A DNA stretch of 64,000 nucleotides. Origin: Candidatus Gemmiger excrementigallinarum (GTDB lineage: Bacteria > Bacillota > Clostridia > Oscillospirales > Ruminococcaceae). Shown piece by piece: positions 1 through 64,000 of this stretch. The translations under genes and the position numbers were made by a program. How positions within the stretch are numbered: the first letter of the stretch is position 1; every line of letters begins with the position of its first letter. The stretch is taken from assembly GCA_019116445.1 (NCBI GenBank), contig DXBP01000019.1:53913-117912 (forward strand). Reading direction: 5' to 3'. The notes below the pieces were generated by a model. It was not told where the DNA came from, searched no databases, and was given only the letters and a program-made list of their open reading frames with translations.

Positions 1-398
1 AATGCCTTGACCACCGAAGTCACAAAGGCATCCTGCCCCAGGACCCGGGTCTTGACCTTCTCTGCCACGCCGGAAAAATCCGCGCGGCCTGTGGGGGCCG
101 GCTGGGGCGTGGGGGCGGCCACGGTGCCGCCCAGCAACCCGTCCTGTTTCAGGGAGCGGGTCAGCTCACTGCTCATTTTGCGAACATGGTCGGCGGTTTC
201 GTGCCCGGCTTTCTGTACGGCATCCACTGCGGCAGAGGCCGCTGTCTGGCGCTTGCGGGCATCGTTCAAGGCATCCAGCTGGGCCTGCATCTGCTGTACG
301 GCATCGCTGGCCCGGGTGGAATCCTCGGGGGTGGCGGCGTAGTTCTTGCCACCCATCAGTCCGCGTACCCAGGCGTCATATTGCTCTTCAAGGCTCAT
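1..398 (-). CDS. AAA+ ATPase-like protein, N-terminal part, runs off left window edge
   Basis: Own translation from ATG at 398: MSLEEQYDAWVRGLMGGKNYAATPEDSTRASDAVQQMQAQLDALNDARKRQ...ADFSGVAEKVKTRVLGQDAFVTSVVKA. Open to the window edge; 'VLGQDAFVTSVVKA(F)' resembles the region before Walker A in Clp/AAA+ ATPases. Overlaps the upstream gene by 11 nt. Absent from the ORF track because there is no stop in the window. Confidence 0.6.
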   Translation of the reverse strand, partial: MSLEEQYDAWVRGLMGGKNYAATPEDSTRASDAVQQMQAQLDALNDARKRQTAASAAVDAVQKAGHETADHVRKMSSELTRSLKQDGLLGGTVAAPTPQPAPTGRADFSGVAEKVKTRVLGQDAFVTSVVKA

Positions 399-1551
399 CG
401 TCGTTCTCCCTTTCCGGGTGGGGCAGTTTTACGGTGTAAAAATCTTTCACACTGCATCCTGCGCGGCCGCCGCCTGCGCAGGCACAGGCACATGCGCAGC
501 TGGAAGCACAGGCGCAGGCACAGGTAAAGTGGTGATCGTTATTGCCGCCGCTTCGCCGTCCTACGCCACCGCCGCGGCTGGAACCACCGCCGGGCTGAAA
601 GTTCTTGGGCGGGTCGGTGCGATGATACCCCGGAGGGGGCGGTGCGGTACGGGCACGGCGGATGGTATGCACGCCGTTGGTGTACCAGAACCAGTCGCCC
701 GGGTCGATGCTGCCGCCGAAGCCGCCGCCCCAGGCAGGGGAACGGCCAAAGAGGTTTTTCCAGAGGATAAGCAGAAGCAGAACTGTGAAAAACAATACCA
801 GAAAAAGGTTGGCAAACAGGTCGCTGTAGTCTTTTTGCGGGGCGCCGTAATCCTCGGCGGTCATCTCGGCATCCGCGGCATAGCCTTCGGAATAGGTGAT
901 GGGAACCGTTACATGGACCTTGGCGGCCTGGCCGTGGGTCAGCGGACCGAAATCCCAGGTCAGGTAGTCGCCGTCCACACCGGTATTATCGGCCAAAAAA
1001 CCGTCGCCATTCTTCCAGCGGATCTGCATATCACCCACGCTCAGGTCATCGAACCAGCCGGGGGTAAAGGTGAAGTTGGCGGTGCCGTCGTCATTGCGGG
1101 TGAACAGATGGCTCTGATGCACCGAGAAGGCAAACTGCACGTTGCTCTCGCCGCCGTTTTCGGCGGCCACTTGGGGGGAGTAGTAGCGCCGGGCAAAAAC
1201 GACCTTGGCGTAGCTGCCGCCTTCGTCGGAATACTGCAGATCGGAGATGGTGTCGGTCAGGGGAGTCAGGTCCTCCACGTGGGAGTTTGCCAGACCGATC
1301 TTGACCCAGGAAAGATAATCGGTAACGCCGCCGTCGATGACCTGCCAGTCAATATCATAGGTGATATCGGCGGAACCGTCCTCCCGCAGATCCACGGTGA
1401 CAACATAACTGCGGATGTAGTCCATGTCGCCGTCCTCGGCATAGGGGGCCAGTTCGCTGTCTGCGGCAAAGACCGGCAGTGCCGTCAGCACACAGCAAAG
1501 CAAAGCCGCCAGCCACAAAGCACCGCGGCGCAGCAAAAGTGAATGTTTCAT
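388..1551 (-). CDS. Membrane protein, DUF2207-like N-terminal domain, TM segment, Gly/Arg-rich linker and C-terminal Cys-Ala repeat tail
   Basis: Signal-like N-terminus MKHSLLLRRGALWLAALLCCVLTALPVFA, DUF2207-like extracellular domain, TM 'LFANLFLVLFFTVLLLLILW', tail GGGSSRGGGVGRR...HHFTCACACASSCACACACAGGGRAGCSVKDFY. Start at 1551 chosen over the ORF-track start because of the signal peptide and ATGA overlap with the upstream gene. Confidence 0.75.
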   Translation of the reverse strand: MKHSLLLRRGALWLAALLCCVLTALPVFAADSELAPYAEDGDMDYIRSYVVTVDLREDGSADITYDIDWQVIDGGVTDYLSWVKIGLANSHVEDLTPLTDTISDLQYSDEGGSYAKVVFARRYYSPQVAAENGGESNVQFAFSVHQSHLFTRNDDGTANFTFTPGWFDDLSVGDMQIRWKNGDGFLADNTGVDGDYLTWDFGPLTHGQAAKVHVTVPITYSEGYAADAEMTAEDYGAPQKDYSDLFANLFLVLFFTVLLLLILWKNLFGRSPAWGGGFGGSIDPGDWFWYTNGVHTIRRARTAPPPPGYHRTDPPKNFQPGGGSSRGGGVGRRSGGNNDHHFTCACACASSCACACACAGGGRAGCSVKDFYTVKLPHPERENDDEP

Positions 1552-2936
1552 TGGCAGCCCTCCTGCAGGGGCGTAGTGCCCAGTTGGCAGCGGCGCTCCA
1601 TGGCGGCGCTGGTATTGCGGATAGAACTGCACGCCGGGCTGTGCCAGATGCGGTGCCAGGGCGTGCGCAGCAGATTGCCCAGCCCCGGACCGGAAAGCCA
1701 GCTCTGGCAGGGCAGCACGGTGCCGTCAGGCCCCACCGCCATGTTGGAAAGGCAGGCGCCGCAGCTGGGAATCTGGGTAAAGCCCAGTTCCCGCAAGGTT
1801 TCTTCCGCCAGCCAGCCGGGGCTGGTGAAGTTGATCTCCATGCCGTGAGCAGCTGCATACTCCATGGCGGGGCGCAGCACCGCCACCAGTTCGTCGGGGG
1901 TCAGCCGTTCAGCGCGGCTGGCTTCGGTTTCGGCATTGCCGGCAGGAATCAGACCGCTGCAGGTCAGATACCGGATGCCCAGTTCATCGGCCAGCTGCAC
2001 GGTGGAAAGATAGTCCCGGTTCAGGCTGCACAGCGGGGTGTTCAGGCTGACGTTCAGCCCGGCGGCCAGGGCGTTTTTGATGCCGCCCAGGGTATCGGTA
2101 TAGCCGTCCACGCCTACCAGGGCATTGTGCACGGCAGCATCGGCGGAATAGAAGGTGATCTGCACCGCGTCCAGGCTGGCATTTTTCAGATCTTTGCACA
2201 TGGCGCTGGTCAGCATACGGCCGTTGGTATTCAGCCGGGTCACAAACCATTGGGCAGCCTGCACCAGTTTGATCAGGTCATTGCGCAGCGTGGGTTCGCC
2301 GCCGGTAAAGGTCAGCTGGGGAATGCCTGCGCTGCGGCATTTTTCAATGACGGCCAGCCACTGGTCGGTATCCAGTTCCGGGGCAATGCCCAGCGGCTGA
2401 TTGGCCGCATAGCAGTGCAGACATTTCTGGTTGCAGTGCCAGGCACCGTCCTTCATCATGGAACTGATCATCAGGTCCATGCGGTGAGGGGCGTTCATCC
2501 GGGGAGCATACTCGCCCAGATGCAGGGGCTGTACATGCAGCGGCGGAGTTTCACCCCGGGCTACTGCAAACAGACAATCCAGCATCAGCTGCAGGTCGGA
2601 CTCGATCTGCAGCTCCGGTGTGCGTCGGTATACCTTGTGGGTGGCGGCCACAGCCTGTGCAGTCACGGCGGACCAGTCGGCCTGCGTCAGTTCCTTGCCG
2701 CTCTGGGGATGCAGCGCCTCGATCAGATTGGTCAGCAGGATGGCCCAGCTCACGTTGAGGGGCAGAATGTCCTGGCCGTTGAGAATGGCCACAAAAGGCG
2801 TTTCGCGGTCAGGTTTGTGGCAGGGGATCAGGTGGATGCGCACCACACCGGGGCCGTCGGGGTCCAGGGTCACATGCCGCACACGGGAAAGATGCCCGTG
2901 CAGAAAGGCGTGTTCCGCATAGGTCAGATATTTCAT
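1548..2936 (-). CDS. Radical SAM protein with SPASM-like C-terminal cysteines, putative peptide maturase
   Basis: CNQKCLHC (CxxxCxxC) radical SAM motif, TFTGGEPTLR, and C-terminal CGACLSNMAVGPDGTVLPC...C...C typical of SPASM/twitch domains. Confidence 0.85.
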   Translation of the reverse strand: MKYLTYAEHAFLHGHLSRVRHVTLDPDGPGVVRIHLIPCHKPDRETPFVAILNGQDILPLNVSWAILLTNLIEALHPQSGKELTQADWSAVTAQAVAATHKVYRRTPELQIESDLQLMLDCLFAVARGETPPLHVQPLHLGEYAPRMNAPHRMDLMISSMMKDGAWHCNQKCLHCYAANQPLGIAPELDTDQWLAVIEKCRSAGIPQLTFTGGEPTLRNDLIKLVQAAQWFVTRLNTNGRMLTSAMCKDLKNASLDAVQITFYSADAAVHNALVGVDGYTDTLGGIKNALAAGLNVSLNTPLCSLNRDYLSTVQLADELGIRYLTCSGLIPAGNAETEASRAERLTPDELVAVLRPAMEYAAAHGMEINFTSPGWLAEETLRELGFTQIPSCGACLSNMAVGPDGTVLPCQSWLSGPGLGNLLRTPWHRIWHSPACSSIRNTSAAMERRCQLGTTPLQEGCQ

Positions 2937-2981
2937 CGGGGATGATTCCTCCGCTTGTTACAGAATGGTTAAATTGTAAAA

Positions 2982-3010
2982 AGTATATCATAAATGGCGC
3001 ACAAATACAA
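2982..3010 (-). promoter_or_regulatory. Sigma-A type promoter for the radical SAM operon
   Basis: Minus strand TTGTAT (3010-3005), 17-nt spacer, TATACT (2987-2982), about 45 nt upstream of the start codon. Confidence 0.5.
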
Positions 3011-3045
3011 CTGCCGCAGCGGCTGCGCAGCGCTTTGTGCGGGCA

Positions 3046-3079
3046 TAAAAAGTGCCCGCCGGAATGTACCCGGCGGGCA
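3046..3079 (-). terminator. Rho-independent terminator after YitT-family gene
   Basis: Perfect 10-bp stem TGCCCGCCGG/CCGGCGGGCA followed on minus strand by CTTTTT. Confidence 0.75.
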
Positions 3080-3094
3080 GCTGAAAAAGGCTGA

Positions 3095-3979
3095 TCAGAT
3101 CGAGCGGAACCCCTTGCCGACGATCTCGCTGCTGTTGACGATGGTGATGAAAGCGTGGGGATCGCTGCGGCGCACGAAGCGGCGCAGATGCTGGGCCTGG
3201 CTGCGGGTGAGCACGGTCATCAGCACCCACTTTTCCTCGTGGGAATAGGCACCCTCGGCCCGTTCCTCCGTGGCGGAGCGGTTGAGCTCCTTGACGATGA
3301 AATCCCGCACCGGGCCGGGGTTGGAGGTCACCACGGTGCAGACCTTGCGCAGGTTGATACTTTCAATGGCGCCGTCCACCACGGTGGTTTTCAGGATCAT
3401 GCCCAGAATACAGTACAGCCCGGTGGCCGGCCCGTACAGATAGGCACCCACCAGCACGATGGCCAGGTCGCTGATGAGCAGCGCACGGCCGATCTCAAGG
3501 CTTGTGTATTTGTGCAGGATCATGGCCACAATGTCGGTGCCGCCGGTGGAGGCGCCGATGTTAAAGACGATGGCGCTGCCCACAGCGGGCAGGATAACGG
3601 CGTAGCAAAGCTCCAGAAAAACGTCGTTCGTCAGGGGCTTTGTCAGCGGCCAGATACTCTCGCAAAGGCTGACGAAAAAGGACAGCGCAAAAGAGGAGTA
3701 GATGGTCCAGCCCATGGACCGTACCCCCAGGAACGCGAAGCCCAGCAACACCAGGGCCGCGTTGACGACCCACATAAAGAAGCCAACGTTCCACTTCGGA
3801 AACAGGGTGGACAGAATGATGGACAGGCCCGATGTGCCGCCGAAAGCGAAATGGTTGGGGGTTTTGAACAGTGCAATGCCCAGAGCGGTGGCAATCAGTC
3901 CCGCATTGAGCAGCAGAAAAAATTTCGCATCCTCTACCAGGTTTTCCCGGGTAAGGTGTTTTTGCAAAAGATTCAGCAT
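3095..3979 (-). CDS. YitT family membrane protein (DUF2179 C-terminus)
   Basis: Polytopic protein with FGGTSGLSIIL, GASTGGTDIVAMIL and C-terminal DPHAFITIVNSSEIVGKGF, typical of the YitT family. Confidence 0.85.
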   Translation of the reverse strand: MLNLLQKHLTRENLVEDAKFFLLLNAGLIATALGIALFKTPNHFAFGGTSGLSIILSTLFPKWNVGFFMWVVNAALVLLGFAFLGVRSMGWTIYSSFALSFFVSLCESIWPLTKPLTNDVFLELCYAVILPAVGSAIVFNIGASTGGTDIVAMILHKYTSLEIGRALLISDLAIVLVGAYLYGPATGLYCILGMILKTTVVDGAIESINLRKVCTVVTSNPGPVRDFIVKELNRSATEERAEGAYSHEEKWVLMTVLTRSQAQHLRRFVRRSDPHAFITIVNSSEIVGKGFRSI

Positions 3980-4017
3980 AAACAGTGTATCTTCCTCACA
4001 AAACCGGCCGCAAGCCG

Positions 4018-5631
4018 TTAAAAGGTCAGGTTGCCGAACTCCGAAAGCTGCAGGCCCTCGTTATGCTGCTCGGCCCAGTTGATGCTCCAGGAACTGCCGA
4101 ACAGCAGCAGATGGTTGCCCTTCAGGTCCTCGATGGGGCGGGTGTCGCTGGTCAGGTCCAGATGCTTGGGGTCCAGTTCGTCGGGGTCGTTCAGAATCCA
4201 GCGCAGATGTTCGTAGGGCAGCTGCTGCATACGAATGTCCACGTTGTACTCGTTTTTCAGGCGGTATTCCAGCACTTCCAGCTGCAGTACGCCCACGACG
4301 CCCACAATGACTTCCTCCATGCCGGAACCCAGATCCCGGAAGATCTGGATGGCGCCCTCCTGGGCGATCTGTTCCATGCCCTTGACGAACTGCTTGCGCT
4401 TCATGGTATCCACCTGGGTCACCCGGGCAAAATGCTCGGGGGCAAAGGTGGGGATGCCCGCAAACTGCACATGAGGTTTGCCGGTGCACAGGGTATCACC
4501 GATGGAGAAGATGCCCGGGTCAAACAGGCCGATGATATCGCCCGCGTAGGCTTCGCTGACGATGGCACGGTCGTCGGCCATCAGGCTGGTGCCGGTGGCC
4601 AGTTTGATGTTTTTGCCCTCCTGCACATGGAAGGCTTCCATGCCGCGCTCAAACTTGCCCGAGCAGATGCGCAGGAAAGCAATGCGGTCGCGGTGGTTCT
4701 TGTTCATGTTGGCCTGGATCTTGAAGATGAAGCCGGAGAAATTCTCGCTGCAGGGGTCCACCACATCGCCGGAAACCGAATCCTTGCGGGGCAGCGGGGT
4801 GGGGGTCAGGCGCAGGAACTCTTTCAGGAAGGGCTCCACGCCGAAGTTGGTCAGCGCCGAACCGAAGAACACCGGCGACAGAGTACCGTGGTGCACAGCA
4901 TCCAGGTCAAACTCCTCGGCGGCGCCGTCCAGCAGTTCAATGTCCTCGGCCAGTTTCTGGTGGTTCTCAGCACCGATGAGCTCGTCCAGCTTGGCATCGC
5001 CCAGTTCGGCCTCGATCTCGTCCACCATCTTCACGCCGTTGGCGCGGCCGTCGCCCTCGAAAGCCAGCACCCGGCGGGCATTGCGGTCAAACACGCCCTT
5101 GAAGCCCTTGCCGCAGCCGATGGGCCAGTTCATGGGGTAGGTCTTGATGCCCAGGATCTCCTCGATGTTTTCCATCAGCTCAAAGGGATCGCGGGCTTCG
5201 CGGTCCATTTTGTTGATGAAGGTGAAGATGGGGATATGGCGCAGGGTGCAGACCTTGAACAGCTTGATGGTCTGGGCCTCCACGCCCTTGGCGGCGTCGA
5301 TGACCATGACGGCGGAATCCGCCGCCATCAGGGTGCGGTAGGTATCCTCGCTGAAGTCCTGGTGACCGGGGGTGTCCAGAATGTTGATGCATTTGCCCTG
5401 GTAGTTGAACTGCAGCACCGAAGAAGTAACGGAAATACCACGCTGCTTCTCAATGTCCATCCAGTCGGACACGGCGTGTTTGGCGCTCTGCTTGCCTTTG
5501 ACCGAACCGGCCGTCTGGATGGCGCCCCCGTACAAAAGCAGCTTTTCGGTCAGGGTGGTTTTACCGGCGTCGGGATGCGAGATGATCGCAAAAGTACGCC
5601 GGCTCTCGATTTGTTCGCGCAATGATGGCAT
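4018..5631 (-). CDS. prfC: Peptide chain release factor 3
   Basis: N-terminus RRTFAIISHPDAGKTTLTEKLLLYGGAIQTAGSVKGK, DTPGHQDFSEDTYRTL, NKMDREARDPFEL: RF3 GTPase. Confidence 0.95.
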   Translation of the reverse strand: MPSLREQIESRRTFAIISHPDAGKTTLTEKLLLYGGAIQTAGSVKGKQSAKHAVSDWMDIEKQRGISVTSSVLQFNYQGKCINILDTPGHQDFSEDTYRTLMAADSAVMVIDAAKGVEAQTIKLFKVCTLRHIPIFTFINKMDREARDPFELMENIEEILGIKTYPMNWPIGCGKGFKGVFDRNARRVLAFEGDGRANGVKMVDEIEAELGDAKLDELIGAENHQKLAEDIELLDGAAEEFDLDAVHHGTLSPVFFGSALTNFGVEPFLKEFLRLTPTPLPRKDSVSGDVVDPCSENFSGFIFKIQANMNKNHRDRIAFLRICSGKFERGMEAFHVQEGKNIKLATGTSLMADDRAIVSEAYAGDIIGLFDPGIFSIGDTLCTGKPHVQFAGIPTFAPEHFARVTQVDTMKRKQFVKGMEQIAQEGAIQIFRDLGSGMEEVIVGVVGVLQLEVLEYRLKNEYNVDIRMQQLPYEHLRWILNDPDELDPKHLDLTSDTRPIEDLKGNHLLLFGSSWSINWAEQHNEGLQLSEFGNLTF

Positions 5632-5816
5632 GAAAACTGACTCCTTATTTCTTTACATACATGTGACGGATGTTCCATTTCTTGGATGTCACATCGGGGC
5701 ACACTCCTCTATCATACTAACGTACCCTATCATACATGGTTTTTGGCGGAATTGCAACGGGAAATTTCGCGTGGTATAATCAAACCGACATCCGTATTCC
5801 ACAAGGAGGGACGTAT

Positions 5817-6797
5817 ATGCAACCGTTGCAACTGGCTGTTCTGTCCACCAGCCGTATTGTGGACGAATTTTTGCAGCATCTGTCCGAAATGCCGGAAATC
5901 TCGGTGCAGGCGCTGTGCTGCCGACCTCAAAGCGGCGACAAGGCCCGCGCCTGGGCCGTACAGTACGGCATCCCGGCGGTGTATACCGACGAGGATGCCT
6001 GCTACCGGGCCGGCGGGTTTGATGCGGTCTATATCGGCACCGCCAACCACCTGCACTACAGCGCCGCCAGGCGGGCGCTGGCGGCAGGGTACCACGTCAT
6101 CCTCGAAAAGCCCTTTACCGGCACCGCCGCCGAAGCCCGGGAACTCTATGCCCTGGCGGATGAAAAAGGCGTCATGCTGCTGGAAGCTATCACGGTGTAC
6201 TATCTGCCGCAGTTTGCCTTTTTGCAGCAGGAACTGGCCAAAATCGGCCCGGTACGCGGCGCCATGGCCAGCTTCTGCGCCCGCAGCCGCCGGTATGACG
6301 ATTTTGTCAAAGGCATCTGGAATACCACCTTTGACCCGGCCTGCCAGGGCGGAGCCCTCAACGATATGAATGTGTATAACCTGCATCTGCTGGCTGGCCT
6401 GCTGGGCACCCCCCAGCGGGCCGAGTACCGCGCCACCCGGGCGGACAACGGCATCGACACAGCGGGAATGGCCCTGCTGGATTACGGCGATTTCACCGCC
6501 GCGGGGCTGGCAGCCAAGGACAGCGAAGGCGTCAACGGCCTGGTGCTGCAGGGCACCGGCGGGCATCTTGTGGTGGAGGGCGGTACCAACGCGCTGCCCA
6601 CGGTGTACAGTGTGCAGGGCAATACCCGCGGCGGCGGGGCCCGAACCGACGGCCCGGTGGCCGACCGGTTCCGCATGGCCTACGAGTTTGCAGCCTTTGC
6701 CCGCATGATTCAGCAGCATGATACCGAAGCCGAAAAAGAAGCCCGTGCCCGCACACTGGCCGTGATGGAACTGCTGGAAGCACTGCATGGCTGCTGA
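5817..6797 (+). CDS. Gfo/Idh/MocA family oxidoreductase
   Basis: YIGTANHLHYSAARRALAAGYHVILEKPFTGTAAEA; start 5817 preceded by AAGGAGGG. Confidence 0.85.
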   Translation: MQPLQLAVLSTSRIVDEFLQHLSEMPEISVQALCCRPQSGDKARAWAVQYGIPAVYTDEDACYRAGGFDAVYIGTANHLHYSAARRALAAGYHVILEKPFTGTAAEARELYALADEKGVMLLEAITVYYLPQFAFLQQELAKIGPVRGAMASFCARSRRYDDFVKGIWNTTFDPACQGGALNDMNVYNLHLLAGLLGTPQRAEYRATRADNGIDTAGMALLDYGDFTAAGLAAKDSEGVNGLVLQGTGGHLVVEGGTNALPTVYSVQGNTRGGGARTDGPVADRFRMAYEFAAFARMIQQHDTEAEKEARARTLAVMELLEALHGC

Positions 6798-6881
6798 TTT
6801 CGCTGCACGGTATGTATAAATCTTCCCCGTCCGTCCCACACTAGAGGCATACACAAAATTTGCCGTAAAGGACGGGGAAAG

Positions 6882-7610
6882 ATGAACCATATCAAATCGT
6901 TTTTTAAGGAGAAAGGCCTCTACCTGTTCTGTCTGGCGCTGGTGTTTGCCGCTACGGCGGCGGGCATTCTGGCGCTGCGCAGCGTCGTGAACAATATGTC
7001 GGAGCTCACGCAGCTCCGCAAAGATGCGTTGCAGGAGGACAGCACATGGACGCAGCCCGATACCACCGTAAACAATCCGGCCAGCGATGTGCCCAAACCC
7101 ACTACGGAACCCTCGGCCGTGCCCTCTGCTTCGCCCTCCTTGTCTGGGGCGCAGTCGGAGTCTGCTGCTGCATCCGCCGGACCTGCCGCCACTGCCGCGC
7201 CGTCCGCGCAGCCTGCGGCCTCCTCGGCCTTCTGGCAGGCGGAACCCATCGTTGAGTTCAGCGGCGAGGAACTGGTCTACAGCGAAACACTGGGCGACTG
7301 GCGCACCCACAACGGTGCCGATTATGCGGCCAAGGCAGGGGCGGAAGTAAGCCCGGTCTGCGGCGGCACGGTGACGGCTGTTACCGAGGATGGTCTGTGG
7401 GGCACTGTGGTGGAGATCACCGACCAGAACGAGGTGCTTTGGCGCTACTGCGGCCTGACCGAGGCGGTTGTCAGCCCCGGGGAGGGTGTGACCACGGCCA
7501 CCACCCTGGGCAAGGTGGGCAGCATCCCGGCCGAGAGCAAGACGGCTTCCCACATCCACCTGGAGTGTCTGAAAAAGGATGCCTACCAGGACCCCGAAAG
7601 TATGAAATAA
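6882..7610 (+). CDS. M23 family peptidase, membrane-anchored
   Basis: N-terminal TM; DWRTHNGADYAAKAGAEVSPVCGGTVTAV and C-terminal HIHLE match the M23 HxxxD/HxH pattern. Confidence 0.8.
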   Translation: MNHIKSFFKEKGLYLFCLALVFAATAAGILALRSVVNNMSELTQLRKDALQEDSTWTQPDTTVNNPASDVPKPTTEPSAVPSASPSLSGAQSESAAASAGPAATAAPSAQPAASSAFWQAEPIVEFSGEELVYSETLGDWRTHNGADYAAKAGAEVSPVCGGTVTAVTEDGLWGTVVEITDQNEVLWRYCGLTEAVVSPGEGVTTATTLGKVGSIPAESKTASHIHLECLKKDAYQDPESMK

Positions 7611-7611
7611 A

Positions 7612-7646
7612 AAAACTCCCTCCGCTCCATCGGGCGGGGGGAGTTG
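7612..7646. terminator. Bidirectional terminator between convergent genes
   Basis: AACTCCCTCCGC...GGGCGGGGGGAGTT hairpin with A-run before and T-rich sequence after. Confidence 0.55.
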
Positions 7647-7649
7647 TAT

Positions 7650-9515
7650 TTACTGGCAGGATTTCACGTTCAGCATCCGGGTGGCATTGAGTACGGCCAG
7701 CACCATCACGCCCACATCGGCAAAGACGGCCCACCACATATTGGCCACGCCTACGGCACTCAGGAACAGGCACAGGAACTTCACGCCCAGGGCGAATACA
7801 ATGTTCTGGTACACGATGGCCATGCACTTGCGGGCAATGCGCATGGCAAGGCCGATCTTGGCCGGATCGTCGTCCATCAGCACCACGTCGGCGGCTTCAA
7901 TGGCGGCATCGCTGCCCAGGGCACCCATGGCAATGCCGATGTCGGCGCGCATCAGTACCGGCGCATCGTTGATGCCGTCGCCTGCGAATACCAGCATCTT
8001 GTCGGCGGGCTTGTGCTCCAGCAGCGTTTCCACCTGGTGCACCTTGTCGGCGGGCAGCAGCCCGGCGTGCACTTCGTCGATGCCCAGTTCCCGGGCTACC
8101 TTGTCAGCCACGGCGGGGCTGTCACCGGTCAGCATAACGGTGCGTACACCCTGGCGGTGCAGGTCCTGCATGGCGGCTGCGGCGGTGGGCTTTTCTTCGT
8201 CGGAAATCAGGATGGACCCCAGGAACTGTCCGTCCCGGGCTACATAGACAATGCTGCCGGCACCGTCATCCGGTGTGTAGCGGATTCCGTTGGCTTCCAT
8301 CAGCCGGGCGTTGCCGGCCAGGACTGCCTTGCCATCCACCAGGGTACGCACACCCTGCCCGGCGATCTCCTGGGCGTCGGCAGCCCGACGGGCATCGGCG
8401 TCAGGGCAGGCATCCCGCAGGCTTTTGCTGATGGGATGGCTGGAAAAACGCTCCGCCAGGGCGGCGGTTTCCAGCAGTTCGGTTTCGGACACCCCGGCGG
8501 CCGGCGTGACGCGGGTCACGGCAAAAACGCCTTTGGTCAGGGTGCCGGTTTTGTCGAAGGCAGCCACCCCGGTATGGGACAGCGCTTCCAGATAGTTGCC
8601 GCCCTTGACCAGGATGCCGCAGCGCGACGCACCGCCGATGCCGCCGAAGAAGGTCAGGGGAATGGAGATGACCAGTGCGCAGGGGCAGCTGATGACCAGG
8701 AAGGTCAGGGCACGCAGCACCCAGACGGTCCACCCGCCGCCCAGCACCAGCGGGGGCAGCACAGCTAATACCAGGGCTGCCAGGCAAACGGCGGGGGTGT
8801 ACCAGCGGGCAAATTTGGTGATGAAGTTTTCCACCTTGGCTTTTTTCAGGCTGGAATTTTCCACCAGGTCCAGGATCTTCGCCACGGTGGATTCATCGTA
8901 GGCTTTGGTGGTGGTAATGCGCAGCAGCCCGTCGTCATTCACACAGCCGCTGATCACATCATCCCCGGGACGCACGGTGCGGGGGCGGCTTTCGCCGGTG
9001 AGGGCGGCGGTGTTCAGCGTGCTCTCGCCGCTCAGCACCCTACCATCGATGGGAACTTTCTCTCCCGGACGCACCACAATGACCGAACCCACGGCCACTT
9101 CATCGGGGTCCACCACCGTAACGCTGCCGTCGGCCTGCTCCAGGTTGGCGCTGTCGGGACGAATGTCCATCAGCTCGCTGATACTGCGGCGGCTTTTGCC
9201 CACGGCATAGCTCTGGAACAGTTCGCCAATTTGGTAGAACAGCATAACGGCCACGCCTTCGGCATATTCGCCGCAGCCCATGGCGCCCACGGTGGCTACT
9301 GCCATCAGGAAGTTCTCATCAAAGACTTCCCCGCCTTTGATGCCCAGCACTGCTTTGCACAGTACATCGTAACCGATCACCAGATAGGGCACCAGCCACA
9401 CGATCAGCTGCCCGTACCACGGCAGGGCGAGAAAATGCAGCGCCACAGCGGCGCACAAAGTCAGTGCCGCGGCCAGAAGAATACGCCGCAGCATCTTTTT
9501 CTGTTTTTTTGTCAT
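7650..9515 (-). CDS. Heavy-metal translocating P-type ATPase (Zn/Cd/Co type)
   Basis: SCPCALVISIP, AAFDKTGTLTKGVF, LTGDSPAVADKVARELGID, FAGDGINDAPVLMRADIGIAMG. Confidence 0.93.
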   Translation of the reverse strand: MTKKQKKMLRRILLAAALTLCAAVALHFLALPWYGQLIVWLVPYLVIGYDVLCKAVLGIKGGEVFDENFLMAVATVGAMGCGEYAEGVAVMLFYQIGELFQSYAVGKSRRSISELMDIRPDSANLEQADGSVTVVDPDEVAVGSVIVVRPGEKVPIDGRVLSGESTLNTAALTGESRPRTVRPGDDVISGCVNDDGLLRITTTKAYDESTVAKILDLVENSSLKKAKVENFITKFARWYTPAVCLAALVLAVLPPLVLGGGWTVWVLRALTFLVISCPCALVISIPLTFFGGIGGASRCGILVKGGNYLEALSHTGVAAFDKTGTLTKGVFAVTRVTPAAGVSETELLETAALAERFSSHPISKSLRDACPDADARRAADAQEIAGQGVRTLVDGKAVLAGNARLMEANGIRYTPDDGAGSIVYVARDGQFLGSILISDEEKPTAAAAMQDLHRQGVRTVMLTGDSPAVADKVARELGIDEVHAGLLPADKVHQVETLLEHKPADKMLVFAGDGINDAPVLMRADIGIAMGALGSDAAIEAADVVLMDDDPAKIGLAMRIARKCMAIVYQNIVFALGVKFLCLFLSAVGVANMWWAVFADVGVMVLAVLNATRMLNVKSCQ

Positions 9516-9551
9516 GGAAAGATGCCTCCGTCCGGCAGGGCAGCGCCTGCG

Positions 9552-9767
9552 TTACAGTTCAATCTCAAAGTCCGGCTCAATCTTTTTGGCGGTCCGCACA
9601 GCCTGCTGCAGAATCTCGTCAAAACGGGCGTCATCGGCCACCAACAGCATCTTCTGGGTCATAAAGCTGACGCTGGCGTCCTCCACACCGGGCAGTGCCT
9701 TGACGGCGGTTTCGATTTTGGCGGCGCAATTGGCGCAATCCACTTCGATCTTGAATTTCTTTTGCAT
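9552..9767 (-). CDS. Stand-alone heavy-metal-associated (HMA) domain protein
   Basis: MQKKFKIEVDCANCAAKIETAVKALPGVEDASVSFMTQKM, CxxC HMA fold, directly upstream of the P-type ATPase. Confidence 0.85.
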   Translation of the reverse strand: MQKKFKIEVDCANCAAKIETAVKALPGVEDASVSFMTQKMLLVADDARFDEILQQAVRTAKKIEPDFEIEL

Positions 9768-9801
9768 ACTATAAAACCTCTTTTCTAAAAAATCAGGCGG
9801 G

Positions 9802-10164
9802 TCATTCTTCGGTATGTTCCATGCCCAGGGCAATCATGCTGCGCACGTGGTCATCGTCCAGGGAATAGTAGATGGCTTTGCCCTCCCGGCGGAACTTTAC
9901 CAGTTTGCTGGATTTGAGCAGCCGCAGCTGGTGGCTCACTGCACTTTGGGAAAGCCCTACCACCTGGGCGATGTCGTTGACGCAGAGCTCGCTCTCGAAC
10001 AGGGCATAGAGGATCTTGATGCGGGTGGTATCGCCAAACACCCGGAACAACTCCGCCAGGTCGTAGAGGATCTCGTCCCCGGGCAGATCGTCCTGCAGCT
10101 TCTGCAGGGCCTGTGGGTCCAAAGGCTGGCCGTCCACGGGCAGCGACGGTTCGTGTTGCACCAT
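9802..10164 (-). CDS. ArsR/SmtB family transcriptional regulator
   Basis: LFRVFGDTTRIKILYALFESELCVNDIAQVVGLSQSAVSHQLRLLKSSKLVKFRREGKAIYYSLDDDHV; start at 10164 chosen by AAGGA spacing. Confidence 0.93.
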   Translation of the reverse strand: MVQHEPSLPVDGQPLDPQALQKLQDDLPGDEILYDLAELFRVFGDTTRIKILYALFESELCVNDIAQVVGLSQSAVSHQLRLLKSSKLVKFRREGKAIYYSLDDDHVRSMIALGMEHTEE

Positions 10165-10177
10165 AGAAAACATCCTT

Positions 10178-10201
10178 TCATATGATTATCTGTTCATATG
10201 A
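10178..10201. promoter_or_regulatory. Putative ArsR/SmtB operator
   Basis: TCATATGATTATCTGTTCATATGA: two TCATATGA palindromes 16 nt apart, start to start, immediately upstream of the arsR-like gene. Confidence 0.6.
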
Positions 10202-10239
10202 TACACCTGCCGAGGCTCCCTGTCAATACCGGACAACAA

Positions 10240-10262
10240 AAAATCCCCGCATTTCTGCGGGG
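10240..10262 (-). terminator. Terminator after small hypothetical gene
   Basis: CCCCGCATTTCTGCGGGG stem followed on minus strand by ATTTTTTG. Confidence 0.65.
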
Positions 10263-10300
10263 AAAGATGCGTATGGAATGGGGAACGAGAGCCAACGGTC

Positions 10301-10651
10301 TTACTGCGGCGGCACAAACCCCGGCTCGCCGGGCAGGATCACGCCGTTTGCCTGCAGCATTTGGCGGAATTCCTCGTCGGGCATTTCAAAGATCACTTCT
10401 TTGATCATGGCCGGTTCATGCACCAGGATTTTCCACGGAGCGCCATCGGGCTGCTGCAAGAACAGAATCCCCGAAACACTGCCCAATCCCTGGATGCCCT
10501 CGTCGGCCCAGAAAGCAGGGGAGGGGGTCACGTAGTAGTGGTCCACCATCCGTCCATCGGCAAAGTCATGCTCGATGGTGGCGGGTACCTCTCCCTCGGT
10601 CTGTTCCGATTTGTATTGCAGGTGCAGGTTGGAAAAATCCGCGGCGGTCAT
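10301..10651 (-). CDS. Hypothetical protein, 116 aa
   Basis: Complete ORF MTAADFSNLHLQYKSEQTEGEV..., flanked by a terminator; no recognised family. Confidence 0.6.
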   Translation of the reverse strand: MTAADFSNLHLQYKSEQTEGEVPATIEHDFADGRMVDHYYVTPSPAFWADEGIQGLGSVSGILFLQQPDGAPWKILVHEPAMIKEVIFEMPDEEFRQMLQANGVILPGEPGFVPPQ

Positions 10652-10678
10652 AAACCGACCCTCCTTTGATAGATGAAA

Positions 10679-12010
10679 TCAGACGCGCAGGCTGGCACCC
10701 TCGCCGTCGTTGGTGCCCTCGTCGAACTCATAGTCGTTGCCGGGCAGGATGGCGTTGAGCAGGATGCCTGCAATGGCGGCGATGGCCAGACCGGAAAGGT
10801 TCACGGACAGGCCCATTACGCTGAAGGTGATGCCGCCCACCGAGTTGAAGCCCAGGGCACAGACCAGGATGACGGCGGCGATGATGAGGTTGCGGGAGTT
10901 GGTGAAGTCCACCTTGTTCTCGACGACGTTGCGCACGCCGATGGCGGAGATCATACCGTACAGCACGAAGCTGATACCGCCCACGATGCCGGTGGGAATG
11001 GTGTTGATGACGGCCTCAAATTTGGGGCAGAAGCTCAGAATCAGGGCAAAGACGGCGGCAATGCGGATGACCAGCGGGTCATAGATCTTGGTCAGGGCCA
11101 GCACGCCGGTGTTTTCGCCGTAGGTGGTGTTGGCGGGACCGCCCAGCAGGCCGGCCATGGTGGTGGCCAGGCCGTCGCCCAGCAGGGTGCGGTTCAGGCC
11201 CGGATCACGGATGTAGTTCTTGCCGGTGGTGGCGCTGATGGCAGCGATGTCGCCGATGTGTTCCATCATGGTAGCCAGGGCGATGGGCACGATGGTGAAC
11301 AGGGCGCTGATGAAAGTTTCGCTGCCGTCAATGGCGAACAGGCCCATGGAATCCTTATGCAGGGGGATGCCGAACCAGTCTGCCTGGGCGATGGCCGTGA
11401 AGTCCACGGCACCGGTAACCAGCGCCACGGCGTAAGAAACCAGCACGCCGATGAGGATGGGCAGGATCTTGATCATGCCCTTGCCCCAGATGTTGCAAAT
11501 GATAACAGTAGCCAGAGCCACAAAGGCCAGCAGCCAGTTGCTCTGGCAGTTGCTGATGGCGCTGGGGGCCAGGATCAGACCGATGGCGATGATGATGGGG
11601 CCGGTGACTACCGGCGGGAAGAACTTCATCATCCGCCGGATGCCGAAGGCCGAAATCAGGAAGCTGAACAGTACGTACACCAGGCCGGAAAACGCCACCG
11701 CCGCACAGGCATAGGGCAGGTTTTCGGGGTTGGCGCCGTTGTTGCTCACAATGGTAAAGCCGCCCAGGTAGGCAAAGCTGGAGCCCAGGAACGCGGGCAC
11801 CTTGCCTTTGCACAAAAAGTGGAACAGCAGCGTGCCCAGGCCGGCACACAGCAGCGTGGTGCTGACGCTCAGGCCGGTAAGCAGGGGTACCAGCACGGTG
11901 GCACCGAACATGGCAAACATATGCTGCGCACCCAGGATCAGCAGTTTGGGTTTGCCCAGTTCGCGGGCATTGTAGATGCCCTTGGAATAGTCGATCGTTT
12001 TTTCGCTCAT
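10679..12010 (-). CDS. uraA: Uracil/xanthine permease (NCS2 family)
   Basis: LLILGAQHMFAMFGATVLVPLLTGLSVSTTLLCAGLGTLLFH, FLGSSFAYLGGF, MMEHIGDIAAISATTGKNYIRDPGLNRTLLGDGLAT. Confidence 0.9.
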   Translation of the reverse strand: MSEKTIDYSKGIYNARELGKPKLLILGAQHMFAMFGATVLVPLLTGLSVSTTLLCAGLGTLLFHFLCKGKVPAFLGSSFAYLGGFTIVSNNGANPENLPYACAAVAFSGLVYVLFSFLISAFGIRRMMKFFPPVVTGPIIIAIGLILAPSAISNCQSNWLLAFVALATVIICNIWGKGMIKILPILIGVLVSYAVALVTGAVDFTAIAQADWFGIPLHKDSMGLFAIDGSETFISALFTIVPIALATMMEHIGDIAAISATTGKNYIRDPGLNRTLLGDGLATTMAGLLGGPANTTYGENTGVLALTKIYDPLVIRIAAVFALILSFCPKFEAVINTIPTGIVGGISFVLYGMISAIGVRNVVENKVDFTNSRNLIIAAVILVCALGFNSVGGITFSVMGLSVNLSGLAIAAIAGILLNAILPGNDYEFDEGTNDGEGASLRV

Positions 12011-12042
12011 GACATCCTCCTGTAATTTCCTTGCTCTGCCGC

Positions 12043-12071
12043 AAAAAAGGAAGCCGCAAACCGCCGCTTCC
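12043..12071 (-). promoter_or_regulatory. Terminator-like hairpin in uraA leader (possible attenuator)
   Basis: Minus strand GGAAGCGGCGGTTTGCGGCTTCC followed by TTTTTT, between the promoter and uraA start. Confidence 0.45.
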
Positions 12072-12085
12072 CCGTTTACGCTCTC

Positions 12086-12114
12086 AGTATAGCGGTTTTG
12101 TGGGCAAAACGCAA
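12086..12114 (-). promoter_or_regulatory. uraA promoter
   Basis: Minus strand TTGCGT (12114-12109), 17-nt spacer, TATACT (12091-12086). Confidence 0.55.
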
Positions 12115-12139
12115 GGCAAAGCGGCTAAAAGACAGCGGC

Positions 12140-12168
12140 TTGCAATCGGAACCGGTGCCCGGTATAAT
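12140..12168 (+). promoter_or_regulatory. Promoter for thioesterase-like gene
   Basis: TTGCAA (12140-12145), 17-nt spacer, TATAAT (12163-12168). Confidence 0.6.
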
Positions 12169-12206
12169 AAAATAAAGTAAAAATCATGCAAAAGGGGATA
12201 TGGCAG

Positions 12207-12599
12207 ATGTTGGAACCGGGCATCAAGGGACACGCGGCGCTGCGTGTCACCACCGAAAACACCGCCCAGGCACTGGGCAGCGGGGAACTGCCGGTGCTGG
12301 CCACGCCGGCGGTGGCGGCCCTGATCGAAAAAGCCTGCTGGAAATCGGTGGCCGGGGAACTGGACCTGGGCACCGGCACCGTGGGGACCAGCCTTTCGCT
12401 GGCACATACGGCCCCCACGCCCATCGGCATGGTGGTCCGCTGCGATTGTGAACTGACTGCCGTGGCCGACCGCCGCCTGACCTTTACGGCGCGGGTCTAC
12501 GACGATGTGAGCGAGGTGGCCCATGCCACCCATGAACGCTATATCGTGGACAATGACCGCTTTACCCAAAAGGCTTCGGCCAAGCTCAGCGCCGAATGA
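12207..12599 (+). CDS. Hotdog-fold thioesterase-like protein (FlK-like family)
   Basis: TPAVAALIEKACWKSVAGELDLGTGTVGTSLSLAHTAPTPIGMVVRCDCELTAVADRRLTFTARVYD resembles small hotdog thioesterases. Confidence 0.75.
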   Translation: MLEPGIKGHAALRVTTENTAQALGSGELPVLATPAVAALIEKACWKSVAGELDLGTGTVGTSLSLAHTAPTPIGMVVRCDCELTAVADRRLTFTARVYDDVSEVAHATHERYIVDNDRFTQKASAKLSAE

Positions 12600-12602
12600 A
12601 GC

Positions 12603-12629
12603 AAAAAAGCCCCGCCGGTAAGCGGGGCT
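12603..12629 (-). terminator. Terminator between convergent genes
   Basis: AGCCCCGC/GCGGGGCT stem; minus strand followed by TTTTTT. Confidence 0.6.
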
Positions 12630-12638
12630 GTTGTTCCC

Positions 12639-12854
12639 TCAGTAGGGGGCTTCCTCACGCCAGCGGGCCAGCCGGTGTACGGTTTCGTCGCTCTCCACCC
12701 AGCCCTGGTCGGGGTCGGGTCGGGCATCGGGGGCGTAGTGCTGCATCACACCGGGCACCTGGCCTTTCAGGTAGGCTTTGGCCTGTTTCTGGCGGCTAGG
12801 CGCGGTGTGCCGCAGCAGGGCATCTTTTTCCGGGTGTTTTTTTGCGGTATGCAC
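12639..12854 (-). CDS. Small hypothetical protein, 71 aa
   Basis: Complete ORF MHTAKKHPEKDALLRHTAPSRQKQAKAYLKGQ... with adjacent terminator. Confidence 0.45.
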   Translation of the reverse strand: MHTAKKHPEKDALLRHTAPSRQKQAKAYLKGQVPGVMQHYAPDARPDPDQGWVESDETVHRLARWREEAPY

Positions 12855-12966
12855 GGTAGTTCCCTCCCTTCACAGCTAGTTTGTCCGGTCCGGCGGCTAC
12901 CCAATCCCGCCAAATTGTGGTATAATACCATTTCCTCAACTTTATGCCAAAGGAGCATTGCCCATC

Positions 12967-13971
12967 ATGGAAGTCAAGATCAATCAGGTCATCCTGCATC
13001 TGCTGGACCCCGGCGCCTCCGAACCGCTGCTTTCCGACCGGCCTATGGACCTGGATGCCGACCTGTTCGAGTATTTTTCTGCGGTGATCGAAAAAGCCTT
13101 CGTCAGCGATGAAGTCAAGAACTGCCGCTTTTTGCCCGATTCCGCCTTTGCCCAGGAGATGGCCCAGAACCAGGATTTCGTGGATCTGTCCCGCCGCATT
13201 GCGGGCGTCATCTTTGAGCAGATGCTGCAGTACCCGGCCATTCCCGCCGGCGATCTGGCGGTGGTGGATTTTGCCGGGGATGGTGTGCCTTTCTACGGTG
13301 TGCTCAAGCTCAATTACCGACCCGGCTACACCCACCACACCGAAACCATGGGCAACGGCCGCTTCAGCAGCATGGTGCCCCAGCGCACGCTGCTGCCCGG
13401 CACCCCCAAGGCCGATGAAGCAGCTCTCATCGACCGTGCCAACGGCACGGTGCGCCTGATCGAGAAAAAATTCGCTCTGGATGAAAAAAAGGACTTTTAC
13501 CTTTCCACCCGGGTATTCGGCTGCACCGAAGCCATGCAGGAAAAAGCCAAGCTGAAGGCTGTCTGCGAAACGGCGGTGGCTGCCGTGAAGGAAGCCTACC
13601 CCGAGCCGGAGGAACTGGATGATGTACCGCCCTTTGATGGCGGTACCGAAACCGCCGTGGAACTGATGGTGCGCAACCAGGCAGTGGACAACACCATCTC
13701 GGTGGAGGATGTGCGCACCCGTATGCGGGAAAGCTATCCCCTGGCGGCGCCCAAGTTTGAAGCAGCCCTGGCAGAAACCGGTGTGCAGGAAAATGACCGG
13801 GTGACGGTCAGTCCCGCCCGGATGAAAAAGCTGGAAAGCCGCAGCTTCAAAACGGAATCCGGTATCGAAATTAAAATCCCGGCAGAACTGTGCAACTCCG
13901 ATGACGCGGTGGAGTTTATCCACTCGGCCACCGGCGGACTGAGCCTGCTGATCAAAGACGTATTGGTGTGA
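12967..13971 (+). CDS. Nucleoid-associated protein (NdpA/YejK 37-kDa family)
   Basis: MEVKINQVILHLLDPGASEPLLSDRPMDLDADLFEYFSAVIEKAF, FYGVLKLNYRPGYTHHTE; start could also be 12958. Confidence 0.75.
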   Translation: MEVKINQVILHLLDPGASEPLLSDRPMDLDADLFEYFSAVIEKAFVSDEVKNCRFLPDSAFAQEMAQNQDFVDLSRRIAGVIFEQMLQYPAIPAGDLAVVDFAGDGVPFYGVLKLNYRPGYTHHTETMGNGRFSSMVPQRTLLPGTPKADEAALIDRANGTVRLIEKKFALDEKKDFYLSTRVFGCTEAMQEKAKLKAVCETAVAAVKEAYPEPEELDDVPPFDGGTETAVELMVRNQAVDNTISVEDVRTRMRESYPLAAPKFEAALAETGVQENDRVTVSPARMKKLESRSFKTESGIEIKIPAELCNSDDAVEFIHSATGGLSLLIKDVLV

Positions 13972-13979
13972 CCTTGTGC

Positions 13980-14012
13980 CGCCCGCCAGGACCCGGCGGG
14001 CGGTTTTGTGTA
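13980..14012 (+). terminator. Terminator after nucleoid-associated protein gene
   Basis: CCGCCCGCCAGGACCCGGCGGGCGGTTTT. Confidence 0.65.
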
Positions 14013-14030
14013 GGGTGAAAGGAGCCTGCT

Positions 14031-14603
14031 ATGGAATGGAAAGACGGCCGCCCGCGCTGCCACTGGGCCAACCCCGAAAACCCGCGCTACCTGCACTACC
14101 ACGACTGTGAATGGGGTGTGCCGGTGCATGACGACCGGCTGCTTTTTGAGATGCTGATTCTGGAAGGATTTCAGGCCGGGCTTTCCTGGGAGTGTGTGCT
14201 CAACAAGCGGGATGCTTTCCGCCGGGCTTTTGACAACTTCCACTGGGAGAAAGTGGCCGCCTACGATGCCGAGAAATGCGCGGCCCTGGCACAGGATGCC
14301 GGGATTATCCGCAACCGGCGCAAAATCGCGGCGGCGGTGGGCAATGCCCGGGTTTTCGGGGCCATCCGGCAGGAGTGGGGGAGCTTTGATGCCTACCTCT
14401 GGCACTGGACCGGCGGAAAAACGCTCTGCGAGCGGGGAAAAGCTACCTCGCCGCTGTCCGATGCCCTCTCGGCAGATCTGCAAAAGCGGGGGATGAAATT
14501 TGTGGGTTCCACCATCATCTACGCCTACCTCCAGGCGGTGGGGGTGCTGTGGAGCCACGAGGACGGCTGCTTTTTGCGGGAACCGCCCTGCCAAAACCTG
14601 TGA
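14031..14603 (+). CDS. tag: DNA-3-methyladenine glycosylase I
   Basis: RCHWANPENPRYLHYHDCEWGVPVHDDRLLFEMLILEGFQAGLSWECVLNKRDAFRRAF. Confidence 0.93.
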   Translation: MEWKDGRPRCHWANPENPRYLHYHDCEWGVPVHDDRLLFEMLILEGFQAGLSWECVLNKRDAFRRAFDNFHWEKVAAYDAEKCAALAQDAGIIRNRRKIAAAVGNARVFGAIRQEWGSFDAYLWHWTGGKTLCERGKATSPLSDALSADLQKRGMKFVGSTIIYAYLQAVGVLWSHEDGCFLREPPCQNL

Positions 14604-14720
14604 GGCACGGCGGGGAAATGTTGGCGATTTTTGCGTCTTTCCGCCGAAAGCATTGTGTGGTACAATATTGCTGTATCGTAATGAAAAACAACGGACCGCG
14701 ATCAAAGAGGACTGACAAAA

Positions 14721-16220
14721 ATGTTTGAAGGCCATCTGTTTGCCCGCTGCACGGCGCATCACGCCGTGCTCTACTGGGATAAGCCCGCTACAGCAGGCGC
14801 CCGGGCGGAATATACCGTCTATCTGAACAATGAACCCGTGGGTACCGCCGACCGTACCCACTACACACTGCAAGATCTGGAACCCCAGACCGAGTACCGC
14901 GTGGACGTGGTATTTGATAAACAGATCGTAGGTGCCTGTATGCTGCGCACCGGGGTGGAGAAAAACCGCATCAACGTCACCGAAGCTCCCTACTGGGCCA
15001 AGGGGGACGGTATCACCCGGAATACCGCCGCGCTGCAGCGGGCCATTGACGCCTGCGGCCCCGGGGATGCCGTCTATCTGCCGGCGGGAACTTACCTGAC
15101 GGGGGCGCTGCGGCTGCACAGCGATATGGAGCTGTATCTCGACGAGGGCGCCGTGCTCCAGGGCACCGCGCAGGTCGTGGATTACCAGCCCCGCATCCCC
15201 AGCCGGTTTGAAGGCATCGAGCGACGGTGCTATTCCAGCCTGCTGAACCTGGGCAAAATGGACCACGAGGACGGTTATAACTGCGTCAACGTGGTCATCC
15301 GCGGCAAGGGGACCATCGCCAGCGGCGGCAAAGCTCTGGCGGATGCCATCATTGCCGATGAGCGGGAGCATCTCAAAGAATACCTGGCCCAGCACACCGA
15401 ACTGGTGGAAAGCTGCGATGACGAGGATACCATTCCCGGCCGGGTGCGCCCGCGGCTTATCAATATGAGCAATTGCCAGAATATCTGGATCAGCGGCCTG
15501 ACGCTGCGGGACAGCGCTTCCTGGAATGTGCACATGATCTACAGCGACAACATTGTCACCGATCACTGCACCTTCCGTTCCGAAGGCGTCCACAACGGCG
15601 ACGGCTGGAACCCCGATTCCAGCACCCGCTGCACGCTGTTTGCCAGCGAGTTCTTTACCGGTGACGATTCGGTGTCGGTCAAGAGCGGCAAAAATCCCGA
15701 GGGCAATGTCATTGCCCGGCCCAGCGCCCATATCCGGGTGTTTGACTGCCACAGCCGCTTTGGCTACGGCATTAGCATCGGCAGCGAAATGTCCGGCGGT
15801 GTGGAGGACGTGCAGGTCTGGGACTGCGACCTGACGAACTCCTTCTCCGGCATTGAGATCAAGGCCACAGCCAAACGCGGCGGTTATGTGCGCGGTGTAA
15901 CGGTGCGGGACTGCAAGGCGCCCCGGGTCATGATCCACACGGTGCCCTATAATGACGACGGTGAATCTGCGGGTGTGCTGCCGGTGCTGGAGCACTTCAC
16001 CTTTGAGGGCCTTACGCTGACCGGCCGTGCCTTGAACAACAAGCGGGAATGGAAGGATGTTTCCCCCGTGGAACTGGCTGGTTTTGAAGGCGCCAACAGA
16101 GCCCTGCGGGATGTAAACTTTGATGGCCTGACCATTACGGCCAAGGCGTCGCGCCTGCCGCTGCAGTACTGCAGCGAGGTGACGCTGCGGGGTGTGACCT
16201 GCCTGCCGCGCCGGGAGTAA
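14721..16220 (+). CDS. Glycoside hydrolase family 28 (polygalacturonase-like)
   Basis: Fibronectin III-like start, VYLPAGTYLTGALRLHSDMELYLDEGAVLQG, NGDGWNPDSSTRCTLFASEFFTGDDSVSVKSGKNPEG. Confidence 0.9.
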   Translation: MFEGHLFARCTAHHAVLYWDKPATAGARAEYTVYLNNEPVGTADRTHYTLQDLEPQTEYRVDVVFDKQIVGACMLRTGVEKNRINVTEAPYWAKGDGITRNTAALQRAIDACGPGDAVYLPAGTYLTGALRLHSDMELYLDEGAVLQGTAQVVDYQPRIPSRFEGIERRCYSSLLNLGKMDHEDGYNCVNVVIRGKGTIASGGKALADAIIADEREHLKEYLAQHTELVESCDDEDTIPGRVRPRLINMSNCQNIWISGLTLRDSASWNVHMIYSDNIVTDHCTFRSEGVHNGDGWNPDSSTRCTLFASEFFTGDDSVSVKSGKNPEGNVIARPSAHIRVFDCHSRFGYGISIGSEMSGGVEDVQVWDCDLTNSFSGIEIKATAKRGGYVRGVTVRDCKAPRVMIHTVPYNDDGESAGVLPVLEHFTFEGLTLTGRALNNKREWKDVSPVELAGFEGANRALRDVNFDGLTITAKASRLPLQYCSEVTLRGVTCLPRRE

Positions 16221-16259
16221 TGGTACAGAATACTATATCCTTGAAGGGGGTACCGGAAA

Positions 16260-16817
16260 ATGGAACTTTCGGAACTGACAATGCAGGCCCGTCGCGCCAC
16301 CGAGGAATTGCTGGATGCGGCGCACCTGGAAAAAGGCGATATTTTTGTGGTGGGCTGCTCCAGCAGTGAAATCACCGGCGGACGGATCGGCCACCATTCC
16401 AGCATGGAGGCTGCCGCTGCCGTGTTGGCGGGAGTCCTGCCGCCGCTGCAGCAGCGGGGGATCTACCTGGCTGCCCAGTGCTGCGAACACCTGAACCGTG
16501 CCATTGTGCTGGAGCGGGAAGCCGCCAAAGCCTACGGGTATCAGATCGTGGCAGCCATCCCCCAGCCCCATGCGGGTGGCAGCTGGGCCACCAACTGCTG
16601 GCATACCTTCCGGGACCCCGTCCTGGTGGAGGAAGTCCGCGCCGCAGCCGGCATGGACATCGGCGGCACTCTCATCGGTATGCACCTGCGCCGGGTGGCG
16701 GTGCCGGTGCGGCTGAGCCTGGACCATATCGGGCAGGCCATCCTGCTCTGCGCGCGTACCCGGCCGCCGTTCATCGGCGGGGCACGCGCCGTCTACAGTG
16801 AGGAGGAAACACGATGA
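16260..16817 (+). CDS. TIGR01440/DUF436 (YwlG-like) family protein
   Basis: GDIFVVGCSSSEITGGRIGHHSSMEAAAAVL, LAAQCCEHLNRAIVLERE, PHAGGSWATNCW, MDIGGTLIGMHLRRVAVPVR. Confidence 0.85.
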   Translation: MELSELTMQARRATEELLDAAHLEKGDIFVVGCSSSEITGGRIGHHSSMEAAAAVLAGVLPPLQQRGIYLAAQCCEHLNRAIVLEREAAKAYGYQIVAAIPQPHAGGSWATNCWHTFRDPVLVEEVRAAAGMDIGGTLIGMHLRRVAVPVRLSLDHIGQAILLCARTRPPFIGGARAVYSEEETR

Positions 16818-17536
16818 TCCCCGAAGCACAGAAACAGCAGATGGCGGAAGCCGTCGCCTGCATCCGGGAAACCATGGCCGAAGCGGCCCGCAGCGCCGGG
16901 CGTGACCCGTCCGAGGTGAAACTTTGCGCCGCCTGCAAGACCCGCACGGTGGAGGAAGTGCGTTACAGCGCCGACCTGCCCATCGACCTGTTCGGGGAAA
17001 ACCATGTGCAGGAACTGGTGGAAAAGACCGATGCCGGGGCCTATCACGGCAAACCGGGGCATTTTATCGGTCATTTGCAGACCAACAAGGTGAACAAGGT
17101 GGTGGGGCGTGCGGCGCTGATCCAAAGCGTGGACAGCACCCGCCTGCTGGATAAAATCGAAGCAGCTGCCGCCCGGCTGAACCTCACCCAGGAAATCCTC
17201 ATCGAGATCAACATCGGTGCCGAGGAGAGCAAGAGCGGCGTGGGGCCCGGCGACCTGTGGCCGCTGCTGGAGGCTGCCGCTGCCAGGGAGCACCTGCGGG
17301 TCCGCGGCCTGATGGCCATTCCGCCCGCCGATGCCGACGATGACCAGACCCGCCGCTTTTTTGCCGAAATGCGGGAGCTGCTGGCCGCCGCTGCGGCGCG
17401 CCGCTATGAAAACGCACAGATGGACATTCTCTCCATGGGCATGAGCGGCGATTATGCCGCCGCCATTGCCGAGGGAGCCACCATCGTGCGCATCGGCACC
17501 GCCATCTATGGCGCCCGGGACTACAGCAAAAAATAA
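16814..17536 (+). CDS. yggS: YggS family PLP-binding protein
   Basis: VKLCAACKTRTVEEVR, LFGENHVQELVEK, GHFIGHLQTNKV, ILSMGMSGDYAAAIAEGATIVRIGTAIYGAR; 4-nt overlap with previous gene. Confidence 0.93.
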   Translation: MIPEAQKQQMAEAVACIRETMAEAARSAGRDPSEVKLCAACKTRTVEEVRYSADLPIDLFGENHVQELVEKTDAGAYHGKPGHFIGHLQTNKVNKVVGRAALIQSVDSTRLLDKIEAAAARLNLTQEILIEINIGAEESKSGVGPGDLWPLLEAAAAREHLRVRGLMAIPPADADDDQTRRFFAEMRELLAAAAARRYENAQMDILSMGMSGDYAAAIAEGATIVRIGTAIYGARDYSKK

Positions 17537-17560
17537 GATTCATATACAGCTACAGCACAA

Positions 17561-17597
17561 AACGCCTGCGCGGAGTACCTTCCGCACAGGCGTTTTT
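17561..17597. terminator. Terminator between convergent genes
   Basis: ACGCCTGCGCGGA...TCCGCACAGGCGTTTTTT. Confidence 0.65.
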
Positions 17598-17625
17598 TCG
17601 TGGGCATAGTATGGGACGCACAGGG

Positions 17626-18288
17626 TTATTTGACGATGGCCCGCTGCATCCAGCGCAGGCTCAGCGCGGCCAGCCCGACAATGACCACAACAGCGATGGC
17701 GGCCGGGGTCTGCCAGGGGACAGGGCGGAAGAAATCCGCCGCGGCATCCGCCCACTGGCTGATGCTGGTGGTGCCGATCATAAATACAGCGTAGGCGCAC
17801 CAGAATCCCTTGGCACCAAAGCGCTGGAGCAGACCGCCCAGAAGCAGCCCGATCCATACCGGGAGCAGCAATGCCAGCGGCCAGATCCCCCAGGGAATCC
17901 ATTCCCAGGGCAGGGGAGAGTTCCCGGTCAGGGTACGGCGCACCAGGGCATCCGCCGTCCCCCACACCAAGGCAATGGCTGTCTGCAACACGCTGATTCG
18001 CAGCCCGTGCAGCAGAATTCCGGCGGTGAGCCCCCGCCGTGTGGTGGAAAAACTCAAAAACATGGTGAACTGGTTGGCCAGATAGACGATGGACAAAATC
18101 ATGCTGACGAGAAAGGAGATGGCCAGCATGGTTCCCACTACCATTTTGCCGGCATCTTCCGGCTCCCCCAGCAGCGTTGCCGCCAGGCCCAGTCCTTCGC
18201 CCAAAAGCCCCAGAATCAGTGAAACAACCAGGACCCATTTCAGGTCCTCCGCGGTGTAGTGCAGCACGGCGCGCATGGTTCGGTTCAT
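17626..18288 (-). CDS. ABC-2-like membrane permease subunit
   Basis: Hydrophobic multi-TM protein (MNRTMRAVLHYTAEDLKWVLVVSLILGLLGEG...) in a GntR-ABC operon. Confidence 0.65.
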   Translation of the reverse strand: MNRTMRAVLHYTAEDLKWVLVVSLILGLLGEGLGLAATLLGEPEDAGKMVVGTMLAISFLVSMILSIVYLANQFTMFLSFSTTRRGLTAGILLHGLRISVLQTAIALVWGTADALVRRTLTGNSPLPWEWIPWGIWPLALLLPVWIGLLLGGLLQRFGAKGFWCAYAVFMIGTTSISQWADAAADFFRPVPWQTPAAIAVVVIVGLAALSLRWMQRAIVK

Positions 18289-18301
18289 ACAATTCCCTCC
18301 T

Positions 18302-18942
18302 TTACGCCTGGGTGATGGCCAGGCGGCGCATCTGATGCAGGGCAAGCCCGGCAAACGGCAGGCTCAGCAGAATCAGCACCAGGCTGTACAGGCTCAGCGT
18401 GTGGGAAAGAAAGCTGCCCAGCAGCATAAAAACGGCAATCTGTAAGTAAACCACGCAAAGCAGCACGATGACCAGTACCCGTTTCCAGATGGGCAGGGTG
18501 GCAAAATCCATCGTGCCCATCCACAGCATGGAGCCGCAGAGAATCAGCTTGAGTCCCAGTCCCTGCAGGGGATATTGTGCCAGGCTGACAAAAATCGGGT
18601 TGATTTCTGCGTAAAACAGCCGGGCCGTAATGCTGTTGCAGAGGTAGTCCAGCACCAGGCAGAGCAGCGGCAGCAGCACAAAGAGAAGGCGGCCATCGCA
18701 CCACGCAGCGAACGGCGGGTCACGCCAAAACTCAGCGCCAGCGGGGCATACGCGCTGGCCGCCTGGGCGGCGCAGATGCCGATGATGATGTCAAACAGCA
18801 TAAAAAATCCCTGCACATAGGTAAAGAGAAAACCGTTCCAGCCGGTGACCAGGCACAGCAGCACCAGCACCGGGTAAATCAATGTCAGCGTCCCCACCAT
18901 AAGCAGGGCCGGTTTCAGCAGGAACCACAAGGCTTTTGCCAT
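18302..18942 (-). pseudogene. Second membrane permease subunit, split by an apparent single-nucleotide frameshift
   Basis: Reading frame is membrane-like to ...TRRSLRGAMAAF then becomes nonsense (CCCRCSAWCWTTS); frame 18302..18679 resumes LLFVLLPLLCLVLDYL. Shift near 18681-18690. Confidence 0.6.
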
Positions 18943-18943
18943 C

Positions 18944-19831
18944 TCAGATCCCCTCCCGTTCGTGGCCGCAAAGGGCTACAAACACCTTCTGCAGCGTCAG
19001 AGCGTCACAGTCCACATCCAGTCCGCGGGCGGCGATGACCTGCGCCGGTGCCCGCACCGTGCACATCTTCTGGCGGCCCAGGGTTTCGGTGTGCAGCACC
19101 TCGTACCCTTCGCAGGCAGCCGCCACCGCGTCTTCCCGGCCCGATACAGAGCAGAACTGTGCCAGAAGTTCGTCCGCCTCGCAGTTTTCGATCAGGCGGC
19201 CTTCTTTCAGGATCAGTACCCGTTCAAATACCGTGGCCGCCTCCTCCAGAATGTGAGTGGAGATCACAAAGGTGCGCCCGGTGGCGGCGTACTCTTCCAG
19301 CAGCAGACGGTAAAAATCCTCCCGGGCTACGATGTCCAGCCCTGCTACCGGTTCGTCCATCATCGTAATGGGCGCACGGCTGGCCATCGCCAGCACAATG
19401 GTCACGGCGCTCATCATGCCCTTGGACAGTGCGTTGATCCGCTTCTTCTCGTCCAGCCCGAACTGTTTCACCAGGCGCTGGGCGTATGCTTCATCCCAGT
19501 GGGGATAAAACATCTTCCCGGCCTTCAGGTATTCCTTGACCCGCAGGGCGTTGGCATTGGTGCCCAGCTTGCCCGAAAGTTCCCGGCTGAAACACAGATC
19601 CGCCAGCGCTCTGTCGTTTTCCCACACCGGTTCGCCGCCATAGGTCACCTGGCCTTCGTCCGGCGGCAGTTGGGCGGTCAGGGCCGAAAGCAGGGTGGTT
19701 TTGCCAGCGCCGTTGCGGCCGATCAGCCCGTAAATATGCCCGGGTTCCAGCGTCAGGTCCACGTGGTCCAGCGCCTTCACCTTGCCGTAGGTCTTGCACA
19801 ATCCCTCAGCCTGTAACGATTTCCCATCCAT
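18944..19831 (-). CDS. ABC transporter ATP-binding protein
   Basis: GRNGAGKTTLLSALTAQL, LSKGMMSAVTIVLAMASRAPITMMDEPVAGLDIVAREDFY. Confidence 0.92.
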   Translation of the reverse strand: MDGKSLQAEGLCKTYGKVKALDHVDLTLEPGHIYGLIGRNGAGKTTLLSALTAQLPPDEGQVTYGGEPVWENDRALADLCFSRELSGKLGTNANALRVKEYLKAGKMFYPHWDEAYAQRLVKQFGLDEKKRINALSKGMMSAVTIVLAMASRAPITMMDEPVAGLDIVAREDFYRLLLEEYAATGRTFVISTHILEEAATVFERVLILKEGRLIENCEADELLAQFCSVSGREDAVAAACEGYEVLHTETLGRQKMCTVRAPAQVIAARGLDVDCDALTLQKVFVALCGHEREGI

Positions 19832-19834
19832 CCG

Positions 19835-20209
19835 TCATTCCTCCTGTTGGCAGGCTGCTGTCAGCATTGCCTGCAGTTCTTCCGCCGTCAGCCCCAGCTT
19901 ACGGGCTTCGGCGACCATCGGTTTCATATACTGCTCCGAAAATTCATTCCGCCGCTTGGCGCGGATGCGTGCCACCGCACCCTCCGCTACAAACATTCCA
20001 ATGCCGCGGCGTTTGTACAAAATACCTTCCTCTACCAGCAGATTCAATCCCTTGGCGCCGGTGGCCGGATTGATGCGCAGCGTCCGTGCCAGTTCGTTGG
20101 TGCTGGGCACCTGCGTTTCTTCCGGGTAGATGCCGCGCAGAATTCCGTCTTCCAGCATCTTGGCAATCTGCAAATAGATGGAGGTATGGTCGTTCAACAC
20201 AGGGGGCAA
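19835..20209 (-). CDS. GntR family transcriptional regulator (YtrA-like, short)
   Basis: SIYLQIAKMLEDGILRGIYPEETQVPSTNELARTLRINPATGAKGLNLLVEEGILYKRRGIGMFV. Confidence 0.9.
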   Translation of the reverse strand: MPPVLNDHTSIYLQIAKMLEDGILRGIYPEETQVPSTNELARTLRINPATGAKGLNLLVEEGILYKRRGIGMFVAEGAVARIRAKRRNEFSEQYMKPMVAEARKLGLTAEELQAMLTAACQQEE

Positions 20210-20388
20210 ACGCTCACCGCCTTTCTTGGTTTATTGGTTCATTACTTGTGTAACTAACTATAGCGCCCGGAGAAGATCCTGTCAAGCCTTTGGGCAAAAA
20301 AACCAGGGAGCCACTCTCCACTTGCAAACTTTTTGTGGGACTGGTACAATAAAACTATGTTTTTGTGTTGTAGAAGGGGAGATCAACC

Positions 20389-22317
20389 ATGAATTGGCAG
20401 CAAGCCTGCGAACTGCCGTATTATGGCGGTGCGGATCTGGGGGCAAACTGGGCCCCTGCACAAACGGTCTTTAAATTGTGGGCGCCTACGGCCTCCGGTG
20501 TGGAATTGCGGCTCTATGCCACCGGTACCGATGCGGAACCCGGTGCCGGGGAACTGGCGGTGCATCCCATGCAGCCGGTCGGGGACGGCGTTTGGTCCGT
20601 CACGGTGCCGGGGGACCTCAACGGGGTGTATTATCTGTATCAGCTGCAGTTTCCGGATGGCCATGGTGCCTCGGTGGTGGACCCGTATGCCCGTGCGGCG
20701 GGTGCCAACGGGCAGCGGGGCATGGTGCTGGACCTGGCATCGGCGGCTCCGGAGGGATGGCAGCAGGACAGCCGTCCCGAAATTCCGGCTGCGGCCCGCA
20801 GTGTGTGGGAAGTGCACGTGGCAGATTTTTCTGCCGACGAGCACAGCGGCGTGCCGGAAGCCTGGCGCGGCACCTATCTGGGCTTTGTGCCGGATGATTC
20901 CACCCTGGATAACGACGGGGAACATCCCACCTGCCTGAACTATCTCAAGAGGCTTGGGGTGACTTATGTACAGCTGCAGCCTATTTTTGATTACGCCACG
21001 GTGGATGAAACAAAACCCGGCGGCTATAACTGGGGATATGATCCCCTGAATTACAATGTCCCTGAAGGTTCGCTGTCCACCGATGCCTTCCACGGGGCTG
21101 TCCGGGTGCGGGAATGCCGTGCCATGATCCAGGCGCTGCACCGGGCAGGGCTGGGCGTGGTGATGGACGTTGTCTATAACCACACCTACCACACCGACAG
21201 CTGGCTGGAACGCACGGTGCCGGGATACTGGAACCGCCGCTGGGCCAATGGCAACATGACCAACGGTTCCGGCTGCGGCGATGATCTGGCCAGCGAACGC
21301 CCGATGGTGCGCAAATATCTGGTGGATTCGGTGGTCTACTGGGCCAGGGAATATCACGTGGACGGTTTCCGGTTCGACCTGATGGCACTGGAAGATGTGG
21401 ACACCATGAACGCCATCCGTGGGGCGCTGGATGCCCTGCCCGGCGGGGAAAACATCCTGATGTACGGGGAACCCTGGACGGGCGGCGGTACCAATCTGGA
21501 AGGCGGTGCCCGCCCCAGCGATAAACGGGCACTGGATGCACTCAGCGACCGGATCGGCTTTTTCTGCGATGATACGCGGGATGCCGTCAAAGGCAACGTG
21601 TTCGATGCTGCCAACGCCGGGTATGTCAACGGTGCGCCCCAGTGCGGCTACGATGTGCTGCACGCGGTGGGGGCCTGGCGCAACGGGGCCCGGGGATTCC
21701 GCCCCCGGCAGGCCATGCAGGTGGTGCAGTATGTTTCTGCCCACGATAATTTTACCCTGTGGGATAAACTGGCGGCGGTGGCCCGGCGGGGCGACTACGA
21801 TGCTGCCGACAGTGACCTCCTGGCCCAGAACCGCATGGCGGCGGGCATCTGCCTGACCTGCCAGGGCATGCCGTTTTTCCAGGCAGGGGAGGAATTCGGC
21901 CGCACCAAATACGGCGACCACAACAGTTACCAGGGACCTTTGTCCACCAACCGGCTGGACTGGCGCCGGGCGCATCGCCCGGAGTTTGCGGCGCTGACGT
22001 CCTTCTATCGCGGCATGCTGGCTATCCGCAAAGCCTATCCGCGGCTGGCCGGTGCCTGCGGTGAACCGGAGCCTTTCCTGCTGGCGCTGCCGGGATGGAT
22101 GATCGGCTTTGTGCCGGAAACCGAAGGCAATGACCGTGTGGGGCAGCTGGTGGTGTATTACAATCCCGAACGGACCCGGCAGTGGGTCCCGCTGCCGTCG
22201 GGAACCTGGCGCCGCCTGTGCGATGGCGCCCACGCCGGGACCACGCCTTTCGGGCCTCTGTGCCGGGATGCGCTGGAACTGGAACCGCACAGTGTGACGA
22301 TACTGGTCACGGAATAA
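20389..22317 (+). CDS. pulA: Type I pullulanase (GH13)
   Basis: YNWGYDPLNYNVPEGS, VVMDVVYNHTY, VDGFRFDLMAL, MYGEPWTGGG, VQYVSAHDNFTLWDKL. Confidence 0.9.
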   Translation: MNWQQACELPYYGGADLGANWAPAQTVFKLWAPTASGVELRLYATGTDAEPGAGELAVHPMQPVGDGVWSVTVPGDLNGVYYLYQLQFPDGHGASVVDPYARAAGANGQRGMVLDLASAAPEGWQQDSRPEIPAAARSVWEVHVADFSADEHSGVPEAWRGTYLGFVPDDSTLDNDGEHPTCLNYLKRLGVTYVQLQPIFDYATVDETKPGGYNWGYDPLNYNVPEGSLSTDAFHGAVRVRECRAMIQALHRAGLGVVMDVVYNHTYHTDSWLERTVPGYWNRRWANGNMTNGSGCGDDLASERPMVRKYLVDSVVYWAREYHVDGFRFDLMALEDVDTMNAIRGALDALPGGENILMYGEPWTGGGTNLEGGARPSDKRALDALSDRIGFFCDDTRDAVKGNVFDAANAGYVNGAPQCGYDVLHAVGAWRNGARGFRPRQAMQVVQYVSAHDNFTLWDKLAAVARRGDYDAADSDLLAQNRMAAGICLTCQGMPFFQAGEEFGRTKYGDHNSYQGPLSTNRLDWRRAHRPEFAALTSFYRGMLAIRKAYPRLAGACGEPEPFLLALPGWMIGFVPETEGNDRVGQLVVYYNPERTRQWVPLPSGTWRRLCDGAHAGTTPFGPLCRDALELEPHSVTILVTE

Positions 22318-22323
22318 AACAGA

Positions 22324-22354
22324 CGGCGTGCACTGCCCGGTGCACGCCGCTTTT
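22324..22354 (+). terminator. Terminator after pulA
   Basis: CGGCGTGCAC/GTGCACGCCG stem then CTTTTT. Confidence 0.75.
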
Positions 22355-22377
22355 TGAAACCAGGGAGGAGAAAGTGT

Positions 22378-23583
22378 ATGCCTGCAAAACTTTCGGTCAC
22401 TGCGGAACAGGTGCGCCGGTATCGCCTGGCGGTGCATCATCTGGACCGCCCCTGCCCGCCGTCGGAACTTTTACCGGTGGTGGGGGTGTGCGGTATGCAG
22501 AATTCACCTCCCGGTGCCTGGGAAACAGCCTGCTTTGCCCGGATGCCGGGCAGTACGCTGCCAATGCTGCAAGCGGCCCTGGAACAGGAAAAAACGTTGC
22601 TGCAGGCCTGGAGCTGGCGGGGCGTGCCGGTGGTGTTTCCCACGGCGGAGAGCGCGGTGTTTCTTTCGGCACTGGCAGCCGAACCGGGGGAAGAACCCTG
22701 GATCTATACCCGGGGCGTTACCCTGGCGCTGGATTTTCTTGGCATATCTTGGGCAGAGGCCCTGACGCTGGTCCGCCAGGCCGCGGAGGTACTGGATGAC
22801 TGCACCGTACAGAGCAAAGAAGAACTGGATCGGGTCCTGGCTGCGCAGGCAGCGGCACAGCTGCCCCCTGCTTTGCGGGAGCGCTGGAACGCTCCCTCCA
22901 TGTATGGCCGCCCCGACCGGCAAAGTGTGGGCGGTGCGGCGGTATCCTTTGCGCTGCGGCCCTGCTCTTTCCTGGGGCAGGTGGTGTTCGGAGCGCGGCA
23001 GGGCGTGCACCCTACCTTTACATCCTACCGCCGCTGGGTCGGTCATCTGTTGCCCCCGGATCCGCAGGCCGGTGCCGGGCTGGTGCGCAAGTTTGTACAT
23101 GCCTACGGTCCCGCTACCCGGGCGGATTTTGCCGCCTGGACGGGCAGCAGCCCGCAGCAGGCAGCGCGGCTTTGGAAGACGGTACAATCCGAACTGGTCC
23201 CGGTGAACAAAGCCGGGAAAACCGCATACCTGCTGGAGCAGGATGTCCCGGCGCTGCAGCAGGCCGCAGCACCCGAAACGCCACTGCTTTTGCTGGGCGG
23301 CCATGACCCTTATCTGGATGCCCGGGACCGCGGACTGCTGTTGGAGGAGGCCGCTTTGCAGCGTCAGGTCTGGCGCACTGTGGCCAATCCCGGTGTGATT
23401 CTGTACAACGGCCGGGTGGCGGGCATCTGGAAAGCCAGGACCGTGCGGGATTGCCTGAATGTGACGCTGATCCCCTTTGAACCCCTGCCTGCCGGGGCGG
23501 ATGCACAGCTGACCCGTGAAGCGGAACGGTGTGCCGCTTTCCGCGGGGTGTCCCTACACTGCTGTACATGGGAAGACATATAA
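22378..23583 (+). CDS. Winged-helix DNA-binding protein, AlkZ-like DNA glycosylase
   Basis: VRRYRLAVHHLDRP, VGVCGMQNSPPGAW, SYRRWVG, VHAYGPATRADFAAWTGSSPQQAARLWK resembles the HTH_42/AlkZ family. Confidence 0.7.
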   Translation: MPAKLSVTAEQVRRYRLAVHHLDRPCPPSELLPVVGVCGMQNSPPGAWETACFARMPGSTLPMLQAALEQEKTLLQAWSWRGVPVVFPTAESAVFLSALAAEPGEEPWIYTRGVTLALDFLGISWAEALTLVRQAAEVLDDCTVQSKEELDRVLAAQAAAQLPPALRERWNAPSMYGRPDRQSVGGAAVSFALRPCSFLGQVVFGARQGVHPTFTSYRRWVGHLLPPDPQAGAGLVRKFVHAYGPATRADFAAWTGSSPQQAARLWKTVQSELVPVNKAGKTAYLLEQDVPALQQAAAPETPLLLLGGHDPYLDARDRGLLLEEAALQRQVWRTVANPGVILYNGRVAGIWKARTVRDCLNVTLIPFEPLPAGADAQLTREAERCAAFRGVSLHCCTWEDI

Positions 23584-23585
23584 AA

Positions 23586-23619
23586 GAACGTCCCGGATGC
23601 ACAGGCATCCGGGACGTTC
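23586..23619. terminator. Terminator between convergent genes
   Basis: Perfect 15-bp stem GAACGTCCCGGATGC/GCATCCGGGACGTTC. Confidence 0.65.
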
Positions 23620-23623
23620 TGCG

Positions 23624-24643
23624 TTACAAGGAACTGCGGGCTGCCCGTTTGAGCAGTCGGCCAAAGGGGGCGGCCACAGCCGTCAGTACGGCGGCCAGCA
23701 CAAAGCTGGCAATCAAAAATACGGGAAACCAAACCGGCAGCGGCAACCCCAGTCGCTGAGCAGCGGGCAGCAGCACCAGCGTCAAAAATACATGGTGAAC
23801 CAGGTAGACGCCGTAGGACCAGGCAGCGGGGCGGCGCAGCGCACCCCAGCATTGTGGGGGCAGCTTTTGCCCCAGGGCGTACACACCCCAGAAAAGCCCG
23901 GCAGACAGTACCAGCAGCACAGCCAGCCGCGGTATGGCGGGCACCCACAGCAGGGGTACAACGACCAGGCACCACAGACACCGGGGCAGGGGAATACGGT
24001 TCTCCGCCAGCAGGGTACCGAACCAGACGCCCAGGGCAAAGGCGGGCAAGCGGCCCAGCACGGTGTGTCCGGCCTCCAGCGGGGCAGGGCACACCAGAGG
24101 CCATACCAGCTGCAAAAGCAGCATCACGACAAAAAGTACCCGGCGGCGTTTGGGATTGTCCATGCACCAGAGCAAAAAGGGGAAGACCAGGTACAACAGC
24201 AAAATAACGCCGAGAAACCATTCCCCGATTTTGTAAAATGTCGGGGTCACAGGGGCCAGATAACCGTCCAGGCCAAAAATGGAAAAAATCACCCGCCAGC
24301 GGGGGATGCCGGCGTTGTTTCCATGGAGTACATCGCCATAGAGAAACAGTACCGCAAAACCGATCCAGAACGCGGGGTACATCGCCGCAGCACGCCCCAC
24401 CAGGTAGGGCCGCCAGCGAAACCGGCCGCGCCATTGCAAACACAGCGCTGCCCCCGACAACAGGAAGAACCATGCCAGCCCCACTTCCACCCAGTCGGCC
24501 ATGCCGCGGCCAATCAGGACGCTGGGCACCGCAAAGCCAAAGCGGGCAGCCTCGATGCAGAAATGATAACACAATACCGGCAACAGAGCCGCCAGGCGGA
24601 TGACATCCAGACCGGGGCGGTATCGGGCGGGAGTTTTTACCAT
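23624..24643 (-). CDS. Acyltransferase 3 family membrane protein
   Basis: RPGLDVIRLAALLPVLCYHFCIEAARFG, WFFLLSGAALCLQWRGRFRWRPYLVGRAAAMYPAFW. Confidence 0.85.
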   Translation of the reverse strand: MVKTPARYRPGLDVIRLAALLPVLCYHFCIEAARFGFAVPSVLIGRGMADWVEVGLAWFFLLSGAALCLQWRGRFRWRPYLVGRAAAMYPAFWIGFAVLFLYGDVLHGNNAGIPRWRVIFSIFGLDGYLAPVTPTFYKIGEWFLGVILLLYLVFPFLLWCMDNPKRRRVLFVVMLLLQLVWPLVCPAPLEAGHTVLGRLPAFALGVWFGTLLAENRIPLPRCLWCLVVVPLLWVPAIPRLAVLLVLSAGLFWGVYALGQKLPPQCWGALRRPAAWSYGVYLVHHVFLTLVLLPAAQRLGLPLPVWFPVFLIASFVLAAVLTAVAAPFGRLLKRAARSSL

Positions 24644-24663
24644 GGTATTCACGTCCTCTGAAA

Positions 24664-25509
24664 TCAGGAAATCCTGCGGTGCAGCGCCGCATTCAGGGCG
24701 GCCCCCAGGAACAGCAGATTGATGATGATGTCCAGCCACAGGATCATCAGGATGATGGCTGTCAACGAACCGTAAATATAGGAAAGTTTCCAGAAATGCA
24801 CAATATAGAAAGAGAAAATGCGGGAAAAAAGTAGCCATCCCACCGTGGTGAACACGGTACCCGGCAGCTGGCGGCGCAGCGGGCGCTTGCCCCCCGGCAC
24901 AAAAGTGTAGATCAGCAGGATCAGCACGAACAAAACCGGAATGGCGATCACATCGCTGAAATTGATCCAATGGCGGAACCATTCGATCAGCCATCGCCAC
25001 TGGGTGTTGGCGGACAGCAACTCACTCAGCGGCCGGAAAATGGAACTCAATCCCTGCAAAAGCAGGACGACCAGCAAAAGGCCCTCAAAAACAACGGTGT
25101 ACAGGATGGCCAGCAGCCGGTCATAGATCGTGAACCGGGCGCCCGGTGTCAGCCGCTGCAGACCCTTTTGTACGGCAAACATACCGCTGGAGGCTGAATA
25201 CAGGGTGGTGACCGCCGCAAAAGATGCCACAAAGGTGGTGGACTGGGCACTCAGGTTGTTCAGCACGCTCAGCACGGTGTCCTGGATCTCAGGCACCTGC
25301 GGCAAAAACTGGTAGAGCAGATCCGCCAGATCTGTTACGGAATACCAGGGCAGATGGTTTACGATGACCAGTACCCAGATCAGCAGCGGGAAGGATGCCG
25401 TCAGCAAAAACAGGGTGGCGCATCCGGCAAAAATCGGCAGATTCTGCCCCAGGAAGGGCCCCAGAACGGCAAAGATCATTTCTTTCGCGCGCTCAATCTT
25501 TTGTTTCAT
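24664..25509 (-). CDS. YihY/BrkB family membrane protein
   Basis: FVASFAAVTTLYSASSGMFAVQKGLQRL, PGTVFTTVGWLLFSRIFSFYIVHF, YGSLTAIILMILWLDIIINLLFLGAALNAAL. Confidence 0.88.
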   Translation of the reverse strand: MKQKIERAKEMIFAVLGPFLGQNLPIFAGCATLFLLTASFPLLIWVLVIVNHLPWYSVTDLADLLYQFLPQVPEIQDTVLSVLNNLSAQSTTFVASFAAVTTLYSASSGMFAVQKGLQRLTPGARFTIYDRLLAILYTVVFEGLLLVVLLLQGLSSIFRPLSELLSANTQWRWLIEWFRHWINFSDVIAIPVLFVLILLIYTFVPGGKRPLRRQLPGTVFTTVGWLLFSRIFSFYIVHFWKLSYIYGSLTAIILMILWLDIIINLLFLGAALNAALHRRIS

Positions 25510-25836
25510 GCGGGGGTATCCCTCCTTTCCGGCAGAGAATGCAAAATGATATTTTATCCATTATAATATGCGGCGTCATTGAAATCAACGCCAACGGGGA
25601 AAAGGGCACTGACCGGCCAGGGCCGGTGGAGGAAAGACTGCGAAGAACCGGGCTGTTTCGGGCCTTTCGCACAAAGCAGAAGGGCGTAAAACAGATATTT
25701 TTGGAACCGGGCGGTTAAAAATATGTCAAAAACATCTTGCGCAAAGTGCGGTTTGTGCGTATAATAGAGTCAGGCCATTAGGGCATCGTGCCCTGACAAA
25801 AACAAATTGTAAAACATACCGAGAGGAGCTTTTACT

Positions 25837-27045
25837 ATGGGTTTGGGTAAAAAGACCATTGATGATGAAAACTACGCTGGCAAGCGCGTTCTTGTCCGCT
25901 GCGACTTCAACGTCCCCATGAAGGACGGTGTCATCACCAACGACAACCGCATCAATGCGGCGCTGCCGACCATCAAGAAACTGATCAACGATGGCGCCAA
26001 GGTCATCCTGTGCAGCCACCTGGGCAAGCCGAAGAACGGCCCCGAGGCCAAGTTCAGCCTGGCTCCCGTTGCGGTTCGCCTGAGCGAGAAGCTCGGCCAG
26101 CCCGTCCAGTTTGCTGACGACGACGAGGTCGTGGGCGCGCAGGCCAAGGCCGCTGTCGCCACCATGAACGACGGCGATGTCGTGCTGCTGCAGAACACCC
26201 GTTTCCGCAAGGAAGAAACCAAGAACCTGCCTGAGTTCAGCAAGGATCTGGCCAGCCTGGCCGATGCCTACGTGGACGACGCTTTCGGTTCCTGCCACCG
26301 CGCTCACTGCTCCACCGCCGGTGTGACTGAGTTCGTCAAGGACACCGCCGTGGGCTACCTGATGGAAAAAGAAATCAAGTACCTGGGCAACGCTGTCAAC
26401 GATCCCGTCCGTCCCTTCACCGCCATTCTGGGCGGCGCCAAAGTTGCGGACAAGCTCAACGTCATCTCCAACCTGCTGGAAAAGGTCGATACCCTGATCA
26501 TCGGCGGCGGCATGGCTTACACCTTCCTCAAGGCCCAGGGCTACGAGATCGGCAAGAGCCTGTGCGACGATACCAAGATCGACTACTGCAAGGAAATGAT
26601 GGCCAAGGCTCAGGAGAAGGGCGTCAAGCTGCTGCTGCCTGTTGATACTGCCTGTGTCAAGGACTTCCCCGATCCCATCGACGCGGAAGTGGAAACCAAG
26701 ATCGTGCCTGTCAGCGCCATTCCGGCTGACATGGAAGGCTGCGACATCGGCCCCGAAACCATGAAGCTGTTTGCTGACGCCGTCAAGGCCAGCAAGACCG
26801 TTGTTTGGAACGGCCCCATGGGCGTTTTCGAGAACCCCACCCTGGCTGCGGGCACCCTGGCGGTTGCCAAGGCCATGGCTGAGAGCGAGGCTACCACTGT
26901 GATCGGCGGCGGCGACAGCGCGGCGGCTGTGCAGCAGATGGGCCTGGGTGACAAGATGACCCACATCTCCACCGGCGGCGGTGCTTCTCTCGAGTACCTC
27001 GAGGGCAAGGAACTGCCCGGCATTGCCGTTATCCAGAACGCGTAA
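25837..27045 (+). CDS. pgk: Phosphoglycerate kinase
   Basis: [75 protein letters not shown]. Confidence 0.98.
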
Positions 27046-27053
27046 CAACCGCA

Positions 27054-27086
27054 GGGCGCGGCGGCAGGGCCGCCGCGCCCTTTTTT
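27054..27086 (+). terminator. Terminator after pgk
   Basis: GGGCGCGGCGGC/GCCGCCGCGCCC stem then TTTTTT. Confidence 0.8.
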
Positions 27087-27132
27087 GGAACTTCCTCATT
27101 AGAGAAAACAAACGATAAAAGGAGTTTTCATC

Positions 27133-27903
27133 ATGGATAAACAGAATCGTAAAGCCATCATCGCCGGCAACTGGAAAATGAACATGACCCCCACCGAGGC
27201 CGGTCATCTGATCGACGCGCTGGTTCCCGCTGTGCAGGGTGCCAACTGCGAAGTTGTCATCTGCGTTCCCTTCACCGACCTGTGCGTGGCTGTAGCCAAG
27301 TGCAGCGGCACCAACATCCATGTGGGTGCTGAGAATGTCCACTTCGAGAAGTCCGGCGCTTTCACCGGCGAGATCTCTGCCGATATGCTCACCGATCTGG
27401 GTGTTGAGTACGTCGTGATCGGCCACAGCGAGCGCCGTCAGTATTTTGCCGAAACCGATGAAACCGTCAACAAGCGTGCCCTGGCAGCCCTGAACGGTGG
27501 CCTGAAGCCCATCATCTGCGTGGGCGAAAGCCTGGCCCAGCGTGAGCAGGGTGTCACCGAGGAACTGGTCCGTATGCAGGTCAAGATTGCGCTGAACGGC
27601 GTCACCGCCGAGCAGCTCAAGAACGTTGTCATCGCCTACGAGCCCATCTGGGCCATCGGCACCGGCAAGACCGCTACCGCTGACCAGGCACAGGAAGTCT
27701 GCGCGGCCATCCGTAAGGTCGTTGGCGAGCTGTACGGCGAGGATGCCGCCAAGGCCCTGACCGTTCAGTACGGCGGCAGCATGAATGCCAAGAACGCCGA
27801 AGAACTGCTCGGCAAGCCCGATGTGGACGGCGGCCTGATCGGCGGCGCTTCCCTGAAGGCAGACCAGTTTGCCATTATCGTGGACGCAGCCAGCAAGGGC
27901 TGA
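27133..27903 (+). CDS. tpiA: Triose-phosphate isomerase
   Basis: [75 protein letters not shown]. Confidence 0.98.
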
Positions 27904-28006
27904 TCCCTTCCCCCAACGTAAGGAGAGTTCCGGCAGTCCTCTGCGGGCTGCCGGGCCCTCTTTTCTCATTTTCAGATTATCAAGATTCTAAGGAGATTGC
28001 ACTCTT

Positions 28007-29533
28007 ATGAGCAAAAAGCCTGTACTTCTCTGCATTATGGACGGTTTCGGCTGGACGCCCGACCAGACCTTCGGCAATGCCGTAACCGCCGCCAAGAAAC
28101 CCAATCTGGACAAGATTTTTGCCACCTACCCGATGACGACCATCGACGCTTCCGGCATGGCGGTAGGTCTGCCCGACGGCCAGATGGGCAACTCTGAGGT
28201 CGGTCACACCAATATGGGTGCCGGCCGCATCGTGTACCAGCAGCTGACCCTCATCACCAAGTCCATCCAGGACGGCGAGATGGTCAAGAATCCTGTGTTG
28301 TACAACAACATGAAAAAAGCCATCGATGCCGGCAAGGCCATTCACCTGATGGGCCTGGTAGGCACCGGCGGTGTGCACAGCCATGCTGACCACTGGTTCG
28401 GCGTGCTGGATATGGCCAAGCACATGGGCGCTACCAAGGTGTACCTGCACTGCATCATGGACGGCCGTGACACCGACCCCCACAGCGGCAAGGGCTTCCT
28501 GGCCGACCTGCAGGCCAAGCTGGATGAGCTGGGCATTGGCCAGATCGCCACGGTCACCGGCCGTTACTACGCCATGGACCGTGACAACAACTGGGACCGC
28601 GAGGAAAAAGCCTACGCAGCCTTTGTGTACGGCGAGGGCAACCATGCCGCCAACGCTCAGGAGGCCATCGACGCCAGCTATGCTGCCGATGTGACCGATG
28701 AGTTTGTGGTGCCCGTGGTTACCTGCGAGGGCGGCCGCGTGGAGAACGGCGATACCGTGATCTTCATGAACTTCCGCCCCGACCGTGCCCGCCAGATGAC
28801 CCGCATCTTCTGCGACGATGCTTTCAATGGCTTCGAGCGCCGCGGAGGTCGTTTGCAGGTGAACTACGTCTGCATGGCCGAGTACGATGCCACCATGCCC
28901 AACTGCGAAGTGGCTTACCCGCCGGTGGAACTGAAAAACGTGCTGGGTGAGTACCTGTCCAAGAACGGCAAGACCCAGCTGCGGATCGCCGAAACCGAGA
29001 AGTATGCCCATGTGACCTTCTTCTTCAACGGCGGCGTGGAGGCTCCCTATGAGGGCGAGGACCGCAAGGTCATTCCCAGCCCGAAGGTGGCAACCTACGA
29101 TCTCAAGCCCGAGATGAGCGCCTATGAGGTGGCTGACGAGTGCAAGGCCCGCATCGAGAGCGGCAAGTACGACGTCATCATCCTGAACTTTGCCAACTGC
29201 GACATGGTCGGCCATACCGGTGTGTTTGATGCCGCCGTCAAGGCTGTGGAAGCTGTGGACAAGGCTGTGGGTGAAGTCGTGGACGCTGTGCTGGCCCAGG
29301 GCGGCGTGGTCTTCCTGACCGCCGACCACGGCAATGCCGAGAAGATGGAGAACCCCGACGGCAGTGCCTTCACTGCCCACACCACCAACGTGGTGCCCTT
29401 TGCGGTGATTGGTGCCGGCGACGTCAAGCTCCGCGAAGGTGGTTGCCTGGCGGACATCGCCCCCACCATGCTGCCCTATATCGGCCTGCCCGTACCGGAA
29501 GAAATGACCGGCAAGAGCATCATCGTCGAGTAA
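28007..29533 (+). CDS. gpmI: 2,3-bisphosphoglycerate-independent phosphoglycerate mutase
   Basis: LLCIMDGFGWTPD, MGNSEVGHTNMGAGRIVYQ, IMDGRDTDPHSGKGF, LTADHGNAEKM. Confidence 0.97.
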   Translation: MSKKPVLLCIMDGFGWTPDQTFGNAVTAAKKPNLDKIFATYPMTTIDASGMAVGLPDGQMGNSEVGHTNMGAGRIVYQQLTLITKSIQDGEMVKNPVLYNNMKKAIDAGKAIHLMGLVGTGGVHSHADHWFGVLDMAKHMGATKVYLHCIMDGRDTDPHSGKGFLADLQAKLDELGIGQIATVTGRYYAMDRDNNWDREEKAYAAFVYGEGNHAANAQEAIDASYAADVTDEFVVPVVTCEGGRVENGDTVIFMNFRPDRARQMTRIFCDDAFNGFERRGGRLQVNYVCMAEYDATMPNCEVAYPPVELKNVLGEYLSKNGKTQLRIAETEKYAHVTFFFNGGVEAPYEGEDRKVIPSPKVATYDLKPEMSAYEVADECKARIESGKYDVIILNFANCDMVGHTGVFDAAVKAVEAVDKAVGEVVDAVLAQGGVVFLTADHGNAEKMENPDGSAFTAHTTNVVPFAVIGAGDVKLREGGCLADIAPTMLPYIGLPVPEEMTGKSIIVE

Positions 29534-29548
29534 TAGCTGCATAAAATC

Positions 29549-29585
29549 AACGAACCGCCGCACCAATGTGCGGCGGTTCGTTTTT
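29549..29585 (+). terminator. Terminator after gpmI
   Basis: AACGAACCGCCGCAC/GTGCGGCGGTTCGTT stem then TTT. Confidence 0.8.
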
Positions 29586-29673
29586 GTGGCAGCCGGTGTA
29601 CCTGCTTGTACTTTTGGAAAAAATGCGGTATAGTAGAAGAAATTTTTTGCAAATATCGGAGGAAATTGCATCG

Positions 29674-31977
29674 ATGGAGTTCGGAAAGAAAACGGATGTG
29701 CTGCGCCGACCGGCCGTTTGGCTTCTGCTGCTGATGGAACTGTTGCTGCTGGCAAGCGCCATTCTGTCTGCGGCGCAGGCTACCACCGAATATCGTTTTA
29801 CGGCGGAAGAGTGGGAGCCGATCGCGCAAGACTCTGTCATTGGATATGACGAGGAAGGTCGTCGCGGCGTGACAGAGATGAGTAACGGAGAACCGATTCT
29901 GCAAACGCCGGCTATGAGCCTCCCGGCAGGACACTATCGCATTACCATTGACTATTATTATGAGCCGAACATGACGAAAGAAGGAGTCCGTCACCGGTCA
30001 ACGCTCTACTTTGTCAGTGAGCAGAAACTGGCTGTCACCGGGGAACGGGCCTGGATCGATGTCAGTGCACAACATGATACAGTTGTGCTGAATGTGGCCA
30101 ATCCCAGTGATACGATCCGTTTGGTGGCCGATAATGACGGCGGCATTTTTACGGTGGGAACGGTGGAAATCAAACAGGATGCAGTTTATGCGTGGTTCTG
30201 TGTTGCGTGCTGGTTGATGCTGTTCGTGGCCGTTGATTTGGTACTTTTCTGGCTGCTTGCCCGGAAAGGAAAAAACCGGGATAAGGCACTGCGTTACGGT
30301 TGTATCGCAGTGCTGGCAGGAACGGTTGCACTGGTCTGCGCACCGCTCTTTGTCAGCGGAGGCGGCATGAACGGGGACGACTGGTTGTACCATTTGTCCC
30401 GGATAGAAAATATTGCCCAGTCTTTGCAGCAGGGGCAATTCCCGGTGCGGATCTATTCCCAGGCCAAAGGAGGGTACGGGTATGCACCCTCTCAATTTTA
30501 TGGGGAATTGTTTTTGTATTTCCCCGCGGTGCTGCGCCTTTTTGGCGTGAGTTTGCAGGCTGCCTACCGTGCCTATGTGATAGCGGTACAAGCAGTGGCG
30601 GCGGGGATTTCGTTTTTCAGCTTCCGGCAGATTTTCAAGCACGACAAGACAGCTCTGCTGGGCAGCGTACTGTACCTGTTGGCCCCCTATCATCTGTATA
30701 ATATCTATTGTCGCAGTGCAGTGGGGGAATATACAGCGTATGCCTTCCTGCCGCTGATTCCGGCCGCATTGAGCTTGTTGTATGGTGCGCAGCAGCCGGA
30801 CCGTGCGCAGGGCAAAAAGGCTTGCATAGAACTGGTTTTTGCTTTTGGAGCACTTGTACAAACCCACATTCTGACAATGGAGATGGCATTTCTGGGAACT
30901 GCGATTTTCTGTGTGTGCCATCTGAAGCGAACCTTCAGCAAGTCGGTCCTCAGAACCTGGATCCTGGCGGTCGCCTGGGTGATTTTGTTGAACCTCTGGT
31001 TCCTGGTTCCCTTTGTGGGGGCTATGCTGGGCGGATACAGCCGGATGTACGGTGTGGGCGATTTCAACAGCGGTCTGGCAATTCAGGACCAGGGGCTGCA
31101 GCCAGGAGAACTTTTGTTGCAGACCGAAGCGGGCATCAGTGTGGGAATCGTGCTGCTTGTTGGAGCGGCGGCCTTCCTGTGGTGCTGGCTGACCGGGGAA
31201 GGCAAACCAACGCCAAAAGAAAGTAAGATCGGGCTGTGGTCTGTGGGGTTGGGCGTATTGGCTTGTTGGATGGCCACCGATACTTTCCCTTGGTGCTATG
31301 TGGGTACACTGCCGGTCATCGGGCGGTTCCTGCTGGCAGTCCAGTTCCCTTGGCGGTATCTTTCGCCGGCTTCTCTGTTGCTGGTGTTGGGTACGATCTG
31401 TGCGGTGTCCGTTTTACGCAGAACACGAGGAGCGCAGGTGTGGTCGGTACTGCTTTTGTCTGCCGCACTGTTGAGCACGGTTACGTTTTACCAGAATGGC
31501 CTGCGGGAAGGGCAGACCGGCTATATTGGGGATCGCGCTCAATTGGTGTATGGCTGCAATCATTATAGCAATGTGGCCTGGTATTTTGATGATTTGTATC
31601 TGCCGGATGGTGCTATCGAAACCAGAGATGGTTTTGAAACAGAGGCCGGAGCCACAACAGTGGAAATCTCTTCGATGGAACGGGAAGACAACGGCATGGT
31701 ACTGCAATGCAAGGTGCCTACAGGCCAGACCGGATATGTGGAACTGCCGTTACTGTACTATCCCGGTTATACCGTGACACAGGGCGAGGGTCAGGTATTC
31801 CGAACCGCCAATGGTATGGTGGGGGTGGAAATTCCCGATGGCTATGACGGAGAAATCCGTGTTGCGTTCCGGGAAGCTAAGCGTTGGCTTGCGGCAGATG
31901 CAATCACGGTTTTGGCGTGTATTGCTTTTGTTGCTTATGTGTGTGGCTATCCGCGGCGTAAAAAGAAAAATGTATAA
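29674..31977 (+). CDS. Large polytopic membrane protein (YfhO/GT-C-like)
   Basis: Many TM segments, GDDWLYHLSRIENIAQSLQQGQFPVRIYSQAKGGYGYAPSQFYGELFLYFPAVLRLFG; start 29674 preceded by GGAGG. Confidence 0.65.
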   Translation: MEFGKKTDVLRRPAVWLLLLMELLLLASAILSAAQATTEYRFTAEEWEPIAQDSVIGYDEEGRRGVTEMSNGEPILQTPAMSLPAGHYRITIDYYYEPNMTKEGVRHRSTLYFVSEQKLAVTGERAWIDVSAQHDTVVLNVANPSDTIRLVADNDGGIFTVGTVEIKQDAVYAWFCVACWLMLFVAVDLVLFWLLARKGKNRDKALRYGCIAVLAGTVALVCAPLFVSGGGMNGDDWLYHLSRIENIAQSLQQGQFPVRIYSQAKGGYGYAPSQFYGELFLYFPAVLRLFGVSLQAAYRAYVIAVQAVAAGISFFSFRQIFKHDKTALLGSVLYLLAPYHLYNIYCRSAVGEYTAYAFLPLIPAALSLLYGAQQPDRAQGKKACIELVFAFGALVQTHILTMEMAFLGTAIFCVCHLKRTFSKSVLRTWILAVAWVILLNLWFLVPFVGAMLGGYSRMYGVGDFNSGLAIQDQGLQPGELLLQTEAGISVGIVLLVGAAAFLWCWLTGEGKPTPKESKIGLWSVGLGVLACWMATDTFPWCYVGTLPVIGRFLLAVQFPWRYLSPASLLLVLGTICAVSVLRRTRGAQVWSVLLLSAALLSTVTFYQNGLREGQTGYIGDRAQLVYGCNHYSNVAWYFDDLYLPDGAIETRDGFETEAGATTVEISSMEREDNGMVLQCKVPTGQTGYVELPLLYYPGYTVTQGEGQVFRTANGMVGVEIPDGYDGEIRVAFREAKRWLAADAITVLACIAFVAYVCGYPRRKKKNV

Positions 31978-31978
31978 C

Positions 31979-32013
31979 AAAAAAGCTGTGCCATAAGGCA
32001 CAGCTTTTTTTGT
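31979..32013. terminator. Terminator between convergent genes
   Basis: AAAAAGCTGTGCCATAAGGCACAGCTTTTTTT. Confidence 0.8.
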
Positions 32014-32021
32014 TATAGATT

Positions 32022-33116
32022 TTACGCACCTGCCAAAGGAACGAACCAGGCAGCGGCCACATACAAAAGATACAGAACCAGGCAAGCAGCACCCTGCCAG
32101 CGGTACAGGCGGCGGCGCAGCAGCGGCGGCAACAGCAGCACCAGCGTCATGGCAGCGCAGACCGGCAGGTCGTAGTGCCGGAACTGAGAACCGAAGGGAA
32201 GACGTTCCCGGTACATCAGGCTGGAAATCGGCAGCGCCAGAGTCAGGTTAAGGATGGCACTGTTCACAAGCTGCATCGGCAAGGTGCGCGGCGGAAAGTA
32301 GCGGCAGCGCACCGAAAAACGTTTCCAAACCGAACCCAGGGGATGATCCAGGGCATCGGCCAGCAGCGGCAGACAGAAGCCAAAACTGATAAGAGTGGCA
32401 GCCCATAAGGCCTGGATGGTCCCGGTAAGGTTGGCAAGGCTGGCCGCACTGTATACCAGCGCCTGGGCACCCAGCGCCAGCAACAACAGGCCGCTGAGGA
32501 CGCCGGCCAGATTTTTGAGCGCGTTGGCCACACTCATAACAGGGAAGGCCATGGTGTGGTTGGTGTAGCCGTAGGGGGAACCCGGGGATTGCGGGGCAGG
32601 GGAGCTGACTGCTGTGTCGGTGGATATCTGATCGCTGCCTTCCCCGTAAATATAATGGTGCTGGTACACAATGCTGATCAGCACAAAGACTACAAAAAGG
32701 AACATCAAAAGACCGGTGCCGGTATAACTCAGGGTGCCATCCCGTACGAACACAGCCAATACGCCGCAGGCGGCCAGCAAAAGCAGACATTTGCGGCAGA
32801 ATTCATTGCGGTCTACCGAAACGGTATGGCGGGGATTGAGCAGACAGATGGCCAGTGCCAGTCCCAGACTGGCTACCGCACCAGCCAGCGCGGTGCCTAC
32901 CGCCAGGGAGGTGATAGAAAGACCGGCGGCCAGAAATGCCAGCATCAGCTGGGGCAAAGCCAGGCAAAAGGGCGCAACCGTCCCGCCGACTACCCACATG
33001 GGCAGTCCGCACAGGGCGCAGCACCAGGTGGTGCAGCGTCCTGCCAGGCGGCTTCCCACGGCAGTCAGCACAAGGCCAAGCCCGTAAACCAGCAATGTCA
33101 GAAGTAACACCGGCAT
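32022..33116 (-). CDS. Hypothetical polytopic membrane protein
   Basis: MPVLLLTLLVYGLGLVLTAVGSRLAGRC... multiple hydrophobic segments; start chosen at internal Met. Confidence 0.6.
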   Translation of the reverse strand: MPVLLLTLLVYGLGLVLTAVGSRLAGRCTTWCCALCGLPMWVVGGTVAPFCLALPQLMLAFLAAGLSITSLAVGTALAGAVASLGLALAICLLNPRHTVSVDRNEFCRKCLLLLAACGVLAVFVRDGTLSYTGTGLLMFLFVVFVLISIVYQHHYIYGEGSDQISTDTAVSSPAPQSPGSPYGYTNHTMAFPVMSVANALKNLAGVLSGLLLLALGAQALVYSAASLANLTGTIQALWAATLISFGFCLPLLADALDHPLGSVWKRFSVRCRYFPPRTLPMQLVNSAILNLTLALPISSLMYRERLPFGSQFRHYDLPVCAAMTLVLLLPPLLRRRLYRWQGAACLVLYLLYVAAAWFVPLAGA

Positions 33117-33166
33117 CTCAATCACCTGAAAAGGGCAGCGCACAGCGCTGCCCCAAATCATTTCAA

Positions 33167-34606
33167 TTAGTAAGCAATGCCCCAAACGACCATCTTGGTG
33201 GCAGGTTTGCCGCAGACCGGGCAGACATCACTCAGGTGCTCCTGCTCGAACGGCATGCAGCGGCTGGAAAGCCCCGCCTGTTCCTTCATGGCTTCTTCGC
33301 AGGCCAGATCGCCGCACCACATGGTCTTGATGAAACCGGTGGAGGCAGCAGTCTTTTCCTTGATTTCGTCCATGGTGGTGGCGCTCATGGTACGGGCTTC
33401 GCGGTTCTTCAGTGCGCGGTCGTACAGGTCTTTGGCCAGCGCATCCAGCGCGGCGGGAATGGCGGAAGCCAGATCTTCGAACTTGACGAACTGCTTTTCA
33501 CGGGTATCGCGGCGGACCAGCACGCACTGGCCCTGTTCAATGTCGCGGGGGCCGACTTCCAGGCGGATAGGCACGCCCTTCATTTCCCACTGGGCGAACT
33601 TCCAGCCAGGCTGTTTGTCGCTGTCGTCCAGCTTCACGCGGGCGTATTTGCCAATCTCGGCAGCCAGCTCACGGGTCTTTTCCAGAACGCCGGGCTTGTG
33701 GGCGGCCACCGGCACGATGACTACCTGCACCGGGGCAATGGCTGGGGGCAGGATCAGACCGTCGTCATCGCCGTGGGTCATGATGATGGCACCAATCAGA
33801 CGGCTGGAAGCACCCCAGCTGGTCTGGAAGGGGTACTGCAGCGTGTTGTCGCGGCCGGTAAAGGTCACGTCATAGGCACGGCTGAATTTATCACCGAAGT
33901 AATGGCTGGTGCCGCTCTGCAGCGCCTTGCCGTCTTTCATCATGGCTTCGATGGTATAGGTGGCCTCGGCGCCGGCAAACTTTTCCTTGTCGGTCTTGCG
34001 GCCCTTGATCACGGGGATGCACAGGTCATGCTCGCAGAAATCCGCATAGCAGTTCAGCTGCTGTTCGGTTTCCGCCTCGGCCTCGGCAGCCGTTTCGTGA
34101 ATGGTGTGGCCTTCCTGCCACCAGAATTCGCGGGTGCGCAGGAACGGACGGGTGGATTTTTCCCACCGTACCACGCTGCACCACTGGTTGTACAGCATGG
34201 GCAGGTCACGGTAGCTGTGCAGCACATGGCTGAAATGGTCGCAGAACAGCGTTTCGCTGGTGGGGCGCACCGCAAGCCGCTCCTCCAGGGGCTCGCTGCC
34301 GCCCATCGTGACCCAGGCAACCTCAGGGGCAAAGCCGTTGACCAGTTCGCCTTCCTTTTTCAGCAGGCTTTCGGGCATCAGCATGGGCATCGCCACATTC
34401 TCGTGGCCGGTAGCCTTGAAGCGGGCATCCAGGTTTTTCTGGATGTTTTCCCAGATCGCATAGCCGTAGGGGCGCAGCACCACAAAACCCTTCACGCTGG
34501 AATATTCCACCAGTTCGGCTTTGGTGCAGATGTCGGTATACCACTGGGCGAAGTCGACCTCCTGCGCGGTGATCGCTTCGACCATTTTTTTCTTATCGCT
34601 TGCCAT
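33167..34606 (-). CDS. proS: Prolyl-tRNA synthetase (archaeal/eukaryal-type, ProS type 3)
   Basis: DFAQWYTDICTKAELVEYSSVKGFVVLRPYGYAIWENIQKNLD, LAVRPTSETLFCDHF, QWCSVVRWEKSTRPFLRTREFWWQEGHT. Confidence 0.95.
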   Translation of the reverse strand: MASDKKKMVEAITAQEVDFAQWYTDICTKAELVEYSSVKGFVVLRPYGYAIWENIQKNLDARFKATGHENVAMPMLMPESLLKKEGELVNGFAPEVAWVTMGGSEPLEERLAVRPTSETLFCDHFSHVLHSYRDLPMLYNQWCSVVRWEKSTRPFLRTREFWWQEGHTIHETAAEAEAETEQQLNCYADFCEHDLCIPVIKGRKTDKEKFAGAEATYTIEAMMKDGKALQSGTSHYFGDKFSRAYDVTFTGRDNTLQYPFQTSWGASSRLIGAIIMTHGDDDGLILPPAIAPVQVVIVPVAAHKPGVLEKTRELAAEIGKYARVKLDDSDKQPGWKFAQWEMKGVPIRLEVGPRDIEQGQCVLVRRDTREKQFVKFEDLASAIPAALDALAKDLYDRALKNREARTMSATTMDEIKEKTAASTGFIKTMWCGDLACEEAMKEQAGLSSRCMPFEQEHLSDVCPVCGKPATKMVVWGIAY

Positions 34607-34637
34607 GTCTACTCCTTCACATCATACGGCGTGAACC

Positions 34638-34874
34638 TTACAGCCGCTCCTCCAGATAATTGACCACATCACCGACGGTGTGGAAGGTCTCGATGTCTTC
34701 ATCGGGAATCTCCACGCCGAACTCGTCGGACAGGGTGGTGATCATATCAATAACATCCAGGCTGTCAGCGCCGAAATCGTTGACGATATCGCTGTCAGGG
34801 GTGATTTTCTCAGGGTCAACTTCCAGCTGATCAGCCAGGTAATCGCGGATACGCGCAAAAACTTCGGAATCCAT
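34638..34874 (-). CDS. acpP: Acyl carrier protein
   Basis: ITPDSDIVNDFGADSLDVIDMITTLSDEFGVEIPDEDIE with DSL phosphopantetheine site. Confidence 0.96.
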   Translation of the reverse strand: MDSEVFARIRDYLADQLEVDPEKITPDSDIVNDFGADSLDVIDMITTLSDEFGVEIPDEDIETFHTVGDVVNYLEERL

Positions 34875-35022
34875 AATTTAACTCCTTCTGCAAACAAATA
34901 TTCATTAAATATATAGCGTATCTGCCGAAGGATGTCAAGGGGGGCCGGGAAAAATGGGCGTCCCGCCGCCGAGTGTTGAAATCCTATTCTGCCGCATACC
35001 TTGATCGGGGGAGTGTGATGGC

Positions 35023-35871
35023 ATGAAACTGGAATTTACCAAAATGCAGGGGGCAGGCAACGACTACATTTACCTGGACTGCCGGCACGGTGGTTTGCCG
35101 GCGGAGGCAGGGCAACTTGCGGCCCGGCTTTCCCGGCGAAGATTCTCCGTGGGGTCGGATGGATTGATCTGCATTGCGCCGCCGTTGCTGGCTGATGCCG
35201 ACGCCACGATGGTGATGTTCAATGCCGACGGCAGTGAAGGAATCATGTGCGGCAATGGTGTTCGCTGTGTGGCGGAGTATCTTTATACCCACGGCGTGGA
35301 GAAAGACCTCATCGAACTGGATACGCGGCAGGCCGGGCGCAAAACGCTCTACCGGGTAGGAACACATCAATGGCGGGCAGGTATGGGACGGTTTTCCACC
35401 CGGGCTGAAGATCTGCCGGCAGTGGGGCTGGGCGCAGGGCCGCTGCTGGAAGTACCGCTGGTGGCGGCGGGCCGCCCCTGGCAGGTCAGCTGCATCAGCA
35501 TGGGCAATCCGCACTGCGTGGTGGCCTGCCGGGAAGCGCCGCCCGTGGGGGAAGCACTGGCTTTGTGGGGCGCGGCTCTGTCGCAGCATCCGGCCTTTCC
35601 CCGGGGGACCAATGTGGAATTTGTCCGCGTCGAAAGTCCTTCCGAACTGACAGTCACTGTGTGGGAGCGGGGGAGCGGGGCCACGCTGGCCTGCGGCACA
35701 GGTGCCTGTGCGGCGGTGGCGGCACAGGTCCTGACCGGGCGCTGCCCCCGAGAAAAAACAGTGGAAGTTTCGCTGCCCGGCGGCCGGTTGGGGGTACAGG
35801 TCCTGGCTGACGATACGGTCCTGCTGACCGGTCCGGCAGAAACGGTGTTTTCCGGAACGATTGTGCTTTGA
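35023..35871 (+). CDS. dapF: Diaminopimelate epimerase
   Basis: FTKMQGAGNDYIYLDC, MFNADGSEGIMCGNGVRCVAEYL, MGNPHCVV, ERGSGATLACGTGACAAV. Confidence 0.97.
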   Translation: MKLEFTKMQGAGNDYIYLDCRHGGLPAEAGQLAARLSRRRFSVGSDGLICIAPPLLADADATMVMFNADGSEGIMCGNGVRCVAEYLYTHGVEKDLIELDTRQAGRKTLYRVGTHQWRAGMGRFSTRAEDLPAVGLGAGPLLEVPLVAAGRPWQVSCISMGNPHCVVACREAPPVGEALALWGAALSQHPAFPRGTNVEFVRVESPSELTVTVWERGSGATLACGTGACAAVAAQVLTGRCPREKTVEVSLPGGRLGVQVLADDTVLLTGPAETVFSGTIVL

Positions 35872-35948
35872 GGCGGCTTCTTTACACAGGCAAATGGGAC
35901 TGCTATAATGGGGATAACCCTTTTATCAATAGGAAGGAAGTTTCTAGT

Positions 35949-37640
35949 ATGTTGCGTCAAAAATTGCGGACGGCTTTGTTGATTCCGGGAGAAAAGAAAA
36001 GCGACCGCTTCTTCCGGCTCTTTCCGTGGATTTTTCTGATTGCGGCCTATTGCATCACGATGCTGGTGCTCTGCCTGCATGGCCGTGCCTACATCGACAG
36101 TGATATGGCCAGTGAGATGATTCTGTCGGACATTCTGAACAAAGAGGGCGGTTTGCTCACCACACAATGGTGGTACTCTACCGAGTTGCAGGTTTTTTGT
36201 CTGCAAATCTTTTATCGTATAGGTTTGCTGATATTCCCGCACCATTGGTATGCTGCGCGAATGTTGGGGCAGGCGTTGTTTATGCTTGCGCTGATTCTTT
36301 CGTATCTGTATATGGCACGCGGCTTGGGACTGCGAAATAGTGGTGTATGGGGGGCAGCAGCGTTAGCCTGCCCATTTGGTGCATGGTATCTTTGGTATGG
36401 CCCTTTTGGGGGATATTATCTGCCCTATATGATTTTGCTGCTGCTGGGATTTGGCGTGATGCTTCGACTGATGAAACCGGCAGGAAAGCGCCGCCGTATT
36501 GCCCAGTGGCTGTTCTTGCTGGCTACAAGCGCAGCTTCCGGTTTGAACGGCCTGAAAGGATTGATGGGATTTTTTGTCCCTATGATGCTGGCTGCTCTGG
36601 TGGCATTGGGGTTGCAATGGCATACTTCTCCGGAACGTTGCCCCGACAAAGAAAAGTGTCTGACCGTTGCGGCTGTTTTGGCGTTGCTGGTTGCAGGTGG
36701 AGCCTATGCGTTCAACAGTGTGTATTTGACAGCGACGCATACTTATGCAAGTTATAATGACCGGCTGTGGAATACGCTTGATTTTGCCACCCTGGCGAAC
36801 AAATGGATGGATTTTCTGTCGCTGTTTGGGTATCCGGTAGATTCTTTCCTGAAGGGGAAAGTGAAGCTCTTCTCACTGGAAGGTATATTGTCGGCTTTCA
36901 GCGTGTTGATCGCGGGGGCAATTGTATTTTCGTTGGTGCGGCTTTTGTTCCGATGGAAAGAACTGGACTCCGTTCAACGGGCGGCCCCGCTGTTGCTGAC
37001 CTCGGTTTGCGTGGTCCAGGGCGTGGTTTTTGCCTGCACAGGGGATGTGCAGTCTGCCAATGCTTCGTACTGGCTTACCTCGATGCCGCTGGTGTTCCCG
37101 GTTTTGCAACTGGAAGGGGAAACAGAGCACTTCCGGGTGCGCTTTACCAGGCGAATGGCGGCAATTGCTTTTTGTGTTTGCTTCGTGGCCACCAGCATAT
37201 CTTCTACGCGGCAGTTTTTCCAACAGGGCTACCGCGTGAATCCTCATCTGGAAGAAGTCTGCGACTGGCTGCAGGAACAGGGGTACACCCAGGGTTATGC
37301 GACTTTCTGGAATGGCAATGTGCTGACCGAATGGTCTGACGGGCAGATAGAAATGTGGGTGGCCAACGATTTCAATACGATGCAACCGTACCAGTGGCTG
37401 CAAAAAACCAGTCATGCCCAACCGCCGGAGGGAAAGATTTTCCTGCTTACAACCAGAGATGAACTGGGAACGATGGGCCTGTCGAATTTGTATTGGTGGT
37501 CTACGGTCGTGTATGAAGATGATGAACAGCAGATCACCGACCGGACCAAACGATATGTTGTCATGGAGTATTCCAGCTATGACGACATGATGGCCGCCAT
37601 TGCCGGGGCGCAGTCCTGGGCGGCGGAAGGGAAAGTCTGA
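35949..37640 (+). CDS. Polytopic membrane protein, unknown function
   Basis: Many TM helices; start MLRQKLRTALLIPGEKK preceded by AGGAAGG. Confidence 0.65.
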   Translation: MLRQKLRTALLIPGEKKSDRFFRLFPWIFLIAAYCITMLVLCLHGRAYIDSDMASEMILSDILNKEGGLLTTQWWYSTELQVFCLQIFYRIGLLIFPHHWYAARMLGQALFMLALILSYLYMARGLGLRNSGVWGAAALACPFGAWYLWYGPFGGYYLPYMILLLLGFGVMLRLMKPAGKRRRIAQWLFLLATSAASGLNGLKGLMGFFVPMMLAALVALGLQWHTSPERCPDKEKCLTVAAVLALLVAGGAYAFNSVYLTATHTYASYNDRLWNTLDFATLANKWMDFLSLFGYPVDSFLKGKVKLFSLEGILSAFSVLIAGAIVFSLVRLLFRWKELDSVQRAAPLLLTSVCVVQGVVFACTGDVQSANASYWLTSMPLVFPVLQLEGETEHFRVRFTRRMAAIAFCVCFVATSISSTRQFFQQGYRVNPHLEEVCDWLQEQGYTQGYATFWNGNVLTEWSDGQIEMWVANDFNTMQPYQWLQKTSHAQPPEGKIFLLTTRDELGTMGLSNLYWWSTVVYEDDEQQITDRTKRYVVMEYSSYDDMMAAIAGAQSWAAEGKV

Positions 37641-37724
37641 CGGAGCGAATCTTCCCTTGCACCCTTGGCAAAATTGTGGTAAATTAATTCTAATTGGATA
37701 AGTATACATACGAGGGGGATTCTC

Positions 37725-38912
37725 ATGCAACTCAATCCACATTATGCAGAACTGAATGAAAGCTACCTGTTCAGCACCATCGCCCATAAAATCACCGAAT
37801 ACCAGAAGGCCCATCCGGATGCGGATGTTATTCGTCTGGGCATCGGTGATGTAACGCTGCCGCTGGCCAAGCCGGTGGTGGAAGCGCTCCACAAGGCTGT
37901 GGAGGAGATGGGCCATAAGGAAACCTTCCGCGGGTACGGTCCCGAACAGGGATATGATTTCCTGCGCGAAGCCATCCGCCGGTATTATGGGGATCGCGGC
38001 GTGGCGCTGGAACTGGGCGAAATTTTTGTTTCGGACGGTGCCAAGAGCGATCTGGGCAACCTGCTGGATCTGTTCTCTGTCAACAACACGGTGCTGGTGC
38101 CCGACCCGGTCTATCCGGTGTACGTGGACGACAACATGATGGCGGGACGTACCATCCGGTACATGGCGGCCAATGCCGAAAATAACTTCCTGCCCATGCC
38201 GGACGATGCCACCGATGCAGACATCGTCTATCTGTGCAGTCCCAATAACCCCACCGGTGCGGCGTACACCAAAGCCCAGCTGGCTGAGTGGGTCAAGTGG
38301 GCCAAGGCACATCACGCCGTTATCCTGTACGATGCCGCGTATGAGTGCTTCGTCAGCGAGGAAGGCTGTGCCCGCAGCATTTATGAAGTTGAGGGCGCCA
38401 AGGAAGTGGCTGTGGAAGTGTGCAGCTTCTCCAAGATCGCCGGCTTCACCGGTACCCGCTGCGGCTATACCGTGGTTCCCTTTGCCATCGAATCGGAAGG
38501 CCAGAGCCTGAACAAGATGTGGCTGCGCCGCCAGACCACCAAGTTCAACGGCGTGCCCTACATTGTGCAGCGCGGCGCCGAGGCGGTCTTTACCGAGGAA
38601 GGCATGAAGGAAATCCAGCAGAATCTGGATTATTACCGTAAGAATGCAGCGGTCATCGGAGCCGCGCTGGACGAAGCAGGCGTGTGGTACTGCGGCGGCA
38701 AAAACAGCCCCTATGTCTGGATGCGTTGCCCGGGCGGCATGGGCAGCTGGGAGTTCTTTGATTGGCTGCTGGATACCGCCCACATCGTGGGCACGCCCGG
38801 TGAGGGCTTTGGCCCCTGCGGCAAAGGTTACTTCCGCCTGACGGCGTTCGGGGATGCCGAGCGTACCAAGGAAGCTGCGGAACGCCTGAAAGCGGCCCTG
38901 GCAAAGCTGTGA
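37725..38912 (+). CDS. dapL: LL-diaminopimelate aminotransferase
   Basis: YLFSTIAHKITEYQKAHPDADVIRLGIGDVTLPL, YLCSPNNPTGAAYTKAQL, CSFSKIAGFTGTRCGYTVVP. Confidence 0.95.
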   Translation: MQLNPHYAELNESYLFSTIAHKITEYQKAHPDADVIRLGIGDVTLPLAKPVVEALHKAVEEMGHKETFRGYGPEQGYDFLREAIRRYYGDRGVALELGEIFVSDGAKSDLGNLLDLFSVNNTVLVPDPVYPVYVDDNMMAGRTIRYMAANAENNFLPMPDDATDADIVYLCSPNNPTGAAYTKAQLAEWVKWAKAHHAVILYDAAYECFVSEEGCARSIYEVEGAKEVAVEVCSFSKIAGFTGTRCGYTVVPFAIESEGQSLNKMWLRRQTTKFNGVPYIVQRGAEAVFTEEGMKEIQQNLDYYRKNAAVIGAALDEAGVWYCGGKNSPYVWMRCPGGMGSWEFFDWLLDTAHIVGTPGEGFGPCGKGYFRLTAFGDAERTKEAAERLKAALAKL

Positions 38913-38932
38913 ATCCAAGAGGAGGGATTGTC

Positions 38933-39343
38933 ATGAAACCGAATGAAGAGATTATGAATTTTCTGAAGGAAAATCCCACGTTCTATCTGGCTACGGTGGA
39001 CGGGTATCTGCCCCGCGTGCGTCCGCTGGGATTTGCCATGTGGTATAACGGCCACCTGTGCCTGGCCATCGGCAAGCATAAGGCAGCCTACAAACAGCTG
39101 CTGGACAATACCAACCTCGAAATCTGTGCAGCCAATGATCGCGGTGAGTGGCTGCGGGTGCAGGGTACTGCCAACTTTGACAACACGCCCGAAGCGCAGG
39201 AGGCTGCGTTCCAGGTGATGCCGCAGCTGCAGGACCTCTATAACGAGGAAACCGGTAACAAACTGGGTATCGTGTACATGGATCATCTGTCTGCAAAACT
39301 GTTCTCCATGTCGGGAACGGTCAAGGACATTATGAATTATTGA
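38933..39343 (+). CDS. Pyridoxamine 5'-phosphate oxidase family protein
   Basis: MKPNEEIMNFLKENPTFYLATVDGYLPRVRPLGFAMWYNGHLCLAIGKHKAAYKQLLDN. Confidence 0.85.
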   Translation: MKPNEEIMNFLKENPTFYLATVDGYLPRVRPLGFAMWYNGHLCLAIGKHKAAYKQLLDNTNLEICAANDRGEWLRVQGTANFDNTPEAQEAAFQVMPQLQDLYNEETGNKLGIVYMDHLSAKLFSMSGTVKDIMNY

Positions 39344-39357
39344 GTTTCCATACATGG

Positions 39358-39386
39358 GCGGGCCCCGCAGGGGCCCGCTTTTTTTG
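39358..39386 (+). terminator. Terminator
   Basis: GCGGGCCCCGCAGGGGCCCGCTTTTTTT. Confidence 0.75.
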
Positions 39387-39464
39387 TGAATATCTGTAAC
39401 GTTTGGGCAATTGCTGCGTCTTATGGATACAACCGGTTGAAAAATGAGGAGAGGAGGGCCATGG

Positions 39465-39953
39465 ATGGACAAAGATAGCTTTGAACAGGTATACATCCAG
39501 TACCACAAAGTAGTCTATGCCTATCTGCTGTCGCTGTGCCGTAATGAAGAACTGGCCGCCGACCTTGCCCAGGAAACCTTTTATAAGGCGCTGCGCGGGA
39601 TAGACCGGTTTCAGGGCGAATGTGCGCTGAACGTCTGGCTGTGCAGCATCGCTAAACACGCGTTCACGGATTATTACCGCCGTCACCGACGGGAAGCCCC
39701 GTTGCCCGAGCAGACACCGGACAACCCGGACGCCGACCCGCTGCCGGGAGAAAAGCTGGAACAGCGGCAGACGGCGCTGACACTTCACAAAGCGCTGCAT
39801 GCTTTGCCGGAACCCTACCGGGAAGTGTTCTGGCTGCGGGCTTATGGGGAACTTACCTTTGCCGAGATCGGGGCCCTGCATGGAAAAACAGAAAATTGGG
39901 CACGGGTGACCTACTACCGGGCCCGTACCAAACTGAAGGAGGCTTTGCCATGA
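39465..39953 (+). CDS. RNA polymerase ECF-type sigma factor
   Basis: EQVYIQYHKVVYAYLLSLCRNEELAADLAQETFYKALRGIDRFQGE, LPEPYREVFWLRAYGELTFAEIGALHGKTENWARVTYYRARTKLKE. Confidence 0.93.
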   Translation: MDKDSFEQVYIQYHKVVYAYLLSLCRNEELAADLAQETFYKALRGIDRFQGECALNVWLCSIAKHAFTDYYRRHRREAPLPEQTPDNPDADPLPGEKLEQRQTALTLHKALHALPEPYREVFWLRAYGELTFAEIGALHGKTENWARVTYYRARTKLKEALP

Positions 39954-40675
39954 AACTGCCCTGTTATCTGGTGCGCGACCTGCTGCCGCTGTACAAAGAC
40001 GACGTGTGTGAGCCGGAAACCGCCGCCGACGTGCGGGAGCATCTGGAGGGATGCACCGACTGCCGTACCCTGTGGGAAGCACTGCAGACTGCCGCCCCGC
40101 TGGAAGAAGCGGTGGACCATGCCAAGGCGCAGGAACAGGCTGCTGCCCTGCGCCGGGTCAAGCACACCCAGCAGAAAAAGCGGGTGCTGATTGTACTGGC
40201 CGCGGTACTGGCCACTCTGTGCGCAGTGTATCTGGGGTTGCGGTTGGTGTATGACTATGCCAATAATACCTATCTTGATTATGATGTGGAGAATATTCTG
40301 AAAGTGGAATATGAAGAACACCCGGGGGAAGGGGACAATCCCTGGGCTGGGGACGGATTGTATATCACGCTGGACCCCAAAGCGTACAGTTCGCTGGCCT
40401 GGACCAGCGTGCTGGATACGGAGGAGGGAACGGTGCTGCTCTTTACCCTGGGATGTTCCCTGTGGCACCACTGGTTGGGGACAACCTGGCAGGGTGGTGA
40501 GGCGGATGCCTACGCAAGAGGGATTTGCACCACCGGCGGATATGGCCGCACTACGGTGGAGAACCTGACCGCCGCGTACTACCTGCCTTACAGTGCGTTT
40601 GAAACCTGGGTGGAGCAGCAAAAACAGGAACTGCCCGAGGATGCCGTTCTGGTATGGCAGCGTGACGACCAGTGA
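39950..40675 (+). CDS. Zinc-finger anti-sigma factor-like membrane protein
   Basis: MKLPCYLVRDLLPLYKDDVCEPETAADVREHLEGCTDCRTL (HxxxCxxC), one TM, C-terminal domain; ATGA overlap with sigma gene. Confidence 0.85.
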   Translation: MKLPCYLVRDLLPLYKDDVCEPETAADVREHLEGCTDCRTLWEALQTAAPLEEAVDHAKAQEQAAALRRVKHTQQKKRVLIVLAAVLATLCAVYLGLRLVYDYANNTYLDYDVENILKVEYEEHPGEGDNPWAGDGLYITLDPKAYSSLAWTSVLDTEEGTVLLFTLGCSLWHHWLGTTWQGGEADAYARGICTTGGYGRTTVENLTAAYYLPYSAFETWVEQQKQELPEDAVLVWQRDDQ

Positions 40676-40686
40676 CAAAAACAAAA

Positions 40687-40718
40687 CACCGCCCCGCGCA
40701 ACCTTGCGCGGGGCGGTG
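40687..40718. terminator. Terminator between convergent genes
   Basis: Perfect stem CACCGCCCCGCGCAA/TTGCGCGGGGCGGTG. Confidence 0.65.
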
Positions 40719-40736
40719 CTGTGTATAGCGTAAAAA

Positions 40737-41141
40737 TCAGTGCTGGGGGTTCAGGATGGTGCGCCAGTCCAGATCGCCGTGTTCCAGGCCATGAATGAGA
40801 ACTTCGGCGGTGGCAATGTTGGTGGCCACCGGGATGTTATGTACATCGCAGATGCGCAGCAGATTCATCTCGTTAGGCTCACTGGGCTTGGCGCTGATAG
40901 GGTCGCGGAAAAACAGCAGCATGTCCACTTCGTCACAGGCGATGCGGGCCATGATCTGCTGGTCACCGCCATGACCGCCAGGCAGGAATTTCTGCACAGT
41001 CAAGCCGGTATTTTCTTCCACAAGGCGTCCGGTAGTACCGGTGGCGATCAACTGGTGTTGCGACAAAATATGCCGATAGGCAGTGCAGAATTGCACGATC
41101 AGCTCCTTCTTGGAGTCGTGTGCCACCAAGGCGATTATCAT
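40737..41141 (-). CDS. mgsA: Methylglyoxal synthase
   Basis: IALVAHDSKKELIVQF, LIATGTTGRLVEENTGLTVQKFLPGGHGGDQQIMARI, LLFFRDPISAKPSEPNEMNLLRICDVHNIPVATN. Confidence 0.97.
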   Translation of the reverse strand: MIIALVAHDSKKELIVQFCTAYRHILSQHQLIATGTTGRLVEENTGLTVQKFLPGGHGGDQQIMARIACDEVDMLLFFRDPISAKPSEPNEMNLLRICDVHNIPVATNIATAEVLIHGLEHGDLDWRTILNPQH

Positions 41142-41166
41142 AACGCTACACCATCCTTCACAAACA

Positions 41167-41907
41167 TTAAAAGGTAAGCGGAACACGCTGTCCGCACAGA
41201 CGTTTTGCCATAGCCTGCCCGGCTACCACCGCAGGATCACCGGGGGCGGGAATCGTGCCCTGGGCACCGGCCTGCTGCAGTTCCCGGCTTTCGGGAATTA
41301 CCGCCAGCAGCTGGGCGCCCACGGTATCAATACACTCATCCAGATCAAATACCGCCGCCCGTTTGCCGAAACTGTCCCGTGTGACGCGGTTCATCACCAG
41401 CCGCACGGTGCTTTGAGGGCGTCCGCCGGTCAGGATGCGGTCGGCTACGATTTTGCCGTCCCGCAGGGCCACCGGGTCCGGCGTCAGTACCAGCAGGGCC
41501 TTGTCCGCCACGGAAACCGCCGCGGTAAAGGGGGCTCCCATCCCGGCGGCAGTATCCAGCAGGACAAAATCAAAATACGGACGTACGGCCATCAGCAGCC
41601 GCCCCAGGGGAGCGGATTCCACTTCGCCGCCTTCGTACGGGGCGCTGATGACCGAAAGTCCGGGATACAGCGGACTGGGTACGATGGCCTTGCCGGCTTC
41701 GCACCGTCCGCAGAGAACATCTTCAATATCATAGACCGTGCGGCCATACACACCGGCGATAATATCGACGCTGCGCAGACCGGAATCCAGTTCCACCAGC
41801 AGAACCTTGCGGCCCAGCCGGGCCAGCGATGCGCCCAGCAGCACCGAAACGGTGCTTTTGCCGGTACCGCCTTTGCCGGAACAGAGCATGATACATTGTG
41901 CGTTCAA
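41167..41907 (-). CDS. minD: MinD/ParA-family ATPase
   Basis: MLCSGKGGTGKSTVSVLLGASLARLGRKVLLVELDSGLRSVDIIAG, FVLLDTAAGMGAPFTAAV; TTG start at 41907 preceded by AGGAGG with 7-nt spacing. Confidence 0.8.
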   Translation of the reverse strand: MNAQCIMLCSGKGGTGKSTVSVLLGASLARLGRKVLLVELDSGLRSVDIIAGVYGRTVYDIEDVLCGRCEAGKAIVPSPLYPGLSVISAPYEGGEVESAPLGRLLMAVRPYFDFVLLDTAAGMGAPFTAAVSVADKALLVLTPDPVALRDGKIVADRILTGGRPQSTVRLVMNRVTRDSFGKRAAVFDLDECIDTVGAQLLAVIPESRELQQAGAQGTIPAPGDPAVVAGQAMAKRLCGQRVPLTF

Positions 41908-42094
41908 GGGCGTGCCTCCTGTATTTGAGGCCGCACAAAACCGCGACACTCTCTCATTGATATTCTAGCACACTTTGCCCTTGCCGACAACTGGCTTTTT
42001 GATTAAAAAAGATTGCGTGTTTTTGAACGTTTTAACAACTTACTGTTTAGAATCCTGTGAAAAAATCCAAAAGGTATGCACTTTTGATGCTGCA

Positions 42095-43885
42095 TTATCC
42101 GAACCAGGCATCCAGTACCGCACGCAGAACCGGCGTAGCGTTGGAACCACCGCCGCCATACTCCAGCACCACCGCTACCGCGATCTGCGGATCGTCGGCG
42201 GGAGCATAGCCAATGAGCACCGAGTTCACATAGTGGGTACCGTTGGGCAGGGTCTGGGCCAGCTGCGGGCTGCCGGTTTTGGCCGCGCAGACCACCGGGG
42301 CTTCCCGCAGGTACCGGTTGGTCTGGGCCATCCGTTTCATGCCGTCACGGATGGGGCCAAATACCGTTTCGCCCCCGGGCACCGTGGTAAACTGTGGTTC
42401 ATACTCCCAGACTGTTTCCCCGGTGGCGGTGCTCACCGCGTGATCGGCAAAATGCAGGGTGGGGCGCTGCCCGTAGTTGGCCAGCGTGGCGGCATATACT
42501 GCCAGCTGGGCAGGTGTTACCGCCGTGTTGCCTTGCCCAATGGCGGCCATCAGCGTAAGGCCTGCCTGATAGTTGTCATCCTCGGACCAGGTCAGCTGAC
42601 CTTCCGCTTCGCTGACCTCGGCGCCGGTGGGACTGGCCAGACCCAACTGCCGGGCCATGGCGCTGAAGGTATCCACCCCCAGCCGACGGCCAACGTCATA
42701 GAAAAAGATGTTGCAGCTTTGTTCCAACGCCGTACGCATATCGACCGGGCCGGAATGGCCGTATTGCAGGCAGCCGGGCTGGTAGCCGCTGTAATAGAGA
42801 TACCGCCCGGTGCAGTTTACGGTGGCGTTGGGGTCAATGCCTGCCGTCAGAGCTGCCGCAGCCACTGCCGGTTTGAAAGCTGACCCCGGCGCGTACAGAC
42901 CCTGGAACGCCCGGTCCAGCAACGGGGCACCGGCATCGGCGGACAGCGCTGCGTAGTCGGTGCGGTAGGCGTTCAGGTCATACCCCGGCCAGTTGGCCGC
43001 TGCCAGAATGCCGCCGGTCTTCACATCTACCACCACGGCGGCCCCGGCTCGTGCCTCCCGACCGCCGCCCACGGCAGCGGTGGCTTGTAAAGTTTCAATG
43101 CGCTCCCGCAGCGCCTGCTGCAAAGCCGATTGCAGGCTGGCGTCCAGGGTCAGCACCAGGGTGGAACCCGGGGTAGCGGTGCTTTTTTGAACCGTGGTGC
43201 GCACGGCACCGTCCAGGCCGGTGTTGATCAGCAGCTGGCCGTCCTGCCCGCGCAGCAGGTCATCGTAGGCCGCTTCCAATCCGCTTTGGCCGATGATGCT
43301 GTCCATGGCCAAGCCTTTTTCCTGGGCCGCGGGCCACTGTTCGGCGGTGATGGGGCCTGTGAAGCCCAGCACGTGGGGCAGCAGTGTGCCATCGGGCCAG
43401 TTGCGCTCCCCCCGGGCAGCCAGCCGCACGGCACCGCTCTGGACAAGCCCGCTGCGATAGATCGCTGTCATGGTGGCGCTGTCCAGCGATTCCAGAACCA
43501 GCAGTTCCCCCGCCGAAACGGCAGAACAAAAGGCGGCAAGTTGTGTTTCCACATCCTTGCCGCCTGTAAGGGCCTGCACCGTTTGCACGGTTTGCTGTAA
43601 ATCGGTGCCCGGGGGAGCCGGTACCCGCAGATATAAGTCGTATACGGTGGTGTCCCGCGCCAGAATCGTACCGTTCCGGTCGGTGATGGCGCCCCGTGCC
43701 GCGTGCTGTTCCACCGTGTAGCTGGCGGAACTGGCTTCGGCTACTTTCTCCGCATAGTGATCGGCCATGGCAAACTGCATCCAGGCCAGCCGCGCGAAGA
43801 AAGCCAGAAAAACCACGCAGCAGAGCACCAGCAAGGCGGCAACCCGCCCGCATCCCTGGGGACGGTCCGATTTTCGCCTGGGCAT
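42095..43885 (-). CDS. mrdA: Penicillin-binding protein 2-type transpeptidase
   Basis: AARGAITDRNGTILARDTTVYDLYLRV, YAPGSAFKPAVAAAAL (SxxK), EQSCNIFFYDVG (SxN), CAAKTGSPQLAQT (KTG). Confidence 0.92.
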   Translation of the reverse strand: MPRRKSDRPQGCGRVAALLVLCCVVFLAFFARLAWMQFAMADHYAEKVAEASSASYTVEQHAARGAITDRNGTILARDTTVYDLYLRVPAPPGTDLQQTVQTVQALTGGKDVETQLAAFCSAVSAGELLVLESLDSATMTAIYRSGLVQSGAVRLAARGERNWPDGTLLPHVLGFTGPITAEQWPAAQEKGLAMDSIIGQSGLEAAYDDLLRGQDGQLLINTGLDGAVRTTVQKSTATPGSTLVLTLDASLQSALQQALRERIETLQATAAVGGGREARAGAAVVVDVKTGGILAAANWPGYDLNAYRTDYAALSADAGAPLLDRAFQGLYAPGSAFKPAVAAAALTAGIDPNATVNCTGRYLYYSGYQPGCLQYGHSGPVDMRTALEQSCNIFFYDVGRRLGVDTFSAMARQLGLASPTGAEVSEAEGQLTWSEDDNYQAGLTLMAAIGQGNTAVTPAQLAVYAATLANYGQRPTLHFADHAVSTATGETVWEYEPQFTTVPGGETVFGPIRDGMKRMAQTNRYLREAPVVCAAKTGSPQLAQTLPNGTHYVNSVLIGYAPADDPQIAVAVVLEYGGGGSNATPVLRAVLDAWFG

Positions 43886-43952
43886 GCCCCAACACCTCCC
43901 GATTTTCGTTTCTTTCTTTAGTATAGGCGATTTTTGTCGAAATGGCAATCAC

Positions 43953-44678
43953 TCATTCAATTTTTACAAAAAACACTGTGCTGTTCAGGTCGGCGGTGTC
44001 GGTCAAAGGCGCCCGAGCGGTCAGGCCGTCGCTGTCCGGCTGCGGGGCGGCGGCCAACTCGCCCAGCCATTCACCCCCCGGCGTTGTCACAACGCTGCCC
44101 GCCGTCAGGCCGCAGTCGGCAGGCAGACCTGCCAGAAACCAGCCGTTCTTCCGTTCCAACAGTCCGGCTGCGCTGCCGCTCAGTCCCGCACAGGGGGCGT
44201 TTTCGGTACCGGCAAAGGCAAATTCGCAGGTGCCGTCTGCACGGTTTTCTACCACCTGACCGGCGTATCGTCCCTGGGGGTCCAGTACGGCAGCCCCCAC
44301 GGCAGCGGTACAGGCCAGTGTGGCGCCTTCGCTTCGGCGCGCTGTCACCCGGGCCGGCTGCCAGTTCCCCTCTGTGCGTGCGCAGCCCAACAGACTGCGC
44401 AGCGCTTCATTTTCGGCTTGTGCTTCCTCGGCCAATGCCAGACGGCTGTGCAAACGGGCGTTCTGCTGCTGCAGCGCTGCCAGCTCCTCAGTGTAGTGGG
44501 GGCGGACCCAGTTGGCCACGGCACCCAAGCAGCGGCTCAGCCCGGCGGGCAGCAGTGCCGCCCCATAGGGCGCACTCACGACCAGCCCCACAACCAGCAG
44601 AACCGCTGCCGCTATCCAGATTCGTTTCTTTCGTCGCCGCGGACGCGCCAACTCCAGACCGCCGTGCATACGCATCAC
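43953..44678 (-). CDS. mreC: Rod shape-determining protein MreC
   Basis: N-terminal TM, coiled coil ELAALQQQNARLHSRLALAEEAQAENEALRSLLG, beta-rich C-terminus; upstream of PBP2. Confidence 0.85.
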   Translation of the reverse strand: MMRMHGGLELARPRRRKKRIWIAAAVLLVVGLVVSAPYGAALLPAGLSRCLGAVANWVRPHYTEELAALQQQNARLHSRLALAEEAQAENEALRSLLGCARTEGNWQPARVTARRSEGATLACTAAVGAAVLDPQGRYAGQVVENRADGTCEFAFAGTENAPCAGLSGSAAGLLERKNGWFLAGLPADCGLTAGSVVTTPGGEWLGELAAAPQPDSDGLTARAPLTDTADLNSTVFFVKIE

Positions 44679-44747
44679 CCCCGTCTACAATATGCCTTGC
44701 GGGAAAGCGGTATACTTTGCTATAATACCCCACAGGAGGGAATTTTC

Positions 44748-45554
44748 ATGAAATACAAGCTGTTGCTTTTGGATATAGACGGAACGCTGCGCCCGGATAG
44801 CTGTGAGCGTGTTCCGCGGGAAAATGCCGATGCAGTCAATGCCGTACAGCGGCTGGGCGTCAAAGTTGCCATTGCCACCGGACGGGGGCGCACCGGAGTG
44901 GGCAAGGGATTGCTGCGGTCCATCCGGCCCGATTACTGGGTCTGTGCGGGCGGCGCACAGCTGATGGACGGCAAGGGCAATGATCTGGTGCTGCATCGGA
45001 TGACCAGCGAGGAAATGTATGCGCTGGTGGACTTTTTTGAGGATTACGAACTGCCGCTGCGCTTCACCTTCCACGATGCAAATTACGCCTATATTGGCTA
45101 CGAGGAGTTTGCCGCGCGGGAAAAAGCCAAAAATCTGCACAATAATATTGTGGACGGGGAAGACCAGGATCATCACCTGGTGGAGATGCCTTTTGGTGCT
45201 TTCGGATTTCTGCCACGGGAACGTGCCGCCCAGTTCCAGGAAAAATACGGGTATCTGGGATTGCAGTTCCTGTATTCCTATGTCGGTACCGATGGCTGCG
45301 ATATTTCTCAGGCCGGCGTGGACAAAGGCCGAGGCCTGTGTGAACTGGCCCGGTTGGCGGGTCTTGCGCCGGAAGAATGCGTGGCCGTCGGGGACGGCGA
45401 CAACGATGTGAGTATGCTGCAGGCTGCCGGGTTGGGCATTGCCATGGGTAACGGCAGCGAGGCAGTCAAGGCGGTGGCAGACCGTGTGGGACCGGACGCC
45501 GAGCCCTGGGGTGTGGCGGATCTCTGCCGCAGCCTGTGGCCGGAGGCGTTCTGA
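44748..45554 (+). CDS. Cof-type HAD family hydrolase
   Basis: KLLLLDIDGTLRPDSCERVPRENADAVNAVQRLGVKVAIATGRG, GVDKGRGLCELARLAG, VAVGDGDNDVSMLQAAGLGIAMGNGSEAVKAVAD. Confidence 0.92.
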   Translation: MKYKLLLLDIDGTLRPDSCERVPRENADAVNAVQRLGVKVAIATGRGRTGVGKGLLRSIRPDYWVCAGGAQLMDGKGNDLVLHRMTSEEMYALVDFFEDYELPLRFTFHDANYAYIGYEEFAAREKAKNLHNNIVDGEDQDHHLVEMPFGAFGFLPRERAAQFQEKYGYLGLQFLYSYVGTDGCDISQAGVDKGRGLCELARLAGLAPEECVAVGDGDNDVSMLQAAGLGIAMGNGSEAVKAVADRVGPDAEPWGVADLCRSLWPEAF

Positions 45555-45555
45555 G

Positions 45556-46086
45556 ATGGCTTCCGTCAAAGCAGAGTATACCCATGTGGGGCCGGGGCTG
45601 CCGCCGCTGCATGGGGACAGGGCTGCGGTGCTGATCCTGGGCAGCTTTCCCAGTCCCAAAAGCCGGGAGCAGGGATTTTTCTACGGTCATCCCCAGAACC
45701 GGTTCTGGCCGCTGATGGCCTCTCTCACCGGGGAACCGGTGCCGGACTGGGCGGACATCGAAGCCAAAAAGCGCATCATCCTGGACCATGGCCTGGCCGT
45801 CTGGGATACCATCGGTGCCTGCGACATCCGCGGCGCATCGGATGCGTCCATCCGCAATGTGGAGCCCAACGATGTGGCGGCACTGATCCGCCGCCTGGGC
45901 GTGCAGGCGGTGTTCTGCAACGGGGCGGCTTCGGGGCGGGTGTATGCCCGCTATGCCCAGCCTATGACCGGGCTGCCCGCTGCGGTTTTGCCCAGTACCA
46001 GCCCTGCCAACGCGGCCTGGTCCATGGAAAAGCTGCAGGCCGCCTGGGGCGCCGCGTTCGCACCTTTTTTACATTCGGACGGTTGA
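45556..46086 (+). CDS. DNA-deoxyinosine glycosylase (uracil-DNA glycosylase superfamily)
   Basis: AAVLILGSFPSPKSREQGFFYGHPQNRFWPLMASL, LAVWDTIGACDIRGASDASI, LPSTSPANAAWS. Confidence 0.85.
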   Translation: MASVKAEYTHVGPGLPPLHGDRAAVLILGSFPSPKSREQGFFYGHPQNRFWPLMASLTGEPVPDWADIEAKKRIILDHGLAVWDTIGACDIRGASDASIRNVEPNDVAALIRRLGVQAVFCNGAASGRVYARYAQPMTGLPAAVLPSTSPANAAWSMEKLQAAWGAAFAPFLHSDG

Positions 46087-46141
46087 AACCACCCCACTTT
46101 TGTTTTATAATGAATCTTACTATTCATCGGGAGGACACACC

Positions 46142-46771
46142 ATGAGCAAATGGGAAGAAAAACAGGTCCGGCCGGTGCTGCCGTTGTATCTGGCGGCACT
46201 TGCCTGGCCGGTGGCATCGCTGGTGTTTCCGCCGTATACACTGCCGAATCTTGCCATTGTAGCGGTGTGCAGCGTGGTGGTGTACGGTGTGGCCCGGCAC
46301 TTCTGCCCCATGCGGGTGGTACGCACACTGGTACCCTATGCCACCGGCAGCGAGGAAGTGGACGCGATGCTCAACGGCATCACCGCCAATCTGGACGCAC
46401 TGCACGGGCTGAATGACGCCATTCCCGATGCACAGCTTTCCCGGGCCATGGAACGCATGGAAAAAGCCGGCCGCAGCATTGTGGCTGTGGTGGAAGGTGC
46501 CCCGGACAAGGCACGGCAGATCGAGCGCTTCGCGCGGTATTACCTGCCGGAGGTCGTCAAGCTCATGAGTGCTTACGCCAATCTGGAGAAAAACGGCGTC
46601 CGGGGCGAGAATGCGGAGCAAATCGTCACGGAACTGCGCCGCAACGCCGAAACAACGGCCGCAGCCTTTGAAAACCAGCTGGATGCCCTGTACAGTGCGG
46701 AAGCACTGGATATTTCCACGGATATTGAGGTGCTGGACAGCATTCTGAAGAGCCAGAACCTGACAAAATAA
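46142..46771 (+). CDS. XpaC-like (5-bromo-4-chloroindolyl phosphate hydrolysis) family protein
   Basis: MSKWEEKQVRP..., C-terminal RFARYYLPEVVKLMSAYANLEKNGVRGENAEQ; directly upstream of a TelA-like gene. Confidence 0.8.
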   Translation: MSKWEEKQVRPVLPLYLAALAWPVASLVFPPYTLPNLAIVAVCSVVVYGVARHFCPMRVVRTLVPYATGSEEVDAMLNGITANLDALHGLNDAIPDAQLSRAMERMEKAGRSIVAVVEGAPDKARQIERFARYYLPEVVKLMSAYANLEKNGVRGENAEQIVTELRRNAETTAAAFENQLDALYSAEALDISTDIEVLDSILKSQNLTK

Positions 46772-46800
46772 AAGATGAGATGAGAAAGGAAGGACCCCCC

Positions 46801-47982
46801 ATGGCTGACCTGAACAAGGAATTGGATCTGAACGTGCCCGCCGCCCCGACGCTGACTTTTGACGCGGCGCCTGCGCCGAGTCTGACGCTGGACCCCGCTG
46901 CCGACGAAAAAGTGGTGGAAGAAGCCAAGAAAGCGGAACCCGTCAAGGTGGAGGATACCCCCCTGAGCCCCGAAGAACAGAAGATGGTGGACGATTTTGC
47001 CGAGAAGATCGACATCACCAACTCCCAGATGGTGCTGCAGTACGGCGCTGCAAGCCAGAAAAAACTCAGCGATTTTTCTGAAACGGCGCTTTCCCGGGTC
47101 AAGACCAAGGATATGGGCGAAACCGGCGATCTGATCACCGGTCTGATTGCCGAACTGCAGGGATTTGACGCCAACGCCGAGCAGCCCAAGGGCATTTTCG
47201 GATTCTTCAAAAAAGCAAGCAATAACATTGAGCAGCTCAAGACCCGGTACGAAAGCGCCGACAAAAACGTGGAGCGCATCCGTGCCCAGCTGGAAGACCA
47301 CCAGGTCACCCTGATGAAGGACATCACCATGCTGGACAAAATGTACCAGCTGAATCTGGTCTACTTCAAGGAACTGACGATGTATATTCTGGCGGGCAAG
47401 AAAAAGCTGGCCGCCGTACGCGCCGGGGAACTGAAGGCCGCCCAGGAGAAAGCCCAGCGCACCCAGCTGCCGGAGGACGCCCAGGCGGCCCGGGATCTGG
47501 CCGATCTCTGCGATCGCTTTGAAAAGAAACTCTATGATCTGGAACTGACCCGCAATGTTTCCATCCAGATGGGTCCGCAGATCCGCCTGATCCAGTCCAA
47601 CGATACCATGATGGCGGAAAAGATCCAGACCACCATCGTGAATACCATTCCGCTGTGGAAAAACCAGATGGTGCTGGCCCTGGGCATTGCCCACAGCCAG
47701 GAAGCCATGAAGGCCGAGCGCGCCGTTACCGACGCCACCAACGAACTGCTCAAGCGCAACGCAGCCACCCTCAAACAGGGCACCATCGATATTGCCAAGG
47801 AATCCGAGCGCGGCATTGTGGATATCGAAACGCTGCAGCAGACCAACAAGCAGCTGATCGAAACGCTGGACGAGCTGAACAAGATCCGCGCCGACGGCAA
47901 GGCCAAGCGCGCCACGGCCGAGCAGGAACTGGGCCGCATCGAAGGCGAACTGCGCGCCAAACTGCTGGAGATCAACAACTGA
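46801..47982 (+). CDS. Toxic anion resistance protein (TelA family)
   Basis: IDITNSQMVLQYGAASQKKLSDFSETALSRVKTKDMGETGDLITGLIAELQGFD, FKKASNNIEQLKTRYESADKNVERI. Confidence 0.9.
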   Translation: MADLNKELDLNVPAAPTLTFDAAPAPSLTLDPAADEKVVEEAKKAEPVKVEDTPLSPEEQKMVDDFAEKIDITNSQMVLQYGAASQKKLSDFSETALSRVKTKDMGETGDLITGLIAELQGFDANAEQPKGIFGFFKKASNNIEQLKTRYESADKNVERIRAQLEDHQVTLMKDITMLDKMYQLNLVYFKELTMYILAGKKKLAAVRAGELKAAQEKAQRTQLPEDAQAARDLADLCDRFEKKLYDLELTRNVSIQMGPQIRLIQSNDTMMAEKIQTTIVNTIPLWKNQMVLALGIAHSQEAMKAERAVTDATNELLKRNAATLKQGTIDIAKESERGIVDIETLQQTNKQLIETLDELNKIRADGKAKRATAEQELGRIEGELRAKLLEINN

Positions 47983-48017
47983 CCGCCTGAGCGGCACTTT
48001 GCAACAGAGGAGCAGCC

Positions 48018-48689
48018 ATGCAACTCGAACAACAGGAAACTTTTGTCATCCACGGCCCGCAGCTGGAGGTGTTCGGCGAACTGGAAACCAGACTTCCGCC
48101 GCCCGCCAAAAAGCGGCCGGTGGCGGCGTTGGTGCTGGTCGTGCTGGCACTGGTGTCGGTGTTCGGCATCGGTGGTGCACGCCTGAAGGGCGTGCGCAGC
48201 AGCACAGCGCAGATATACAGCGCGCAGCAGGATGAGTACGGCCACAGCATCCAGGGGGATTTTGCGGCCCAGACCGATGCTGCCGCCAGCCTGATCCGGG
48301 TGGCGGGGAACGTGCTGGGCGAGCAGGACGCCGATGTCCTGAATGCCCAGGCGGCGCTGGATGCCTGGAATGCCCAGGCATCTGCGGACCAGCCTGCCGT
48401 GCAGTATCAGCTGAACACAACGCTTTCGGGCGCGGTGGATATTCTGTATACCGCGGCGGCTGACAGCGCCGACAGCAAGGCCAAAGGCCAGCTGGATGAC
48501 TTGTACGATGGCTTCACCTCGGCCCAGGCGACCATCCAGCGGGCAGCGGCCGACTACAATACCCGGGCCGAGTCTTACAACAAAACGGCCGCGGCCTTCC
48601 CGGCGAATGTCCTGGCGGGGCTGTGGGATGCAGGCCCCCTGCAGACCTTCGCACCCGCCGATTTTGCAACGGATACGACAGGAAAGTAA
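48018..48689 (+). CDS. LemA-like membrane-anchored protein
   Basis: N-terminal TM; C-terminal RAAADYNTRAESYNKTAAAFPANVLAGLWDAGPLQTF matches the LemA YN..YN...FP signature. Confidence 0.65.
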   Translation: MQLEQQETFVIHGPQLEVFGELETRLPPPAKKRPVAALVLVVLALVSVFGIGGARLKGVRSSTAQIYSAQQDEYGHSIQGDFAAQTDAAASLIRVAGNVLGEQDADVLNAQAALDAWNAQASADQPAVQYQLNTTLSGAVDILYTAAADSADSKAKGQLDDLYDGFTSAQATIQRAAADYNTRAESYNKTAAAFPANVLAGLWDAGPLQTFAPADFATDTTGK

Positions 48690-49649
48690 ATGATGAAACA
48701 GGAAATGAAGAAACTGCTTCGCCGCACATTGGCGGCTGCTGCGGCGCTGTGCCTGCTGACGGCAGGGGCAACAACGGCGCTGGCGGCACCGGAACTGAAC
48801 CCATATACCGCAGTGAATGATTATGCCAATATCCTCTCTTCGCCAACTGAAAATTATGTAGAGGATATATCGGAAGCGCTGCAGGATACCTGCGGTGCGC
48901 AGATCGGTGTATACACCACCGAGTATATCGGAAATTCCACTATGGAAGGCTACGCCTACGATGTGCTCAACACCTGGGGTCTGGGTTCTGCCGACAAGGA
49001 CAACGGTGTGCTCCTGCTGTTGGTACCGGGGGAGGACAATTATTATGTTATCCGCGGTGCCGGGCTGGAAGCCCAGCTCACCATCCGCAGACTGGGCACC
49101 ATCCTGGACGAGGATATGGAACCGAGTTGGGTTGAACAGGATTACAACACTGGAACACAAAAAACAGTACGAGCTATCGCTGAAGAACTTTGCAGCATCT
49201 ACGGGATTCCGCTCTCGACGCTGGACAATGCAGCTCAGATGCCTTCTCCTCCAGAAAATCAGGGCATGAGCCCCGTGACGGTAGTTCTGATTCTTTTTGC
49301 GGTGTTCCTTGTGATCGCACTGCTGGTCAGCGTTACCCGTCCCCGTGGCCCGCGCCCGCCTCGTGGCGGTGGTGGCGGATTCGGCAGCGGGCTGTTCTGG
49401 TATAGCCTAGGCCAGGCTTCCCGCCCGCGCTATCCCCGGCGTCCGCCGCCTCCGCCGCCCGGCTTCGGCCCGGGACCCGGCGGCTACGGTGGTTACGGCG
49501 GACCCCGTCCCGGTGGAGTGGGAAGATCCCGCCCCGGCGGGTTCGGCGGTCCCCGTCCCGGGGGTGGCTTTGGCGGTGCCCGCCCCGGCGGCGGATTCCG
49601 TCCGGGTGGCGGTTCCAGTCGCGGCGGCGGCGTAGGACGCCGTCACTGA
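48690..49649 (+). CDS. TPM domain protein (YgcG-like) with TM and Gly/Pro/Arg-rich tail
   Basis: VNDYANILSSPTENYVEDISEALQDTCGAQIGVYTTEYIGNSTMEGYAYDVLNTWGLGSADKDNGVLLLL, TM, tail RPGGFGGPRPGGGFGGARPGGGFRPGGGSSRGGGVGRRH. Confidence 0.88.
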   Translation: MMKQEMKKLLRRTLAAAAALCLLTAGATTALAAPELNPYTAVNDYANILSSPTENYVEDISEALQDTCGAQIGVYTTEYIGNSTMEGYAYDVLNTWGLGSADKDNGVLLLLVPGEDNYYVIRGAGLEAQLTIRRLGTILDEDMEPSWVEQDYNTGTQKTVRAIAEELCSIYGIPLSTLDNAAQMPSPPENQGMSPVTVVLILFAVFLVIALLVSVTRPRGPRPPRGGGGGFGSGLFWYSLGQASRPRYPRRPPPPPPGFGPGPGGYGGYGGPRPGGVGRSRPGGFGGPRPGGGFGGARPGGGFRPGGGSSRGGGVGRRH

Positions 49650-49667
49650 CAATTCCAAATCGATCCG

Positions 49668-49695
49668 GCGGCCCGCACTGTGCGGGCCGCTTTTT
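49668..49695 (+). terminator. Terminator after TPM-domain gene
   Basis: GCGGCCCGCACTGTGCGGGCCGCTTTTT. Confidence 0.75.
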
Positions 49696-49713
49696 GTAAA
49701 GGGAGAAACGGTT

Positions 49714-50478
49714 ATGTCCCAATTGGCTGTAATCACCGGTGCCAGTTCCGGTATCGGTGCAGAATTTGCACGCCAGCTTTCGGCACAGGGGTATGCACTG
49801 CTGCTGGTGGCCCGGCGTGCCGAGCGGATGCAGGCCCTTGCCGCATCCCTGCCGACGCGGTGTGAGATTTTCCCGGCGGACCTCTCCAAAGCTGAAGAAT
49901 GTGACCGCCTGATGCAGGCGCTGCAGTCCCGCAGGGTGGAACTCTTTATCAACAATGCCGGTTTCGGGGAATGCGGTGATTTTCTGGAAATCGGGCTGGA
50001 CCGGGAACTGGATATGGTGGATGTAAATATCCGCGCCATGCATATTCTGACCAAACGCATGGTACAAAAAATGCAGCAGCAGGGTGGGGGTGCACTGCTC
50101 AACGTGGGTTCCAGCGCGGGTCTGCTGCCTGCAGGACCCTATATGGCGACCTATTATGCCACCAAGGCGTATGTGGTCAGCCTGAGCCGGGCGGTGGCGG
50201 CAGAACTGCGCGCTGCGGGCAGCTCCGTGTATGTGGGATGCCTTTGCCCGGGGCCGGTCAACACGGAATTCAACGCTGTGGCCCATGTAAAATTTGCCTT
50301 GCCGGGTATTTCGGCCGCGGATTGTGTGCGGTGCGCGCTGGCGGGAATCCGCCGCCGCAAAACCGTTATCGTACCGGGACGGATAATGGCAGCCGGTATG
50401 TCCTTGAGCCGCCTGGTACCGTGCGGAGCTTTGATTCGCATAACGGCCCGCCAGCAAAAACGAAAACTGGGCGGCTGA
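49714..50478 (+). CDS. SDR family NAD(P)-dependent oxidoreductase
   Basis: LAVITGASSGIGAEFARQLSAQGYALLLVARR, NNAGFGE, YYATKAYVVSLSRAVAAEL. Confidence 0.92.
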   Translation: MSQLAVITGASSGIGAEFARQLSAQGYALLLVARRAERMQALAASLPTRCEIFPADLSKAEECDRLMQALQSRRVELFINNAGFGECGDFLEIGLDRELDMVDVNIRAMHILTKRMVQKMQQQGGGALLNVGSSAGLLPAGPYMATYYATKAYVVSLSRAVAAELRAAGSSVYVGCLCPGPVNTEFNAVAHVKFALPGISAADCVRCALAGIRRRKTVIVPGRIMAAGMSLSRLVPCGALIRITARQQKRKLGG

Positions 50479-50494
50479 AAACCGCAACAGGCGT

Positions 50495-50519
50495 GGGAGC
50501 CGGTTCCGGCTCCCTTTTT
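50495..50519 (+). terminator. Terminator after SDR gene
   Basis: GGGAGCCGGTTCCGGCTCCCTTTTT. Confidence 0.7.
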
Positions 50520-50646
50520 GTGGTAAAATCTGCCTTGTGCACTGCGGGGGAAAATCTTGCGATTGCCCCCTGTTTTTATTGGCAGAATTGTGCTATAATC
50601 ATACTGATTCCATGCATTTTTGCCTGGGGAGAAGGGAGGGGCGTCT

Positions 50647-51810
50647 ATGCCGACCCCGCAACGACCCGGAACTGACCGTTCCCGTCAGTCCCGGATGCAA
50701 AATGAATATACCTGGCAGGGCGGATGGGCGCACCCCGAATCGCCGCGTCCTTCCGGTGGACAACCGGGCGGCCGTGCGCCGCTTACACCGCAACAGCAGC
50801 GCGCCCTGGCCCGCCGTCGCCGGGAACGCCGCCGTCGTCGCCGCCGCACACTTGCCATCGGTACCGCTGGCGGGATTCTGGTGTTATCCGGTATCATCAC
50901 CCTGTTGTTGCCCAAAAGTGTGACCCAGGGGGAAACTCCGGCGGAATCCACCGCCACCGGCAGTACCCAGCTGGTGGCACCGCTGCCCTATGGCGGTGCC
51001 GACCAGGGAACCACCGATGCCGCAACCCCGGCCATCAACTGGGGCACCGTCGGCCCTGTGCAGCAGACGGCGGAGGGAGTCTATACCTACACGGCAGTGC
51101 CGGCAGCCCCGGCTTCGCTGCCGGAATTCGGTCGGGTGGATACCTCCTGGTTTGCCGATGCAGCCTTCCTGGGAGATTCGCTGACTGCCGGTTTCTGCGA
51201 AAGCGAATACAACATCGATGTGGGTGGTGCGCTGATCTGCGGCTATGAGGGCATCAGCCCCAACTCCATCGTCAACCGGACCACCGTTACCAGTCCCGAC
51301 CGCGGCGACGAAGTGGCGATGGATGTACTGACCAACGCACAGCCTGCCAAGCTGTATATCCTCATCGGCACCAACGCGCTGGTAACCACCGGCAACGACG
51401 AGAGTTTCCTGAAATACTATGGCCGTATGCTGGACGATCTGCGGGAAGCCCTGCCGAACACGACGTTTTATGTGCAGTCCATTCTGGCGGCCACACAGGA
51501 GAAAGTGGCGGACGATGCGCCCGGTCTGGCACCGGACCGTCTTGCCACGATCAATGCGGCGATCCAAAGCCTGTGTGCCGAGCGCGGCTGTTATTTCCTG
51601 GATCTCAACGCAGAATTCCGGGACGAGTCCGGGTATCTGCTCAGCGACTATGCACAGCCCGACGGCGTCCATCTGACGGTTTCGGGTTACAACAAATGGG
51701 TCAGTTACCTGTGCACCCATGTGCCGTATAACAAAAACAATCCCTATCAGGCCGGCAGCACCTATTATCTGAGTGATGACGTCAAACAGCTGCTGGCCGA
51801 CATTCCCTGA
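50647..51810 (+). CDS. Membrane-anchored SGNH/GDSL hydrolase
   Basis: Arg-rich cytoplasmic N-terminus, TM, AAFLGDSLTAGFCES, ILIGTNAL, DGVHLTVSGYNKWVSYL. Confidence 0.88.
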   Translation: MPTPQRPGTDRSRQSRMQNEYTWQGGWAHPESPRPSGGQPGGRAPLTPQQQRALARRRRERRRRRRRTLAIGTAGGILVLSGIITLLLPKSVTQGETPAESTATGSTQLVAPLPYGGADQGTTDAATPAINWGTVGPVQQTAEGVYTYTAVPAAPASLPEFGRVDTSWFADAAFLGDSLTAGFCESEYNIDVGGALICGYEGISPNSIVNRTTVTSPDRGDEVAMDVLTNAQPAKLYILIGTNALVTTGNDESFLKYYGRMLDDLREALPNTTFYVQSILAATQEKVADDAPGLAPDRLATINAAIQSLCAERGCYFLDLNAEFRDESGYLLSDYAQPDGVHLTVSGYNKWVSYLCTHVPYNKNNPYQAGSTYYLSDDVKQLLADIP

Positions 51811-51827
51811 ACGAAAGAGGAGAGATC

Positions 51828-53084
51828 ATGGCAAATCAGGAGGAAGAATCCCGTTATACCGACCCCAGCCATCCGTACAGCGGCAGCGGCAACCGCTACC
51901 AGAATCGCTACAACCGTAACGAGGAATACCACCGGGGCGATGGACCGTTCCAGTTCCCGTGGTGGGCCGTCATCATTGGGTTTGTGGTGTGGTGGCCGCT
52001 GGGCTTCATTTTTATGGCACTGAACGCTGCCATGCGCAAAGGGCGCCTGGGCGGTTTTGAACAGGCGGCCCGCAAGCGCACCCGGGATATTTCCTGGAAT
52101 GTAGACCCGGTGTATGTCCGCCAGGGATCGGAACAACCCACCCAGGAAACGACCAAACAAAAAACAACCAAACGCCGGAGAAAGTCCAAGAGCAAAAACG
52201 ACGGCGGTTCGGGACTGACCACAGGGCTGGTCATTGCCGGTGTGGCCCTGGCTGCGTTCAGCCTGATGGCATTGCCCGATGCCTTGTTTTGGCTGCCGGA
52301 TGCCCTGCTGGAAGGCGGATATTACTGGGGCTGGTTGCTGGAAGAATCCATTCCGGTGCTTATGATGCTCACGGGCGGGATCGGCTGCCTGGCGGGGGCG
52401 CATATTGTGCGTACCAACCGCCGGATGCGCAAAAAGATCGACAATATCGTCGGAGATGCCAAGTACATGGCCATCGAGGATATTGCGGCCTCCGTGCCCT
52501 GCAGTTATGAAAAATGCTGCAAACATCTGGAGAACTGCATCGACAGCGGTGTTTTTGGCCCGGAAGCCTATCTGGATATGCGCCGCCGCTGCCTGGTGGT
52601 GGAAGGCAAGGCCCCGGACCCGCAGCCGGCACCGGCCCCCAAACCCGAAACGCCGGCCACGGAACAGGACCCCTACCAGAAGATCTTGCGGGAACTGTGC
52701 CGCGTCAATGACGCCATCCCCGACGAGGATATGAGCGACAAGATCAGCCGCCTGGAAGCAGTTTCGGCCAAGATTTTTGAACAGGCCAAATCCGATCCCG
52801 ACAAATTGCCGCGGATGCGCAAGTTCATGGACTACTATCTGCCCACCTCGCTGAAACTGTTGCAGACCTATGCCGAACTGGATGCCCAGGGCGTGGAGGG
52901 GGAAAACATCACAGAATCCAAGCACCGCATCGAGCAGACGATGGACACCCTGGTTCATGCCTTTGAAACCCAGCTGGACCAGCTGTTCCAGGAGGACGCG
53001 ATGGATGTGAGTGCCGACATTGATGTGATGGAAAATATGCTGCGTGCCGACGGACTCACCGGTGACACGCCGTTCAAACTGTAA
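51828..53084 (+). CDS. XpaC-like family protein, longer paralogue
   Basis: C-terminal RMRKFMDYYLPTSLKLLQTYAELDAQGVEGENITES...FETQLDQLFQEDAMDVSADIDVMENML aligns with 46142..46771. Confidence 0.8.
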   Translation: MANQEEESRYTDPSHPYSGSGNRYQNRYNRNEEYHRGDGPFQFPWWAVIIGFVVWWPLGFIFMALNAAMRKGRLGGFEQAARKRTRDISWNVDPVYVRQGSEQPTQETTKQKTTKRRRKSKSKNDGGSGLTTGLVIAGVALAAFSLMALPDALFWLPDALLEGGYYWGWLLEESIPVLMMLTGGIGCLAGAHIVRTNRRMRKKIDNIVGDAKYMAIEDIAASVPCSYEKCCKHLENCIDSGVFGPEAYLDMRRRCLVVEGKAPDPQPAPAPKPETPATEQDPYQKILRELCRVNDAIPDEDMSDKISRLEAVSAKIFEQAKSDPDKLPRMRKFMDYYLPTSLKLLQTYAELDAQGVEGENITESKHRIEQTMDTLVHAFETQLDQLFQEDAMDVSADIDVMENMLRADGLTGDTPFKL

Positions 53085-53106
53085 AACAGGGGAGAGAACC
53101 GAACCC

Positions 53107-53907
53107 ATGCAACGTCAACCTGAAGGCCAGCTGCGCACCAGCTGGGGCCACTTCAAAAAATACCGCCCGCTGATCCGGGAACTGGTCACCCGTGACCTCA
53201 AGGTCAAATACCGCCGCAGCTTTCTGGGCTATGTGTGGAGCATCCTCAATCCGCTGCTCATGATGCTGCTGCAGACGCTGGTCTTTTCGTACATGTTCCG
53301 CTTTGATATTCCCAACTATCCGCTGTACCTGATCTGCGGCAACACGCTGTTCAATTTCTTTAACGAAAGTACTAATATGGGTATGGGCAGCGTGCTGGGC
53401 AATTCTTCGCTGATCAAAAAAGTGTACGTGCCCAAGTTTATTTTTCCCATCAGCCGGGTGGTGTCCAGTTTTGTGAACCTGTTGTTCAGCCTGGTGGCCA
53501 TTGTGCTGGTCATGCTCATTACCCGTTCGCCCATCTATCCCACGCTGCTGCTGGTCTGGGCTCCGCTGCTGCTGCTCTTCCTGTTCTGCTGCGGCATGGC
53601 GCTGCTGCTGTCGGCCCTGGCAGTGTATTTCCGGGATCTGCAGTACCTCTACGGTATTGTGACCATGGCCTGGATGTACGCCACGCCGCTGTTCTACCCG
53701 CTGTCACAGCTGCCCGGTTTTATGCAGCAGATCGTTAAATTGAACCCGCTGTATCACTACATCAACTGTATGCGCTGCCTGGTCATGTACGGCTTTGTGC
53801 CGGGGCCCAACACCTGGTTTGCCTGTGTGGCCTGCGCTGTGGTTATGGTGGTGCTGGGGCTGGCGGCGTTCCGCAAGCTGCAGCGCAACTTTATTCTGTA
53901 TCTGTAA
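53107..53907 (+). CDS. ABC-2 type polysaccharide export permease (Wzm/TagG-like)
   Basis: LIRELVTRDLKVKYRRSFLGYVWSILNPLLMMLLQTLVFSYMFRFDIPNYPLYLICGNTLFNFFNEST. Confidence 0.92.
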   Translation: MQRQPEGQLRTSWGHFKKYRPLIRELVTRDLKVKYRRSFLGYVWSILNPLLMMLLQTLVFSYMFRFDIPNYPLYLICGNTLFNFFNESTNMGMGSVLGNSSLIKKVYVPKFIFPISRVVSSFVNLLFSLVAIVLVMLITRSPIYPTLLLVWAPLLLLFLFCCGMALLLSALAVYFRDLQYLYGIVTMAWMYATPLFYPLSQLPGFMQQIVKLNPLYHYINCMRCLVMYGFVPGPNTWFACVACAVVMVVLGLAAFRKLQRNFILYL

Positions 53908-53920
53908 GGAGCCGCCCATT

Positions 53921-54661
53921 ATGCCCATCATTCAGGTGCAAAATGTATCCATGCGCTTCAACCTTGCGCAGGAAAAAACCGAAACACTCAAGGAATACAC
54001 CGTAAAGCTGCTCAAACACCAGCTTTTCTTCAATGAATTCTACGCTCTGCAGGATGTTTCTTTCTCCATCGAACAGGGCGAGTCCGTGGCGCTCATCGGC
54101 CGCAACGGCAGCGGCAAAAGTACCATGCTCAAGCTGATCGCGGGGGTTATGTATCCCACCCGCGGCAAGGTGCAGGTCAACGGCGAAATTGCCCCGCTGA
54201 TCGAACTGGGCGCCGGGTTTGACCTGGAACTCACTGCCCGGGAGAATGTTTTCCTCAACGGTGCGGTGCTGGGTCACGACCGTGATTATATGGAAGAACA
54301 CTTCAATAATATCATTGACTTTGCCGAACTCTGGGACTTTGTGGATGTGCCGGTGAAAAATTACTCCAGCGGCATGATTGCCCGTCTGGGCTTTTCCATT
54401 GCCACCGAGGTGGAGGCCGAGATCCTGGCCTGTGACGAGATCCTCTCGGTGGGCGATTTTATGTTCCAGCAGAAATGCCACCAACGGATGGAGAAGATGC
54501 TCTCCGGCGGAACGACCCTGCTCTTTGTCAGCCACGATATCAACCAGGTCAAGCAGCTGTGCAAGCGCGCCATCTGGATCGACCACGGACACCTGCGGGG
54601 GGACGGCCCGGCGGAGGAAGTCTGCGATGCTTATGTGGCGGCGATGCAGCGCGGCGAATAA
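53921..54661 (+). CDS. Polysaccharide export ABC ATP-binding protein (Wzt/TagH-like)
   Basis: VALIGRNGSGKSTMLKLIAGVMYPTRGKVQVNGEIAPLIELGAGFDLELTARENVFLNGAVLGHDRDYM. Confidence 0.94.
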   Translation: MPIIQVQNVSMRFNLAQEKTETLKEYTVKLLKHQLFFNEFYALQDVSFSIEQGESVALIGRNGSGKSTMLKLIAGVMYPTRGKVQVNGEIAPLIELGAGFDLELTARENVFLNGAVLGHDRDYMEEHFNNIIDFAELWDFVDVPVKNYSSGMIARLGFSIATEVEAEILACDEILSVGDFMFQQKCHQRMEKMLSGGTTLLFVSHDINQVKQLCKRAIWIDHGHLRGDGPAEEVCDAYVAAMQRGE

Positions 54662-54669
54662 GGAGCTCT

Positions 54670-56463
54670 ATGACAAAGAACAAGATACTGAATCGAAAGC
54701 AAAACATACTGCGGGAGTGCCTTGTGGTGCTTTTGCTGGTGGCTGCTGTGGCGGTTTCGGAGTATTACTGGTTTCAGCTCTGGCGGCTGGACTGGCACGC
54801 CCCGATGCTGTACGGCGGTGATGGAATCTATTGGGTCGGGCAGGTGCAGCGCAGCTATGGCGACCTGACCGGCTCGCTGGGGTGGCCTTTTTACCAGCCG
54901 CCCAATCCCTACGACCCCAACTACGATCTGATCTATGATCTGTTTGTTGCCTTCGTGGGGCTGTTTACCAAAGATACCGGCATCGTATTCAACCTCTATG
55001 TGCTGGTTATTCCCTTTGCCAACGCGCTGGCCGGCTACGCGGTATTCCGCATGGTGGGTATGCGCCGCTGGCTTTCTTTTGCGTTTGGGCTGACCTTCGG
55101 CCTGTGTCCCTATGTGCAACAGCGCCTGGGCGGTCACATGATGCTGGCGGCCGTGGAATTCGTGCCGTTCTCGGTACTGCTGTGCCTCTGGTGTGCCGAG
55201 GACCCTTCCTTCGGACGTCCCGGCAAAGGCTTTTTCCGCAACCGGCGCAACTGGCTGGCCATCGCCTTTGCCTGGGGCATTGCCAACAATGGCGCGGCCT
55301 ACTATCCCTATTTCACCTGCTTCTTCCTGTGCATCACGGCACTTTGCCTGATCCTGCGGGATCGCAAACTTTCCGCCGGTGTGCCGTGCTTTTTGACCAT
55401 TGCAGAAATCGTCCTGTGGATGATCCCCGATTTCTTCCCCATGGTGCTGGGTATGCTGGCGGGGGTGGGCAGTACGCTGACCAACGGCGTCTACCGCAGT
55501 CCCATCGGTGCCGATATTTACAGTCTGCGTATCAGCAGTTTGCTGCTTTCCCCCAACGGATACGGCTGGGATAAACTGGCCAACTGGCTGAAACAGTATT
55601 TCCATCTGCTGGCCACCGATGAAGGTCCCATGTACAACGAAAATTCCTACGGCTATCTTGGCATCGTGGGTGTTGTGGGCTTTCTGGTGCTGCTGGTGCT
55701 GCTGTTCCGCAACTATGACTGGCGCGCGGGCAAGACCCAGGCACCGCAGATGGGCGACCGTGTGTGGCTTTTGGGGCGGCTGAGTGTGGCCGCTTTGCTG
55801 TTGGCTTCCATCGCAAGTTTCGGTGGACTGATCGGAATTCTGGTGCGGTTCATCCGTGGTTATAACCGTATCAGCCCGTACATTGCCTTCTTTGCGCTGC
55901 TGGCGGTGGGGCTTTGGGCCGAACACTGGCTGCAGACCCACACAGGGCGCGGTAAACGGATTTTTACGGTGGTACTGGCGCTGGTGCTGGCCTACAGTTA
56001 TTGGGAACAGCAGGGACTTTTCGTGCCGAAATATGAAGAAGTCCAGACCATGTGGTACCAGGATCAGGAATTCATGGAGCGGGTAGAGGAGGTCACCCAG
56101 GAAAACGACGTGATCTTCCAGCTGCCGTATATGAAAAACTTTGAGAACGGTTCCCTGAACAATATGTGGGACTACACCCAGCTGCGGGCGCCGCTGCACA
56201 GCGATTCGCTGCGTTTCAGCTACGGTGCCGGCTACGGCACCGAAAATGACGTCTGGTATAAGGAAACCAGCGAACTGCCGCCCGACGAGATGGTGGCGGA
56301 ACTTCGGGCACAGGGAGTGGCCGGTATCTATCTGAATCTGGATGGCTATGCGGTGGAAGAACAGCAGCAGACGCTGGATTCCCTGGTAGAGGCGGCTGGA
56401 TGCAACCCGCAGGATGTGCTCGAACACGAAAGCGGTATGATCTATTACATTCCGCTGGAATAA
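54670..56463 (+). CDS. Large polytopic membrane protein, GT-C/YfhO-like
   Basis: LYGGDGIYWVGQVQRSYGDLTGSLGWPFYQPPNPYDPNYDLIYDLFVAFVGLF..., multi-TM with C-terminal extracellular domain. Confidence 0.7.
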   Translation: MTKNKILNRKQNILRECLVVLLLVAAVAVSEYYWFQLWRLDWHAPMLYGGDGIYWVGQVQRSYGDLTGSLGWPFYQPPNPYDPNYDLIYDLFVAFVGLFTKDTGIVFNLYVLVIPFANALAGYAVFRMVGMRRWLSFAFGLTFGLCPYVQQRLGGHMMLAAVEFVPFSVLLCLWCAEDPSFGRPGKGFFRNRRNWLAIAFAWGIANNGAAYYPYFTCFFLCITALCLILRDRKLSAGVPCFLTIAEIVLWMIPDFFPMVLGMLAGVGSTLTNGVYRSPIGADIYSLRISSLLLSPNGYGWDKLANWLKQYFHLLATDEGPMYNENSYGYLGIVGVVGFLVLLVLLFRNYDWRAGKTQAPQMGDRVWLLGRLSVAALLLASIASFGGLIGILVRFIRGYNRISPYIAFFALLAVGLWAEHWLQTHTGRGKRIFTVVLALVLAYSYWEQQGLFVPKYEEVQTMWYQDQEFMERVEEVTQENDVIFQLPYMKNFENGSLNNMWDYTQLRAPLHSDSLRFSYGAGYGTENDVWYKETSELPPDEMVAELRAQGVAGIYLNLDGYAVEEQQQTLDSLVEAAGCNPQDVLEHESGMIYYIPLE

Positions 56464-56481
56464 ACACGACGGGGTAGAGGA

Positions 56482-58278
56482 ATGAAACTGAAAACCTGGA
56501 CCCAAAGCCGCTGGTTCTGGCCGGCGGTGTGCCTGCTTTCCCTTGTGGCGGGGTGGTGGTATCTGAGCATTACCACCTGCGCGCCGCTGGGCGGCGACGA
56601 TGAGATCATCAATCTGCAGAACTATTACTATGCCACCCATCACACTTTCTGGGAAGTTCTGGTCGCCAACTGGAAAGAAATCCTGCCGCAGTTCCTTTTG
56701 CAAGGCGGCAGATTCCGCCCCTTCTCTTCACCGCCGGTTATCGGGTGGACCAGCTATTTTCTGGGCGACCTGGTGGGGTATCGGCTGTATATTCTGGCCT
56801 GGACCTATGCAGATATTCTGCTGGCGTCCTGGCTGGTGGGCAAGGCGGCCCGCAACGCTAAGGTAGGGGCGCTGTGCTTCTGCCTGCTGCCGATGATGTT
56901 TTCGCTCTGGCAAGATTCTACCGGCAACAGCATGTATTCCTACGGTGCCCTGGTGCAAAGTACGCTGCTCCCGGTACTGTTGGCAGGGCTGTGTGTGCTG
57001 CGCTGGCAGGAAACCGGTCATAAGCGGTGGGCAGTGCTGGGCGCTTATTGTGCCTTCCACGCTTGTGCTACCTTCGAGATTGGCTTTGTGTACATTGTGC
57101 CGCTGTTTGGTCTGGCCTGGATGTACACCGGCAAACTGCGCCCTGCGCTGCGCCTGAGCGTTCCGGTTCTGGTTGGTGAGGCAGTGGCGCTGGCATTTAA
57201 CTTTGGAGCGCGTGCTGTCAATGCCCTGCGTGCAGCCGGGCTGCTGGCCGGGGATGTGGCGGACCTGGGCGGCATTTCGCCCAACTTTGATCTGGTCGCC
57301 ATTCTGCGGACCTGGATCATGCAGATGTCGGCGGGGTTTCCTCTCAATGCCATGATCGCCGGCAAGATGCGTCCGGGTCAGATCGAGTGGTCCGATGTGG
57401 TATGCGGCGTTTTGCTGGCTGCTGCGGTTGTTGCGGTGCTGGCTGTGCTGCAGCATCTGCCGGATCGCAAAGAAAACCTCTTGCTGTTTTTGTCGGGATT
57501 GGCGATGCTGTCCGCACCGGCGCTGATGATTGCGGTATCGCCCAAATATCAAAAAGCCGGAAATGTGGACTGGCGGCACGGTTACATTCCCCAGACTGTG
57601 GAATCCTTCGGCGTGGGGCTGATGGCGGTGGCTGTGCTGATTGCGCTGCTGCGCTGGGCCCGGGGCAAAAGCTGGTGGCCGCGCTGGCGTGTGGCGGTCA
57701 GTGTGGTGCTGGCTGTCGGCATGGCCGGGTCGGTAGTGTGGCAGCGGGCTGCGACCCGCTCGGCCTATGGCGGCGGTGGTCGGGAGTATACCGTATTCGG
57801 GGAGGCAGTGGAAGCCGGAATTGCCGAACCTGCCGGAACCCAGGACCCCATGGTCTGTGATTACATGATCTGGGGCGGCAATCTGACGGCGCAGAAAGCG
57901 TTTTTCCAGCGCTATGCCGATACGGATACCAACGCCCATGCGCTGCAAGTCTGGCGCAGTGAGGAACATGAAGAGGATACCGTCTACCGCCTTGGCATCA
58001 GCCGGGGAGAGAACACCCGCTATGATGCAGCCTGGTTTGCGTTGGGGGCGGATGAAGCTCTGGAAACCGTGACGGATGTGACGGTATATCTGCCGGAGCG
58101 GGCCGATAAACAAGCAGTGGTGCATTATACCACCCGTGCTGCTGACGGAACCGAAACTGAATATTCCATTCCGGCACAGGATTTGTATACAGGAGATACC
58201 GGCGATGGAGGGCAGTGGCTGCAGCTGGATGCAGAAGACCCCATCGTGGGGGACAGCATCTCTTTGACGGCACAGTGA
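56482..58278 (+). CDS. Large polytopic membrane protein
   Basis: MKLKTWTQSRWFWPAVCLLSLVAGWWYLSITTCAPLGGDDEIINLQNYYYATHHTFWEVLVANWKE..., many TM helices. Confidence 0.65.
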   Translation: MKLKTWTQSRWFWPAVCLLSLVAGWWYLSITTCAPLGGDDEIINLQNYYYATHHTFWEVLVANWKEILPQFLLQGGRFRPFSSPPVIGWTSYFLGDLVGYRLYILAWTYADILLASWLVGKAARNAKVGALCFCLLPMMFSLWQDSTGNSMYSYGALVQSTLLPVLLAGLCVLRWQETGHKRWAVLGAYCAFHACATFEIGFVYIVPLFGLAWMYTGKLRPALRLSVPVLVGEAVALAFNFGARAVNALRAAGLLAGDVADLGGISPNFDLVAILRTWIMQMSAGFPLNAMIAGKMRPGQIEWSDVVCGVLLAAAVVAVLAVLQHLPDRKENLLLFLSGLAMLSAPALMIAVSPKYQKAGNVDWRHGYIPQTVESFGVGLMAVAVLIALLRWARGKSWWPRWRVAVSVVLAVGMAGSVVWQRAATRSAYGGGGREYTVFGEAVEAGIAEPAGTQDPMVCDYMIWGGNLTAQKAFFQRYADTDTNAHALQVWRSEEHEEDTVYRLGISRGENTRYDAAWFALGADEALETVTDVTVYLPERADKQAVVHYTTRAADGTETEYSIPAQDLYTGDTGDGGQWLQLDAEDPIVGDSISLTAQ

Positions 58279-58307
58279 ACCCTTTCGCCGGTACGGGAGG
58301 CATAAAA

Positions 58308-59513
58308 TTGCAAACGACTTCTAAAAAGAAAATTCCGCTGCTACTGCCGCTGGTGGCCTTTGCGGTATATTTTGTTGTGATGTGCTGGCTGCACTATCAG
58401 CAACTCTGCAGCACCAATGATTCGGTATCAGATCTGGTGCAGCATCTGGAGGAAGCCCTTAACAGGGAGGTATATACTGCGGCGTATTTCCTTTTGCCGC
58501 CGGCGTATGCGCTGGCAGGCAAGTGGGGCGTTGCCATGTTGGTTTCAGCCTTTCAAGTGGGGGCACTGGCTGTTTTTGCGTGGGGCCTGAGTACGGCGGT
58601 GCCGCAGCTTTCTACATCTGCAAGGTGGCTTTTGAGCCTGGTTGTCAACCTGGCCCAGGCTGCATGGATTCCCAATGGGGGATATTGGTACCTGGGAACC
58701 ATCAATGGTACCATCTATCATAATACGACCTATATTATGATGGCACCCTTTGCACTGCTGGCTATATTATGCTTTTACCGTGCGTGGGAGGGCATGCACA
58801 GCCGACTGGATGCAAAAAAGTGGCTACTCTATACGGCACTACTCACCATCTCCACGGCGTTCAAGGCTAACTTTGTATTTGCTTTTGCACCTGCGTTGTT
58901 GATTCTACTGATTGTCGACTTGGTACGTACCCGGGGTACAAATCTCAAGCGAGAAATTCTGATGGGGTGCAGCGTGCTGCCTAGCATCGCGTTGTGCCTG
59001 CTGGAATCAGTGGTTCTGTTCGGCGGGGAAGGCGACGGGTTGGTATTCATTTTTGCCGCCGATCCTGAACAGATCCGGAACACAAGCTTTTTGTGGGGCT
59101 GGTTCAATGAGGCTTCCCGCTTGGGAATGATTCGCTCCCTGTTGTTTGTGGGGGCCGTGGCGCTGCTGTTGGGCAGGCACGCCTGGTTGCATTTTCGCTA
59201 TCGGGTCAGTTTTCTGACCTTTTGTGTTGCGATGACAGAGGCTCTTTTCATTGTAGAAAGCGGCGAACGCGCTGGTTATGGAAACCTTTGGTGGGGACCG
59301 TTTGTCTGCTATTGGGTGTTTTTACTGGAATCCTTTGCCGCCTTTCTGCGGGAAGCTCTTGCTTGGATGGAAGGGCAGCGGGCAAATCTACTGGGAGTTC
59401 GACTGGTAATCTGCGGTATAGCGCTTCTGTGGCAGGTAATCAGTGGTGTGTGCTTCCTGATTCTGCTCCTGCAAGGAAGTCCCTACAATATTGCCATCGC
59501 AAACTGGTTTTAA
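58308..59513 (+). CDS. Polytopic membrane protein
   Basis: TTG start preceded by GGGAGG; (M)QTTSKKKIPLLLPLVAFAVYFVVMCWLHYQQLCSTNDSVSDLVQHLEEALNREVYTAAYF. Confidence 0.65.
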   Translation: MQTTSKKKIPLLLPLVAFAVYFVVMCWLHYQQLCSTNDSVSDLVQHLEEALNREVYTAAYFLLPPAYALAGKWGVAMLVSAFQVGALAVFAWGLSTAVPQLSTSARWLLSLVVNLAQAAWIPNGGYWYLGTINGTIYHNTTYIMMAPFALLAILCFYRAWEGMHSRLDAKKWLLYTALLTISTAFKANFVFAFAPALLILLIVDLVRTRGTNLKREILMGCSVLPSIALCLLESVVLFGGEGDGLVFIFAADPEQIRNTSFLWGWFNEASRLGMIRSLLFVGAVALLLGRHAWLHFRYRVSFLTFCVAMTEALFIVESGERAGYGNLWWGPFVCYWVFLLESFAAFLREALAWMEGQRANLLGVRLVICGIALLWQVISGVCFLILLLQGSPYNIAIANWF

Positions 59514-59517
59514 ATCA

Positions 59518-59568
59518 AAAAAAGGCATATCTGCGGAGTGTTCCGCAAACATGCCCTTTTTCTCTTTT
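59518..59568. terminator. Terminator between convergent genes
   Basis: AAAAAAAGGCATATCTGCGGAGTGTTCCGCAAACATGCCCTTTTTC. Confidence 0.6.
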
Positions 59569-59576
59569 GTGGGGAA

Positions 59577-60884
59577 CTACGATTCCCAGCGGTCAAACGG
59601 CAGAGCAAAGATTGCGCCGCACAACAGGAAGGCCGCGGGATTGCTGGTAATGTGCAGCACCTGGGTTTCCATATAACCGTAGAACAGTACAGCAATCAGA
59701 CAGGCCACTGCCTGCCAGTGCCCTTGCCGTGCGTGGCCGTACAGCGCGACGGTAAGCAGTACCACCGCAATGCCCAGCATGACCGGGCCGAACTGGTATA
59801 GAAGATAAATAAAGATGTTATCCAGCACCGGCCATTCGTCCAGCATCTGGCCTGCAATCTTGATGTCAAACACCCGGTATGCAGCCCAGGCCAAAGAAAT
59901 ACGGCAGGTCAGCAGATCATCCAGGCGTTTCAGCCAGGCCGGACCGATATCGTTGGCCCAGGGGCCGACCTTTACAACAAACAAAGGAAAAATCAGGCTG
60001 AAAGCCATCATCAAGGGGACCGGCGCAGCTGTCAGTAAAGCGCCGTGCCAGCCGACCGGGCGCAGAGCGAAGAGTTTCGCAATGGCCAGCAGCGCTGCCA
60101 GCAGCAGCGAGCAAAGCGCTGCGGAGCGGGAAGCAGGTCCGACCATCAGAAAGACCCCCACACCAGCCACGGCGGCAATCTCCAGCCAGTGCAGCCGGGC
60201 CTGACGCAGCAGAACCCAGGCCAGCAGCAGGCCGAAAACGATGCCCCCAAAGGTGTTGGGGTGCCCGTAGCCAAACATCAGCCGGAAGGTGCCATTGCGC
60301 TCACTGAGGGCATCCGGAGCCAGAATACCGGCGAAGTGCAGTGCCTCCACCAGCGCCAGAGTGGGCAGGCCGCAGGCGAGAAAGGTTTTCATCGCGCGGC
60401 GCAGCGGTACATCCTTGGCAGCCAGCAGTACCACCGCAAGCCCCAGGAACCAGATGTTCTGCCCGTTGAAGTAGACCCAGCGGGCGATAAAGTACAGGGC
60501 GCCTGCTACTCCCAGGCTGCGCCAGTTGTAGCGCGTTCCCAGCAGAGTATTGGCAAAAAAGGCAAGATACATCAGGGTATCCAGAACAGGAGAAACCTGT
60601 GTCTGGAGCCACGGCCACTGTTCCCTGGCCATACTGTTACAGAAAACGACGGTGAATTCATATACCGCCAGCCCCAGACAGAATGCAATCTGACCGGCAG
60701 GCAGACGCCAGGCTGCCCCCCATGAGCCGAAAAGCAGATGCTCTTCCTGCCAGAGGGTACGAATCCCCCGGGCAGGACTGCCGCAGCGGCGCCATGCCAA
60801 GAGGAAGTCCACAGCCGCTGCGGCAAACAGCGCCAGCAGCAAACCGTTTGCAAAACCAAACAAAAGAAAGGTCCTCCGTATCAT
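59577..60884 (-). CDS. Polysaccharide polymerase / O-antigen ligase-like membrane protein
   Basis: Multi-TM protein with FRLMFGYGHPNTFGGIVFGLLLAWV (GHPN..G motif) and VGPASRSAALCSLL. Confidence 0.7.
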   Translation of the reverse strand: MIRRTFLLFGFANGLLLALFAAAAVDFLLAWRRCGSPARGIRTLWQEEHLLFGSWGAAWRLPAGQIAFCLGLAVYEFTVVFCNSMAREQWPWLQTQVSPVLDTLMYLAFFANTLLGTRYNWRSLGVAGALYFIARWVYFNGQNIWFLGLAVVLLAAKDVPLRRAMKTFLACGLPTLALVEALHFAGILAPDALSERNGTFRLMFGYGHPNTFGGIVFGLLLAWVLLRQARLHWLEIAAVAGVGVFLMVGPASRSAALCSLLLAALLAIAKLFALRPVGWHGALLTAAPVPLMMAFSLIFPLFVVKVGPWANDIGPAWLKRLDDLLTCRISLAWAAYRVFDIKIAGQMLDEWPVLDNIFIYLLYQFGPVMLGIAVVLLTVALYGHARQGHWQAVACLIAVLFYGYMETQVLHITSNPAAFLLCGAIFALPFDRWES

Positions 60885-60978
60885 CAGAATTGTCTTTATT
60901 ATAAACGCAACCAGCGGTGTTTGACAAGCTTTTTGCGGGGTGCTATCCTTATACCATCAAATGTGGGAGGACCCGTCC

Positions 60979-61500
60979 ATGAACGAACAACGTTACCGTG
61001 CTGTGATTGGCTGGTTTCAGGCACACCCGGCGGCCAAGCGGGCTGCATACCTCGTCAGCCGGGGAGCGGTGGCCGCTGTGTACCTGTTGTATGGTGCATT
61101 GCTGCTTTGGCTGGCGGTCTGGCACCGCACGCTGTTGCTGCCTGCAGCACTAGTGCCGGCGCTGGCTTTCTGGGCGGGCAGTGCTCTGCGCGCCCGCATC
61201 AACCGTCCCCGGCCCTATACCACACTGGGATACCAGCCGCTGTTTCCCAAAAAGGAAACCGGCTGCAGTATGCCAAGCCGGCATTGCTTTTCGGCAGCGG
61301 CTATCGCGGTGGTGGCCTGGCATTGCAGTGGGCCGTTGGGAGGTGCACTGGCTGTGCTGGCGGTTCTGATCGCTGTTTCCCGGGTGGTTACCGGAGTGCA
61401 CTATATCAGTGACGTACTGGCGGGCCTTGCTTTCGGCGGCGGCTTTGCGCTGCTGGGATGGCAACTCTATGCTCTGGCCGTGGGAGCGCTGCTGGGATAA
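60979..61500 (+). CDS. PAP2 superfamily phosphatase
   Basis: RINRPRPYTTLG (KxxxxxxRP-like), CSMPSRHCFSAAAIAVVAW (PSRH), RVVTGVHYISDVLAGLAFG. Confidence 0.92.
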   Translation: MNEQRYRAVIGWFQAHPAAKRAAYLVSRGAVAAVYLLYGALLLWLAVWHRTLLLPAALVPALAFWAGSALRARINRPRPYTTLGYQPLFPKKETGCSMPSRHCFSAAAIAVVAWHCSGPLGGALAVLAVLIAVSRVVTGVHYISDVLAGLAFGGGFALLGWQLYALAVGALLG

Positions 61501-61507
61501 AACACAA

Positions 61508-61532
61508 AAGCCGGGCGCAAAGCGCCCGGCTT
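61508..61532. terminator. Terminator between convergent genes
   Basis: AGCCGGGCGCAAAGCGCCCGGCTT. Confidence 0.6.
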
Positions 61533-61545
61533 CAGAACTTCCCGC

Positions 61546-62166
61546 TCAGCGGATGAAGTTGGTTTTCTTGTCGGTTTCGGCCTGGGGCGGCTCGATGCCT
61601 GCGGCCTTGCCTGCTTCGATGCAGCACAGCATCCAGGCCATGTTGCGGCCCAGGTTGCGCATGATCTGGCAACCTTCCTCGTCCAGTTTGGCCTGGTCGG
61701 CGTTGCCGCCGTGAACCATCGGCCAATAGGTGGAACTCACCAGCGGCATCTCAAAAAACTGGGGAACCTTCTCCATGGCCTCCAGGGCGGTGGTGGTGCC
61801 GGCCCGGCGGGCGCTGGTCACAACAGCCGCCGGTTTGTGGCGCAGATACTTTCCGCCGCTCATGGCCAGGCGATGCATAAAGCCCAGCATACTGCCGGCA
61901 GCGGTGGCATAGTGCACCGGTGCACCGAATACGATGCCGTCGGCTTTTTCCACCAGCGGCAGCACATCGGCAACGGTGCCGCCAAAGACACATTTTCCGG
62001 CCTTGGCGCAGCCGCCGCAGCCCACGCAGCCGCCCACCGGGGCGGAACCGATGTGGAAGATGGTGGTTTCGATGCCGGCATCCTGCAAAGCCCCGGCCAC
62101 CTCGGTCAGGGCGGTATAGGTGCAGCCGTTTTTGTGCGGGCTGCCGTTGATCAAGAGCACATTCAT
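61546..62166 (-). CDS. Flavodoxin/NADPH-dependent FMN reductase family protein
   Basis: MNVLLINGSPHKNGCTYTALTEVAGAL, GCVGCGGCAKAGKCVF, ADGIVFGAPVHYATAAGSMLGFMHR. Confidence 0.9.
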   Translation of the reverse strand: MNVLLINGSPHKNGCTYTALTEVAGALQDAGIETTIFHIGSAPVGGCVGCGGCAKAGKCVFGGTVADVLPLVEKADGIVFGAPVHYATAAGSMLGFMHRLAMSGGKYLRHKPAAVVTSARRAGTTTALEAMEKVPQFFEMPLVSSTYWPMVHGGNADQAKLDEEGCQIMRNLGRNMAWMLCCIEAGKAAGIEPPQAETDKKTNFIR

Positions 62167-62280
62167 GGGATTGCCTCCGTTTCGTTGCTGTTCCTTCACA
62201 ATGTATGGCTCCGCAAGGGGCCTCATGCGCTGTATTTATTGTACCACACCGCGCAAGTCCTGCGCAAAGGGAGAACTGTT

Positions 62281-63702
62281 ATGAGCAAAACCTGCCCGAA
62301 TTTCAGCCAGAAATGCGGCGGCTGTCCGCTGCTGGCGATGCCCTATCCGGAACAGCTGGCCCAAAAGCAGGCACGTCTGCAAACGCTGTTGGGGCGGTTT
62401 GCGCCGGTGGATGCCGTGCTGGGCATGGAATCGCCCTGGCACTATCGCAATAAAGCCATTGCCAGCTTTGCCATGCGGCAGGGCAAACTGGTTTGCGGTC
62501 TTTATGCCGAAGGTACCCACAAAGTCCTGCCGGGTACGGACTGTCTGCTGCAGCAGGAAGAACTCAACCGCACCCTGGCGGCTGTTCTGCAAGCGGCACG
62601 GGAATGCCGCTGGACCGCTTATGATGAGGATCGGGGCACCGGCCTTTTGCGGCACGTGATGCTGCGGGGAACCCGGGACGGTAAGGTGCTGGTGACGCTG
62701 GTTACGCCCGGGCCGGAACTGCCGGGCAGCCGTAATTTCTGTGCCGCATTGCGCAAGGCGGCGCCCTGGGTAGCAGGTATTGTGCACAACATCAATCTTA
62801 CGGTCACCAGTGCGGTGCTGGGCAACCGGGAAAAGGTTCTTTTTGGGCCCGGTCAGGTACTGGATACCCTTTGCGGGCTGCGGTTTGCCATTTCCTCCCG
62901 CAGCTTTTACCAGGTGAATCCGGCCCAGACGGAAGTGCTCTACCGCACGGCCATCGGGTTGGCAGGGCTTACGGGCCGGGAAACCGTGGTGGACGCTTAC
63001 TGCGGCATCGGCACCATCGGGTTGTGTGCCGCTTCGTCGGCCGGGCGGGTTCTGGGGATCGAACGCAATCCTGCCGCGGTGCGGGATGCCATTGCCAACG
63101 CCCGACGCAACGGCGTGGTCAATGCGCGCTTTACCTGTGCTGATTCCACCGAATGGATGGAGGAGGCTGCCCGGGAATTGCTGCATCCGGATGTGGTCTT
63201 TCTGGACCCGCCGCGAGCAGGCAGCACGCCGGCGTGTATCGGCGCGGTGGTCAAAATGGCCCCCCGCCGGGTAGTCTATGTCAGCTGTGACCCCGAAACC
63301 CTGGCCCGGGATGTGGCGCTGTTTGCCAAACAGGGATATAAGGCACAGCGGTTTGTACCCGTGGACCTGTTCCCGCACACACGGCATATTGAGACGGTTG
63401 TCTTGCTTTCCAAGGGAGAAATCGACTCGAAGAAAGTGCGTGTGGAGTTTTCTCTGGAGGACATGGATATGTCCGGGTTCCAGAAGGGTGCGACCTATGA
63501 GCAGATTAAAACGTATGTGCTGGAGCATACCGGTTTGAAGGTATCTTCTCTGTACATCTCCCAGGTCAAGCGGAAATGTGGGCTGGATGTTGGGCAGAAC
63601 TATAATCTGTCGAAGAAGGAAGATGCCAAAGTGCCGCAGTGCCCGCCGGAAAAGGAAGCGGCGATTATGGAGGCACTGAAGCATTTTCAAATGCTTGAAT
63701 AG
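62281..63702 (+). CDS. rlmD: 23S rRNA (uracil-C5)-methyltransferase RlmD-type with C-terminal extension
   Basis: CPNFSQKCGGCPLLAMPYPEQLAQKQARLQTLLG, VVDAYCGIGTIGLCAASSAGRVLGIE, FLDPPRAGS, YVSCDPETLARDV; extra about 95-aa C-terminal domain. Confidence 0.92.
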   Translation: MSKTCPNFSQKCGGCPLLAMPYPEQLAQKQARLQTLLGRFAPVDAVLGMESPWHYRNKAIASFAMRQGKLVCGLYAEGTHKVLPGTDCLLQQEELNRTLAAVLQAARECRWTAYDEDRGTGLLRHVMLRGTRDGKVLVTLVTPGPELPGSRNFCAALRKAAPWVAGIVHNINLTVTSAVLGNREKVLFGPGQVLDTLCGLRFAISSRSFYQVNPAQTEVLYRTAIGLAGLTGRETVVDAYCGIGTIGLCAASSAGRVLGIERNPAAVRDAIANARRNGVVNARFTCADSTEWMEEAARELLHPDVVFLDPPRAGSTPACIGAVVKMAPRRVVYVSCDPETLARDVALFAKQGYKAQRFVPVDLFPHTRHIETVVLLSKGEIDSKKVRVEFSLEDMDMSGFQKGATYEQIKTYVLEHTGLKVSSLYISQVKRKCGLDVGQNYNLSKKEDAKVPQCPPEKEAAIMEALKHFQMLE

Positions 63703-63712
63703 GGATCGTTTC

Positions 63713-63757
63713 TTGATTAAAGACCAACTGCTATGATGGCGGTCGGTCTTTAATTCA
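63713..63757. repeat. Inverted repeat downstream of rlmD
   Basis: ATTAAAGACC (63716-63725) and GGTCTTTAAT (63745-63754), 10-bp perfect stem, 19-nt loop, outer TTG/CAA with one bulge. Confidence 0.6.
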
Positions 63758-63887
63758 AGCCTGTATTGCTAGTAAAATAGTATGATTTTAGAATTGTTTG
63801 CGATTGATTCCCTTTGTTGACGGTCGCGCTCATCTAGGGTACAATTATACTGGGTTGTTATAATAAGTTGAAATGAGGTATTAGACT

Positions 63888-64000
63888 ATGGCTAAGGCCA
63901 CTAAAAAAGATAAAGAGATAACTTTGGAAACAGTTCTGTGGAACTGCCGCGTGGCCTTGCGTGGTGTTGGTAGCACGGAGAAGAACAGGGATGCCGTGAT
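63888..64000 (+). CDS. Type I restriction-modification N-6 DNA methyltransferase (HsdM-like), N-terminal fragment, runs off window
   Basis: Own translation MAKATKKDKEITLETVLWNCRVALRGVGSTEKNRDAV resembles HsdM N-termini (LW..ad.LRG...). Confidence 0.65.
   Translation, partial: MAKATKKDKEITLETVLWNCRVALRGVGSTEKNRDAV

Follow-up and report, generated by a model that had tools for sequence, protein, structure and literature searches.

Radical SAM enzymes with SPASM or twitch domains include the sactipeptide and ranthipeptide maturases SkfB, AlbA, RumMC, and CteB, which are encoded beside their Cys-rich substrates, and in some sactipeptides alanine serves as the thioether acceptor. To our knowledge, the described radical SAM peptide maturases serve mostly small secreted peptides. 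QhpD and the anaerobic sulfatase-maturating enzymes, which are also radical SAM/SPASM enzymes, modify Cys residues of whole proteins, and the His-Xaa-Ser (HxsB/HxsC) and CXXX-repeat systems of NCBIfam combine a repeat-type substrate with one or more radical SAM partners.

The locus studied here shares features with each of these groups. As with the sactipeptide and ranthipeptide maturases, a SPASM/twitch-type radical SAM enzyme is encoded beside a Cys-rich candidate substrate; as with QhpD and the sulfatase-maturating enzymes, the enzyme would act on a whole protein and not on a small peptide; and, as in the HxsB/HxsC and CXXX-repeat systems, a repeat substrate is paired with the enzyme. It also differs from them. 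The proposed substrate is the C-terminal tail of a membrane protein of 310-490 aa, with strict Cys-Ala alternation and no recurring exporter or protease, and all NCBIfam cut-offs for the sactipeptide and ranthipeptide systems are missed. Described RiPP systems use a small precursor with an N-terminal leader, whereas here a membrane protein carries the tail at or near its C-terminus. The substrates of QhpD and the sulfatase-maturating enzymes are not known to include membrane proteins that bear such a tail, and the HxsB/HxsC and CXXX-repeat systems have a different repeat, the HxsC model scoring 55 bits on our enzyme against a cut-off of 268. No published description of a pair made up of a radical SAM enzyme and a Cys-Ala tail was found in the open-licence literature, and no NCBIfam model covers the pair.

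Organization of the locus

The window, that is, the whole 64-kb stretch of DNA that was analysed, belongs to contig C2 of a genome bin of 2.4 Mb (G000), that of a gut bacterium whose nearest named relatives are members of Gemmiger. An initial annotation of the window had described three genes on the minus strand, and our reading agrees with it: a radical SAM enzyme (2936-1548), a membrane protein (1551-388), and an AAA+ protein that starts at 398 and runs past the window edge. Both overlaps it reported are also present, namely an ATGA shared by the stop codon of the enzyme gene and the start codon of the membrane protein gene (1551-1548), which is kept in most relatives, and 11 nt between the AAA+ start (398) and the membrane protein stop (388). 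The promoter-like site that it placed before these genes was not recovered, as a promoter scan returned none on the minus strand; what can be read by eye is a near-match (TTGTAT, 17 nt, TATACT at 3010-2982, with an extended -10). Because the YitT-like gene upstream is closed by a terminator-like hairpin (3079-3053), which divides it from the three genes, it is plausible that these form an independent transcription unit. The features of the locus are as follows.

3053..3079, minus strand: strong terminator-like hairpin, 11 pairs followed by a T run
1548..2936, minus strand: 462-aa radical SAM protein carrying an auxiliary domain of the SPASM/twitch type, the candidate maturase of the tail (PF04055, PF13186, SkfB profile match, orthologues)
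2540..2882, minus strand: conserved N-terminal region of the enzyme, about residues 19-133, aligning with VLIINGSKLIHLN of the sister clade f93
2412..2435, minus strand: CxxxCxxC motif of the enzyme, CNQKCLHC, residues 168-175, with no change at its three Cys in alignments A5 and A7
1587..1763, minus strand: auxiliary Fe-S region of the enzyme, residues 392-450, with Cys 392, 395, 410, 436, and 450, five of five invariant in the Clostridia clade
388..1551, minus strand: 387-aa membrane protein, DUF2207-like and bearing the Cys-Ala tail, the candidate substrate (Pfam, comparison with relatives)
832..1461, minus strand: predicted extracytoplasmic beta-rich domain, about residues 31-240, mostly strands at 44-217 in a low-confidence AlphaFold model, variable in sequence
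751..825, minus strand: predicted single transmembrane helix, residues 243-267 in the model, followed by K/R; hydropathy 2.94 at 245-263
553..591, minus strand: Gly/Arg linker GGGSSRGGGVGRR, the identical 13 residues of which end the TPM protein at 48690-49649
436..522, minus strand: Cys-Ala tail, residues 344-372 (CACACASSCACACACAGGGRAGCSVKDFY), with a core that hardly varies among Clostridia
3..398, minus strand: start of the AAA+ gene, a lineage-specific neighbour, complete at 684 aa in L003 16256-18310

Variations of this layout were seen among relatives. In Gemmiger formicilis MCC627, 305 bases separate the tail gene from the AAA+ gene (L009 7156-7460), which overlap elsewhere. In genome G637, two tail proteins are encoded in tandem before one radical SAM enzyme gene (L063 6782-8709), and at L070 7160-10092 a transposase-like insert (about 8028-9767) splits the tail protein gene and leaves the enzyme gene intact.

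Co-conservation of the radical SAM enzyme and the Cys-Ala tail

The radical SAM identity given to the first gene product was confirmed by a match to PF04055 (E 1.7e-18), and the enzyme has the radical SAM fold with the three invariant Cys of CxxxCxxC. For the SPASM-like part of the name, there is a match to the SPASM domain PF13186 (E 3.5e-8; 34 bits against a cut-off of 21.5), with only five auxiliary Cys conserved in the Clostridia clade. The SPASM-type Cys pattern at the C-terminus is fuller in the enzymes of the sister clades f134 and f93 (alignment A7), and the Clostridia clade has lost part of the auxiliary-cluster Cys that those clades keep. Among solved structures, the enzyme profile matches the sactipeptide maturase SkfB best (E 3.5e-19) and PqqE next. 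No NCBIfam model reaches its cut-off with the enzyme (best 91.5 bits against 500), which leaves it below the curated level of described RiPP families, and the same holds for distant members; the top-scoring models, NirJ2, AhbD, and PqqE, all haem or cofactor enzymes, stay far under their cut-offs. The N-terminal region is perhaps a substrate-recognition domain; it matched no recognition domain in Pfam or PDB. An RRE was also considered at this position and could not be demonstrated, the Pfam and PDB comparisons giving no match and the resemblance to an RRE (PqqD-like) being limited to the motif INGSKLIHLN. With mean pLDDT values of 56 and 50, the structure models were too poor for a fold search.

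The membrane protein had been called DUF2207-like. A weak resemblance to DUF2207 (PF09972) is indeed present; at 16.5 bits it lies under the gathering cut-off of 24.4, and relatives score 14-15 bits. No NCBIfam model matches the tail proteins. The tail follows the pattern CACACASSCACACACAGGGRAGCSxKDF, and the eight Cys ascribed to it are present; in the runs counted among relatives there are 5 to 9 Cys per tail. The 14 residues CACACAGGGRAGCS remain 86-100% identical while the outer domain diverges, falling to 18-38% identity in distant relatives. The tail core, 13 residues that are nearly invariant over 33 distinct DNA sequences, is held at the protein level with free synonymous change, because these sequences draw on both codons for Cys and all four for Ala. 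A microsatellite or DNA repeat artefact is excluded by the same observation. A search for CxCxCxC outside these tails found none in 484,000 residues (ORFs of at least 150 codons, 60 loci).

To learn about the distribution of the pair, profiles of the two proteins were searched separately. Of 391 Clostridia genomes, the tail profile (A1) matched 11, which belong to 8 genera. The enzyme profile (A5) found 10 of the 391, all of them within the same 11, and gave no other match at E 1e-60 or better; since A5 was built partly from enzymes of these genomes, the informative part of this result is that the enzyme is absent wherever the tail is absent. In the eleventh tail genome (G754), the contig starts within the enzyme gene, and the C-terminal end that remains immediately precedes the tail gene. 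In G592 and G631, tail and enzyme are on different contigs through fragmentation, the tail of G631 reading GGSRSCACACACACAGGGRVGCSERGYQ at the contig edge. Were the genomes independent, the chance of this co-occurrence would be about 1e-21 by genome and 1e-14 by genus (8/223), values that serve only as guides, the genomes being related. In a sample of the family, 15 of 15 genuine tails lie beside the enzyme, and in every Gemmiger relative fetched with queries for the three proteins the enzyme and the tail protein are adjacent, mostly with the ATGA overlap. Tail matches in G188 and G134 (E 0.007-0.009) were discarded as chance, there being no homologue of the three proteins nearby.

A phylum-wide search with the enzyme profile only yielded 13 further genomes from three other families, none of which had been used in the profile. 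The tail gene is next to the enzyme gene in 12 of them, and the thirteenth has an assembly gap at the site. The co-conservation that the initial annotation had named as its test is therefore seen in the same 11 of 391 Clostridia genomes and in 12 of 12 testable sister-clade loci. The radical SAM enzyme and the Cys-Ala tail are co-conserved partners that recur in many Bacillota, and the enzyme has an adjacent, co-conserved Cys-rich substrate candidate, as described RiPP maturases do.

Predicted topology and proposed modification of the tail

In the tail protein, a signal peptide is followed by the outer beta domain, one transmembrane helix, and the tail (low-confidence model and hydropathy), and this order predicts that the tail is cytosolic, on the inner side of the membrane. 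Radical SAM enzymes work in the cytosol, the same side as the predicted tail. In three genomes, the tail protein is fused to a TPM domain through a second hydrophobic segment (L147 3364-5439, L149 3443-5284, L158 873-2687). As the TPM protein that is not fused (L146) carries a lipoprotein-like signal of its own, the TPM domain of the fused proteins is predicted to lie outside and the tail inside, between the two transmembrane segments. The Cys-Ala repeat is itself hydrophobic, so that partial contact with the membrane is possible. Some relatives (L038, L061, L062, L065) carry a zinc-ribbon-like CxxC...CxxC between the transmembrane helix and the tail, with a weak Pfam match.

We propose that the radical SAM enzyme, which shares a message with its substrate and is translationally coupled to it, would work on the cytosolic side, its target being the C-terminal tail of a membrane protein that crosses the membrane once. 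The enzyme would probably read the segment GGGRAGCSxK(D/N)F that follows the repeat and would place its modifications on the Cys and Ala that alternate in the repeat. Thioether cross-links joining the sulfur of Cys to nearby carbons of the backbone or side chains are the most likely chemistry. This would give a protein with an outer beta domain and, on the inner membrane face, a rigid knob held together by cross-links. Modification of the tail is the best account of the data because SkfB is the best structure, the Cys-rich substrate is adjacent, and the pairing is exclusive. We consider it probable that the two genes encode a dedicated enzyme-substrate pair in which the enzyme modifies a cytosolic tail, with a probable role in the envelope and with the AAA+ protein as an optional addition. 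The wider proposal, a widespread and so far unrecognized protein-modification system of the Bacillota in which the enzyme turns the tail into a cross-linked ladder with a structural or sensing function and not into a secreted peptide, is more tentative, and we give it slightly less than an even chance. Several observations count against the explanation that we prefer: the N-terminal region of the enzyme matches no known recognition domain, the Clostridia clade has only five SPASM-type Cys, the substrate is a whole membrane protein where a small precursor peptide would be usual, haem and cofactor enzymes are what the nearest NCBIfam models describe, and both structure models are of low confidence.

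In a different reading, the unmodified tail serves at the inner face as a centre for metal, Fe-S, or redox chemistry, and the radical SAM enzyme makes or uses a cofactor of the same pathway. Alternating Cys are also good metal ligands, the best-scoring NCBIfam models are those of cofactor enzymes, and the CxxC pairs of some relatives resemble a zinc ribbon. The exclusive and adjacent pairing is nevertheless that of a maturase with its substrate, SkfB is the best solved relative of the profile, and an invariant Ala between every Cys is seldom needed by metal sites; we regard a metal centre as unlikely.

Still less probable, in our judgement, is that the membrane protein is an outsized precursor whose tail, once modified, is released by cleavage and leaves the cell as a RiPP. 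Neither a protease nor an exporter recurs beside the pair in the neighbourhoods viewed, the tail lies in the middle of the protein in the three genomes where a second transmembrane segment and a TPM domain follow it, and its near-constant sequence is unlike that of most secreted antimicrobials. In its favour are the combination of a radical SAM enzyme with a Cys-rich substrate, which is usual for RiPPs, and the f93 clade, where the tail SSCACACACACASSGGCT ends almost at the stop codon.

The AAA+ gene and the envelope context

The AAA+ gene, which the initial annotation had advised completing from flanking sequence, was completed from the contig and encodes 684 aa. Its product has a CbxX/SpoVK-type AAA domain (PF00004 and AAA_lid_6, both found) and, upstream of it, a ClpB/Torsin-like AAA-type region with a Walker A lacking Lys (GPEGTGRHY). 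It thus carries the AAA domain of the CbxX/SpoVK/EccA-type ATPases, but it scores under the equivalog cut-offs (spoVK 299/423, EccA 240/467, CbbX 237/459), and a gene of this type is not a constant part of the radical SAM/tail system.

Full-length relatives of the AAA+ protein were found in many Oscillospiraceae genomes. Among the loci examined in Gemmiger, g21, and g58, nearly all have the gene close downstream of the pair. It stands alone, with neither the enzyme nor the tail protein, in 20 of 20 other Oscillospiraceae loci fetched, and the loci examined from outside the Oscillospiraceae have the pair without it, as does G043, which belongs to this family. In 5 of the 20 solo loci (L115, L116, L120, L125, L126), the gene directly follows prfC, which lies upstream in 14 of 22 three-gene loci, with the pair, often together with a YitT-like gene, in between, and which also has this upstream position in the genome of the window; the arrangement suggests that the pair was inserted, or lost, at a single site. 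A tree of 35 AAA+ proteins places the three-gene state among solo genes as two changes. From the solo loci, the prfC position, and these two changes, the AAA+ gene is a resident Oscillospiraceae gene that lies downstream of the pair in two lineages and is not part of the system, although its product may assist the system in those two lineages. A core function of the AAA+ protein in the system at large was rejected on the same grounds.

This bears directly on the proposal of the initial annotation, according to which the AAA+ protein would assemble a surface-displayed cross-linked or metal-binding domain. The tight overlap of the three genes in Gemmiger and the frequent downstream position of the AAA+ gene speak for it; the predicted topology (model, hydropathy, and TPM-fused relatives) places the tail inside the cell and led us to reject its surface exposure, and the AAA+ gene and the pair each occur without the other, the three-gene state arising among solo genes on the tree. 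We hold that proposal to be very improbable. Scarcely credible is a plain hydrophobic, membrane-inserting tail with the enzyme as an incidental neighbour: the repeat reaches about 2.1 Kyte-Doolittle over 19 residues in some relatives, yet most tails are too short for a membrane span, hydrophobicity does not need strict Cys-Ala alternation, and the co-occurrence with the enzyme is perfect across distant clades.

For the dedicated enzyme-substrate pair that we favour, the sister clades offer a context. In f134 and f197, the gene order is radical SAM enzyme, DUF2207-like tail protein, TPM protein, and, where the stretch reaches, LemA, and the tail ends ...SCACACACAGG(R/G)GAGC. In f93, the tail belongs to a membrane protein of 474-497 aa whose gene precedes that of the enzyme, and a secreted protein follows, with a weak match to the toastrack domain DUF4097 (E 0.0047, under the Pfam cut-off). 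The window itself has a LemA-like gene (48018-48689, named by eye) and a TPM-domain gene (48690-49649, identified by Pfam) about 46 kb from the pair. The TPM protein ends GGGSSRGGGVGRRH, a motif that it has in common with the linker before the Cys-Ala tail (85% DNA identity over 41 bases), so the LemA-TPM pair of the window carries the GGGSSRGGGVGRR motif, as the tail protein does.

One paper (PMC11237479) counts TPM and toastrack proteins among the partners of the PSP envelope-stress network. The resemblance to this network lies in the sister clades, where TPM and LemA genes come directly after the tail gene or TPM is fused to the tail protein. The main text of that paper, by comparison, contains neither "radical" nor "LemA" (0 occurrences each), and no PspA gene was noted beside the radical SAM/tail loci. 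Because TPM, LemA, and possibly toastrack proteins are neighbours in the sister clades, the system probably takes part in envelope maintenance or stress sensing; the neighbours that suggest the envelope-stress link are those of the other clades only.

Our findings indicate that a conserved candidate substrate of a radical SAM enzyme is the predicted inner tail of an integral membrane protein, present in several Bacillota classes that include common gut genera, and that enzyme and tail were never apart in the samples examined. If the tail is cross-linked, this would be a new use of radical SAM chemistry in the cell's own envelope, and the system would give a functional handle on the poorly understood LemA, TPM, and DUF2207-like membrane proteins.

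Follow-up and report, generated by a model that had tools for sequence, protein, structure and literature searches.

Most of the known thioether chemistry of radical SAM enzymes concerns small peptides, which are cleaved off and exported. The sactionine bond is a thioether between a Cys sulfur and a C-alpha, and SkfB is the maturase that forms it in the sporulation killing factor. The donors and acceptors of known sactipeptides lie in separate parts of a hairpin. SkfB combines an RRE, a barrel and a twitch domain, the last of which contains a [2Fe-2S] cluster, and Ala is a known sactionine acceptor, as in Trn-beta (Ala25) and RumC1 (Ala12) (PMC8172795). RumMC carries the full SPASM motif CX13GX4CX36CX2CX5CX2CX18C (PMC8188230). 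Repeat-substrate radical SAM systems, among them those with the TVGG repeats of TvgA or with Asp-Cys repeats, involve small peptides (PMC9062424). DUF2207 proteins, such as SMU.243 of S. mutans, are predicted to have an extracellular N-terminal part, a transmembrane (TM) segment and an intracellular Gly-rich C-terminus (PMC10457818).

The window analysed in this study, the whole stretch of 64,000 nucleotides of DNA, carries two adjoining minus-strand genes, for an enzyme (1548-2936) and a membrane protein (388-1551), which would form a two-gene, RiPP-like protein-modification system. The gene pair suggests an undescribed modification, in which the tail of the membrane protein would most likely be stapled by sulfur bridges. 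The gene of this protein, the proposed substrate, is an open frame of 387 codons, in which the original prediction had placed a Cys-Ala tail behind a TM segment and a linker rich in Gly and Arg. Translation confirmed the tail: the reverse complement of 445-528 reads exactly FTCACACASSCACACACAGGGRAGCSVK, with eight Cys and eight Ala, and corresponds to residues 342-369 of the 387-aa protein. The protein begins with a signal peptide or N-terminal hydrophobic helix (residues 1-30, 1462-1551; helix 3-30 in the structure model), which is followed by a DUF2207-like all-beta ectodomain (residues 44-236, 844-1422), one TM helix (residues 242-268, 748-828, according to the structure model and the TM/charge analysis), a Gly/Pro/Arg linker and the tail, which its sequence, conservation and selection mark as the proposed core of modification. 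The last 18 residues form a C-terminal follower, DFYTVKLPHPERENDDEP (391-444), with D/N-F-Y-x-T/V-x-L kept in most clades, not all. The Cys-Ala tail has low confidence in the structure model. Its codons are mixed (TGT and TGC for Cys; GCC, GCT and GCA for Ala), and it is indeed not a simple nucleotide microsatellite, as had been predicted. No Rfam RNA was found in the window.

Pfam DUF2207 (PF09972) matched the ectodomain of the window protein with 16.5 bits, below the gathering score of 24.4, which leaves the protein outside the family; 7 of 58 relatives matched the model at E ≤ 0.01. In the fold search the ectodomain resembled ribophorin I and the M1 aminopeptidase N-domain, and no function follows from either. 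The tail side of the TM helix was the more positive one in 49 of 58 members, and in 29 of the 58 members of alignment A2, including Lachnospiraceae such as L171 and L172, the segment that joins the TM helix to the tail contains a zinc ribbon, CxxCG..CxxCG. On the strength of this charge bias and of the zinc ribbons, and in line with what is predicted for DUF2207 proteins, the tail is predicted to face the cytosol, and it would thus be within reach of the radical SAM enzyme. The C-termini of canonical DUF2207 proteins sampled from the class contained no Cys-Ala dyads and were mostly Gly/Ser. Beyond the weak DUF2207 match and the zinc ribbons, NCBIfam and Pfam contained no family for the tail protein.

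When one genome per GTDB species was searched with the pattern C[AGV]C[AGV]GGG[RS][AGV]GC, at least 120 stretches were obtained. With four exceptions, the matches listed appear to belong to one and the same system; these four (L093, L106, L110 and L159) look like chance pattern matches and were rejected as tail loci. The hosts among the matches listed belong to Lachnospiraceae, Oscillospiraceae, other Clostridia, Acholeplasmatales/Anaeroplasma/Bacilli and Eggerthellaceae, and Gemmiger formicilis ATCC 27749 and Hungatella hathewayi WAL-18680 are found there as well. The hosts of the tail system among the matches listed are anaerobes, mostly from gut and rumen.

The comparison of homologous tails strongly supported the predicted selection at the protein level. 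Over 147 tails, the last four dyads had Cys at 588 of 588 and Ala at 587 of 588 positions, counts in which dyads 3 and 4 were left free by the search pattern, and the last two dyads, like GGGRAGC, are biased by it, most loci having been collected with this motif-containing pattern. The 30 Gemmiger homologues were collected without the pattern and hence lie outside its bias: in a whole-protein search within the same genus, the tail was kept in all 30 homologues placed in loci. The check that had been suggested, conserved spacing and dN/dS of homologous tails, was run as uncorrected pN/pS over all pairs of the Gemmiger homologues and gave 0.071 for the tail, 0.535 for the ectodomain and 0.584 for the linker; these are raw proportions with synonymous sites near saturation, and they serve to compare the regions with one another rather than as calibrated dN/dS values. 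The pS values were 0.61, 0.54 and 0.51 for the tail, ectodomain and linker, respectively. Since the pS of the tail was at least as high as elsewhere and its pN/pS was low, it is the protein and not the DNA that is conserved. Freely varying or absent cysteines in homologues, the observation named beforehand as refuting, were not found.

The tail core CACACACAGGGRAGC[ST]xK is almost invariant, the Lys of GGGRAGCxxK was present in 147 of the 147 tails that reach that position, and 16 of the 21 invariant columns of the 58-member alignment fall in the tail. The C[AVG] run before GGG comprises 4-7 dyads and is extended upstream by CASS, CVSS or CAHSS modules, with a total of 5-10 Cys per tail (odd in 62 and even in 85 of 147). 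The tails of L094, L060, L104, L133 and L161 stop soon after GGGRAGCSxK and have no KDFY stretch. This group of tails suggests that KDFY is probably not the main recognition element of the enzyme. In one genome (G664; L165 and L177) two tandem tail genes precede one enzyme, and the second of them has CACACAYACACA, a Cys-to-Tyr change with the register kept.

The radical SAM gene next to the tail gene was missing from the original prediction and is decisive for interpreting the tail. Its stop codon TGA overlaps the ATG of the tail gene (ATGA, in the context ..CAATGAAA..), and such a start/stop overlap usually indicates that translation is coupled. A member of this radical SAM family adjoins the tail gene in 123 of 124 loci with enough flank: the homologue lies directly upstream on the same strand in 118 loci, downstream in four and on the other strand in one (a second copy, L048). 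The sole tail locus of the 124 without the enzyme was L070, which lies in a 1.7-Mb MAG; the rest of this MAG did not yield the enzyme either. When 292 genomes of the class were searched with the enzyme profile (A1), the enzyme was detected in five; the tail pattern occurred in four of the same 292, all of them among those five, and the fifth (G657, locus L168) has a divergent enzyme copy whose partner gene is truncated by the contig end ahead of the tail. Because there are 17 radical SAM matches in all in the genome of the window, adjacency by chance is improbable.

According to neighbour clustering, only the enzyme and tail genes are common across lineages, outside Gemmiger and Fournierella, and no conserved protease, exporter or immunity gene was detected near the tail loci. 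In nine loci, of Gemmiger and Fournierella only, a gene for an AAA+ ATPase with Pfam AAA and AAA_lid_6 matches lies directly downstream of the tail gene, often overlapping it. In the window this is the start of a 684-aa CbxX/SpoVK-like ATPase (3-398, minus strand), which continues beyond the window and is seen in full at L163:8257-10311; it may be a lineage-specific third component. GGDEF-domain proteins and ABC ATPases occur near many loci in scattered positions and strands; they look like general paralogues and were rejected as conserved neighbours. The PADLOC matches reflected no more than general similarity to radical SAM (viperin) and AAA proteins, and the PHROGs matches were only general radical SAM, so that neither a defence system nor a phage origin was retained. 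In L111, L137 and L048 a radical SAM gene is accompanied by two or three tail genes, and some of their tail proteins have long extra N-terminal segments before the ectodomain. The enzyme copies of L168 and L174 (G723), both from draft genomes, contain one in-frame TAA and an in-frame TGA, respectively, reflecting either pseudogenes or assembly errors.

The first gene of the pair (1548-2936, minus strand), with a GGAGG Shine-Dalgarno-like sequence upstream, encodes a radical SAM/twitch maturase-like protein of 462 aa. Pfam Radical_SAM scored 67.8 bits against a cut-off of 29.5, which places the protein in the superfamily, and Pfam SPASM scored 34 bits, above its cut-off. NCBIfam gave no equivalog: the best model, NirJ2, reached 91.5 bits against a cut-off of 500, and the scores of the SkfB model TIGR04403 (46.6 of 300 bits) and the StsB model NF045574 (52.6 of 625) were also below their cut-offs. 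When the enzyme profile was compared with solved structures, SkfB was the best match (E 1.2e-22), followed by GDGT-MAS, PqqE, BtrN, SuiB, MoaA and CteB. The fold search of the AlphaFold model (pLDDT 93.3) against the PDB likewise placed SkfB first and SuiB next, with BlsE, CteB, TigE and PqqE close (CteB, TigE and PqqE within the first eleven). The model aligns with SkfB and SuiB over about 450 columns and with CteB over nearly its full length. The enzyme is thus kin to thioether-forming RiPP maturases.

In the N-terminal 130 residues of the model, strands are followed by three helices, which is the order of an RRE, and residues 20-126 (2559-2879) were designated a putative RRE-like domain; this region matched PqqD weakly by hhalign (37%), and Pfam PqqD gave no match in the protein. 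The enzyme alignment comprised 93 full-length homologues with 43-94% identity to the window protein, reduced to a non-redundant set of 81. The Cys of the CxxxCxxC radical SAM cluster motif (C168, C172 and C175; 2412-2435) were invariant in 81 of 81, as were C303, C392, C410 and C450; C436 was present in 74 of 81, and C395 was mostly conserved. The auxiliary-cluster region (1587-1763), recognised from the alignment and Pfam SPASM, contains C392-x12-G-x4-C410 and C450. The full SPASM pattern consists of CX9-15GX4C, then CX2CX5CX3C and a final C; here CX12GX4C is present and CX2CX5CX3C is absent, only C436 and C450 following, and because the full seven-Cys pattern is absent the enzyme is better labelled twitch-like. 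The invariant C303 (about 2028-2030, minus strand) is a barrel Cys outside the known cluster motifs; it could be a catalytic or cluster residue.

Judged from these sequence comparisons, the Cys-Ala tail is very probably the substrate of the radical SAM enzyme. We propose that the enzyme would use its RRE-like N-terminal domain to bind the membrane protein, translated together with it, at the cytosolic C-terminal tail, and that the CxxxCxxC cluster would make a 5'-deoxyadenosyl radical, which would abstract hydrogen from the tail alanines, most likely at C-alpha. The auxiliary cluster would then let neighbouring Cys thiols attack, and the product would be a run of Cys-S-C(Ala) thioether bridges stiffening the CACACACA-GGGRAGC tail. 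That the enzyme acts on the tail by thioether-type chemistry is somewhat favoured by us, and the chances that the reaction is Cys-Ala thioether formation appear about even. The latter is the best single guess because the two residues are equally fixed and, in the window, equally numerous (8:8), because Ala has precedent as an acceptor and because the enzyme with the closest structure makes sactionines. Since no protease or exporter is conserved, the modified tail is expected to stay on the membrane protein and not to be cleaved and exported, which we consider likely. Taken as a whole, the picture of a permanent modification, in which alternating Cys-Ala thioethers would staple the cytosolic tail like the rungs of a ladder and give it a structural or signalling role, is a tentative one. 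It is only a guess that the tail would form the stiff cytosolic part of a membrane sensor or scaffold.

The alternation of Cys and Ala counts against the thioether model, as known sactipeptides keep donors and acceptors in separate parts; to our knowledge, alternating donors and acceptors are not a sactipeptide layout. Moreover, the SkfB-like fold does not fix the reaction, SuiB, PqqE and anSME being near relatives with other chemistry. For these two reasons other radical chemistry is a serious rival: the enzyme could modify the tail by epimerisation, by C-C bonds at Ala, by oxidation of Cys to formylglycine, which is the reaction of anSME, or otherwise. The occurrence of SuiB, PqqE and anSME beside SkfB and CteB among the fold and profile neighbours agrees with this, as does an auxiliary-cluster Cys pattern without the full SPASM set. 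However, Cys and Ala are both invariant in the dyads and SkfB is best by both methods, which favours Cys-to-Ala bonds, and we regard non-thioether chemistry as rather unlikely. The regular crosslinks of the original prediction are plausible as such, but are unlikely to be disulfides: a disulfide ladder is disfavoured by the predicted cytosolic topology, the anaerobic hosts and the odd Cys number of 62 of 147 tails.

An unmodified, metallothionein-like tail that binds metal or Fe-S clusters through its CxC motifs, with the enzyme loading it or acting elsewhere, appears improbable. CxC motifs do bind metals, and many relatives also carry the zinc ribbon between the TM helix and the tail. However, the middle residue of metallothionein-type CxC motifs varies, whereas here it is Ala in 587 of 588 dyads; the total of 5-10 Cys has no fixed set, and the near-strict radical SAM pairing and the Ala invariance would be left unexplained. 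Less probable still is that the tail is a true RiPP core, modified, cut off and released from a membrane protein that is only its carrier. In favour of such a core, only the last ~35 residues are extremely conserved and the remainder of the protein diverges, but the neighbourhood lacks any conserved protease, exporter or immunity gene, the tail is predicted to be cytosolic, and a signal peptide with an ectodomain would be an odd leader. Repeat lengths do vary between relatives, which could recall a functionless low-complexity or microsatellite expansion; yet the protein sequence is fixed even though its synonymous sites approach saturation, and the same tail occurs across phyla. The codon mixture, the pN/pS values and the dyad invariance rule out a microsatellite or chance repeat with near certainty.

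Neither NCBIfam (June 2026) nor Pfam has a model for either family beyond general domains, and nothing was found on the tail, Cys-Ala repeats or radical SAM enzymes with DUF2207 in the open-access literature, the search having covered neither subscription papers nor preprints. In many gut anaerobes, the same kind of enzyme that is known from small exported peptides appears here to be linked to a membrane protein, at its end. If the proposal is true, it implies that proteins can be permanently modified in a way that forms a new class and is widespread among anaerobes of gut and rumen from several bacterial lineages, and would provide a handle on DUF2207-like proteins together with a compact two-gene system for stapled protein tails. 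The regularity of the Cys-Ala target (8:8 in the window) makes the reaction directly testable by co-expression.

Among known systems, SkfB/SkfA offers the closest solved structure by profile and by fold, with a radical SAM barrel, a twitch-like C-terminus and, putatively, an RRE-like N-terminal part in common. In contrast to SkfA, the proposed substrate here is no small peptide but forms the C-terminal end of a membrane protein of ~390 aa. Neither a protease nor an exporter is conserved, and the enzyme scores far below the SkfB NCBIfam cut-off. With ruminococcin C/RumMC and other sactipeptides, the pair shares a dedicated radical SAM enzyme beside a Cys-rich substrate in which Ala is a possible acceptor (PMC8172795), whereas compared with RumMC the enzyme has only CX12GX4C and C450 (mostly also C436), and donors and acceptors alternate. 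RiPP clusters have a short precursor with a leader and a protease and/or exporter; here, the partner is a membrane protein of ~300-500 aa and two genes are conserved. The nearest published idea is that of the repeat-substrate radical SAM systems with different motifs (PMC9062424): a short repeating motif lies beside a radical SAM enzyme in both cases, but the TvgA and Asp-Cys systems have another motif and small peptides, with dioxygenase, transporter or recombinase partners. Compared with DUF2207 (PF09972) proteins, the tail protein is shorter, scores below the Pfam cut-off and has a Cys-Ala tail instead of a Gly/Ser one, while it shares with them the predicted layout of an extracellular N-terminal part, a TM segment and an intracellular Gly-rich C-terminus.
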